Shown in pieces: positions 1 through 41,929 of a DNA stretch of 41,929 nt. Below the pieces are notes generated by a model. It worked only from the letters and a program-made list of their open reading frames with translations, was not told where the DNA came from and did not search any database. The stretch comes from Halofilum ochraceum (lineage in GTDB: Bacteria > Pseudomonadota > Gammaproteobacteria > XJ16 > Halofilaceae). The number at the start of each line of letters is the position of its first letter. The first letter of the stretch is position 1. The position numbers and the translations under genes were made by a program. The stretch is taken from the NCBI RefSeq assembly GCF_001614315.2, contig NZ_LVEG02000022.1:1-41929 (forward strand). Reading direction: 5' to 3'.

Positions 1-30
1 TGAATCCTGCGACCGCGGTGCAGGTCACCT

Positions 31-56
31 GTAGGAGCGAGCTTGCTCGCGATCAA
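31..56. repeat. REP-like palindrome
   Basis: The sequence GTAGGAGCGAGCTTGCTCGC contains the perfect stem GCGAGC/GCTCGC (37-42 with 45-50). It resembles the REP palindromes common between genes in Pseudomonas and other gammaproteobacteria, which begin GTRGGAGC. It lies just upstream of the merR promoter, so it probably marks the end of the preceding transcription unit, which is outside the window. Confidence 0.6.
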
Positions 57-59
57 CGC

Positions 60-91
60 TTGACTCTGTAGTCGACTACAGACTATAGCCT
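60..91 (+). promoter_or_regulatory. MerR-type promoter/operator of the copper operon
   Basis: A -35 hexamer TTGACT (60-65) is followed by the perfect 16-bp dyad CTGTAGTCGACTACAG (66-81) and then a -10, either TATAGC (84-89, spacer 18) or TAGCCT (86-91, spacer 20). A dyad filling an over-long spacer is the hallmark of promoters that MerR-family metal sensors bind and untwist. It drives the regulator and copA in the same direction, so the regulator is probably autoregulated. Confidence 0.8.
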
Positions 92-107
92 ATGCACTTG
101 AATCAAC

Positions 108-530
108 ATGGACACCGCCATGCAACACCTCAGCATCGGTCAGCTCGCGCGCCGCAGCGATGTCGGCGTGGAGACGATCCGCTTCTACGAGCGCGAGGGG
201 CTGATCGCCGCGGACGGCCGCACGGCGAGTGGTTACCGCCGCTTTGCCCCCGCGGTCACCGAGCGGCTCGGCTTCATCAAGCGTGCCAAGAAACTCGGGT
301 TTTCGCTGACCGAGATCCGACAACTGCTGGAACTCGCCGAGGCGGAAGGCGACCGCGCCAGCGTGAAAGCGCTGGCCGAACACAAACTGGCGGAGATCGA
401 ACACCGGATCGGTGAGCTGCAGCGCATGCGGGCAGCCCTCGCCGATCTCACGCGGCAGTGCTCCGGGCATGGTCCCGTTGAAGGCTGCCCGATTATCGAG
501 ACGCTCAACGAGGACGCCGGTCATGAGTGA
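108..530 (+). CDS. cueR: CueR-like MerR family copper-responsive regulator
   Basis: DNA-binding transcription activator that should switch on copA when cytoplasmic Cu(I) rises. The N-terminus has the MerR winged helix ([20 protein letters not shown]), followed by a long dimerisation helix and a C-terminal metal loop, [10 protein letters not shown] followed by PIIETL. Two cysteines with eight residues between them, and no cysteine at the start of the dimer helix (Ser-Val-Lys instead), fit the Cu(I)/Ag(I) CueR/HmrR class rather than mercury MerR or zinc ZntR. A second ATG at 120 (MQHLSIGQ) lines up better with family N-termini and may be the true start. The stop overlaps the copA start (ATGAGTGA), so the two are translationally coupled. 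CadR/PbrR-like specificity is less likely. Confidence 0.85.
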
Positions 531-2898
531 CCACTGCGAGCACGAGAAGACCACCAGCGCGAAACAGCAGAGCACCTGCTGTCATGGCAATGCCGCGGAA
601 AGCGCGCCCGAAACCACGGACCACGGAAGCGGGTGCTGCGGCCACGCCGATTCGCGTCCCGCGGATACCGGCAACACGCCCGGCAAGTACATCTGCGCCT
701 GCTGCCCGGGCGTCGAAGCGGACGAACCCGGCAACTGCCCCCACTGCGGGATGGCTCTGCAGCGGGTCGGCGGGTCCGCGACGACCACGCGCTACACCTG
801 CCCGATGCACCCCGAAATCGTGCGCGACGAACCGGGCGATTGCCCGATCTGCGGCATGGCGCTCGAGCCTATGACGGTCACCGCCGACGAGGGTCCGAGT
901 GCCGAACTGGTCTCGATGACGCGACGCTTCTGGATCTCGGCCGCACTGTCGATTCCACTGATCGTCCTGACCATGGGCGGCATGGTCGGCCTTGACGTCG
1001 ATGCGTGGATCGATCGTTCGATCTCGGGCTGGCTGCAGCTCCTGCTGGCGACGCCGGTCGTGCTGTGGGGCGGCGCGCCGTTCTTCCAGCGCGGCTGGCA
1101 GTCGGTCGTCAATCGGCGCCTGAACATGTTCACGCTGATCGCGCTGGGTACCGGTGCGGCGTTTGCGTTCAGCCTGGTGGCATTGCTGTTCCCCGGCATC
1201 CTGCCGGCGGCGTTCCTGGAAGGCGGTCACCCACCGCTGTACTTCGAGGCCGCGGCCGTCATCACCACGCTCGTCCTGCTCGGCCAGGTGCTGGAAATCC
1301 GCGCCCGCGAGCGGACCTCGGGGGCGCTGAAATCCCTGCTGGAACTGGCACCGCCGCAGGCCGTGCGGATCGATGCCGACGGCAACGAGGAAACGGTGCC
1401 ACTGGAACGCGTGACCACCGGTGACCACCTGCGCGTCAAACCCGGCGAGAAGGTGCCGGTGGACGGCGAGATCCTCGAGGGATCGAGCAATGTCGACGAA
1501 TCCATGATCACCGGCGAGCCGATGCCCGTGAGCAAGACTACGGGCGACCGCGTCACCGGCGGGACCGTCAACCAGACCGGCGGTTTCGTCATGCGGGCCG
1601 ACCAGGTCGGCGGCGATACGCTGCTGGCGCGGATCGTCCAGCTGGTAGCGGACGCGCAGCGCTCGCGCGCACCGGTCCAGGGGCTGGCCGATCGGGTGGC
1701 CGGTATCTTCGTCCCGGTGGTGGTCGCGATCGCCCTGCTGGCATTCGGCGTGTGGGCGGTGATCGGTCCCGCGCCGGCACTGAACCACGCCTTCGTGGTC
1801 GCCATCTCGGTGCTGATTATCGCCTGCCCCTGCGCGGTCGGTCTGGCGACACCGATGTCGGTAATGGTCGGTCTGGGCCGGGGTGCCCAGGCCGGCGTGT
1901 TGATCCGCGACGCGACCGCGCTGCAGACGCTTGAGGGCGTCGACACGCTCGTCTGCGACAAGACCGGCACCCTGACCGAGGGTCGGCCGCGACTGGTGAC
2001 GATCGAGGCGTGGGACGGCATGGAAGAGGACGAGTTGCTGCGCGCGGCCGCGGCGGTGGAACGCGGGAGCGAACACCCGCTGGCCGCGGCGATCGTCGCC
2101 GGGGCGCGCGATCGCGGCATCGAGTTGGGCACGGCAAAGGATTTCGACTCCGTGACCGGCCAGGGCGTGCACGCAACCGTCGGCGGGCGCGTGGTGCTCG
2201 TCGGCAACCGTGCGTTGCTGGCCGACGCCGGGATCGACACCGACGCGCTGGAGACCCGTGCGGACGCACTGCGGGGCGAAGGCCAGACCGTCATGCTGGT
2301 CGCGATCGACGGCCAGCCGGCCGGGCTGCTGGGCGTCGCCGACCCGATCCGGGAGACCACGCGCGAGGCCCTTGAGCAATTGCATGCCGCCGGCGTGCGC
2401 GTTGTGATGTGTACCGGCGACAATGCCACCACGGCCGAGGCGGTCGCGCGCCAGCTCGGCATCGACGAGGTCCGGGCCGGCGTCTCGCCGGAGGACAAAC
2501 ACGCCCTCGTGCAGACGCTGCAGCGCGAGGGCCGGACCGTCGCCATGGCCGGCGACGGCGTCAACGACGCGCCGGCACTGGCCGCCGCTGACGTGGGGAT
2601 TGCCATGGGCGCCGGCACCGACGTGGCGCTCGAGAGCGCCCCGGTGACGCTGGTCCGCGGCGATCTGCGCGGCATCGCCAGTGCCCGCCAGCTGTCCCGG
2701 CGCACGATGACGAATATCCGCCAGAACCTGTTTTTCGCCTTCATCTACAACGGCGCGGGCGTGCCGATCGCGGCCGGCGTGCTCTACCCCGTATTCGGTC
2801 TGCTGCTGTCACCGATGATCGGCGCCGCCGCGATGAGCGCGAGTTCGGTCTGCGTCATCACGAACGCGCTGCGGCTGCGGCATGTCGCGCTGCGGTAA
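523..2898 (+). CDS. copA: Copper-exporting P1B-type ATPase
   Basis: ATP-driven Cu(I) exporter of the inner membrane, 791 residues from the ATG that overlaps the end of the regulator. The N-terminus is Cys/His rich and carries two short heavy-metal-binding modules (ICACCPGV...CPHCGMAL and YTCPMHPE...CPICGMAL) instead of classical ferredoxin-like CxxC domains. The P-type core is complete: TGEP actuator loop, CPC in the membrane (C435-C437), phosphorylated DKTGT (D479), the SEHPLA nucleotide-site motif and [10 protein letters not shown]. The YN near residue 750 and the final MSASS helix match the Cu(I)-specific CopA group (P1B-1). The long antisense frame here is a G+C artefact. Transcribed from the MerR-type promoter and followed with a one-base overlap by a truncated globin gene. 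Confidence 0.95.
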
Positions 2899-3344
2899 TG
2901 ACGGGTACGGCCATGCAGACCAGCGCATCGGTAGCGGCGCATGAAACGCGCGACCTGAACAGTCCGGAGGCCATCTCCGAACTCGTGGACGCCTTCTACG
3001 CGCGCGTGCTGGTGGATCCGACCCTCGCGCCGATGTTCACGAAGGTGGCGGCGGTCGATCTCGACCAGCATCTGCCCACCATCAAGGCCTTCTGGCGCAA
3101 GATGCTGCTGGGCCGCCCGGACTATGACCGCAACATGGTCGCGCGCCACGCTGCGGTGCACGCGCGCATGCCGCTCACCCGCCGGCATTTCGATCGCTGG
3201 CTGGCGCTGTTCACGCGCACGATCGACGAGCGCTTCGCGGGCCCGGGCGCCGACCGGGCCCGGACCCTGGCGGTGCGGATTGCCGCCAATCTGGAACGCA
3301 ACCTGGACGCGTATGCGGAGGACACCGTAAGGACACGGAAGTAG
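2898..3344 (+). CDS. Group III truncated hemoglobin
   Basis: Small haem protein of 148 residues, presumably cytoplasmic, binding O2, NO or CO. The fold signature is FYARVLVDPTLAPMF early, then LPTIKAFWRKMLLG, then HARMPLTRRHFDRWLALF containing the proximal-histidine region, which matches group III (cyanoglobin-like) trHbs. The ATG shares one base with the copA stop codon (TAATG), so it is the third cistron of the copper operon. The ATG five codons in (2913) is an alternative start. The TAG stop lies inside the first bases of a palindromic repeat. Family function is poorly established; a role in copper or nitrosative stress is inferred only from context. Confidence 0.88.
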   Translation: MTGTAMQTSASVAAHETRDLNSPEAISELVDAFYARVLVDPTLAPMFTKVAAVDLDQHLPTIKAFWRKMLLGRPDYDRNMVARHAAVHARMPLTRRHFDRWLALFTRTIDERFAGPGADRARTLAVRIAANLERNLDAYAEDTVRTRK

Positions 3345-3452
3345 GCCGGCCTTGCGCGGTCCCGGGCATCCCACCGTGCAATGCCGGCATTCCCCGGCGG
3401 CCGATGGTGGTGCGGGAGGCAAATGCCGCGGGCGCCGGGTAAGGCCGGCCTC
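3341..3452. repeat. Inverted-repeat-bounded element, copy 1
   Basis: Bounded by TAGGCCGGCCTT on the left and its near-exact complement AAGGCCGGCCTC on the right, with a conserved core GCCGGCATTCCCCGGCGGCC. A second copy lies at 37030-37162 with the same ends and core. No coding capacity; looks like a small non-autonomous palindromic element. Its first bases supply the TAG stop of the preceding globin gene. Confidence 0.7.
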
Positions 3453-3502
3453 TCATAGCCCGCTGATCGGGGCGTCATAAAATGTCACCCGCGCCCCTGC
3501 GC

Positions 3503-3880
3503 TTAAAAGCGCCGCGGGGGCCACCGCACGAACGATCCGACGGTGATCAAGGCGAACAGCAGGTACGCCACGTGCGCCTGCCACAGCGCGATGTCGTAAT
3601 ACAGCAGCCGCCCGACCCACTCGGCGATAAAACCGGCCTCGTCCACCGCCTGCCCGCGCCAGCGGGCCTCCAGCAGGGTCAGCGGGCAGTACACCCCGAG
3701 CACGACCTCGGCCACGACAATGCCGATCGCGCCAAGATGCAGCCAGCGGAACCAGGGGTTGCGGGTCCAGCGCCACCCTGCGAGTCCGCCCCACATGATC
3801 AGGCCCTGGCCGACCACGACAAAGGCCACGTATGCGAGGTGTGCCAGGGCGAGCAGATCGGCTGCGAGATGCGATTGCAT
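3503..3880 (-). CDS. DUF2784 family inner-membrane protein
   Basis: A 125-residue integral membrane protein with about four hydrophobic helices: LLALAHLAYVAFVVVGQGLI, the stretch around WLHLGAIGIVVAEVVLG, the LLYYDIALWQ region and VAYLLFALITVGSF. The NPWFRWLHL and CPLTLLE motifs are typical of DUF2784 proteins, which have no assigned function. The ATG at 3880 has a GGAG ribosome-binding site about nine bases upstream. It converges on the copper operon and is divergent from the symporter gene. No enzymatic motif is visible. Confidence 0.82.
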   Translation of the reverse strand: MQSHLAADLLALAHLAYVAFVVVGQGLIMWGGLAGWRWTRNPWFRWLHLGAIGIVVAEVVLGVYCPLTLLEARWRGQAVDEAGFIAEWVGRLLYYDIALWQAHVAYLLFALITVGSFVRWPPRRF

Positions 3881-4031
3881 TGCTACTCCGGAGTTCCACC
3901 GGCCCCGCTCCGGTCCGCTCGATCAGCGATTCATGGCCCCGGGGGATACGGCGTATAGTTCGCACTGACCTGGAGACAGGGTACCGCGGGATACAGACTC
4001 CCTCTTCCCCGGAACGTACGGATCATACTGC

Positions 4032-5384
4032 ATGCCCACCAGCGATCACGCCCCCTTCGTACGCCCACTCACCGGGCTCGCCAATCGACTCAACCGCCTG
4101 GTCGAAGACCGCCTCTGGCTGAAGGTCATCATCGGGATGGTGCTTGGTATCATCACCGGAGTTCTCCTCGGTCCCGGCGTTGGCTGGGTCGAACCGGCGC
4201 TGTCGCATTCGATCGTAAGCTGGCTGGCGCTGCCGGGGCAGCTCTTCCTCGCGCTGGTGCAGATGATCGTCGTGCCGCTCGTGTTCGCGTCCATCGTGCG
4301 CGGGATCGCGACCCAGGCGGGCGGCGCCAATCTGCGGCTCGTCGGGATTGGCGGTGGTCTGTTCTTCCTCGTGACCACGGTGATCGCCACCGCCATCGGT
4401 CTCGCGCTGGCCATCGCGATCGATCCTGGCGCCTACGTGGACGTCGAACAGCTGCGCAACACCATGGCGGCCCCGGTCACCGCTGTCACGGAGCCGGCAA
4501 ACCGCCCCGATGTGACCAACCTGCCCGCGCTGCTCGTCTCGCTCCTGCCGACCAACCCGCTGGACGCGATGGCCCAGGGGCAGATGCTCCAGGTGATCGG
4601 CTTCGCCTTCATCGTCGGCGTCGCGCTGCTCGGCATGCCACGTGACAAGGCGGTGCCACTGCTGGATCTGCTCGGCTCCATCCTCGAGGTCTGTATGACC
4701 GTGGTCTCGTGGGCGATGCGGCTGGCACCGTTCGCGGTGTTCGGGCTCATGACGCGACTGGTATCGACGGTCGGTTTCGGCGTACTCGCGGCCATGACGG
4801 TCTATGTGGCGACCGTGCTCGCGGGACTCCTGCTGCTGGTGGCGCTGTACCTGATCATCATCGGGGTCAGCGCCGGCCGGCGACCGCTGGCCTTCCTCGG
4901 CGCGACCCGGGAACTGCTGCTGCTGGCCTTCTCGACCTCGAGCTCGGCCGCGGTCATGCCGCTGTCGATCCGGACCGCCGAGCAGGGCCTCGGCGTGCGC
5001 GCATCCATCGCGAAACTGATCGTGCCGCTGGGCGCCACGGTCAACATGAACGGCACGGCCCTGTATCAGGGCGTGGCGACGGTGTTCCTGGCGTCGGCAT
5101 TCGGCGTACCGCTCGACGCGTCGGCCCTGCTGTTCGTCGTCGTGATGGCGGTCATCGCGGCGATCGGTTCACCGGGTACGCCCGGGGCCGGCATCGTCAT
5201 CCTTGCCATGCTGCTGGAAGGGGTGGGCATCCCGGCGGCGGGTGTTGCATTGATCCTCGGTGTCGACCGGCTGCTCGATATGAGCCGAACCGCCGTCAAC
5301 GTCGCGGGCGACATGACCGCATGCGTCGTGCTTGAGCGGTTCGCGGGCAAGGAGAAAGCCGCCGCGGCGCCTGCAACCGCGTGA
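4032..5384 (+). CDS. Na+-coupled dicarboxylate/amino-acid symporter (Glt/DctA family)
   Basis: Inner-membrane secondary transporter of the dicarboxylate/amino acid:cation symporter (DAACS) family, 450 residues, full length. Visible signatures are the serine-rich hairpin FSTSSSAAVMPLS, NMNGTALYQG in the sodium-binding helix, the GSPGTPGAG second hairpin, and the last helix with DRLLDMSRTAVNVAGD. The Asp, Arg, Thr and Asn positions that bind substrate and sodium in GltPh (D390, D394, R397, T398, N401, D405) are all conserved. This favours aspartate/glutamate or a C4-dicarboxylate, though the substrate cannot be fixed. A TATAGT at 3954-3959 is a plausible -10. Stop is 11 bases from the end of the convergent neighbour. 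Confidence 0.92.
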   Translation: MPTSDHAPFVRPLTGLANRLNRLVEDRLWLKVIIGMVLGIITGVLLGPGVGWVEPALSHSIVSWLALPGQLFLALVQMIVVPLVFASIVRGIATQAGGANLRLVGIGGGLFFLVTTVIATAIGLALAIAIDPGAYVDVEQLRNTMAAPVTAVTEPANRPDVTNLPALLVSLLPTNPLDAMAQGQMLQVIGFAFIVGVALLGMPRDKAVPLLDLLGSILEVCMTVVSWAMRLAPFAVFGLMTRLVSTVGFGVLAAMTVYVATVLAGLLLLVALYLIIIGVSAGRRPLAFLGATRELLLLAFSTSSSAAVMPLSIRTAEQGLGVRASIAKLIVPLGATVNMNGTALYQGVATVFLASAFGVPLDASALLFVVVMAVIAAIGSPGTPGAGIVILAMLLEGVGIPAAGVALILGVDRLLDMSRTAVNVAGDMTACVVLERFAGKEKAAAAPATA

Positions 5385-5395
5385 TCCGTGCCCGT

Positions 5396-5872
5396 TCAGG
5401 CATCCAGCAGGCGCGCCGCGCGCCGATAGCGGGCGTATTCAATGAAACCGCGAACCGCCCAGATGCCAAAGGCGGCGGCCGCCACCGCCGCCGTGACCGA
5501 AGCAGCCCGTGCAGATAGCCCGGCACCCTCGTGCCAGAGACCGAGGGCCGGAATAAGGAGGACGGCGGCGGGGATCGCCGGGAACCAGCCGCGCATGGCG
5601 GCCGCCATGCCGCGCGGTTCAACGAGGCGCGCCCCCCAGGTGTGGTTGTCCCAGGCATAGGCTCGATACACGCCGGCCCGCGAGCGGCCGGCCACGGTCA
5701 CCTGATCGCCCTCGTTGAGCGGCAGCGCGGCCCCATGGCGCAGCTCGACCGTGTTGCCCGCGACCCGGAAGCGATAGATATGAACGGTCGGCGCCGGCCG
5801 GCCTGCACGGCCGCGGCCCACCTGGTGCCGTTGATACTCGAGCCGCTCGACGGTGCCCTGCACTCGCTCCAT
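5396..5872 (-). CDS. Hypothetical membrane protein
   Basis: Not recognised. About 158 residues from the ATG at 5872; an in-frame GTG at 5893 would add seven. The first ~90 residues look like a small beta-rich, OB-fold-like soluble part (HIYRFRVAGNTVELRHG, then LNEGDQVTVAGRSRAGVYRAYAW), followed by two predicted membrane helices near residues 95-115 and 120-140 and a basic tail. It lies just downstream of tag on the same strand, with about 75 bases between them. No ribosome-binding site stands out for either start. Confidence 0.65.
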   Translation of the reverse strand: MERVQGTVERLEYQRHQVGRGRAGRPAPTVHIYRFRVAGNTVELRHGAALPLNEGDQVTVAGRSRAGVYRAYAWDNHTWGARLVEPRGMAAAMRGWFPAIPAAVLLIPALGLWHEGAGLSARAASVTAAVAAAAFGIWAVRGFIEYARYRRAARLLDA

Positions 5873-5946
5873 GGCGCGGTCAGCCACCCGCACGCATCAC
5901 GGCCGCAAGAGCGGCGACCGTGGCGACAAACCGGCGGACCAGGCCG

Positions 5947-6570
5947 TTACGGACGGGCACGGAAGCAACGCTCGACGTGATCGTCGACGAGACCGACGGC
6001 CTGCATGTAGGCGTAACAGATCGTCGGCCCGACAAACCGGAAACCGGCCGCCCGAAGCGCTTTCGACAAGCGCTTCGAAGTGGGAGTCTCCGACGGGATG
6101 TCCGCCTCGGAGGCGGGCCGGTTGACCACCGGCTCGCCGTCGACGAAGGACCACAACCAGTCGCTGAAGCGGCCATGGCGTTCGCGCAGATCCAGGAAAG
6201 CCCGCGCGTTGCCGACGGCGGCGTTGAGCTTCGCGCGATTGCGCACGATGCGCTGATCCTGCATCAGGCGCTCGATATCCTGTTCGCCGAACGCGGCGAC
6301 CCGCTCCGGATCGAACCCGGCGAATACCTCGCGGAAGGCGTCGCGCTTTTTCAGGATCGTCAGCCAGGACAGGCCGGCCTGCTGTCCCTCGAGAACGAGC
6401 ATCTCGAACAGGTGGCGGTCGTCGTGAGCGGGTACACCCCACTCCTCGTCATGGTATTCGACGTAGAGCGGGTCGGTACCACACCAGGCGCAGCGCTCGC
6501 GCGTGTCATTACGGTTCGGCAAGGTTCGTCCCGGGGCGGGAGGGGCTGTGACATCATACGCCCTTGCCAT
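5947..6570 (-). CDS. tag: DNA-3-methyladenine glycosylase I
   Basis: Base-excision repair enzyme that removes 3-methyladenine from alkylated DNA. The sequence keeps the Tag zinc ligands (Cys in RCAWCG, His in YHDEEWG, and the HxxxC pair in DDHVERC) and the base-pocket segment HLFEMLVLEGQQAGLSW with the catalytic Glu. The motif GPTICYAYMQAVG is also typical. The annotated ATG gives 207 residues with about 20 more at the N-terminus than E. coli Tag. The family normally starts a few residues before RCAWC, so an internal TTG could be the real start. That would also relieve the tight divergent spacing with the esterase gene. Confidence 0.93.
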   Translation of the reverse strand: MARAYDVTAPPAPGRTLPNRNDTRERCAWCGTDPLYVEYHDEEWGVPAHDDRHLFEMLVLEGQQAGLSWLTILKKRDAFREVFAGFDPERVAAFGEQDIERLMQDQRIVRNRAKLNAAVGNARAFLDLRERHGRFSDWLWSFVDGEPVVNRPASEADIPSETPTSKRLSKALRAAGFRFVGPTICYAYMQAVGLVDDHVERCFRARP

Positions 6571-6677
6571 ACGGTATCGGCAGGGGCCGGCCTATGGGCG
6601 CAGGGCGCGTCACGCCGACGCGACCTGTGCGGAATGTGCGGTCGCTCAATACACCAGGGTGTGAACCGGAGTACCCC

Positions 6678-7307
6678 ATGCAACGTATGCGCCGTGCGCG
6701 CGCAGTGGCCGCCATCGCGGTCGTCGTATTGCTGGTCGCCGGATGCAGCGGGCCACCGCCGCTGGACCCCCTGGCCGACGACGCCCGCATACTCGCTTTC
6801 GGCGACAGCCTGACGCACGGTACCGGCGCGGATGACGGCGATAGTTACCCGGCCGCGCTTGAACGACTGAGCGGGCGCGAGGTCATCGAATCGGGCGTGC
6901 CGGGCGAACTGTCCGCGGAGGGACGGCGACGACTGCCCGGCGTGCTGGATGCGGTCGAGCCCGACCTCGTCATCCTTCTGCACGGCGGCAACGACATCCT
7001 GCGCGGAAAAGACCTCGGCGCCACCCGAAGGAATCTCGCGGCCATGGTCGACAGCGCCCGACAGCGCGGCATCCCGGTCGTACTGGTCGGCGTGCCAGCC
7101 CGGGCGCTGTTTTTCCAGACCACAGCGGACCTCTACTACACGGTGGCCGAGCGCGAAGGCGTGCCCCTGGAGGCGGACATCATGGAGACGATCATCGACA
7201 GCCCGGAACTTCGGTCCGACCAGGTCCATCCAAACGCGGCGGGCTACCGGCGCCTGGCGGAGGCGGTGCACCGTCTGCTCGTACGCACCGGGGCACTCGC
7301 GTCCTGA
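6678..7307 (+). CDS. GDSL-family (TesA-like) esterase, predicted lipoprotein
   Basis: SGNH hydrolase of the TesA arylesterase/acyl-CoA thioesterase group, 209 residues. The catalytic serine is in FGDSLTHGTGA (S44), block III is HGGND and the Asp-His pair is in DQVHPN. The signal segment AVAAIAVVVLLVAGC ends in a lipobox with Cys23, so the mature enzyme should be lipid-anchored, whereas E. coli TesA is a soluble periplasmic protein. The start was chosen because GGAG (6669-6672) precedes this ATG and the signal peptide begins there; longer in-frame extensions upstream lack support. Divergent from tag; likely acts on esters or lysophospholipids in the envelope. Confidence 0.88.
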   Translation: MQRMRRARAVAAIAVVVLLVAGCSGPPPLDPLADDARILAFGDSLTHGTGADDGDSYPAALERLSGREVIESGVPGELSAEGRRRLPGVLDAVEPDLVILLHGGNDILRGKDLGATRRNLAAMVDSARQRGIPVVLVGVPARALFFQTTADLYYTVAEREGVPLEADIMETIIDSPELRSDQVHPNAAGYRRLAEAVHRLLVRTGALAS

Positions 7308-7434
7308 TGCGTCGCCATACCGGGAACATGGCCCGTAGCGCGCCCGCGTCGAGCGGACCGCGTGGAAATCGGACGAACCCGAACGCGACCACGACTCGAA
7401 TTCGATCCCGGTATACCCGGCGAAAGGACAGTGG

Positions 7435-8601
7435 ATGAGCATGTATCGATGGGGCATCAGCATCGCGGCCGTCGCTGCAATCGCCGCCGGCGCCTGGTGG
7501 CTGCGTGACCAGGGCGTCGCACCGCCATCGACAGACCAGGGCGACAGCCGGGTCGCGGTCGAGGCCGCGCCCGTGGAGACGGGGTCGGTCGCCGACGTGC
7601 GGACCTTCACCGGTACCCTGGAGGCCGGTGATGCCTTCACCGTCGCACCGAAGATCGGCGCGCAGATCGAGCGCATCCATGTCGATATCGGCGACCGGGT
7701 CGAGCAGGGCCAGGTCGTGGCCGAGCTCGACGACGACGAGGCGACCCAGGCCGTCGCCGAGGCCGAGGCCGAGCTCGCCGTAGCCCGCGCCGAAGTGGAA
7801 CAGGCGCAGGCGGATGCGCGGCTCGCCCGGCGCGAGTTCGAGCGTACCCGCTCGCTCGCCGAGCGCGATCTGGCCTCGACATCCGAACTCGATACGACCC
7901 GGGCGCGCGCGGAAGCGCAGAATGCCGCCGTCGAGGTGGCGAAGGCCCGCGTGACACAGCGCGAGGCCGCGCTCGCGCGGGCGCGGGTGCAGCTCAGCTA
8001 CACCCGTGTGCGCGCTGACTGGCGCGGTGGCGACAGTGAACGCGTGGTCGGCGAGCGCATGGTGAACGCCGGCGATACGGTCGCCGCCAACACGCCCCTC
8101 GTCTCGGTCCTGGGGATCGCGCCGATCACGGCGGCCGTGTTCGCGCCGGAGAGCGACTACGCGCGACTCTCGGGCGGTCAGACCGTGGCGGTCACCGCCG
8201 ATGCGTTACCCGGCCGGACGTTCCAGGGCCGCATCAGCCGCATCGCCCCACGGTTCGAGAGCGATTCGCGCCAGGCGCGCTTCGAAGTGACCTTGCCGAA
8301 TGAGGATCGCGCCCTGAAGCCGGGGATGTTCGTGACAGTGCGGGTAACGGTGGCCACGGCCGACGATGCCACCCTGGTGCCCGCGGAAGCGATCGTGCGC
8401 CGGCAGGAGGGACCTGGCGTGTACCGGGTGGTCGAGGGCGATCCGCCGACCGTGCAGTTCGTGCCGGTCACCGTCGGTATCGAGGGCGACGATGGCGTCG
8501 AGATCCTCGAGCCCGAGCTGTCCGGCCGGGTCGTCACGCTCGGGCAGCAGATGCTCGAGGACGACGCGCCGGTGATCGTCTCGGAGCTGCCGTCGCCGTG
8601 A
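7435..8601 (+). CDS. RND efflux periplasmic adaptor (membrane fusion protein)
   Basis: HlyD/AcrA-type adaptor of 388 residues that would bridge the RND pump to an outer-membrane channel. An N-terminal membrane anchor (ISIAAVAAIAAGAWWL) is followed by a lipoyl half-domain (KIGAQIERIHVDIGDRVEQG). An Ala/Glu/Arg-rich helical hairpin spans roughly residues 100-180, with a second lipoyl half and a beta-barrel with LKPGMFVTVRV. The start has AAAGGA six bases upstream. There is no lipobox Cys, so it is anchored by its N-terminal helix. The stop overlaps the permease start (GTGA). No outer-membrane factor gene follows. Confidence 0.93.
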   Translation: MSMYRWGISIAAVAAIAAGAWWLRDQGVAPPSTDQGDSRVAVEAAPVETGSVADVRTFTGTLEAGDAFTVAPKIGAQIERIHVDIGDRVEQGQVVAELDDDEATQAVAEAEAELAVARAEVEQAQADARLARREFERTRSLAERDLASTSELDTTRARAEAQNAAVEVAKARVTQREAALARARVQLSYTRVRADWRGGDSERVVGERMVNAGDTVAANTPLVSVLGIAPITAAVFAPESDYARLSGGQTVAVTADALPGRTFQGRISRIAPRFESDSRQARFEVTLPNEDRALKPGMFVTVRVTVATADDATLVPAEAIVRRQEGPGVYRVVEGDPPTVQFVPVTVGIEGDDGVEILEPELSGRVVTLGQQMLEDDAPVIVSELPSP

Positions 8602-11600
8602 ATCTTTCCGCCTTCAGCGTCCGCCGCCCCGTGCTGACGGCCATGGTGACCCTGATCGCCGTGGTCATCGGCGTGATGTCGCTGACGCGGCTGCCGGTCG
8701 ACCTGCTCCCGGATATCGAATACCCGTACATCACGGTCAACGTGGCCTACCCCAACGCCTCGCCGCAGGCGATGGAGGAACTGGTCGCCAAGCCGATCGA
8801 GAACGCGGTCGCCACCGTGCAGGGCATCGAGGAGATCACGGCCTCGACCTCGGAGGGCGTTGCCAACGTCCGGCTGCGGTTCGCCTGGGGCACCGATCTC
8901 GGCTTTGCCGCGATGGACGTGCGCGCCGCGATCGACGAGGAATACGAGGACCCGCCGGAAGGAGCGGAGCGCCCGCAGATCCGCAAGTTCGATACCTCCG
9001 ATGCGCCCATCATGCTCATCGGGGTGTTCAGCGAGATCGACCCGATCGCGCTGCGCAGCATCATCGACAACCGCCTCAGCTACCGGATTCAGCAGGTGCC
9101 GGGCGTCGCCCAGACCGATCTCTGGGGCGGGCCGGAACGCGAGATCCAGATCCGCCTGCGCCCGGAGCGCGTGCAGGCGCTGGATCTGCCGCTGGCCGAT
9201 GTGGTCGAGACCCTGCGCGAATCCAATCTCAACCGCCCCGGCGGCTCCATCGAGCAGGGCTACACGGAATACACCGTCCGTGTGCCCGGGCGCTACGAGA
9301 ACCTCGACGAGGTCCGTAACGAGATCGTGGCCGTGCGCAACGGCGCGCCGGTGCGTCTCGGCCAGGTGGCGGAGATCGCCGACACGCAGAAACGCGTGAC
9401 GCGGATCATCCGGATCAATGGCGAACCGGGGATCCGCATCGCCGTACGCAAGCAGTCCGGTGCCAACACGGTCGAGGTGGCCGAGCGCCTGAAGGCCGAG
9501 ATCGAACGCATGAATGCGGATTTGCCGCAGATCGACATGCGCACGCTGTTCGATACATCCGAGTACATCGAACGCTCGATCCGCAACGCGACCCTGGCGA
9601 TGCTGGCCGGCGCCGCGCTGGCGATCGCGGTGCTGCTGTTCTTCCTGCGCAACCTGCGCGCCACGCTCGTCGTCGCGACCGCGATCCCGGTATCGGTGAT
9701 CACCACCTTCGCGCTCATCTACTTCGGCGGCTTTTCGCTCAACCTGATGACGCTCGGCGGACTCGCCCTGGGCGTCGGCCTTATGGTGGACAGCGCAATC
9801 GTCGTGCTGGAGAACATCGTCCGCCGTCACGAGGGCAACGGTGAGACGGCGAACCAATCCGCCGACCGCGGCGCCAGCGAAGTGGCGGCGCCGGTGGTCG
9901 CGGGCACGCTCACGACGGTGGCGATCTTCGTCCCCATGTTCTTCGCCCAGGAACTCGCCGGGCAGCTGTTCAAGCAGCTGGCGTTCGTGGTCGCGTTTGC
10001 GCTCGCCTGTGCCCTGCTGGTGGCCCTGACCGTCGTGCCCATGCTCAGCGCCCGTCTGCTGCGCGGGCGGGCGCTGCGCGCGCCATGGCCGCTGCACGAG
10101 ATCGGCGAGGCGATCGGGGCCGGGCTGCGCCGGCTCGAGAGCGCCTACGTCCGCCTGCTGGACGGCTTGCTGGGGCGCTTCTGGCGGGTGCTCGGCGCGG
10201 CCGTGCTCCTGCTGGGCGCCGCGGTGGCCGCCGTGCCCCTGCTCGGCACCGAGTTCATGCCGGCCACCGACGAGGGCGAGGTCGAGGTGGACGTGGAGTT
10301 CCCCGCGGGCACGCGCCTGGACACGGTCGAGCGCGGCACCGCGCAGGCGCTGGAGGTCGTCCGCCGCGAGGTCCCGGAACTCATCAACACCGTCACCAGC
10401 GTCGGCTCCGGCTCCTACCGGCCGTCGGAATCCGCGGAGGGCGAGATCCGGATCTCGCTGCCCTCGCGCGCCGAGCGCGAGCGCTCTTCCGCGGAAGTGG
10501 CGGCCGATCTGCGTGCGGAGATCGGACCGGTCGCGGGTGCCGAGGTCCGGGTCCGCACCCGGCGTCCGTTCTTCCTGCGCGCCCTGTCCTCCGGGGAAGA
10601 GTCACTGGCCATCGAGGTCCGCGGGTACGAGTTCGAGACGCTCGAGGCGCTCGCGCACGAGGTGCAGCGCCGGATCCGCGACATCGAGGGCATCGTCGAC
10701 ACGCGCCTGTCGCGCGAGGGCGGCGAGCAGCAGCAGTTGATCCGCGTCGACCGCGACCGCGCCGCCGACCAGGGCGTGCGCGTCTCGGCCGTCGCGGAGA
10801 CCGTGGAGACCGCGATCTCCGGGCGCATCGCCTCACGCTTCCTCGACGCCGGCGACGAGATCGACATGCGCGTGCAGTTCCAGGGCAACGAGACCCTGCC
10901 CCCGCGCGAACTGCTCGACCTGCGCGTACCCCGCGCCGACGGCGGCCTCGTGCGCCTGGGCAACGTCGCCTCACTGGCGCGCGCCGAGGGCCCGGTGGTG
11001 ATCGACCGCAAGGACCAGACGCGCTTCATCGAGGTGCGCGGCAACCTGGCTGGTCGCGATATGGGCTCTGTGGTCGACGATGTCCAGGCGGCGCTCGCCG
11101 GTATGCCGATCCCCGATAATTACGACATCGTGCTCGCCGGCGATTACGAGGAACAGCAGTCGGCTTTCTCGTCACTGTTTCTGCAGATCCTGCTGGCGAT
11201 CGCGCTCGTCTACATGGTCATGGCGAGCCTCTACGAATCCTTCCGCGATCCGCTCATCGTGATGGGCTCGGTTCCGCTCGCGCTGATCGGCGTGGTGCTG
11301 GTGCTGTTCGCGACCGCGACTACGCTCAACGCCCAGTCACTCATCGGCTGCGTGATCCTGATCGGCATCGTGGTCAACAACGCCATCCTGATCGTCGACC
11401 AGGCGAACCGCCTGCGCGCGGAAGGCGAGACCATCAACGACGCGCTCAAAGAGGCCGGCCGACGCCGTCTGCGGCCCATCCTAATGACCGCGATGACCAC
11501 CATCCTCGCCCTGCTGCCGCTCGCCATCGGCGCCGGCGAAGGCGGCGAAACCCAGGCCCCGCTCGGCCGCGCCGTGGTCGGCGGGCTCCTGTTCTCGACG

Positions 11601-11672
11601 CTCATCACACTGGTCCTCATCCCGGTCATCTACGAACGCGTCCACCGTAATGATCCGCCTGTCAGGGCGTGA
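8598..11672 (+). CDS. RND efflux transporter permease
   Basis: Inner-membrane proton-driven efflux pump of the AcrB/AcrD/AcrF superfamily, 1024 residues, full length and starting with GTG in a four-base overlap with the adaptor gene. It has the usual duplicated plan: TM1, large porter loop, TM2-6 (NLRATLVVATAIPVSVITTF, GGLALGVGLMVDSAIVVLEN), a second loop, TM8-12. The proton-relay region differs from AcrB: Asp-Asp in TM4 is D398-S399, and the TM10 lysine is in an NN context (N927-N928), as in the SwrC-like and other non-AcrB branches. Substrate cannot be read from sequence. The first compound repeat begins nine bases after the stop codon. Confidence 0.94.
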   Translation: MNLSAFSVRRPVLTAMVTLIAVVIGVMSLTRLPVDLLPDIEYPYITVNVAYPNASPQAMEELVAKPIENAVATVQGIEEITASTSEGVANVRLRFAWGTDLGFAAMDVRAAIDEEYEDPPEGAERPQIRKFDTSDAPIMLIGVFSEIDPIALRSIIDNRLSYRIQQVPGVAQTDLWGGPEREIQIRLRPERVQALDLPLADVVETLRESNLNRPGGSIEQGYTEYTVRVPGRYENLDEVRNEIVAVRNGAPVRLGQVAEIADTQKRVTRIIRINGEPGIRIAVRKQSGANTVEVAERLKAEIERMNADLPQIDMRTLFDTSEYIERSIRNATLAMLAGAALAIAVLLFFLRNLRATLVVATAIPVSVITTFALIYFGGFSLNLMTLGGLALGVGLMVDSAIVVLENIVRRHEGNGETANQSADRGASEVAAPVVAGTLTTVAIFVPMFFAQELAGQLFKQLAFVVAFALACALLVALTVVPMLSARLLRGRALRAPWPLHEIGEAIGAGLRRLESAYVRLLDGLLGRFWRVLGAAVLLLGAAVAAVPLLGTEFMPATDEGEVEVDVEFPAGTRLDTVERGTAQALEVVRREVPELINTVTSVGSGSYRPSESAEGEIRISLPSRAERERSSAEVAADLRAEIGPVAGAEVRVRTRRPFFLRALSSGEESLAIEVRGYEFETLEALAHEVQRRIRDIEGIVDTRLSREGGEQQQLIRVDRDRAADQGVRVSAVAETVETAISGRIASRFLDAGDEIDMRVQFQGNETLPPRELLDLRVPRADGGLVRLGNVASLARAEGPVVIDRKDQTRFIEVRGNLAGRDMGSVVDDVQAALAGMPIPDNYDIVLAGDYEEQQSAFSSLFLQILLAIALVYMVMASLYESFRDPLIVMGSVPLALIGVVLVLFATATTLNAQSLIGCVILIGIVVNNAILIVDQANRLRAEGETINDALKEAGRRRLRPILMTAMTTILALLPLAIGAGEGGETQAPLGRAVVGGLLFSTLITLVLIPVIYERVHRNDPPVRA

Positions 11673-11680
11673 CGGTGGTT

Positions 11681-12061
11681 GGAACCACAGATGGACACGG
11701 ATGAACACGGATTGGCTCCCGGGCTGGCAGGGCTTCCGGGAGCCTCGCTGAAATCCAGTGCCGAACGAACCGTTTGCTGGAACCACGAATGAACACGAAT
11801 GGACACGAATGCTGCCGCTTGGGTTGGATCGCTCGCGGGAGCTTCGCTGACAGGCTCATTACGATTCGAACGGACAAGATCACGGAGTGGATGCGGTGTC
11901 AGCGCGAGCTCCGGCAGGCCTGGATTTCCCCAAAACCCCATTCGTGTTAATTCGTGTTCATTCGTGGTTCTGAATCCAGGTCCGATGGTGCGAGAGTGCG
12001 TCAGCTGAGCTCCCGAAAGCCGTGCCAGCCCGGGAGCCAATCCGTGTTCATCTGTGGTTCC
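11681..12061. repeat. Compound nested palindromic repeat, copy A
   Basis: Outer arms begin AACCACAGATGGACACGGAT and return as AATCCGTGTTCATCTGTGG at 12039-12057. Inner arms are AACCACGAATGAACACGAAT (11781-11800) and ATTCGTGTTCATTCGTGG (11950-11967). The arms are built from a degenerate 10-11 base unit (GATGAACACG-like). A second motif, GGGAGCTTCGCTGA and its complement, alternates with it. Copy B at 12994-13370 is nearly identical in its interior; copy C at 29196-29583 shares only arms and motif. Frames that read through it are repeat artefacts. It accounts for the 403-base gap between the permease and the deacetylase gene. Confidence 0.85.
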
Positions 12062-12075
12062 AGTAATCTTCTATC

Positions 12076-12963
12076 GTGAAACTGTTCTACTGTGATCATT
12101 TCGTGTTGCCGTTGCCCGACGGGCATCGGTTTCCGATGGACAAGTACCGGCGGTTGCGGGAGCGCTGTGCCGGGGATGGGCGGTTCGAGTTGATCGAGCC
12201 GTCGGCGGCGACGGATGACCAGCTCGCGCTCGCGCACGAGCGCGGGTATATCGATCGCGTGGTCGACGGGACCATGGATCGGCGCGAGGTGCGCGCCCTC
12301 GGTTTCCCTTGGTCAGCGGGTCTGGTGGAGCGCTCGCGGCGCTCGAACGGCGCGACCATCGCCGCCGGGCGCGTGGCCTTGGCGGAGGGGGCAGCGGGCA
12401 ACCTTGCGGGCGGTACGCACCATGCCCAGATCGCCGCCGCGCAGGGCTTCTGCGTGTTCAACGACTGCGCGGTCGCCGCGCGCACGCTCCAGCGCGAGGG
12501 TCTGATCCGGCGTGCGCTGGTCATCGATACCGACGTCCACCAGGGCAACGGTACGGCCGAGATATTCCAGGACGATCCGAGCGTCTACACCTTCTCCATT
12601 CACGGGGCACGCAACTTCCCCACGCATAAGGTCGACGGCGATCTCGATATCGGGCTCGACGATGGCGCCGACGACGAGGCATTCCTGCGCGCCCTGGAGC
12701 GCGGACTCGACACCGCGTTCACGGCTTTCGCGCCCGATCTGGTGTTCTACCTCGCCGGTGCCGACGCCTACGCCGGCGACCGCCTCGGGCGCCTCGCCGT
12801 CACCCCCGAAGGCCTGAACCAGCGCGACGCCCTCGTCGTCGACCGCTGCCGCCACGCCGGCCTGCCCGTGGTCGTCGTCATGGCCGGCGGCTACGCCCGC
12901 GAAATCGACACCATCGTCGACATCCACTTCGCCAGCATCCAACGCGTCGCCACCCTCGTCTGA
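12076..12963 (+). CDS. Histone deacetylase family (AcuC/APAH-like) protein
   Basis: Zinc amidohydrolase of the arginase/deacetylase fold, 295 residues; bacterial members deacetylate small molecules such as acetylpolyamines, or proteins. The catalytic set is present: GGTHHA (H115, H116), DTDVHQGNGT (D151, D153, H155), AGAD (D230) and the AGGY tyrosine near the C-terminus. The start codon is GTG with no obvious ribosome-binding site and lies only 14 bases after repeat A. Repeat B starts 31 bases after the stop. The gene is therefore bracketed by two same-orientation copies and has little room for its own promoter, so it may be transcribed from within the repeat or by read-through from the RND operon. 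Confidence 0.92.
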   Translation: MKLFYCDHFVLPLPDGHRFPMDKYRRLRERCAGDGRFELIEPSAATDDQLALAHERGYIDRVVDGTMDRREVRALGFPWSAGLVERSRRSNGATIAAGRVALAEGAAGNLAGGTHHAQIAAAQGFCVFNDCAVAARTLQREGLIRRALVIDTDVHQGNGTAEIFQDDPSVYTFSIHGARNFPTHKVDGDLDIGLDDGADDEAFLRALERGLDTAFTAFAPDLVFYLAGADAYAGDRLGRLAVTPEGLNQRDALVVDRCRHAGLPVVVVMAGGYAREIDTIVDIHFASIQRVATLV

Positions 12964-12993
12964 GGGTTTCAGGAGTCCGTGCGGCCGCTGTCT

Positions 12994-13370
12994 GAACCAC
13001 AGATGGACACAGATGAACACGGATTGGCTCCTGGCCTGGCAGGGCTTCCGGGAGCTTCGCTGAAATCCAGTGCCGAAAGAACCGTTTGCTGGAACCACGA
13101 ATGAACACGAATTAACACGAATGCTGCCGCTTGGGTTGGATCGCTCGCGCGAGCTTCGCTGACAGGCTCATTACGATTCGAACGGACAAGATCACGGAGT
13201 GGATGCGGTGTCAGCGCGAGCTCCAGCAAGCCTGCATCACCTCAACCCCATTCGTGTTCATTCGTGGTTCTGAATCCTGGACCGACATTGCGAGAGTGCC
13301 TCAGCGAAGCTCCCCGGAGCTCACGGGGCCACCTGTGCCCTCTGTGTTGATCCGTGTCCATCTGTGGTTC
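12994..13370. repeat. Compound nested palindromic repeat, copy B
   Basis: Same orientation and architecture as copy A. The interior from about 13050 to 13230 matches copy A (about 11740-11920) with only scattered substitutions, including the stretch around GATTCGAACGGACAAGATCA, which copy C lacks. Outer left arm starts AACCACAGATGGACACAGAT; right arm ends TCCGTGTCCATCTGTGG. The inner right arm has one unit fewer than copy A, so unit number varies. No gene is supported inside. It accounts for most of the 449-base gap after the deacetylase gene. Confidence 0.85.
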
Positions 13371-13412
13371 ACCACATCGTTCGGCTGACTGGCAAACGGA
13401 TACGGGACTCGA

Positions 13413-14216
13413 TCAGGCGATGGGTACGCTGCAGGCGCTGGGGAGGGTGAGGTCGACGGCTACGGGGAGGTGGTCGGACTGGCTGTCGTCGAGAACGCTC
13501 ATGCGTTCGATGCGCAGCTCCGGGGTCGTGAGGATGTGATCAAAGTTATGCAGGGGGCGCCAGGCGGGCCAGGTGTTGAGTTCCGCGATGGGCTCGACCA
13601 GTTCCGTGCGGTTGAAGAAGCGGCGCATCTCCGGCGCGCCATGAGGCGCGTTGAAATCGCCCATGACGACCGCGTGCGGGGAATCGGCGATCAACTCGGC
13701 GATGAAATCGAGTTGCTGCTGTCGGGTCTGGCGCCCCAGCGCCAGATGCACGACCACGACACTGAGCCGGCCCTCACCGGAACCGAAATCGAGCATGATG
13801 CCCCCGCGCCCGGGCACGCGGCCGGGCAGCGCGAAGCGCTGAATGCGGTCCGGTTCGGTCCGCGACAGGGCCCCGATACTGTGCTGGGCCAACCGGCCTA
13901 CACGGCGATTGGTGCGCTCGATCCACCAGGGATAGCCGCCGCGGCGGGCGAGGTATTCGGTCTGGCCAAGGAAGCCCGTTCGCAGGCTGCCGGCGTCCGC
14001 CTCCTGGACGGCGACGAGGTCGTAGCCGCGCATCTGATCGGCGATGGCCGCCAGCGTGCGCAGGCGTTCGCGGTGCGGCAGGATATGTTTCCAGCCACCG
14101 GTGACGTATTGGCGGAACGTCCCCGTACGGATACCGACCTGGATGTTGTAAGAGAGCAGGCGGAACAGGCCGCTCCCCTCGGTGGCCCGGGCCTGCGACG
14201 ACTCAGTCGCGCTCAC
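13413..14216 (-). CDS. Endonuclease/exonuclease/phosphatase family protein
   Basis: Metal-dependent phosphodiesterase fold, 267 residues, start GTG. Motifs of the EEP family are in order: LLSYNIQVG with the metal-site Asn, DLVAVQEAD with the metal-binding Glu, VVVVHLALG, VMGDFNAPHGAPE, and the final SDHLPVAVDL with the catalytic Asp-His. There is no clear signal peptide. Substrate could be DNA, RNA, a nucleotide or a phospholipid and cannot be told from sequence. It overlaps the 3' end of dsbA by 14 bases and is probably co-transcribed with it. The EEP-dsbA-cytochrome c4 neighbourhood is familiar from other gammaproteobacteria. Confidence 0.88.
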   Translation of the reverse strand: MSATESSQARATEGSGLFRLLSYNIQVGIRTGTFRQYVTGGWKHILPHRERLRTLAAIADQMRGYDLVAVQEADAGSLRTGFLGQTEYLARRGGYPWWIERTNRRVGRLAQHSIGALSRTEPDRIQRFALPGRVPGRGGIMLDFGSGEGRLSVVVVHLALGRQTRQQQLDFIAELIADSPHAVVMGDFNAPHGAPEMRRFFNRTELVEPIAELNTWPAWRPLHNFDHILTTPELRIERMSVLDDSQSDHLPVAVDLTLPSACSVPIA

Positions 14217-14820
14217 CGCGTGCCGCCGCCACCCGTTCGTCGATCACCTCGATCATGCGGTCGAAATTGCCGGCCATGCTGCCCGAGGTGATGTAACGCC
14301 CGTCAATGACCACCGAGGGCGTTCCGGAAACTCCGTAGGTCTGCTGCAGGTCGCGCGCGCGCTGCATTCGCGTGTTGACGCCGAGGGAGTTCATGGCACT
14401 CACGAATTCCTCACCATCGAGGCCGAGGGAGGTCACGAACTCGCCGATCTCTTCCTCGCTCCGCATGCGCTTGCCGTCCTCATGCATCGCACGGAACATT
14501 GGCATGTGGAATTCGTCGAGAACCTCCAGCGCCTGCGCGGCGAAGAAGGCCCGTCCGTGCAGCGCCCAGCGCTCCGAGAGTACCGCCGGGATATGCCGGA
14601 ACTCGACTTCGTCGGGCTTCGACTCCTCCCATTGCGCGATTCTGGGGGCAAACCGGTAGCAATGGGGGCAGCCGTACCAGAAGAACTCCGTGACCTGGAT
14701 GCCCTCGGAGTCACCCGGGCCTGCGGATGAATCGATGACCCGATAGTCGGCCGCAGGGACCACCGGTGCGAAAGCCAAAAGGCACAGGGCCGCGACTACG
14801 GCCTGGATGAAACGCTGCAT
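14203..14820 (-). CDS. dsbA: Thiol:disulfide interchange protein DsbA
   Basis: Periplasmic oxidant that introduces disulfide bonds into exported proteins. From the ATG at 14820 it is 205 residues with a signal peptide (FIQAVVAALCLLAFAPVVPA). The active site is FFWYGCPHC (C51, C54), and the cis-proline is in GVSGTPSVVIDG. The start was chosen because GGAGAG lies about eight bases upstream and the signal peptide begins there; an in-frame ATG at 14850 would only add a non-signal extension. It follows cytochrome c4 on the same strand by about 90 bases. Its oxidant DsbB is not in the window. Confidence 0.94.
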   Translation of the reverse strand: MQRFIQAVVAALCLLAFAPVVPAADYRVIDSSAGPGDSEGIQVTEFFWYGCPHCYRFAPRIAQWEESKPDEVEFRHIPAVLSERWALHGRAFFAAQALEVLDEFHMPMFRAMHEDGKRMRSEEEIGEFVTSLGLDGEEFVSAMNSLGVNTRMQRARDLQQTYGVSGTPSVVIDGRYITSGSMAGNFDRMIEVIDERVAAARGERD

Positions 14821-14911
14821 GATCAGGGCTCTCCGGACGGATTCCATCATCCGACCATCGCGCGCCGCGGAAGTTCAGGTCCACCGCGTCGCAGGGTTCG
14901 AGCCGGCCGTA

Positions 14912-15550
14912 TCAGTTGAGGCCGGCCATATATTCGGACACGGCCCGGATCTCTTCGTCGCTCATCTCGCTGGCGAGCGAACGCATCATGGCCGCGCGAT
15001 CATTCGCCCGCTCGCCGGAACGGAAGTATTCGAGCTGCGTGATCAGATACTGTGCGTACTGGCCGCCGACATCGGGATAATTGGCAGCGGGGTTGCCGCG
15101 GCCGCGCGGGCCGTGGCATGCGATGCATGCGGCCACGCCCTTGTCCGGGATGCCGCCGAGATAGATCTTCTGCCCCCGGTCGACGCGTTCCTCGTTGCTG
15201 GCACCCATGGTCTTCTGCGGCTGATTCGCGTAAAAAGCGGCCAGATCGCGCATATCCTGCTTGCTCAGATCGGCCACCATACCGGCCATCTGGGCGTTGG
15301 CGCGCTCCTCGCCTTTCTTGAAATCCATGAGCTGCTTATAGGTGTAGGCCGCATGCTGCCCGGCGATGTTCGGCCACTGGGCGTTGGGGCTGTTGCCATC
15401 GGGCCCGTGACAGGCCGCGCAGGTCTGGCTGAGGGACTTGCCGGCCTCCGGGTCGCCGCCGTCGAGGTACGGCGTACCGTCCTGGGCCTTGGCGGTTCCG
15501 GTACCGGTGAGGAGTGCCGCGAACGCGATTGCCGTCACTGCCTTCTTCAT
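14912..15550 (-). CDS. Cytochrome c4 (diheme c-type cytochrome)
   Basis: Periplasmic diheme electron carrier, 212 residues from ATG 15550, with signal peptide KKAVTAIAFAALLTGTGTAKA. Two CxxCH haem sites are present, CAACH (C44-H48) and CIACH (C142-H146), each in a homologous half. Candidate axial methionines lie in NAQMAGM and in RAAMMRSLASEM. Family members pass electrons from the bc1 complex to terminal oxidases. The start was set by the signal peptide; an upstream in-frame extension to 15685 would run into the divergent engB gene. The cyt c4-dsbA order next to engB is conserved in Pseudomonas and relatives. Confidence 0.93.
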   Translation of the reverse strand: MKKAVTAIAFAALLTGTGTAKAQDGTPYLDGGDPEAGKSLSQTCAACHGPDGNSPNAQWPNIAGQHAAYTYKQLMDFKKGEERANAQMAGMVADLSKQDMRDLAAFYANQPQKTMGASNEERVDRGQKIYLGGIPDKGVAACIACHGPRGRGNPAANYPDVGGQYAQYLITQLEYFRSGERANDRAAMMRSLASEMSDEEIRAVSEYMAGLN

Positions 15551-15671
15551 GCTCGATCGACTCCGTAGAATGCACCCCGCCCGGCGCCGGACGGCCCGCG
15601 CTTGAGCGCCCGAAACTATACCAGAGTACCCATCCCGATCAATTACAGTGGTCCTTGCCCGGAGCGAATCG

Positions 15672-16286
15672 ATGACCGACCCCAATCGCTATGCGCGCGT
15701 CGACTTCGGCGGCAGCGTCGCCCGGCTCGCCCAGCTGCCCCCGGACACCGGCCGTGAGGTCGCCTTCGCGGGCCGCTCGAATGCCGGCAAATCGAGCGCC
15801 CTCAACGCGGTAACGGGGCGTCGCGGGCTCGCCCGCGTCGGCAAAACGCCGGGGCGGACCCAGTTGATCAACCTGTTCGAACTCGGCGACGACCGTCGGC
15901 TGGTGGATCTGCCCGGCTACGGCTACGCGAAAGTACCGGAACAGACACGCCGCAACTGGGAGCGACTGCTCGCATCCTATCTTGAGCAGCGGCAGTCGCT
16001 GGTCGGTGTCGTTCTCATCCTCGATTCGCGCCGTGGTCTGACGAGCCTCGACTGGCAACTGGTCGAACTGCTGCAACCGACAGGTGCCGCCCTGCACGGC
16101 ATTCTGACCAAGGCGGACAAGCTCAGCCGGGGGCAGGCGGCGAAGGCACTCGAGTCCGTACGTGGCGAGCTCGGCCGGGCTGGGGTGGATGCGACGCTGC
16201 AGCTGTTCTCGGCGACGCACGGTCAGGGTATCGACGACCTGCACGGCCTGCTCGACGAATGGTATGGCTGGGCGGACATTCCGTAA
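15672..16286 (+). CDS. engB: Ribosome biogenesis GTP-binding protein YihA/EngB/YsxC
   Basis: Essential TRAFAC-class GTPase for large ribosomal subunit assembly, 204 residues. The P-loop is GRSNAGKSS, G3 is DLPGYGYAKV (the DLPGYGYA signature of this family), G4 is TKADKL and G5 is SATHGQG. The start is the ATG preceded by CCCGGAG; an upstream in-frame GTG at 15648 lacks a ribosome-binding site. Divergent from cytochrome c4, sharing a promoter region of about 120 bases. Confidence 0.96.
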   Translation: MTDPNRYARVDFGGSVARLAQLPPDTGREVAFAGRSNAGKSSALNAVTGRRGLARVGKTPGRTQLINLFELGDDRRLVDLPGYGYAKVPEQTRRNWERLLASYLEQRQSLVGVVLILDSRRGLTSLDWQLVELLQPTGAALHGILTKADKLSRGQAAKALESVRGELGRAGVDATLQLFSATHGQGIDDLHGLLDEWYGWADIP

Positions 16287-16611
16287 GAGGGCCCCGGCGC
16301 CGCCCTGGGCGTCGGGGCAAGGCATCCCGGCGGTTCGCCGGGTGCCCGCCGAGGGAGGAGGCGGGCTGGCACCCCGGGAAGGGCGCCGTATTGATTGTGA
16401 CAACACAACGGCGCGTTGGTTCCCCGCACCGGCCGGTTTCCGCAAAGCCGACGCTCGATCCGCCCGCACACGCATCCGAACCCCAGCCCATGCGCGAACA
16501 GCCCGGCGGTCAAACCCGGTAAATGCGGTGGCCGCTCCCATCGTCGTCGCGGATTGCGATTACCGCGTTCGCCCGTAGACTGCAGCCGAAGGCCTGACAC
16601 TGGAAGAGCGC
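16287..16611. other. Intergenic region with G+C-rich hairpins
   Basis: No gene is supported in these 325 bases. After engB there is a cluster of stems: CCCGGCG/CGCCGGG with a GTT loop (16326-16342), a wider CGGCGCC/GGCGCCG pair enclosing it (about 16297 to 16388), and a small TTGTG/CACAA hairpin (16395-16408). The 3' part resembles a plain leader for the following gene, with TAGACT near 16577 as a weak -10. Confidence 0.5.
16326..16342. terminator. Stem-loop after engB
   Basis: Perfect 7-bp stem CCCGGCG/CGCCGGG with a three-base GTT loop, 40 bases after the engB stop. There is no T-tract, so it is either a weak or Rho-assisted terminator, or a repeat-derived hairpin. Confidence 0.35.
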
Positions 16612-17058
16612 ATGGACTCCGCAACGTTGTCGCCGCGCACCGCCGGGGTGCTGGGTTACGCCGGGCTCATCCCGTTCGTGCTCGCGGCCCTCATGCTCCA
16701 CGGCCCCTGGCCGGGGACAGCGCTGGCCGCGCAGGTTTTCATCGCCTATGGGGCCACGATCCTCGCGTTTCTCGGCGGGATCCAGTGGGGGCTGGCTCTG
16801 AGCCCCGGCAGCGGGCGCGCGACGGAGCGCGCGGTCGTGGGCGTTCTCCCCTCGCTGGTCGCCTGGCTGGCGCTTCTGGTGTCGGCAGCAACGGCGACGA
16901 TCGTCCTCGCGGGCGGATTCGCTGCACTGCTGCTGTGGGAACGCGTCCGGTGTCCGGTCACGGGATCGCCCTGGTATCCCGGTCTGCGGGCCCGCCTGAC
17001 CGCGGCGGTTCTGGCCTGTCATGCCGCAGCGCTCGCGGGGATCGTGACCAGCGCCTGA
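16612..17058 (+). CDS. DUF3429 family membrane protein
   Basis: Integral inner-membrane protein of 148 residues with about four to five helices: VLGYAGLIPFVLAALML, AAQVFIAYGATILAFLGGI, VVGVLPSLVAWLALLVS, IVLAGGFAALLLW and LTAAVLACHAAALAG. The LGYAGLIPF start, the AYGATILAFLGGIQWG motif and the late tryptophan/tyrosine pair are the features by which DUF3429 proteins are recognised. No function is established. A GGAAGAGCGC stretch precedes the ATG. It stands alone between engB and the large c-di-GMP protein. Confidence 0.85.
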   Translation: MDSATLSPRTAGVLGYAGLIPFVLAALMLHGPWPGTALAAQVFIAYGATILAFLGGIQWGLALSPGSGRATERAVVGVLPSLVAWLALLVSAATATIVLAGGFAALLLWERVRCPVTGSPWYPGLRARLTAAVLACHAAALAGIVTSA

Positions 17059-17176
17059 TCCTGTCCCGGGCCCACTGCATCCGGGCAGCAACGTGCTATC
17101 GTCGCCCGTGCAAGAAGCCATAACGCGACGCCCCGAAACGCAAGGCCGCACGGGGCCGTTGCAGCAAAGGACGCCC

Positions 17177-20100
17177 ATGGTTCGAACCGCCCCGCCCCGG
17201 AACGATGGCGCCAGCATCGACCCTGATCTGCTGTTCGAGCTGATCGACGCCCTGGTCGCCGTCGCCACCCCCGACGGTCAGGTGATCCGTACCGGCACTC
17301 GCTGGTGCCCGCCAGGGGCGGCGCGCGTAAAACGCGTGCACGACTTCTTCACGCCGGCGGACCAGCCGACGCTCGAAACGGCATTGACCACGGCGCGCGA
17401 TTCCGGCCACACCCACTTCGAAGCCACCCTGGCGACTACGGGACACCGACTTGCCGTGCATCTGGGCATCAGCGACGGGCTGCTGCTCATGACCGCACAA
17501 CCGCCCACGCCGAACGCGCTGGTCGCCGAGTCGGTCATGCGCCTGGCGGGCGCCGGTCTCACGCTGTTGGATGAGGCGGGTTACTACCGCTACGTCAACG
17601 ACGCCTACTGTGCCATCTACGGCTATCGCTCCGACGAACTCCTCGGTCGACACTTCACGGCGGTATTCCCCGCGGACGAACGGGCCACCGCGATGGCGCA
17701 TCATCGCGCCGTACTGCAACGCGAACGCGAAGGCGAAGCGCGGGAACTCTGGGTGGAGCGCCGCGACGGTTCGCCGATGCTCATCGACACCTGCAGCCGC
17801 CGCATTGATCTGCCGGATGGTGAAGCACTGCGGCTGGCGACCGTCATCGATATCACCGGTCTGCGGGCAGCCGAGCGGCGTCTCGCCGATACCGAGACCC
17901 GCCTGCACGACATCACGGACTCGCTGCCCGGCGCGATCTACCAGGTCGTACTCCTGCCCGACGGCCGCGTGGCCACGACCTATATGAGTGAAGGCCTCGG
18001 CGCACTGACGGGACTCCCTCAGGACGCCGACCTGGCCGACTTCGACACGGTGATGGGCCTGATCCCGCCACGGGATGCGCGCCTGGCCATGGAACGACTG
18101 AATGCGTCCGCCCGGGATATGAGCCGATACGAGCAGGAATTCCCGCTCGACGGCCCCATCGGCCGACGCTGGATCCAGGCGCGCTCGCAACCGCATCCGC
18201 GGGCGGACGGTGCGGTCGTATGGAACGGCCTGATGATCGATATCACGGCGCGGCGCGAGGCGGAGGATCGCCTGGCCGAGGCGGAGCGCCGATTGCGCGC
18301 GATCACCGGCTCACTGCCGGGCGCGATCTATCAGTTCCGCCACGCCGCAGACGGGACGTGGCGGTTCACGTACATGAGCGATGGGCTCAGGCGCATCTGC
18401 GGCCTGCCCGACGATTATCCGATCGACGATTTCGAGACCTTCCTGTCGCTGGTGCCCGACCCCGAACGCGAGGACCTCATTCAGGCAGTGCGCGTGTCGG
18501 AGCAGACGCTCGCGCCGCTGCGGCGCGAGTTCCGTTTGGTCACCCCCAACGGCACCGTTCAGGTCGAAGCGCGCTCGGTACCGCAACCACTGGACAATGG
18601 CGAGATCGTTTGTAATGGCCTGCTGGTCGACGTGACCGACCGGCAGACGGCGCGGGCCGAGGCCGATCGCCTGAACGCGATCCTGGAATCGACCCCCGAC
18701 TGCGTGGCGATCACCGATACCCAGGGCGACATCCACTGGCTCAACGCCGGCGGTCGAGCACTGTTGGAACTGGCGGATGACGCGACCGTGACTGGCCGCT
18801 CGTTTTTCGATTTCGTAAGCGCCGAGGACCGACAGCACATCCTCGATCACGCCAGCGTCGAGGCGGCCCATCACGGAACCTGGTCCGGCGAGGCGACTAT
18901 CGTGACCGCCCGCGGCCGGCACCGGCGGGTGTCCCAGACGATCCTCTCGCACCGGGATCCGTCAGGGCGGATCGAGCGGTTCTCCACGGTGATCCGCGAT
19001 CTCTCCGAGCGGGTCGCGGTCGAGGCGGATCTGCGCGCCAGCGAGGAACGTTTCCGCCTGCTCTACCACCATACGCCCACCATGATGCACTCGATCGATG
19101 CCGAGGGGCGTCTGGTCGCGGTCAGCGATTACTGGCTGGAGCAGTTCGGCTACACACGCGAGGAAGTCATCGGCCGCCAGTCGATCGACCTCTTTACGCC
19201 GGAATCCCGCCGCCGAGCGCTGGAAGAGATCCGCCCCACGTTCTGGCGCGACGGCCGTTGCCGCAACATCCCGTTCCAGATCGTGCGCGCCGATGGCGAG
19301 ATCCGTGATGTGCTGCTGTCCGCGGATTGCGAATACGATCACGACGGCAACATCGTGCAGGCGGTGTCGGTAATGGCCGATGTCAGCGACCGCATGGCGA
19401 TCGAGCGCGAGCTGGCCGCCAGTGAGGCACGCTTCCGTTCGCTCTACGACAACACCCCGGTGATGATGCACTCGATCGACCGCGATGGGCGCATCATCGA
19501 TGTGAACGACTACTGGCTCCAGCACCTGGGCTATCCGCGCGAGGAGGTAATCGGCGCCTACTCCCGCGACTTCCTCAGTCGGGCCTCGCGCGAGAAGGTC
19601 GAGCGTATCGACTTTCGCCGACTGATGACCGACGGCGTGATGCGCGACGAGCCCATGCAGATCGTGCGCGCGGACGGGCAGATCCTCGACATCCTGCTCT
19701 CGGCGACCGTGGAATATGACGACGCCGGGCGGATGCTGCGCTCGCGCACGGTAATGATCGACGTCACCGAGCAGTTGCGCGCGGAGTCCGATTACCAGGA
19801 TATCTTCGAGAACGCGACCGAGGGGATTTACCGCTCCAGCCCGGACGGGCGGCTCCTGCGCGCCAACCCGGCACTCGCGCGGCTGCACGGTTACGACACC
19901 GAGGCGGAACTGCTCGCCGGGATGGAGAACATCCATGCGCAGTGGTTCGTGGACTCGGACAGCCGCACGCGCCTGATGGAGGCGCTCGAGCGCCATGACC
20001 GGGTCACCGATTTCGAGGCCGAGATCACGCGCCTGGCCACCGGCGAGCGGATCTGGACGAGCGAGAACGCCCGTGCGGTCCGTGGGGCCGATGGCCGGGT

Positions 20101-21964
20101 CCGCTATTACGAAGGGACGGTCCGGGATATCACCGCGCAATACCGGGCGGCGCGCCTGGCGGAGGGTCGCGGCCGCATCCTCGAGATGATCGCCCGTGAC
20201 CGCCCGCTCAATGACATCCTGCGGGAACTCGTTGCCCTCATCGAGCGCCAGCACGACGACCTCACGGCGGCCATCTTCCGGCTCCGCGACGGCCGTCTCC
20301 AGACCGCGGCGGCGCCCCGGCTGCCCGCGCCCTGCACCGCCACGATCGACGGCCAGCCCCCGGAGGCGGCTGGAAGCGCAATCGCGGGGACGCTGGGGGC
20401 GGATCGGCCGGCGACCGACGAGTTGGCGGAAGACGACGAGAGCCGCTTCCGGCGGACGGCCCGTGACGCCGGTTTCCGCGCGATCAGCGCGGTCCCGGTC
20501 CGCGATCAGCAGGGAGCGACTCTTGCGGTCGTCGCCGCATTGACGACGGCGCGAGAGAAAGACCGCCGAGACGATACGCCGCTGCTCAACGAGATGGCCC
20601 AGATCGCCTCGATCGCGATCGAGCAGGACCGGCTCGCGCAGGAACTCGTGCGCCAGGCCCAGTACGACACCCTCACCGACCTGCCCAATCGCGCTTTGCT
20701 GACCGACCGTCTCGAGCGCGGCATCCTCGACGCCAGACGCAGCGGCGAGGAACTGGGCGTCCTGCTGCTCGACCTCGACGAGTTCAAACTGGTAAACGAC
20801 ACGCTGGGCCACAGCGCCGGCGACCAACTCCTGCAACAGGTCGCCGCCCGCCTGCGCAACTGCGTCCGCGACTGCGACACGGTTGCCCGCCTGGGTGGTG
20901 ACGAGTTCGTCATCGCCGTGCCCCTGCGGGAGGAACTCGATGCGACCGAGGTCGCCGAGCGGGTGCTGGCCTCGCTGCAGCCGAGCGTACAGGTGGCCGG
21001 CCGCGACGTGACGGCGCGGCCCAGCATCGGCATCAGCATCTTCCCCCAGGATGGGCAATCGACCGAAGCCCTGATGCAGACCGCGGACACTGCGATGTAC
21101 GCGGCCAAGCATGCCGGCAAGAACCGCTACCGGTATTTCGCCGAGACCATGAACGCACAGGTCAGCGAGCGGCTGCGGCTCGAAGCCGAACTGCGCACGG
21201 CGCTCGCCGAGGATCAGCTCGAACTCTACTACCAGCCGCAGATCGACCTGCCCGGGCGCAACCTGGTCGGCGCCGAGGCGCTGCTGCGCTGGAACCATCC
21301 GGAGCGGGGGCCGCTCACGCCCGGGCAGTTCCTCCCGGTCGCGGAGCGCGGCCCGCTGATCGGGCAGATCGACCGTTACGTCCTCCGCGCCGCCGCGCGT
21401 GTACTGGCGGAGTGGCAGGCCGCCGGCGAAGACATCATCCTCGCGGCCAACATCTCCGCACGCGAACTCCACTCCGCGGACTTCGGCGCCGAGGTTGCCC
21501 AGGTACTCGCGGATACCGGTGTCGATCCCAATGGGCTGGAACTCGAGATCACCGAAAGCATGCTGATGGTCGATTTCCAGCACGCAAGCCGTCAGCTCAA
21601 TGACCTCAAGGCACGCGCACCTGGACTGCGGATCGCCATCGACGACTTCGGCAGCGGCTACTCGTCGCTGAATTACCTCCGCCACCTGCCGATCGACACG
21701 CTCAAGGTCGATCGCGCTTTCGTGGCGGATATCGACGCCCCCGAAGACGCTCCCGCATCGGCCGATACGGCCCGGGCAATCGTGCGGACCATCGTCGAAC
21801 TCGGGCGCAGCCTCGGCCTGACCGTCATCGCCGAAGGCGTCGAGACCGCCGCTCAGGCAGATCTGATGCAGGAACTGGGCTGCCACAACGCCCAGGGCTA
21901 CTGGTTCGACCGGCCACTCCCGCACGGCGATTTCGAGGACCGGCTGCGACAGACCGGGCGCTGA
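17177..21964 (+). CDS. Multi-PAS, GAF, GGDEF and EAL domain c-di-GMP protein
   Basis: A 1595-residue, apparently cytoplasmic sensor enzyme for making and/or breaking cyclic di-GMP. After a divergent N-terminal segment come about seven PAS domains (starting near residues 115, 240, 370, 495, 615, 745 and 868), a GAF domain (about 1000-1150), GGDEF (about 1160-1320) and EAL (about 1340-1590). The cyclase motif is intact (LGGDEF, residues 1240-1244), with a product-inhibition site RDCD five residues before it. EAL is intact (E1367, with EITES, DDFGSG and AEGVET). PAS 2/3 and PAS 5/6 are recent-looking tandem pairs. The start is the ATG with AAGGA six bases upstream; a GTG at 17093 is in frame without a clear site. 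No membrane helices were seen. Confidence 0.93.
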   Translation: MVRTAPPRNDGASIDPDLLFELIDALVAVATPDGQVIRTGTRWCPPGAARVKRVHDFFTPADQPTLETALTTARDSGHTHFEATLATTGHRLAVHLGISDGLLLMTAQPPTPNALVAESVMRLAGAGLTLLDEAGYYRYVNDAYCAIYGYRSDELLGRHFTAVFPADERATAMAHHRAVLQREREGEARELWVERRDGSPMLIDTCSRRIDLPDGEALRLATVIDITGLRAAERRLADTETRLHDITDSLPGAIYQVVLLPDGRVATTYMSEGLGALTGLPQDADLADFDTVMGLIPPRDARLAMERLNASARDMSRYEQEFPLDGPIGRRWIQARSQPHPRADGAVVWNGLMIDITARREAEDRLAEAERRLRAITGSLPGAIYQFRHAADGTWRFTYMSDGLRRICGLPDDYPIDDFETFLSLVPDPEREDLIQAVRVSEQTLAPLRREFRLVTPNGTVQVEARSVPQPLDNGEIVCNGLLVDVTDRQTARAEADRLNAILESTPDCVAITDTQGDIHWLNAGGRALLELADDATVTGRSFFDFVSAEDRQHILDHASVEAAHHGTWSGEATIVTARGRHRRVSQTILSHRDPSGRIERFSTVIRDLSERVAVEADLRASEERFRLLYHHTPTMMHSIDAEGRLVAVSDYWLEQFGYTREEVIGRQSIDLFTPESRRRALEEIRPTFWRDGRCRNIPFQIVRADGEIRDVLLSADCEYDHDGNIVQAVSVMADVSDRMAIERELAASEARFRSLYDNTPVMMHSIDRDGRIIDVNDYWLQHLGYPREEVIGAYSRDFLSRASREKVERIDFRRLMTDGVMRDEPMQIVRADGQILDILLSATVEYDDAGRMLRSRTVMIDVTEQLRAESDYQDIFENATEGIYRSSPDGRLLRANPALARLHGYDTEAELLAGMENIHAQWFVDSDSRTRLMEALERHDRVTDFEAEITRLATGERIWTSENARAVRGADGRVRYYEGTVRDITAQYRAARLAEGRGRILEMIARDRPLNDILRELVALIERQHDDLTAAIFRLRDGRLQTAAAPRLPAPCTATIDGQPPEAAGSAIAGTLGADRPATDELAEDDESRFRRTARDAGFRAISAVPVRDQQGATLAVVAALTTAREKDRRDDTPLLNEMAQIASIAIEQDRLAQELVRQAQYDTLTDLPNRALLTDRLERGILDARRSGEELGVLLLDLDEFKLVNDTLGHSAGDQLLQQVAARLRNCVRDCDTVARLGGDEFVIAVPLREELDATEVAERVLASLQPSVQVAGRDVTARPSIGISIFPQDGQSTEALMQTADTAMYAAKHAGKNRYRYFAETMNAQVSERLRLEAELRTALAEDQLELYYQPQIDLPGRNLVGAEALLRWNHPERGPLTPGQFLPVAERGPLIGQIDRYVLRAAARVLAEWQAAGEDIILAANISARELHSADFGAEVAQVLADTGVDPNGLELEITESMLMVDFQHASRQLNDLKARAPGLRIAIDDFGSGYSSLNYLRHLPIDTLKVDRAFVADIDAPEDAPASADTARAIVRTIVELGRSLGLTVIAEGVETAAQADLMQELGCHNAQGYWFDRPLPHGDFEDRLRQTGR

Positions 21965-22174
21965 TCCCGACAGTCGATATCCAGGCCTCAATGGCGCACA
22001 GCTGCGCGCCCCCAGGCCAATCACCGGCCGATTGGCCGAGCCTCCCCGAATTCCATATCTCCCCGCAGGCGCGAGCCGGAGCGCGACAGCTCCCGGATGC
22101 CCGGCCGGCCCAAGACGGGAAAGCGGTAGCTCGGCCAAAATTTTTAAGCCCGAGAACTTGAATTCAGCCTCGGC

Positions 22175-22206
22175 TATACTTACAGTCCTGATTAGACTCA
22201 GTCTAA
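22175..22206 (+). promoter_or_regulatory. Candidate promoter and palindromic operator of the manganese exporter gene
   Basis: A -10-like TATACT (22175-22180) is followed by the perfect 15-base palindrome TTAGACTCAGTCTAA (22192-22206), 12 bases before the ATG. The half-site TTAGnCT resembles boxes of DtxR/MntR-type metal regulators, but no such regulator is in the window. The position, just past the expected transcription start, suits repression. No convincing -35 was found. Confidence 0.5.
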
Positions 22207-22218
22207 AGCCAAGGCACT

Positions 22219-23442
22219 ATGACCGCCGCCATCCTTGCCGCCAAACGCGGCCTGATCGATTTCCACCGCGCCGCGCGCGAGTTGATCTCGTGGCGCGTGC
22301 TCGTACCGGTGGCACTGCTGGCACTCGCCGGGTTCGCACCCGAGGCCGGACGCATCATGGTCGACACCATCGCCGAGGCCTGGCTGCAGGTCAGCGTGTT
22401 CGTCGCCGGCACGCTGGTGCTGATCTACGGCATCGAACGGCTGTTCCGCTTCAACCTCGCGGATACGCTGCAGGCACACCCGAAAGTGCAGGTCCCGGTC
22501 GCCGCGTTCCTCGGCGCTTTGCCGGGCTGCGGCGGCGCCATCGTCGTGGTCACCCAGTACGTCAACGGCCAGGTCGGCTTCGGCGCCCTGATCGCCGTGC
22601 TGACCGCCACTATGGGCGATGCCGCTTTCCTGCTGCTCTCGCAGGAGCCGACCACGGCACTGATCGTATTCGCGCTCGGTCTGGTGGTGGGGTCCATATC
22701 GGGTTGGCTGGTGGAGGCCCTGCACGGACCGGATTTCATGCGCCGCCAGGCCCTCGCCGACAGCGACGAGGCCGAGCGGCGCGCGCGCATGGGCCGGCGC
22801 CCGCGGCAGACGACGCGCCTCAATCCGCTGTGGATGGCCCTGATGGCACCGGGTCTGGTGTTCGCGCTGCCGATCGCCGCCCAGGTCGATCCAAACCAGT
22901 GGTTCGGGCCACTCGCGGCCTATGAGCCGGTCACCTGGCTCGGGTTCGCCGGCGGCGTCCTGGCGCTGCTGATGTGGAGCGCGTACCTGACGACCGAACC
23001 CGGTCAGGTCAACAACGCGCCCTGCAAGACGGGCAATCCGAACGACCAGACCACGGCGCCACCCACCCTGCGTTCGCGCGTGATCAACGACACCAACTTC
23101 GTGACCGTGTGGGTCATCGCGGCCTTCCTGCTGTTCGAGCTGGGCGTCCACTTCACCGGCGCCGACATCGGTGGCTGGTTCTCCGGCTGGCTGGTACTGA
23201 CACCGCTGATCGCCGTCCTGATCGGCTTCCTGCCGGGCTGCGGGCCACAGATTATCGTCACCGGCCTGTACCTGACCGGGGCGATCCCGATGGCCGCGCT
23301 GCTGGGCAACGCGATCTCCAACGACGGCGACGCGCTGTTCCCCGCGATCGCACTGGCGCCGCGCGCGGCGATCGTCGCCACGCTCTATACCGGGATCCCG
23401 GCGCTGATGGTCGCGTACGCCACCTTCTTCCTGATGCACTGA
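22219..23442 (+). CDS. Putative manganese/heavy-metal exporter (ArsP_2, DUF2899 family)
   Basis: Polytopic inner-membrane protein of 407 residues with about ten helices in two similar halves. Each half has a glycine-cysteine loop: FLGALPGCGGAIVVVTQYV and FLPGCGPQIIVTGLYLTG, and each is followed by a polar helix (TMGDAAFLLLS; NAISNDGDALFPA). This duplicated PGCG signature is that of the family labelled 'putative manganese transporter', distantly related to arsenic permeases. A central cytoplasmic loop (about residues 175-200) is Arg/Glu rich. It is preceded by a palindromic operator consistent with metal control. The metal is not proven by sequence. Confidence 0.82.
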   Translation: MTAAILAAKRGLIDFHRAARELISWRVLVPVALLALAGFAPEAGRIMVDTIAEAWLQVSVFVAGTLVLIYGIERLFRFNLADTLQAHPKVQVPVAAFLGALPGCGGAIVVVTQYVNGQVGFGALIAVLTATMGDAAFLLLSQEPTTALIVFALGLVVGSISGWLVEALHGPDFMRRQALADSDEAERRARMGRRPRQTTRLNPLWMALMAPGLVFALPIAAQVDPNQWFGPLAAYEPVTWLGFAGGVLALLMWSAYLTTEPGQVNNAPCKTGNPNDQTTAPPTLRSRVINDTNFVTVWVIAAFLLFELGVHFTGADIGGWFSGWLVLTPLIAVLIGFLPGCGPQIIVTGLYLTGAIPMAALLGNAISNDGDALFPAIALAPRAAIVATLYTGIPALMVAYATFFLMH

Positions 23443-23545
23443 GGCGCCACGAATCGCCGAATCGGGCAAACAAGGGGGTGGTGGGGTTACCGACGCGATC
23501 CGGTCCGTGAGGCCGCATCCGGATTCGGGTTAGTATGCCGGCATC

Positions 23546-24157
23546 ATGAGTCCACTACGCGCGCTGCCGCTCCTTCTGGCCCTTTTTGCGTCCCCCCTCG
23601 CCCTCGGCGGCGAGGCGGAGGATCTGTTCGCCGCCGGCGTCGAGGCCGCCAATGGCGGCAACCTCCCCGAGGCGGCGGAGCGGTGGCGCCAGGCGGCGGC
23701 GCTGGATCATGCCGAGGCCGCGTTCCGCCTCGGGGCCCTGTATGAGGAAGGGCGCGGCGTCGAGCAGGACCATGAACGCGCCCTGCACTGGTACCACCGC
23801 GCCGCCGAGCACGGCAGCGAATCGGCCTGGTTCAATCTCGGCCACATGTACGCCAAGGGTCAGGGGGTGGCGAAAGATGCGGCCGAGGCCGTGCGCTGGT
23901 ACGAGAAGGCCGCGCGCAACGAGAACGTCTACGCGCAATATGCCCTCGGCATGATCCACTTCCACGGCGGCGCCGGCCTCGAGCGCGATCTGGAATCCGC
24001 GTGGTTCTGGCTCACGGTCGCGTCCGACAACTTCGGCGCCAACGCCTTCCGGGACAACGCCAACGACGTCCGCGGGCGCGCGGCCGATCGGATGACCGAG
24101 GCCCAGTTCAGCGCGGCCAGGCAGCGCCTGCAGGACTGGCAGGCGGAGCAGAAGTGA
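23546..24157 (+). CDS. Exported Sel1-repeat (TPR-like) protein
   Basis: A 203-residue periplasmic protein with signal peptide (ALPLLLALFASPLALGG). Three Sel1-type repeats follow at about residues 53-88, 89-124 and 125-159, recognisable by ALYEEGRGVEQDHERALHWY, MYAKGQGVAKDAAEAVRWY and a degenerate third ending SAWFWLTVASD. Such repeats form alpha-solenoids that bind other proteins. The TGA overlaps the GTG of the next gene, so the two are translationally coupled and may act together. No catalytic motif. Confidence 0.88.
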   Translation: MSPLRALPLLLALFASPLALGGEAEDLFAAGVEAANGGNLPEAAERWRQAAALDHAEAAFRLGALYEEGRGVEQDHERALHWYHRAAEHGSESAWFNLGHMYAKGQGVAKDAAEAVRWYEKAARNENVYAQYALGMIHFHGGAGLERDLESAWFWLTVASDNFGANAFRDNANDVRGRAADRMTEAQFSAARQRLQDWQAEQK

Positions 24158-25335
24158 CCGGGCCGGCCACCGGGGCCCGCCGCCGCGGCTGGTTCCGGGT
24201 GCTGCGCGCAGGCGCACTCGCCGCCGACGCCGCCTACCTCGTGGCGTGGATTCTCTCGCCGGCGGCCGTCTGGGCGCCATGGGTCATCGCGGCCGGCCTG
24301 GCGCTCGGCGGTGCATTGATCATCCGCGCCCTGGGTGACGACAGCCCGGGACGGCCCTGGCCACAGTACTGCCTGCCCCTGCTGCTGCCGTGCAGCGTGG
24401 CTGCAGCCGCGCCGCGCACCGGTTCGCGCTCGCCCCACGCGCGTCGCATCGGGCTCGCGGTGGCACTGACGGCCATCATCGCGACAACGGTGTCCGGAAC
24501 CGCCGACCAGCGCCTGTTCGACCCCCTGCTGACGCCGCTCGACGAGCCGGCGGCGGAATACGTCGACCGGGCCCTGCTGCAGGCGGGCGGGACGTATGTC
24601 GGCGCGCGGGCACTGGAACGGCTGCTGGCCGTCGCCGGGGACATCTCCATCGGGATCGGCTTCGTCGAAGGGCGACCCGGTCAGATTTTCGAGCCGCTGC
24701 GCGATCTGCTCGACCGCTTCTCGACGGTGGTCCTCGCCGCGCTCGCCTCGTTGACCCTGCAGAAGGTGATGCTCGAACTCGGGGGCGACGTCGCCCTGCC
24801 GCTGTTCGCATCGGCTGCGGCGGCGCTGGCGGTGGTGGCCCTGATCGCCGGGCCGCGGCGGCAACTCGCGCGATCCTTCGCGTCCGCTGCCGGCCTGATG
24901 CTCGGTACCGCGGTCCTCCTGCGGCTGCTGCTGCCACTCACCGGGCTCGGGGTGGCCGCCATCGCCGGCCATGTCCTGGAGGAGCGCCAACAGGCCGCCA
25001 CCGCGACCGTCGAGCGCGCCGCCGGCCAGGTCGGCCTCGACGTCGATCTCGACCGTGCCCCCGGTGAAGTCACCGGTCCGTCAGCCGGTAACAGTTCCCT
25101 CGGCGAGCGGATGGGCACGCTCAAGGATCAGGCCCAGTCGCTGCAGGCGGTCGATCAGGGCTGGCTCGACTCGCTGTTCAACGCGCTGATCGATCTTGTC
25201 GCGGTGTTCGTGATCGAGACGCTGATCGCGCCTCTCGCGGTCCTGTTCCTGCTCTGGCGGCTGTGGCTGCGGCTGGCCGCGGGACTGCGCATGCCCTTCG
25301 ATCGCGATCCCGCGCCCGCCCTCGAGAATCGCTGA
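24154..25335 (+). CDS. Hypothetical polytopic membrane protein
   Basis: Not recognised. From the GTG overlapping the Sel1 stop (GTGA, GGAG six bases upstream) it is 393 residues. There are predicted helices near residues 15-55 (two), 95-115, 190-235, 245-265 and 345-375. A large non-membrane part around residues 115-185 (TPLDEPAAEYVDRALLQAGG...) and an acidic, likely periplasmic stretch before the last helix are also visible. The C-terminus is basic. An upstream frame reaches 24001 but would overlap the Sel1 gene by 50 codons, so the coupled start is preferred. The tight link suggests the Sel1 protein is its periplasmic partner. Confidence 0.75.
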   Translation: MTGPATGARRRGWFRVLRAGALAADAAYLVAWILSPAAVWAPWVIAAGLALGGALIIRALGDDSPGRPWPQYCLPLLLPCSVAAAAPRTGSRSPHARRIGLAVALTAIIATTVSGTADQRLFDPLLTPLDEPAAEYVDRALLQAGGTYVGARALERLLAVAGDISIGIGFVEGRPGQIFEPLRDLLDRFSTVVLAALASLTLQKVMLELGGDVALPLFASAAAALAVVALIAGPRRQLARSFASAAGLMLGTAVLLRLLLPLTGLGVAAIAGHVLEERQQAATATVERAAGQVGLDVDLDRAPGEVTGPSAGNSSLGERMGTLKDQAQSLQAVDQGWLDSLFNALIDLVAVFVIETLIAPLAVLFLLWRLWLRLAAGLRMPFDRDPAPALENR

Positions 25336-25362
25336 TTCCCCGCGAATTTTTTCGTGGGATTC
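25334..25362. terminator. Bidirectional terminator between convergent genes
   Basis: Imperfect stem GATTCCCCGCGAA (25334-25346) with TTCGTGGGATTC (25351-25362) and a T-rich loop, in the 25-base gap between two converging genes. T and A runs lie within the hairpin loop rather than after it, so strength is uncertain. Confidence 0.45.
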
Positions 25363-26263
25363 AGCCGGTCCGCCGCCGCTCCGGCATGCTCTCGAGGATG
25401 CCCGCGCTGATCACCAGCAGCGTGCCGACCGCAACCAGCGGGCCGAACGGCTCGGCGGCGAGCAGGGCCGCGGAGATCGTCCCCACGATGACCTCGCTCA
25501 TGAGCAGGATGCCGACCCGGGCCGGCTCGACCACCTGGGTCGCCGCGACGAACGCGGTCAATGACAGCGCCCACCAGCCGATACCGATCACCAGCGTCCA
25601 GGCGAGCGCCGGCAGCAGCTGGGTCGCCGTAACCCCGGGCGGCACGGTGCCGGCCAGTAGCGGGGCCAACGCGAGGGCGGCCACCAGGCCGCCCAGGCAG
25701 AACACGAAGTTCGTCTCGGCGGGGCGGGTACGCGAGTGGCCATGGATGCCGGTCGACGCGATCGACCAGAGCAGGCCGGAAGCGAGTCCGAGCCAGTCGC
25801 CCGGTTCATGGGGAAGCGGCAGGCCCCCATGGCCACCCCGCAACACGAGGCCGATACCGAGGAAACCGGCGACCAGTGCAGCATAGCGCCACCATGATAT
25901 GGCGTGGCCCAGCCAGAAACGCGCGATCAGCGTGCTCCAGATCGGCGTCAGGTAGAACAGCAGGATGACAACGGCCACCTGGCCGTAGAGCAGACCGTTC
26001 GAGTACAGCACGAAGGCGGCACCACCGGCCGCCACGCTCAACAGGGCCCGAGGGGAGGCGTCCGCGAGGCGTACACGGCCCCGCCACGCAGCGGGCGCGA
26101 GGACCAGCAAAGCCACCACCAGCACCGCGACGGTCGCCCATGGACCGGCGGTCGCCAGCGCGTCGAGGCGCCGCAAGGGTAACCAGTAGAGCCCCCAGAG
26201 GGCGCCCGCCGCGACGATCAGGATTGTGGCCGTGCGCGGCCCGAGCGAATGGGGCTCGTTCAT
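25361..26263 (-). CDS. EamA/DMT superfamily transporter
   Basis: Ten-helix inner-membrane carrier of the drug/metabolite transporter superfamily, 300 residues from ATG 26263. It shows the two EamA repeats: the first begins IVAAGALWGLYWLPLRRL and runs through AVVILLFYLTPIWSTLIARF. The second begins near DWLGLASGLLWSIASTG and ends with the TQVVEPARVGILLMSEVIVG and AVGTLLVISAGI helices. The GALWG and P-I-W/E-V motifs are typical. Exported substrate unknown (amino acids or metabolites in family members). An in-frame GTG at 26302 would add 13 residues; neither start has a clear ribosome-binding site. Confidence 0.88.
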   Translation of the reverse strand: MNEPHSLGPRTATILIVAAGALWGLYWLPLRRLDALATAGPWATVAVLVVALLVLAPAAWRGRVRLADASPRALLSVAAGGAAFVLYSNGLLYGQVAVVILLFYLTPIWSTLIARFWLGHAISWWRYAALVAGFLGIGLVLRGGHGGLPLPHEPGDWLGLASGLLWSIASTGIHGHSRTRPAETNFVFCLGGLVAALALAPLLAGTVPPGVTATQLLPALAWTLVIGIGWWALSLTAFVAATQVVEPARVGILLMSEVIVGTISAALLAAEPFGPLVAVGTLLVISAGILESMPERRRTG

Positions 26264-26317
26264 GGGCGCCAGAATCCACAGCGGACGGTGCCCCGTAGAC
26301 ACGGCGGGGCAAGGAAA

Positions 26318-26393
26318 TGGTGCCGGCGAGAGGAATCGAACCTCCGACCTATCGATTACGAATCGATTGCTCTACCGACTGAGCTACACCGGC
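26318..26393 (-). tRNA. tRNA-Thr (CGT)
   Basis: Cloverleaf on the minus strand with acceptor GCCGGTG pairing with CGCCGGC (one G-U), D-arm GCTCAGTCGGTAGAGC, anticodon loop TTCGTAA (anticodon bases at 26358-26360), T-arm GGAGGTTCGATTCCTC and a genome-encoded CCA end. Decodes ACG. A weak promoter with TATCCT (26416-26421) lies 23 bases upstream. Confidence 0.97.
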
Positions 26394-26491
26394 ACGGTCA
26401 AACTCGGGGCCGCGAAGGATAGCCGCCCGTTGGCCCGCTGTACAGGGGGTGTGGGCCAGTACCTGCAGTGTACCGCCCCATGGCGATCGAA

Positions 26492-27610
26492 TCAGCCGGA
26501 GCCCGGCGTCGCCCGCACCCCGGCGGCCGGCGGCCAGAGGTAGGGGGTCGGGTCGAGCGCGGGCGTCCGGCCGGCGACCAGGTCCGCCGTGAGCGCGGCC
26601 GAAGCGGGCGCCGTCACGATGCCATTGCGGAAGTGGCCGGCGTTGATCCACAGGCCGGCCAGCGCCGGATGGGGCGCGATGGTCGGAATCCCGTCGTCGG
26701 ACCCGGGCCGCAGCCCCGCCCAGTGCGCCCGCACGGGGGCCTCGGCAAGCGGCGGCAACAGTCGCGCGGCCGCGTCGAACAATTCGGCGCGGCCGCTGTG
26801 GGTCGCGGTCGAATCGAAACCGGCGTCCTCGACCGTGCTCCCGGCGAGGACCGTGCCATCGGCGCGGGGGATCAGGTAATACCCCTCCGTCAGCACGATC
26901 CGCTCCAGCAGTCCGGGGGACGCCGCGAACGCGAGCATCTGCCCGCGCACCGGACGGATGCCGGGCGGCTCGGCATCGAGGCCGCTCAGCAGGCTTTTAC
27001 TCCAGGCCCCCGCGCAGATCACCACCGCGTCGGCTTCGATGCGACCGACCGTCGTATCCAGGCCGACCGCGCGGCCGCCGGCGTGCGCGACTCCGGTGAC
27101 CGGAGTGCGCTCGCGGAGGGTCACCCCCTCGCCCACTGCGAGTGCGATCAACGCGCGCAGCAGGCGCGGATTACGGATGCTCGCGATGTCCGGCAGCAGC
27201 CACGAATGCCCGGCCGGGGGCTGCAGGCCGGGTACCATCGCGGTCACCTGCCCGCGATCCAGCGGGGTCGCCGCCACGCCCTGACGCTCGACCCAGGCAC
27301 CCACCTCGGCCGGGTCATCGTCATCGATGACGATCATCCCGCCGGTGCGATACTCGGGATCGATGCCGGTGCGCTCGCGCAGGGTCTCGGCGAGCCCGGG
27401 CCATAGGGCCTGGGAGTGCCCGGCCAGGGCATTGACCGCGTCCGGGAACCGCCACGGATGCAGCGGCGACAGGATGCCGCCGCCGGCCCAGGAGGCCTCG
27501 CGCCCGCAGGCGCCGCGCTCGACCACGGTGACATCGAATCCGCGCGCCCGCAGTTCGCGGGCGGTAAGCAGGCCGATCAGCCCGCCGCCGGCGATGAGGG
27601 CATGCGGCAT
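26492..27610 (-). CDS. thiO: Glycine oxidase ThiO
   Basis: FAD-dependent oxidase, 372 residues, that converts glycine to iminoglycine (dehydroglycine), the nitrogen-carbon donor for the thiazole ring of thiamine. The N-terminal dinucleotide fold is IAGGGLIGLLTARELRARG, followed by EASWAGGGILSPL. The substrate-domain signatures include YLIPRADGTVLAGSTVEDAG and WAGLRPGSDDGIPTIAPH, typical of the DAO family ThiO branch. It is split from thiS and thiG, which lie on the opposite strand beyond a tRNA gene and a palindromic element. No TPP riboswitch was seen upstream. Confidence 0.92.
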   Translation of the reverse strand: MPHALIAGGGLIGLLTARELRARGFDVTVVERGACGREASWAGGGILSPLHPWRFPDAVNALAGHSQALWPGLAETLRERTGIDPEYRTGGMIVIDDDDPAEVGAWVERQGVAATPLDRGQVTAMVPGLQPPAGHSWLLPDIASIRNPRLLRALIALAVGEGVTLRERTPVTGVAHAGGRAVGLDTTVGRIEADAVVICAGAWSKSLLSGLDAEPPGIRPVRGQMLAFAASPGLLERIVLTEGYYLIPRADGTVLAGSTVEDAGFDSTATHSGRAELFDAAARLLPPLAEAPVRAHWAGLRPGSDDGIPTIAPHPALAGLWINAGHFRNGIVTAPASAALTADLVAGRTPALDPTPYLWPPAAGVRATPGSG

Positions 27611-27645
27611 CGGAATCGCCCGTGAAACAGGGGGTAAGGGAAAAG

Positions 27646-27719
27646 TGGAGCGGCCGACCGGAATCGAACCGGCATCACAACCTTGGGAGGGTTGGGTTCT
27701 ACCGTTGAACTACGGCCGC
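27646..27719 (-). tRNA. tRNA-Gly (CCC)
   Basis: Minus-strand cloverleaf with acceptor GCGGCCG/CGGCCGC, D-arm around AGTTCAACGGTAGAAC, anticodon stem CAACC/GGTTG with loop CTCCCAA (anticodon bases at 27685-27687), T-arm CCGGTTCGATTCCGG and encoded CCA. Decodes GGG. Placed between thiO and thiS. Confidence 0.97.
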
Positions 27720-27730
27720 ATCGCGGTCAC

Positions 27731-27759
27731 ATAGTAGTGGTGGGTATGCCACCACGCAA
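27731..27759 (-). promoter_or_regulatory. tRNA-Gly promoter
   Basis: On the minus strand, TTGCGT (27759-27754) and TACTAT (27736-27731) are separated by 17 bases, and transcription would start about six bases before the mature tRNA. The -35 abuts the outer arm of the palindromic element. Confidence 0.55.
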
Positions 27760-28028
27760 CTAGTGGGCCATGCGGGCAGTTCGGTTACTCTCTGAGCGGA
27801 CATGGCGGTTCAGCACAAGGCGCGCCGATCGAGCGTAGCGCCTCTTACGTGAGTGAGGCGCAACGCCGTGATGGACCGCCATGTCCGCTCCCGTAGGGCG
27901 GCGCTGTGCGCACCTGTCGCGGCGTTGCTCGTTACTCGTGTAGGACGCGCTACACTCGCTCCTCGCGCCTTGCGACAGGCACGCACAGCGCCGCAGAGAA
28001 TAACCGAACCGCCCGCATGGCCCACTAG
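27760..28028. repeat. Three-stem (cruciform-like) palindromic element
   Basis: Outer arms of 35 bases (27760-27794 and 27994-28028) pair with only two mismatches; they contain GGGCCATGCGGGC and its complement. Inside are two further hairpins. The first pairs 27794-27816 with 27868-27890 (GAGCGGACATGGCGG, 21 of 23) and is capped by GCGCCTC/GAGGCGC. The second pairs 27900-27924 with 27966-27992 (GGCGCTGTGCG) and is capped by GTGTAG/CTACAC. The result is a three-way junction in either DNA or RNA form. Open frames here arise from symmetry and match no protein I know. It fills most of the 390-base gap between tRNA-Gly and thiS. Confidence 0.8.
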
Positions 28029-28071
28029 CATCGGCCCCGAACCGAAACATCCGTTGGGGCGGGCGCCGGTG

Positions 28072-28077
28072 TAGAAT
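28072..28077 (+). promoter_or_regulatory. Possible -10 box of thiSG
   Basis: TAGAAT, one mismatch from consensus, 33 bases before the thiS start and beyond the palindromic element. No good -35 at the right distance. No TPP-riboswitch core was recognised between the element and thiS. Confidence 0.3.
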
Positions 28078-28109
28078 GTCGCGCCGGAACGGCGGCGGGG
28101 ACGATCGCA

Positions 28110-28310
28110 ATGCTTGTCAGTGTGAACGGTGAGGAATACGAACTGCCCGAGGCGGTCACGGTCGCCGAACTGGTCGAGCGCGTGGGCCTGGCGGATCAGC
28201 GTATCGCGCTGGAGCGCAACCGCGAGATCGTCCCGCGCAGCGAGTACGCAGCGACGAAACTCGCCGAAGGCGACCGCGTCGAGATCGTCCGCGCCATCGG
28301 CGGCGGCTGA
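28110..28310 (+). CDS. thiS: Sulfur carrier protein ThiS
   Basis: Ubiquitin-fold sulfur carrier of 66 residues. The C-terminal diglycine (RAIGGG) is the site that is adenylated by ThiF and converted to thiocarboxylate, delivering sulfur to ThiG. The beta-grasp pattern (MLVSVNGEEYELPEAVTVAEL, later EGDRVEIVRAIGGG) is standard and the length is normal. A GGGGA lies ten bases before the ATG. It is followed 57 bases later by thiG and probably shares its transcript. ThiF is not in the window. Confidence 0.95.
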   Translation: MLVSVNGEEYELPEAVTVAELVERVGLADQRIALERNREIVPRSEYAATKLAEGDRVEIVRAIGGG

Positions 28311-28367
28311 GAATTACGCTTTTCATCCATTTATCCAGGGGCGCCCGAGCGCGCCGCGGGAGCGATC

Positions 28368-29183
28368 ATGACCACCGCGACAGCGGCCAGCACGACGGCC
28401 CGACAGGACGATCCGCTGATCGTCGGCGAGCGCCGGTTCCATTCGCGTCTGCTCGTGGGCACGGGCAAGTATGCGGATTTCGAGCAGGCGCGCGCGGCCA
28501 TCGACGCCAGCGGCGCCGAACTGGTCACCCTCGCCATCCGTCGCACGAACCTCGGCCAGAACCCGGACGAGCCCAACCTGCTCGATCATCTGCCGCCGGA
28601 TCGGTTCACGCTCCTGCCCAACACGGCGGGCTGCTACACGGCGGAAGATGCCGTGCGGACCTGCCGTCTGGCGCGCGAACTGCTCGGCGGTCACACACTG
28701 GTCAAGCTGGAGGTGCTGGGCGACGAGCGCACGCTGTATCCGGATGTCCCGGCGACCCTGAGCGCCCTGGAACAGCTCGTCGCCGATGGCTTCGAGGTGA
28801 TGGTGTACACCAGCGACGATCCGGTGATGGCCCGCAGGATGGAAGACGCGGGCGCCCAGGCGATCATGCCACTGGCGGCCCCCATCGGCTCCGGCCTCGG
28901 TATCCAGAACCGCTACAATCTGCTGGAGATCATCGACAACGCCCACGTCCCGGTGCTCGTCGATGCCGGTGTCGGCACCGCCAGCGACGTCACCATCGCC
29001 ATGGAACTCGGCTGCGACGGCGTCCTGTTGAACACCGCGATCGCGCACGCCAAAGACCCCGTTCGCATGGCCGAGGCCATGAACCTCGGCGTCCGCGCGG
29101 GCCGCGCCGCCTTCCAGGCCGGCCGCATGCCCCGCCGCCGCTACGCCTCGGCCTCATCGCCCGAGGAGGGGACTTTCTTTTAG
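28368..29183 (+). CDS. thiG: Thiazole synthase
   Basis: Forms the thiazole phosphate of thiamine from deoxyxylulose 5-phosphate, dehydroglycine and ThiS thiocarboxylate. TIM barrel of 271 residues; the Schiff-base lysine is in LVKLEVLGD (K113). Other signatures are [36 protein letters not shown] and [10 protein letters not shown]. The C-terminal tail ([10 protein letters not shown]) is normal. GGGAG precedes the ATG. Its substrate donor is made by ThiO nearby. The stop TAG is followed within 15 bases by compound repeat copy C. Confidence 0.96.
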
Positions 29184-29195
29184 AACCACTGGCGG

Positions 29196-29583
29196 GGAAC
29201 CACAGATAAACACAGATGGACACGGATTGGCTTCGGGGCTCATATGGCTCCGGGGAGCTTCGCTGACGGGGTGTCGAAGGACTGGGCCACGTTTTGAACC
29301 ACGAATGAACACGAATGCACACGAATGGTGGATTGAGGGCAAGTAACCCTCATGGGAGCTGCGCTGTGAGGCTGTTGGCTGACTGACCGCATTGCGGCGA
29401 GAACCGTCGCTCAGCGAAGCTCCAGCGACATTTCCGCTCCACGATGGCCCATTCGTGTTTATTCGTGTTCATTCGTGGTTCTTCTCGACCAGGTACCAGT
29501 GACGCAGCGGCATCAGCGAAGCTCCCCAACCACACGCGAACCCGACACGCCACTCCGTGTTCATCTGTGTCCATCCGTGGTTC
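29196..29583. repeat. Compound nested palindromic repeat, copy C
   Basis: Same plan as copies A and B: outer arms AACCACAGATAAACACAGAT ... TGTGTCCATCCGTGG, inner arms AACCACGAATGAACACGAAT ... TGTTCATTCGTGG, plus three to four copies of GGGAGCTTCGCTGA or its complement. The interior between the inner arms is unrelated to copies A and B. Sits between thiG and trmB and explains the 439-base gap. No gene is supported. Confidence 0.82.
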
Positions 29584-29622
29584 GCAGTTCTTTCATAGCC
29601 GTAAGTCCAACCCGGAGTCCTC

Positions 29623-30339
29623 GTGACCGAGCAGTCTGATTCGAGCAGTGAGCGCATGCGGCCGATTCGCAGTTTCGTGCTGCGTGAGGGGCGTCTGACC
29701 GATGGGCAGCGGCGGGCGCTCGAGGAGCTCTGGCCGCGTTACGGCGTGGATGCGGAGCAGCCGATCGATCCGCCGGCGCTGTTCGGGCGCCAGGCGCCGG
29801 TGTGGCTGGAGATCGGGTTCGGCAATGGCGAGGCCCTGCGGCACATGGCCGGTCAGCATCCGGAGGTCGATTTTCTCGGGATCGAGGTCCATCGCCCGGG
29901 CGTTGGTCGGCTGATGAACGCCCTGGCGGAGGACGGTTTGACCAATGTGCGCGTGCTGCGCGCCGATGCCGCCGAGGTCGTGCGCGAGCGCATTCCGGAT
30001 GCCGCGCTCGACCGCGTGCTCGTGTTCTTTCCCGATCCGTGGCCCAAGAAGCGGCATCACAAGCGCCGCCTGATCCAGCCAGCGTTCCTCGATGCGCTGG
30101 CGCGGGTGCTGCGCCCCGGGGGCCAATTGCACCTGGCGACGGACTGGCCCGATTACGCGGACCACATGCGCGCGGTCGTCGGCGGCCACCCGGCGTTCGA
30201 ACACACGGGGGCCGACGAGCACCAGCGCCCCGCGTACCGTCCGGCGACGCACTTCGAGGCGCGTGGCGAGCGCAAGGGCCACCCCGTGCGTGACCTGCTG
30301 TATCGGCGGGCGACCGAACCCTTCGCAGACGCCAACTGA
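29623..30339 (+). CDS. trmB: tRNA (guanine-N7-)-methyltransferase
   Basis: Methylates G46 of tRNA using S-adenosylmethionine. The 238-residue protein starts at GTG with GGAG five bases upstream. The SAM-binding loop is WLEIGFGNGEALRHMA, the acidic ribose site is FLGIEVHRPGVG, and the TrmB hallmark is VFFPDPWPKKRHHKRRL. The late motif ATDWPDYADHM is also typical. It directly follows repeat C, so any promoter must lie within the repeat or upstream; the thiS-thiG-trmB order is common in gammaproteobacteria. Confidence 0.95.
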   Translation: MTEQSDSSSERMRPIRSFVLREGRLTDGQRRALEELWPRYGVDAEQPIDPPALFGRQAPVWLEIGFGNGEALRHMAGQHPEVDFLGIEVHRPGVGRLMNALAEDGLTNVRVLRADAAEVVRERIPDAALDRVLVFFPDPWPKKRHHKRRLIQPAFLDALARVLRPGGQLHLATDWPDYADHMRAVVGGHPAFEHTGADEHQRPAYRPATHFEARGERKGHPVRDLLYRRATEPFADAN

Positions 30340-30459
30340 GTTCGCGCACGGCCCGACGGACCCCCGCATCGCCAAAGGGCCGCGACGCGGTATCATGCGT
30401 GCTTCGACAGGCGCGCCGCCATTCGGTGACGGCGCCCCACGGTCCTTCGGGAGGAGACG

Positions 30460-31344
30460 ATGTCGCTGGAACACCCGATCGTTGCCGTAACCGGCTCATC
30501 CGGCGCCGGGACCTCGACCGTGCGCAATGCCTTCGAGGCCATATTCCGGCGCCAGGGCATCACGCCCGTCTATATCCAGGGTGACAGCTTCCACCGCTAC
30601 ACGCGTGCGCAGATGGCTGCCGAGATCCAGTCGGCGCAGGATCAGGGCCGCACGATCAGTCACTTCGGTCCCGAGGGCAATCTGTTCGATCAGCTCGAGG
30701 CCCTGTTCCGCGAATACGCGGAAACCGGCCAGGGCTGGCGCCGGCTCTATCTGCACAATGCCGAAGAGGTCGCGGAATACGGCGGCAGCGTGGCCGAGGG
30801 CGAGTTCACGCCCTGGGAGCCGTTGCCGGATGGCACCGATGTCCTGTTCTACGAGGGCCTGCACGGCGGCGTGGTCACGGCCGACTACGACGTCGCGCAG
30901 CACGTGGATTTCCTGGTGGGGGTGACGCCGATCGTGAACCTGGAGTGGATCCAGAAGATCCACCGCGATGCCGCCGCGCGCGGATACACGCCGGAGGATA
31001 CGGTCGAGACGATCAAACGGCGCATGGACGACTACGTCGAATACATCACGCCGCAGTTCTCGCGCACCGACATCAATTTCCAGCGCGTGCCACTCGTGGA
31101 TACATCCAATCCCTTCGTCGCGCGCGAAGTGCCTTCGGCCGATGAGAGCCTGGTGGTGATCCGCTTCGGCGACGCGACCCGCTCGCACATGGACTTCCCC
31201 TACCTGCTGGCGATGATCGAGGGGGCCTTCATGGCGCGTCCGAACACGCTCGTGATCCCGGGCGGGAAACTGGGGTTCGCGATGGAACTGATCCTCACCC
31301 CGTTCATCGAACGCCTGAGCCGGGGTGAGCGCATCCGTGAATGA
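30460..31344 (+). CDS. prkB: Phosphoribulokinase
   Basis: Phosphorylates ribulose 5-phosphate to ribulose 1,5-bisphosphate. Proteobacterial (class I) type of 294 residues. The P-loop is VTGSSGAGTST (residues 12-19), followed by GDSFHRYTR with the catalytic Asp, FGPEGN, the FYEGLHGGVV Walker B region, and VGVTPIVNLEWIQKI. Ends with PGGKLGFAMELILTP. The sequence looks closer to E. coli PrkB than expected for a dedicated Calvin-cycle operon, and no RuBisCO or other Calvin gene is here. A strong GGGAGGAG precedes the ATG. Function as a Calvin enzyme in this organism is open. Confidence 0.93.
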   Translation: MSLEHPIVAVTGSSGAGTSTVRNAFEAIFRRQGITPVYIQGDSFHRYTRAQMAAEIQSAQDQGRTISHFGPEGNLFDQLEALFREYAETGQGWRRLYLHNAEEVAEYGGSVAEGEFTPWEPLPDGTDVLFYEGLHGGVVTADYDVAQHVDFLVGVTPIVNLEWIQKIHRDAAARGYTPEDTVETIKRRMDDYVEYITPQFSRTDINFQRVPLVDTSNPFVAREVPSADESLVVIRFGDATRSHMDFPYLLAMIEGAFMARPNTLVIPGGKLGFAMELILTPFIERLSRGERIRE

Positions 31345-31424
31345 AGACGCTGGCCGGCGGCACAGTCGCTGACCACGACGACCACGATTCGTAACGACAC
31401 AACCCGACCCTCCGGAGCCAGAAC

Positions 31425-32468
31425 ATGCAGTACCGCCCACTCGGCACCACCGACCTGCGGGTCAGCGAAATCTGTCTCGGCACCATGACCTGGGGCCAGC
31501 AGAACACGGAGGCCGAGGCCCACGCCCAGCTCGACCTCGCCACGGAGCGGGGCGTGAACTTCATCGACGCCGCGGAGATGTACCCGGTACCGCCGCGGGC
31601 CGAGACGCAGGGCCTGACCGAGCAGTACATCGGCTCCTGGCTCGCGCGGCGCACCGACCGCGACCGGCTGGTCGTGGCCACCAAGGTCGCGGGGCCGTCG
31701 ACCAACATGGACTGGCTCCGGGGCGGACCCCAGCTGAACGCGCGCCACATCCGCGAGGCGGTCGACGCGAGCCTGCAGCGGCTGCAGACCGATTACATCG
31801 ATCTCTACCAGATCCACTGGCCCGCGCGGCCCGCGAACTACTTCGGCCGGCTCGGCTATGAACCGGACGGCGATACGACGGCCGCGATCGACACGATCGA
31901 GGAGAACCTCAATACGCTCGCGCGGCTGGTAGAAGAGGGCCGAATCCGGCAGATCGGGATCTCCAACGAGACACCATGGGGCACGATGCAGTACCTGCGT
32001 CTGGCCGAGCGCGACGGCTTCCCGCGCGTCGTTTCGATCCAGAACCCCTACAACCTGCTGAACCGGGCCTTCGAGGTCGGTCTCGCGGAATTCGCCCACC
32101 GCGAACAGACCGGGCTGCTCGCCTATTCACCGCTCGGCTTCGGTGTGCTCAGTGGCAAGTATGCCGACGGCGCCCGCCCGCAGGGCGCGCGCTTGACCGA
32201 GTTCCCGCAGTTCGCGCGTTACACGAAGGACCACGCGGTCGCCGCGACCGAGGCGTATGTGGCACTGGCCCGCGAGCGCGGGCTTTCCCCGGCGCAACTC
32301 GCACTGGCGTTCGTCAACAGTCGCCCGTTCGTGACCGCCAACATCATCGGTGCCACCACGACGGAGCAACTCGAGGAAAACATCGGCAGCGCCGATGTCC
32401 GTCTGGACGACGAAACCCTGGAGGCGATCGAGGCCATCCACGCGCGGCATCCGAATCCCGCACCGTGA
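31425..32468 (+). CDS. tas: Aldo/keto reductase, Tas-like
   Basis: NADP-dependent oxidoreductase of the AKR superfamily (TIM barrel), 347 residues, full length. The Tas-specific stretch NTEAEAHAQLDLATERGVNF and DAAEMYPVPPRAETQGLTE are almost as in E. coli Tas. The catalytic tetrad is in DAAEMY (Asp, Tyr), ATKVAG (Lys) and IHWP (His). The C-terminal cofactor region is ANIIGATTTEQLEENI. Physiological substrate unknown. GGAG lies about nine bases before the ATG. Not obviously linked to the next operon, 92 bases downstream. Confidence 0.92.
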   Translation: MQYRPLGTTDLRVSEICLGTMTWGQQNTEAEAHAQLDLATERGVNFIDAAEMYPVPPRAETQGLTEQYIGSWLARRTDRDRLVVATKVAGPSTNMDWLRGGPQLNARHIREAVDASLQRLQTDYIDLYQIHWPARPANYFGRLGYEPDGDTTAAIDTIEENLNTLARLVEEGRIRQIGISNETPWGTMQYLRLAERDGFPRVVSIQNPYNLLNRAFEVGLAEFAHREQTGLLAYSPLGFGVLSGKYADGARPQGARLTEFPQFARYTKDHAVAATEAYVALARERGLSPAQLALAFVNSRPFVTANIIGATTTEQLEENIGSADVRLDDETLEAIEAIHARHPNPAP

Positions 32469-32560
32469 CCGGTTCCGGTCGGTCCGCCAACGACCCCGGC
32501 GAACCGCGACTGGCACGATCTTCGCTTCGAACCATGGGGCGACGTTCCCCTGGAGACCCC

Positions 32561-33283
32561 ATGATGGCCGATCGGCAGAGTGTCTGCGGGATACCATCCC
32601 CGCGGCGTGCAGGCCAATGCATGCTGGCGCTTCTGATTTCGGCCAGCGCCGACCCAGCCACCGGGATGGGGGCAACCATCGAAGCACGGGTCCTTTCGAG
32701 CGACGGCCCGGTCGCCAACGCCGTCGTTCATGCGACACGCACCGATGGCGAATCCCTGCCGCGTCCGGGGAACCCCGAAGCGGTGATGGATCAACGCGGC
32801 CGTGAATTCGCACCGCACGTGCTGCCCGTACTGGCCGGCACTTCGGTCCGTTTCCCCAACAGCGACGACACCCGGCATCACGTCTACTCGTTCTCGGACG
32901 CGCAGACGTTCGAACTCCAGCTCTATCACGGCGAGACCGCCCGCCCGGTCACATTCGGGCAGCCCGGTGTCGTCACCCTGGGCTGCAATATCCATGACTG
33001 GATGCTCGGATATATCTACGTGCTGGACACGCCCGCATTCGCACGAACGGGCGCCGACGGCGACGCCCGTATCAAGAGCCTGCCGCCCGGTGAATACGAG
33101 GTCTCGGTCTGGCATCCCCGCCTGGTCGACGGGGCCTCTCCACAGGCCCGTGATGCCACCATCGATGAGTCGGGAACGGCGACCCTGAGCTTTGAGATCG
33201 AGGTTTCACCTCCGCGTGATCGGGGCCAGCGTGGTTTCGGCGACCGGGATGAGGAATCGCTGGAAGAGGCGTTCGACAGGTAA
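32561..33283 (+). CDS. Exported cupredoxin-like ('methylamine utilization') protein
   Basis: First gene of a four-gene operon. Protein of 240 residues with an N-terminal hydrophobic export segment (CMLALLISASADPATGMGA). The single beta-sandwich carries a type I copper ligand pattern: RHHVYS (H106/H107), LGCNIHDWM (C142, H145, M148), with the plastocyanin-like spacing expected for a Cys-His-Met loop. Residues after ~165 form a second small beta domain (LPPGEYEVSVWHP) and an acidic tail. Family members are often labelled methylamine utilization proteins, but no methylamine dehydrogenase is here. The start has GGAG five bases upstream. The next gene begins four bases after its stop. Probably a copper-carrying periplasmic signal or electron-transfer partner. 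Confidence 0.8.
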   Translation: MMADRQSVCGIPSPRRAGQCMLALLISASADPATGMGATIEARVLSSDGPVANAVVHATRTDGESLPRPGNPEAVMDQRGREFAPHVLPVLAGTSVRFPNSDDTRHHVYSFSDAQTFELQLYHGETARPVTFGQPGVVTLGCNIHDWMLGYIYVLDTPAFARTGADGDARIKSLPPGEYEVSVWHPRLVDGASPQARDATIDESGTATLSFEIEVSPPRDRGQRGFGDRDEESLEEAFDR

Positions 33284-33287
33284 CCGC

Positions 33288-35639
33288 GTGATCCGCAATC
33301 GTTTCCAACGCAAGCTGGCGCTTTTCTTCACGGCGCTCGTCGCGAGCGTCCAGCTTGCAGCCGTCGTTGCGGTCGTCGAGGCGACCGACCGCAATGTGGC
33401 CCGCCAGGTGGAAGAGGAACTGGCGGTCGGCTCCCGCGTGGTCGCGCGCCTGCTGGAACTGCGCGAGCGCCAGCTGCTCCAGTCGGTGCGGGTGCTTACG
33501 GACGACTTCGGCTTCAAGCGCGCCGTGGCGACCGGCGATCACCCGACCATCCGATCGGCACTCGGCAACCATGCGGCACGCATCGACGCCGACATGGCCG
33601 CGGTACTCGATCCTGACGGCAGCGTACGTGCCGGCACGCGCTCCGATCTTGATCGGGGCGACACGTTCGCGATGGAAGCGCTGCTCGACCGCGCGATCGA
33701 GACGAACGAGGCGGTCGGCTTCGGCCTCATTGGCGAGCGCGCCTGGCAGCTCGTCATCGTGCCTGTACGGGCGCCGGTACCCGTCGCGTGGGCCGTCCTC
33801 GGCTTCGCCGTCGACGATGCGCTCGCGGGCGAGCTGGCCCGATTGACGCGTGCCGAGGTCAGCTTCGAGCGCGTCAACGATGCCCGCGCGAGCGTGCTCG
33901 CGACCAGCCTCGAAGATACCGCGCAGGCGGTGAACCCGGGCATGCCGACCGAGGGCGAGGACGTGCGCACGGTGGATACCGAGGCCGGCCGCCAGCTGGT
34001 CACCACCCGCCGCCTCGCCGCCACCGACAGCGGTCAGCTGGTGGCGACCCTGCAGACGCCACTGGCCGCCGCGCTGGCGCAGTACGAGCCGCTCAAGCGG
34101 CAGTTGCTCATGCTCGCCGGGCTCGCGCTCATCATCACCGTGATCGGTGCGGTCTGGCTGGCACGGACCGTCAGCCGGCCGGTACGCCAACTGGTCGATG
34201 CCGCACAACGGATCGCGGCGGGCGACTATGCCCATCCGGTAGCGATCGGGCAGCGCGATGAGTTCGGCGCGCTCGCAACGGCGTTCAACCGGATGCAGGA
34301 AGCAGTCCGCGAGCGCGAGGACCGGATCGTCCACCAGGCCTACCACGATGAACTGACCGGCCTGCCCAACCGTGCCCTTATGCGTGACCGGCTGCAGCTG
34401 GAGCTGGAGCGGGCCCGGCGCGAGGGGCATTGCGTCGCCGTGGTTGTCATCGACCTGAATCGGTTCAAAGAGATCAATGACAGCCTCGGCCACGAGATCG
34501 GCGACGCGGTACTGAATACCGTCGGCCAGTCTCTGCGCACGGCCCTGCGCGCAAGCGACACGGTCGCCCGACTGGGGGGCGATGAATTCGGCGCGGTCGC
34601 GGGGTGCGAGGACACCGACGACGCGATGGCGCTCGCCGCGCGGATCGAGCATGCCTGGGACAACCCGCTCGATCTGGGGCCGACCACGCTGCGGATCGAT
34701 CAGAGCATGGGGGTTTCGGTCTATCCCGAGCACGGCGATACCGTCGAAACCCTGTTGCGGCGTGCCGACATCGCGATGTACGCCGCCAAGGAGCGTAATG
34801 CGCGCGCCGTGCTGTATGAAAACGGCTGGGACGAGCGCCACCAGTATCAGTTGACCCTGATCGCGGATCTGCGTGATGCGATCGACAGCGACCAGCTGAC
34901 CCTCGAGTACCAGCCGCAGATCGACCTGCGCGATGGCGGCATGAGTCACGTGGAGGCGCTGCTCCGCTGGAATCACCCGCGCCTTGGCAGAGTATCGCCG
35001 CAGGAGTTCGTGCCGCTCGCCGAGAATGCCGGCTTTATCCGGACCCTGACCCGCTGGGTCCTCGGCGAAGTCGTGCGCCAGGCCGGCCGCTGGCGTGCCG
35101 AGGGCATGGACCTTCACGTATCCGTGAATATCTCGGCGCTCGACCTGATCGACGACAGCCTGCCGGATTTCGTCGCCACCACGCTCGCGCACCACGGCGT
35201 CCCGCCCGAACGCCTGGCGCTGGAGGTCACCGAGAGCGCGGTCATGCAGGACACGGCGTTCGCGCTCCGGGTGCTCCAGGGGCTCAAGGGGACCGGTGTC
35301 CGTCTGTCGGTCGACGACTTCGGCACGGGCCAGTCATCGCTGGCGCAGCTGCGCCGCCTGCCGGTGGACGAGCTCAAGATCGACAAGTCCTTCATTTTTG
35401 ATCTGAAGGAAAACAGTAACGATGCGAGCGTCGAGGCGATCGTGCAGTCGGCGATCGACCTCGGCCACAATATGGGCCTGTCGGTCGTCGCCGAGGGCGT
35501 CGAGACCGCGTACTCTCATGCGTGGCTGACCCGGTCGCAATGTGATCTGGCCCAGGGGTACCTGTTCAGCCGCCCCCTCCCCGCGGATGATTTCATGGCC
35601 TGGGTGCGCACCTGGGACAGCAAGAGAGGCAAAGAGTGA
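33288..35639 (+). CDS. Membrane GGDEF-EAL protein with periplasmic sensor and HAMP
   Basis: A 783-residue inner-membrane enzyme for cyclic di-GMP turnover. TM1 (FFTALVASVQLAAVVAVV) is followed by a periplasmic sensor of about 240 residues, TM2 (near residues 273-293), a HAMP linker (RTVSRPVRQLVDAAQRIAAG), GGDEF and EAL. The cyclase site is intact (LGGDEF, residues 430-434) with an RASD inhibitory site. The phosphodiesterase set is intact (E556 in EALLRW, EVTES, DDFGTG, AEGVET). Either or both activities are possible. The GTG start at 33288, four bases after the previous stop, places TM1 at the N-terminus; longer in-frame options would overlap the cupredoxin gene. The stop overlaps the next start (GTGA). 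Confidence 0.92.
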   Translation: MIRNRFQRKLALFFTALVASVQLAAVVAVVEATDRNVARQVEEELAVGSRVVARLLELRERQLLQSVRVLTDDFGFKRAVATGDHPTIRSALGNHAARIDADMAAVLDPDGSVRAGTRSDLDRGDTFAMEALLDRAIETNEAVGFGLIGERAWQLVIVPVRAPVPVAWAVLGFAVDDALAGELARLTRAEVSFERVNDARASVLATSLEDTAQAVNPGMPTEGEDVRTVDTEAGRQLVTTRRLAATDSGQLVATLQTPLAAALAQYEPLKRQLLMLAGLALIITVIGAVWLARTVSRPVRQLVDAAQRIAAGDYAHPVAIGQRDEFGALATAFNRMQEAVREREDRIVHQAYHDELTGLPNRALMRDRLQLELERARREGHCVAVVVIDLNRFKEINDSLGHEIGDAVLNTVGQSLRTALRASDTVARLGGDEFGAVAGCEDTDDAMALAARIEHAWDNPLDLGPTTLRIDQSMGVSVYPEHGDTVETLLRRADIAMYAAKERNARAVLYENGWDERHQYQLTLIADLRDAIDSDQLTLEYQPQIDLRDGGMSHVEALLRWNHPRLGRVSPQEFVPLAENAGFIRTLTRWVLGEVVRQAGRWRAEGMDLHVSVNISALDLIDDSLPDFVATTLAHHGVPPERLALEVTESAVMQDTAFALRVLQGLKGTGVRLSVDDFGTGQSSLAQLRRLPVDELKIDKSFIFDLKENSNDASVEAIVQSAIDLGHNMGLSVVAEGVETAYSHAWLTRSQCDLAQGYLFSRPLPADDFMAWVRTWDSKRGKE

Positions 35640-36532
35640 ACCACGGGTACCGAAGGCTTCGTCGACGAGTGCTCGCGTTCATGACGGCGGCGATCGGCCT
35701 CGCGGCGCTGCCCGCTGCCGCGACCGCCGGCGGCAAACTGATCGGCACCGGCGGAGCCACGCAGATCGAGGGCGCCGCCGGGGGCGGTATCGTGCCCTGG
35801 GCCATGCTCGGCGGCTACGGCACCGAGGGCGAGAACGGTGCGACCGCGTTCTTCTCCAGCGTGGACACGGGCGACTATCGGCTCGATGCCGTTGGTGCCG
35901 GCTTTGTCTGGAACAATCGTGTCGAGGTCTCGTTCGCCCGGCAGGATTTGGACACCGGATCCCTCTCGGCGGCCTTCCCCGCGCTGATCGCACCGGACGC
36001 GCGCATCGGCCAGGACATCTTCGGTGCCAAGCTGCGACTGCTCGGGGACACGGTGTACGGCCGCTGGCCGCAGGTCGCCCTCGGGATCCAGCACAAGCGC
36101 AATCGCGATTTCGACATCCCGTCCGCGGTCGGGGCCCGCGATGATTCGGGGACGGATGTCTATCTCTCCGTGGGCCGGCTCCTGCTTGCGGGCCTGGCCG
36201 GCCGCAACGTCTATCTGAACGGCACGATCCGCTCGACCCGTGCCAACGAACTCGGCCTGCTGGGCTTCGGCGGTCCGGACAACGACGGGCGCGAACTCGT
36301 GGCCGAGGCGAGCGCCGCCATCTTCCTGGACCGCCGGACCGCGATCGGCGTGGAATACCGGCAGAAACCCGATAACCTCGCGTTCGCGGACGAGAGCGAC
36401 TGGAGCGATGTCTTCGTCGCCTGGTTCCCGAGCAAAAACCTGTCGCTGTCCGCCGCCTGGACCGATCTTGGCTCGATCGCGACGCTCGACGATCAACGCG
36501 GGCTCTACCTCTCGGTGGAGGCCGCATTCTGA
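35636..36532 (+). CDS. DUF3034 family protein, predicted outer-membrane barrel
   Basis: Exported protein of 298 residues with signal peptide (FMTAAIGLAALPAAATA) and no further membrane helix. The rest alternates polar and hydrophobic residues with many Gly/Asn turns and ends in VEAAF, the terminal-Phe pattern of outer-membrane beta-barrels. The GGKLIGTGGATQIEGAAGGG start is characteristic of DUF3034, a family without assigned function. GTG start in a four-base overlap with the preceding c-di-GMP gene. A role as barrel or surface protein of the same system is inferred from operon structure. Confidence 0.82.
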   Translation: MNHGYRRLRRRVLAFMTAAIGLAALPAAATAGGKLIGTGGATQIEGAAGGGIVPWAMLGGYGTEGENGATAFFSSVDTGDYRLDAVGAGFVWNNRVEVSFARQDLDTGSLSAAFPALIAPDARIGQDIFGAKLRLLGDTVYGRWPQVALGIQHKRNRDFDIPSAVGARDDSGTDVYLSVGRLLLAGLAGRNVYLNGTIRSTRANELGLLGFGGPDNDGRELVAEASAAIFLDRRTAIGVEYRQKPDNLAFADESDWSDVFVAWFPSKNLSLSAAWTDLGSIATLDDQRGLYLSVEAAF

Positions 36533-36539
36533 GGTGATG

Positions 36540-37004
36540 ATGCCAAGACACAGCCCAAGAGCCTGCCCGAGGAACCTGGCCGGCCTCGCGCTCGTGCTCC
36601 TCACCGCCTGCGCCGGCCCCAAACCCGCACAAGACGCGGAACTCTATGAGGCGCTCGGTGAGCGATCCGGTATCCGCGCGATCGTCGACGAAACACTGCA
36701 GAATGTCGCCGATGACGCGCGCATTGTGGACATCTTCGCGGACTCGGACATCGGCCGCCTGCGCACGAAAATCGTGGAGCAGATCTGCGACATCAGCGGT
36801 GGCCCCTGCAACTACAGCGGCGATTCGATGAAACGCTCGCACGAGGGACTCGGCATCGACGCGGCCGAGTTCAACGCCTTCGTCGAAGACCTGCGCACGG
36901 CCATGATCGACCTGCGGGTGCCCGAATCGGCACAGAACCGTCTGCTCGCACGCCTCGCCCCCATGCGCGAAGACATCATCGAGCGGGACGGTCCGGAAGA
37001 CTGA
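36540..37004 (+). CDS. Group I truncated hemoglobin, predicted lipoprotein
   Basis: Last gene of the operon, 154 residues. It has a lipoprotein signal (LAGLALVLLTAC, lipobox Cys near residue 20) followed by a group I trHb: LYEALGERSGIRAIVDETL, FADSDIGRLRTKIVEQIC, and MKRSHEGLGI carrying the proximal histidine (H101). So the globin is predicted to be tethered to the envelope, not cytoplasmic. An ATG three bases earlier (36537) is equally possible; GAGG at 36531-36534 favours the second. Seven bases separate it from the DUF3034 stop. Ligand could be O2, NO or CO. Followed after 25 bases by palindromic element copy 2. Confidence 0.87.
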   Translation: MPRHSPRACPRNLAGLALVLLTACAGPKPAQDAELYEALGERSGIRAIVDETLQNVADDARIVDIFADSDIGRLRTKIVEQICDISGGPCNYSGDSMKRSHEGLGIDAAEFNAFVEDLRTAMIDLRVPESAQNRLLARLAPMREDIIERDGPED

Positions 37005-37029
37005 GCAGCGCAACCCCCGACCCGCAAAC

Positions 37030-37162
37030 GTAGGCCGGCCTTGCGCGCTCCACGACAGCATATACCGGCCCGGGGCGTATCACCGCGCAACGCCGGCATT
37101 CCCCGGCGGCCGATGGCGGCGGATGACTGAAACACAACGGGCGCCGGGAAAGGCCGGCCTAC
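37030..37162. repeat. Inverted-repeat-bounded element, copy 2
   Basis: Perfect 13-base terminal inverted repeats GTAGGCCGGCCTT (37030-37042) and AAGGCCGGCCTAC (37150-37162). The core GCCGGCATTCCCCGGCGGCC and the GGGCGCCGGG before the right end are shared with copy 1 at 3341-3452; the left third differs and is longer. Like copy 1 it follows a truncated globin gene. Confidence 0.72.
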
Positions 37163-37183
37163 TCGTCAACCTGCCAGCTTCAT

Positions 37184-37945
37184 TCACTCCACTTGCGCCG
37201 CGCACGGGCCGACGCCGCCGATCCGGTTCATGGTCGCTTCGAGCCACTCCCGGGCTTCCGCATTGATCTCGTCCGGGGTCTTGCCCTCCGGGGTGATGGA
37301 CTCGCCGATCACCACCGTGATGGTCCCGGGCCATTTCACGAAGCTGTGCCGCGGCCAGAACTCGCCTGCGTTATGCGCGATCGGCAACACCGGTACGCCC
37401 GTTTCCGTCGCGAGGATCGCCCCACCCATGCGGTAGCGCTCGGTGCGCCCGGGCGGCACGCGCGTGCCCTCGGGGAAGATCATGATGGACCAGCCGGCGG
37501 TCAGCCGCTCGCGGCCCTGCGCGACCATCTGCTCCACCGCCGCCCGCCCTGCAGCCCGGTCGATCGCGATCGGGCGCATGGCGCTGTAGCCCCAGCCGAA
37601 GAACGGAATCCGTAACAGTTCGCGCTTGATCACGTGCACCTGGGGCTGCAGAAGCATCGCCAATGCCATCGTTTCCCAGGTCGACTGATGTTTCGCGAAA
37701 TAGATATGCGGCCGGGTGGGGATATTGGCACGACCCTCGACACGCCAGCGCAGACCGCAGACGAGGCGCAGGGTGTAGATGTTGATCATGCACCAGATCC
37801 GCGCGAGACCGTAGCTCCAGCGCGAGGGAATCAGCCAGCCTACGACCGCGATCAGCAGGCCGAAGAACGTAGTGCTCACGAAGAACGCGCACCAGAAGAC
37901 CGTCGACCGAAGGTAAACGGAGAGGGGCGGACGCGGGCGGTTCAC
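37184..37945 (-). CDS. plsC: 1-acyl-sn-glycerol-3-phosphate acyltransferase
   Basis: Inner-membrane acyltransferase of phospholipid synthesis that converts lysophosphatidate to phosphatidate, 253 residues. The catalytic H(X4)D/E block is KHQSTWET, followed by KRELLRIPFFGW, the FPEGTR acceptor site and VPVLPIAHNAG. One or two N-terminal helices (VFWCAFFVSTTFFGLLIAVV). The GTG start overlaps the gmhB stop (GTGA), giving tight coupling; an in-frame upstream start at 37972 is less likely. glyQ-glyS-gmhB-plsC is a conserved gammaproteobacterial order. Confidence 0.93.
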   Translation of the reverse strand: MNRPRPPLSVYLRSTVFWCAFFVSTTFFGLLIAVVGWLIPSRWSYGLARIWCMINIYTLRLVCGLRWRVEGRANIPTRPHIYFAKHQSTWETMALAMLLQPQVHVIKRELLRIPFFGWGYSAMRPIAIDRAAGRAAVEQMVAQGRERLTAGWSIMIFPEGTRVPPGRTERYRMGGAILATETGVPVLPIAHNAGEFWPRHSFVKWPGTITVVIGESITPEGKTPDEINAEAREWLEATMNRIGGVGPCAAQVE

Positions 37946-38499
37946 GCCGGCGCATCCCCGGCGGCCAGCCAAGCATCGGCGAACGCGGCCAGGTCGTCAT
38001 AAACCGCGACGTCCGCCAGGTCATGTCCGGCGACCAGGGTCGCATCGCCATTGCCGGTGCGCACGAGGATCGGCCGCGCACCGGCGGCACGCGCCGCCTC
38101 GATGTCGCGCCAGGAATCGCCGACATAGGGCACGCCTTCCAGGTCCACGCCGAGACGCTCGGCGATCTCGAGCAGCATGCCCGGGTGCGGTTTGCGGCGC
38201 CACGCGTCGCTGCCGGGCCCGTCGGGAGAATACACGACCGGGTCCAGCCGGCCACCGTGGCGCTCGAGCTCGCGCGCGATGTGGTCATGAATCGCGGCCA
38301 GATCGGCCTCGCTGAAGAGCCCGCGGGCGATGCCGGACTGGTTGGTCGCAAGGGCGGTACGAAAGCCGGCCCGGTTCAGGCGGGCGATCGCCTCGAGACT
38401 CCCCGGCAACGGGTGCCACTCGGCGACCGACTTGATATGGGCATCCGATTCGGCGTTGATCACACCGTCGCGATCGAGGATGACCAGCGGAGCGGGCAC
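37942..38499 (-). CDS. gmhB: D-glycero-beta-D-manno-heptose 1,7-bisphosphate 7-phosphatase
   Basis: HAD-superfamily phosphatase of the ADP-heptose route to LPS core. Motif I LDRDGVIN, the TNQSGIARG motif II region, RKPHPGML and GDSWRDIE (motif IV) are present. The zinc-ribbon of E. coli GmhB (Cys/His residues between the YCP and CRKPHPG segments) is absent: here the loop is VYSPDGPGSDAWRRKPHPG with no cysteine. The start is placed at the GTG (38499) that gives VPAPLVILDRDG, matching the family N-terminus; an upstream GTG at 38547 would lie inside the adjacent palindrome. 185 residues. Confidence 0.88.
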   Translation of the reverse strand: MPAPLVILDRDGVINAESDAHIKSVAEWHPLPGSLEAIARLNRAGFRTALATNQSGIARGLFSEADLAAIHDHIARELERHGGRLDPVVYSPDGPGSDAWRRKPHPGMLLEIAERLGVDLEGVPYVGDSWRDIEAARAAGARPILVRTGNGDATLVAGHDLADVAVYDDLAAFADAWLAAGDAPA

Positions 38500-38503
38500 G
38501 GTC

Positions 38504-38668
38504 AGGAGCTTGTCCGGGAAATCTGTGCCGTAGCGAGCGCGTGGCACAGCGAGGCGATTTGTTCGATCGCGAAACGAGCATGGTGGGCGCCATGTGAGTT
38601 GAGCGATCGGACAAAGCGGCCGTTGTGGTACGCGCGCAGTAGGCTCATGGTTTCCCGGACAAGCTCCT
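38504..38668. repeat. Long imperfect palindrome between glyS and gmhB
   Basis: Perfect 18-bp outer arms AGGAGCTTGTCCGGGAAA (38504-38521) and the complement (38651-38668). Further in, TTTGTTCGATCG (38558-38569) pairs with CGATCGGACAAA (38604-38615, one G-T), and the centre is CATGG/CCATG (38579-38583, 38590-38594). The whole 165 bases can fold into one hairpin. The right arm overlaps the TAG stop of glyS, and the left arm ends five bases upstream of the gmhB start. Resembles REP-type elements starting GTAGGAGC. Confidence 0.78.
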
Positions 38669-40742
38669 ACTGCACCCGTGAGAGATCCGCGATCCGCAGG
38701 AACAGACCGCGGGCACGGCCGAGCAGCGCGATGCGGTTGGCGCGCAGCGCGGCATCGTCGGCCATGACCATGACGCCGTCGAAGAAACGGTCCAGCGGCT
38801 CGGCCAGCGCGGCCAGCCGCGCCAGCGCACCGGCGTAGTCGCGCGCTGCGACCAGTTCCCCGATCGCGTTGTCGAGCCCGGCGACGGCACCGGCCAGGTC
38901 GCGCTCGGCGTCGTCCGCGAACAGCCCCGGATCCGGCTCGGACCCGACCTCATCATCGGCCTTGCGCAGGATGTTGCGGATGCGTTTGTTGGCCTCGGTC
39001 AGCGAGGCCGCCTCGGTACGCTCGCCGAAGGCATGCAGCGCGCGGATGCGGGCGTCGAAATCGACCGGACGCGAGGGACGGCAGGCGCGCACCGCCTCGA
39101 AGAGATCCGGGGCGAAGCCGGCGGCCGTGTAGTAGACGCGGAAACGTTCCATCATGAAATCGAACACGGTCTCGATCCCGGCAGTGGCCTCGACCGCCGG
39201 GTCGTGTGCGGCCGCGGCCTCCTGCAGCGCCGTTTCCAGATCCAGATCCAGACCGCCCTCGACGATAATCCTCAGTGCGCCCAGCGCAGCGCGGCGCAGC
39301 GCGAACGGATCTTTGTCACCGGTCGGCGCCCGACCGATGGCGAAGATGCCCATCAGCACGTCGAGACGGTCCGCGAGCGCGAGCGCCTGCCCTTCGCGGG
39401 TGCGCGGCAGCGCATCTCCGGCGAACGCGGGCCGATACTGATCCGCGATCGCGAGGGCGACCGTCTCCGCATACCCTTCGGCGGCCGCGTAATAGCCGCC
39501 CATCAGGCCCTGCAGCTCGGGGAACTCGCCGACCATTTCCGTCAGCAGGTCACACTTGGCCAGGCGCGCCGCGGTCGCCGTGGCCTCGGTGTCGGCACCG
39601 AGGCGCCCGGCGAGCCGCCCCGCCAGCGATTCGATCCGTTGTGTACGGTCGTGGAGCGTGCCCAGCCGGCGCTGGAACACCATCGCCTTCAGGCCCTCCA
39701 GGCGCGACTCCAGCGGTTGGCGCCGGTCCTGTTGCCAGAAGAACTCGGCGTCGGCAAAGCGCGGCTCGATCACGCGTTCGTTACCGTGGCGGACGACCTC
39801 GGGATCGGCGCTGGCGATGTTGCTCACGGTGACGAACGCGGGCAGCAGCGCGCCGTCGCCGTCGTAGACGGGGAAGTACTTCTGGTGGTCCTTCATCACG
39901 GCCACCAGGGCCTCTGCCGGCACGTCGAGGAAACGGCGGTCGAACCGGCCGGCCAGCGCTACTGGCCACTCGACCAGCGAGGCCACTTCCTCGAGCAGCT
40001 CCGGATCGATATCGGCCTCGCCCCCCGCCTCGCGGCCCGCGGCGATCACCTGTTCGCGGATCCGCGCCTGACGATCCGCGAAACCGGCGACCAGATGCCC
40101 GGGATCGAGCAGCAGGCTTTCATAGTCGGCGGGACGTCCGAGCTCAATAGCGGCGGGGTAGTGGAAACGGTGCCCCCGGCTTGCACGGCCCGTGCGCACG
40201 CCCAGCAGCTCGGCATCCACCGCCTGCTCGCCGAACAGCAGCACGGCCCAGTGCACGGGCCGCGGGAAACTGACACCCGGCACACCCCAGCGCATACGCT
40301 TCTTCGCCGGCAGCTCGTTAAGTACCCTGGTGACCAGCTCCGGCAGCAACTCCACCGTGGCCTGCCCGGCCTGATGCTCGGTATGGAAAAGGTACTCGGC
40401 CTTGCCGGTATCGCGCCGCTCGAGGTCGGCGACGGCGACACCGTGGCGGCCGGCGAAGCCCTCCGCGGCTTTTGTCGGCGTGCCGTCCTCCGCGAACGCG
40501 GCGCTCACCGGCGGGCCCCGATGCTCCACCGATTCGGCGGTCTGGGCGCTGGCGACGCCATTCAGCCGTACCGCGAGACGGCGCGGTGTCGCGAACGGCT
40601 CGGGCTCGCCGGTGAACCCGATCCGCGCGCCCTGCAGGGCAGTCGCCAGGTTGGCGCCGAAGGCATCCATCAGCGCCTTCAACTCGCTCGACGGGAGTTC
40701 TTCGGTGCCGATCTCGACCAGCAGATCGCGTGCCTCAGCCAT
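38667..40742 (-). CDS. glyS: Glycine-tRNA ligase beta subunit
   Basis: Beta subunit of the bacterial alpha2beta2 glycyl-tRNA synthetase, 691 residues, normal length. Starts with [20 protein letters not shown] and contains the family blocks [49 protein letters not shown] and [24 protein letters not shown]. The C-terminal anticodon-binding region is present to the end. It overlaps glyQ by eight bases. Its TAG stop lies in the arm of the palindrome at 38504-38668. Confidence 0.97.
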
Positions 40743-41676
40743 GCCCCGCCTCCACTTCGGCCGTAGCGCGCACCAGCGGGAACCCGAGCGCCTCGCGCTT
40801 GGCGTAGAACGCCTGCGCGACGCCGCGCGCCAGATCGCGGATACGCAGGATGTAGCGCTGGCGCTCGGTGACCGAGATCGCCTGGCGCGCGTCGAGCAGG
40901 TTGAAGGTGTGCGACGCCTTCAGGGTCTGTTCATAGGCCGGCAGCGGCAGCGGTTCGTCGCGCTCGACCAGGCGCTTCGCCTCCGCCTCGCAGGCGTCGA
41001 ACCAGGTGAACAGCGCGTCGGTGTCCGCGAGCTCGAAGTTGTAGATCGACTGCTCGACTTCGTTCTGGTGGAACACGTCGCCGTAATAGACCGTCCCCTG
41101 CGGGCCCTCGGTCCAGACCAGGTCGTAGACGTTCTCGACGCCCTGCAGGTACATCGCGATCCGCTCGAGGCCGTACGCGATTTCGCCGGAGACGGCGTCG
41201 ACATCGAGCCCGCCGACCTGCTGGAAGTACGTGAACTGGGTGATCTCCATGCCGTCCAGCCAGACCTCCCAGCCGAGCCCCCAGGCACCGAGTGTCGGCG
41301 ATTCCCAGTCGTCCTCGACGAAACGGATGTCATGCACCAGCGGATCGACGCCGAGCGCTTCGAGCGAACCCAGATAGACGTCCTGGATATCCAGCGGCGA
41401 CGGCTTGAGCAGCACCTGGAACTGATAGTAGTGCTGCAGGCGGTTGGGGTTATCGCCATAGCGCCCATCGGTCGGCCGCCGCGAAGCCTGCACATGCGCG
41501 GCGCGCCACGGCTCCGGGCCGATCGCACGCAGGAAGGTCGAGGGATGGAACGTCCCCGCGCCCACTTCCATGTCGTAGGGCTGCATCAGGACGCAACCCT
41601 GCCCGATCCAGTAGTTCTGGAGGCGCAGGATGAGGTCCTGAAACGTAATCGTACTGGTAGACAGCTGCTCGGCCAC
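40735..41676 (-). CDS. glyQ: Glycine-tRNA ligase alpha subunit
   Basis: Catalytic alpha subunit of glycyl-tRNA synthetase (class II), 313 residues, GTG start. The block [20 protein letters not shown], the [17 protein letters not shown] segment, [20 protein letters not shown] and [20 protein letters not shown] are all standard for GlyQ. TATACT at 41708-41713 (minus strand) is a candidate -10 for the glyQ-glyS-gmhB-plsC transcript, though no good -35 was found. Confidence 0.97.
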
Positions 41677-41808
41677 GGGCGGCGTCCGGGGTCAATGAAA
41701 GCGCGCCAGTATAGCGATGCTGCCCGCGGGATGCAGCCGGTCGGTTTCCGCCGACGTTGCGGGGCTACCTTTGGATGCCGTGCTGGTGGTGATTCGCGTC
41801 CGAAGGGG

Positions 41809-41851
41809 TCTCGCCAAGGCGCGGAGGGCGCCAAGGGACGCGAAGGAAATA
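41809..41851. repeat. Short AAGGCGCC-type intergenic repeat
   Basis: A run of degenerate near-decamer units (CCAAGGCGC, GGAGGGCGC, CAAGGGACGC, GAAGGAAA) of the kind seen scattered between genes in many bacterial genomes. Only one copy is in the window. It is distinct from the AACCACAGAT repeats. Confidence 0.4.
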
Positions 41852-41884
41852 ACAAGTACCTGTAGGAGATTCTATGTCTCCCCC

Positions 41885-41929
41885 TCAAGCGGTTTTCGGC
41901 ACGTAGTCGGTCTCGTTTTTCATCAGCGC
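41885..41929 (-). CDS. 3' end of an unidentified gene
   Basis: The minus strand reads an open frame into the window edge that ends ALMKNETDYVPKTA then TGA. Only 14 residues are visible and no family can be named; the tail is vaguely like those of some transposases. The stretch just after the stop can form GGAGA/TCTCC, a possible weak terminator or repeat end. Confidence 0.3.
   Translation of the reverse strand, partial: ALMKNETDYVPKTA

Follow-up and report, generated by a model that had tools for sequence, protein, structure and literature searches.

A conserved set of four genes for a cupredoxin, a GGDEF-EAL receptor, a DUF3034 protein and a truncated globin probably represents an envelope signalling system not described so far

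Four closely packed genes of Halofilum ochraceum raise the question whether an exported copper protein, a membrane-bound c-di-GMP enzyme, a DUF3034 protein and an exported truncated globin belong to one system, and what such a system might do. The window, i.e., the whole stretch of DNA analysed here, comprises positions 1-41,929 of the forward strand of contig NZ_LVEG02000022.1 (GCF_001614315.2; 41,929 bp). A sequence-only reading of it had suggested a relay by which globin and cupredoxin present a signal to the c-di-GMP enzyme.

Organization of the locus and conservation of the linkage

The four collinear genes (Table 1) are spaced by 4 bases, by a GTGA overlap, and by 4 or 7 bases, the last value depending on which of the two possible starts of the globin (36537 or 36540) is used. 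The tight packing, the coordinates and the overlap given in the sequence-only reading were reproduced, and its naming of the genes (cupredoxin-like, GGDEF-EAL with periplasmic sensor, DUF3034, truncated globin) was borne out by domain searches and by the model of the cupredoxin. The GC content of the module (0.670, vs. 0.679 for the window) gives no sign of recent transfer. No convincing sigma-70 promoter or terminator was found at the locus in the window. Upstream of the cupredoxin gene, sites resembling those of FNR/Anr, NsrR and copper regulators did not exceed the expectation from shuffled sequence, and no shared regulator site was found; a short match of the AAGATGC type showed a weak excess over shuffled sequence, which is not trusted. 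An Rfam search of the window returned two tRNAs and nothing else. The AKR gene situated upstream was considered as a further member and rejected, as it does not recur among the loci.

Table 1. Features of the four-gene locus in the window and partners of the cupredoxin at other loci
Feature	Position or loci	Strand	Evidence or remark
Exported cupredoxin, 240 aa	32561..33283	+	ORF; Pfam CarboxypepD_reg; structure model
Cupredoxin Cu ligands	H106 codon 32876; C142 32984; H145 32993; M148 33002	+	predicted
Inner-membrane receptor-enzyme, 783 aa, GTG start	33288..35639	+	ORF; Pfam dCache_3, HAMP, GGDEF, EAL
Receptor-enzyme domains	dCache_3 33402-33866; HAMP 34155-34313; GGDEF 34338-34799; EAL 34863-35576	+	Pfam
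DUF3034 protein, 298 aa, GTG start	35636..36532	+	ORF; Pfam DUF3034 E 1.3e-107
Exported group I truncated globin, 155 aa	36537 (or 36540)..37004	+	ORF; Bac_globin E 4.6e-15
Globin residues	lipobox Cys25; proximal His102; Cys84/Cys91; B10 Leu54; E7 Leu75; E11 Ile79; E10 Lys78		
Cupredoxin with class III nucleotidyl cyclase output	L170, L171, L183, L188, L189, L190		6 loci
Cupredoxin with Ser/Thr protein kinase output	L172, L194, L196, L198, L199, L200		6 loci
Cupredoxin with HisKA histidine kinase output	L181		1 locus
Porin-like partner of cupredoxin	L157:4773-6014	-	
Porin-like partner of cupredoxin	L158:4749-6011	-	
Porin-like partner of cupredoxin	L162:6550-7803	+	
Porin-like partner of cupredoxin	L168:6622-7833	+	
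Porin-like partner of cupredoxin	L191:4669-6009	-	
Porin-like partner of cupredoxin	L192:315-2120	-	

Concerning the conservation of this arrangement, 398 Pseudomonadota genomes were searched for DUF3034, and about 15 kb around each match were compared with the proteins of the window. DUF3034 is present in 39 of the 398 genomes, and the globin directly adjoins it in all 39; the four genes are clustered in 30 of these (the genome of the window included). The globin also occurs at each of 80 named GTDB loci with DUF3034 (Pseudomonas, Xanthomonas, Halopseudomonas, Stutzerimonas, Marinobacter, Tahibacter, Lysobacterales and others), most of which exhibit exactly the order of the window. The arrangement of globin and DUF3034 is thus far beyond chance. 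Besides the order of the window (cupredoxin, enzyme, DUF3034, globin), the order DUF3034, globin, cupredoxin, enzyme is found, as well as two divergent pairs in more distant families. No other neighbour family recurred in an all-against-all comparison of the ORFs flanking the DUF3034 loci; additional large clusters were taken to be shadows of these genes on the antisense strand, and small ones to be confined to few related genomes. Since the four genes remain neighbours even where their order is permuted or divergent, and no further family recurs beside them, they evidently are one conserved unit in varied genomes.

The neighbourhood search proposed as a check of the system idea has therefore come out in its favour: linkage of the homologues is the rule, the order is not specific to one lineage, the copper ligands are invariant, and most globins have a lipobox-like Cys (see below). 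The belief that similar gene sets occur in other gammaproteobacteria also proved right, the module being common in Pseudomonas, Xanthomonas and relatives; within the window's own family, DUF3034 is found in one of three genomes, that of the window itself. The evolutionary distances of the four proteins are correlated.

Two side observations concern variants of these loci. At some Pseudomonas loci, of the P. fluorescens group and others, the cupredoxin gene is closely preceded on the same strand by a second gene for a GGDEF-EAL protein (L090, L103, L108, L119, L124, L125, L143, L144, L147, L148). Genome G078 carries on contig C3 (L067:6483-7722) a second DUF3034-globin pair, which is fragmented by in-frame stops and represents a decaying copy, the intact pair being situated on contig C1.

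Predicted properties of the four proteins

The cupredoxin domain is modelled (pLDDT 90) as a plastocyanin-type fold inserted in an Ig fold resembling CarboxypepD_reg; it superposes on plastocyanin-type proteins with Z 12.4 over 83 residues at 1.8 A, and the structure matches of the model include carboxypeptidases D and N. All 159 homologues share H106, C142, H145 and M148, whereas H107, likewise named as a copper residue in the sequence-only reading, is His in only 77 of the 159 and Gln or Asn in most others, so it was rejected as a conserved ligand. By its fold and its His, Cys, His and Met ligands, the protein is assigned to the type-1 cupredoxins, with copper binding predicted.

In the receptor-enzyme of the window, the GGDEF motif, the RxxD site and the EAL motifs are all intact, as had been claimed, but this copy is atypical. 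Among 100 DUF3034-linked enzymes adjacent to a cupredoxin, the catalytic residues of the EAL domain (E.L.R, DD[FY]G) are kept in every one, and 12 have a canonical-like GGDEF motif and 88 a degenerate one; in a phylogenetically spread sample the respective numbers are 31/31 for the EAL residues and 10/31 for a canonical-like GGDEF. The evolutionary distances of the GGDEF domain are similar to those of the sensor, both being about twice those of the EAL domain. Since GGDEF is mostly degenerate and EAL always intact, the ancestral output would be c-di-GMP hydrolysis, and synthesis as a co-equal output, implied by the earlier wording, is not upheld. We infer that most members are phosphodiesterases with a regulatory GGDEF domain, and the copy in the window may both hydrolyse and synthesise c-di-GMP. 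The dCache_3 domain has a conserved motif (D73, 99%; N94; R98), and the sensor region contains no well-conserved Cys.

The DUF3034 protein possesses a signal peptide, a Gly-rich N-terminal segment and a terminal Phe, and is modelled with moderate confidence (pLDDT 73) as a 12-strand outer-membrane beta barrel, in line with its earlier description as a predicted outer-membrane protein. The nearest fold is FapF (Z 20.1, 223 residues, 3.2 A, 13% identity), with other barrels (KdgM, NanC, COG4313) within 3 Z units of this match. The Gly-rich N-terminus, highly conserved and poorly modelled, is a candidate docking or plug segment.

The best PDB relatives of the globin are group 1 truncated haemoglobins, its PDB matches include THB1, and the proximal F8 His is present in 124 of 124 homologues; together with the Bac_globin match, this assigns it to the group I truncated haemoglobins. 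A lipid anchor, as claimed previously, is suggested for the window by the lipobox LLTAC, and a lipobox-like Cys occurs in 108/124 globins; the feature is not universal, however, being absent from 13 of 39 globins in a diverse sample. The Cys pair, conserved in 123/124, could form a disulphide in the periplasm. Concerning the distal pocket, the positions (assigned by alignment) are apolar: B10 is Leu, Val, Ile or Met in 123/124, E7 is Leu, Phe, Val or Ile, and E11 is Leu, Phe or Ile. The O2-stabilising TyrB10 and Gln E7/E11, which are typical of characterised group I members and stand outside the definition of the fold, are absent here; this weakens the usual reading as O2 binding or NO dioxygenase and leaves the fold membership unaffected. 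A role in O2 storage was considered and rejected. At E10, Lys is found in 65/124 globins, and in THB1 of Chlamydomonas the Lys at this position is a haem ligand. Other haem sensors with an apolar pocket prefer NO or CO to O2; given the apolar pocket, NO or another haem ligand would likewise be a more likely ligand of this globin than O2.

Two pairs and the exchange of the output domain

According to a profile search of the 398 genomes, the cupredoxin is present in 38 of the 39 genomes with DUF3034 vs. 20 of the 359 without it (Fisher p 3.5e-37, a value inflated by the kinship of the genomes, which does not affect its direction); the exception, G078, has DUF3034 and globin without any cupredoxin. 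In six genomes the cupredoxin is unlinked from DUF3034, and in five of these it has a full-length dCache_3-HAMP-GGDEF-EAL homologue of its own as neighbour, a pairing also found in several genomes lacking DUF3034. DUF3034 and globin without a linked GGDEF-EAL gene occur in four genomes from a single family and in a small number of further ones, which suggests that part of their job may be independent of c-di-GMP. As the cupredoxin accompanies the enzyme where DUF3034 is unlinked or absent, cupredoxin and receptor make up one pair, and DUF3034 and globin a second, predicted outer-membrane one, added to the receptor system.

At other loci, the gene after that of the cupredoxin encodes a protein which aligns to the enzyme of the window only across the sensor and HAMP (about residues 5-345) and continues into a different output: a nucleotidyl cyclase, a Ser/Thr kinase or a histidine kinase (Table 1). 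These outputs were identified by Pfam on L170, L171, L172, L181, L183, L188, L194, L196 and L198, and in the remaining loci by similarity to these; the sensors of L196 and L200 have diverged further and give no direct match to the enzyme of the window. In L194, a divergent DUF3034 lies beside the kinase version, with the nearest globin about 10 kb off on the same contig; between the two lies a gene for an RHS-like repeat protein of 1319 aa (L194:20-3979, genome G511). Since cupredoxin and dCache_3-HAMP are kept while the cytoplasmic output is swapped, the cupredoxin is shown by comparative genomics to be a dedicated partner of a predicted dCache_3-HAMP inner-membrane receptor. This swapping behind a constant pair is the strongest indication that the cupredoxin would serve the periplasmic part of the receptor, not one particular output, and the tie between copper protein and periplasmic sensor presumed in the sequence-only reading holds at the level of gene context. 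Distance correlations did not discriminate between co-evolution of the cupredoxin with the sensor and with the EAL domain (partial r 0.32 vs. 0.25).

The cupredoxin family has further neighbours. At six loci without a receptor it is followed by an exported porin-like protein of about 410 aa (Table 1), a second, unrelated-looking barrel partner whose similarity to Porin_4 is weak and found in one member. In G126, an unlinked cupredoxin gene abuts a redoxin gene of the AhpC/TSA type, again with no receptor there (L154:5530-6863).

A possible envelope relay, its alternatives and known systems

The set recurring across many Proteobacteria has the appearance of an envelope signalling system not yet described, and a relay acting as one signalling system is the reading that we consider fairly probable. 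The barrel would admit, or dock, a signal at the outer membrane; the haem of the globin would bind or reduce a small redox molecule; the copper protein, taking up the redox or metal state that results, would deliver it through the periplasm to the dCache_3 domain; and such an input would alter the c-di-GMP level and thereby attachment or motility. In the DUF3034 version, EAL would be the conserved active part, with c-di-GMP hydrolysis as its usual action. That the chemistry of the globin concerns NO or redox is a guess that we hold to be rather doubtful. More generally, a new receptor class can tentatively be proposed: dCache_3-HAMP receptors with swappable outputs (c-di-GMP phosphodiesterase, cyclic-nucleotide cyclase, Ser/Thr kinase, histidine kinase) that obligately receive their periplasmic input from a type-1 copper protein. 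In the DUF3034 version of this class, an outer-membrane barrel together with a haem lipoprotein would supply the feed, such that surface redox or NO chemistry would set c-di-GMP. The proposal is possible, if somewhat short of an even chance.

Cupredoxin, globin and DUF3034 might instead constitute a periplasmic chain for electron transfer or detoxification (of NO, peroxide or copper), with the GGDEF-EAL protein as a co-regulated controller that senses the substrate directly through dCache_3, without a copper-protein relay. The presence of two envelope-type redox-metal proteins fits such a chain, as do the dCache_3 domain's own conserved motif, which could bind a ligand itself, and the existence of DUF3034-globin pairs without a linked enzyme. 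However, the cupredoxin occurs with the receptor where DUF3034 or globin is absent and follows it through four different outputs, and no oxidoreductase or cytochrome recurs near DUF3034 loci, so that we regard a chain of this kind as unlikely.

Far less probable is a role of DUF3034 as a FapF-type channel for secretion or uptake, with globin and cupredoxin as maturation or cargo factors and c-di-GMP controlling export, as in biofilm matrix secretion. FapF is indeed the best fold match, and the conserved, not confidently folded Gly-rich segment would fit this reading. Yet the identity is low, other barrels score nearly as well, and function does not follow from a shared fold; furthermore, the FapF exporter, a 12-strand barrel with a plug, is encoded in an operon with amyloid subunits, whereas no amyloid subunit, protease or other gene family recurs near DUF3034. 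Lowest of all we place a cassette whose genes are only inherited together, their linkage reflecting a history of transfer or shared expression and no joint action. The correlated distances of the four proteins are what any co-inherited cassette would exhibit, but adjacency has outlasted reordering and splitting into divergent pairs, and the cupredoxin is kept elsewhere in genomes where DUF3034 and globin stand alone.

Compared to known systems, the envelope relay would not be without precedent in principle, control of c-di-GMP receptors by accessory proteins being already known. In the NspS-MbaA system of Vibrio, periplasmic NspS, a polyamine-binding protein of the solute-binding type, is encoded beside a GGDEF-EAL receptor and feeds the signal to its periplasmic domain; here, in contrast, the partner is a copper protein, and an outer-membrane pair is added. 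In YfiBNR (TpbB) of Pseudomonas (PMC2837407, PMC4655355), control of an inner-membrane c-di-GMP enzyme similarly lies with a lipoprotein of the outer membrane and a soluble protein of the periplasm, but neither YfiB nor YfiR is a metalloprotein, and a cyclase forms the output, as opposed to the cupredoxin, globin, barrel and EAL-dominated enzyme found here. The four proteins gave no match to the families of YfiR-like repressors or OmpA-like YfiB lipoproteins in Pfam and NCBIfam, and the only overlap is the HAMP-GGDEF region shared with YfiN; the module is thus not a member of YfiBNR and may work like it. Globin-coupled and H-NOX sensors also couple haem chemistry to c-di-GMP, these being cytoplasmic 3/3 globin fusions or H-NOX partners (PMC8846402), whereas the globin here is a free, exported 2/2 truncated one. 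The DUF3365 sensors link an extracytoplasmic Cache-type receptor to haem with NO-like properties; they carry c-haem in the Cache domain itself (PMC12889525), whereas here the sensor region has no well-conserved Cys, and haem and copper would sit on separate proteins. Neither the four-gene system nor a family of cupredoxin-linked Cache-HAMP cyclase or kinase receptors was found described in the open-licence literature, and a subscription paper on the four-gene system could exist.

If the relay is real, it would link c-di-GMP to the chemistry of copper and haem on the outer side of the inner membrane, an input absent from the 2022 census of c-di-GMP sensing, in which the terms copper and hemoglobin do not appear (PMC8846402). 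It would also provide a first context for DUF3034, on which almost no literature exists, and for those truncated haemoglobins that are exported and have an apolar pocket. The swapping of output domains makes the link between cupredoxin and receptor a sharp, testable claim, and as Pseudomonas, Xanthomonas and Gammaproteobacteria related to them commonly carry the module, it can be examined directly in everyday laboratory strains.
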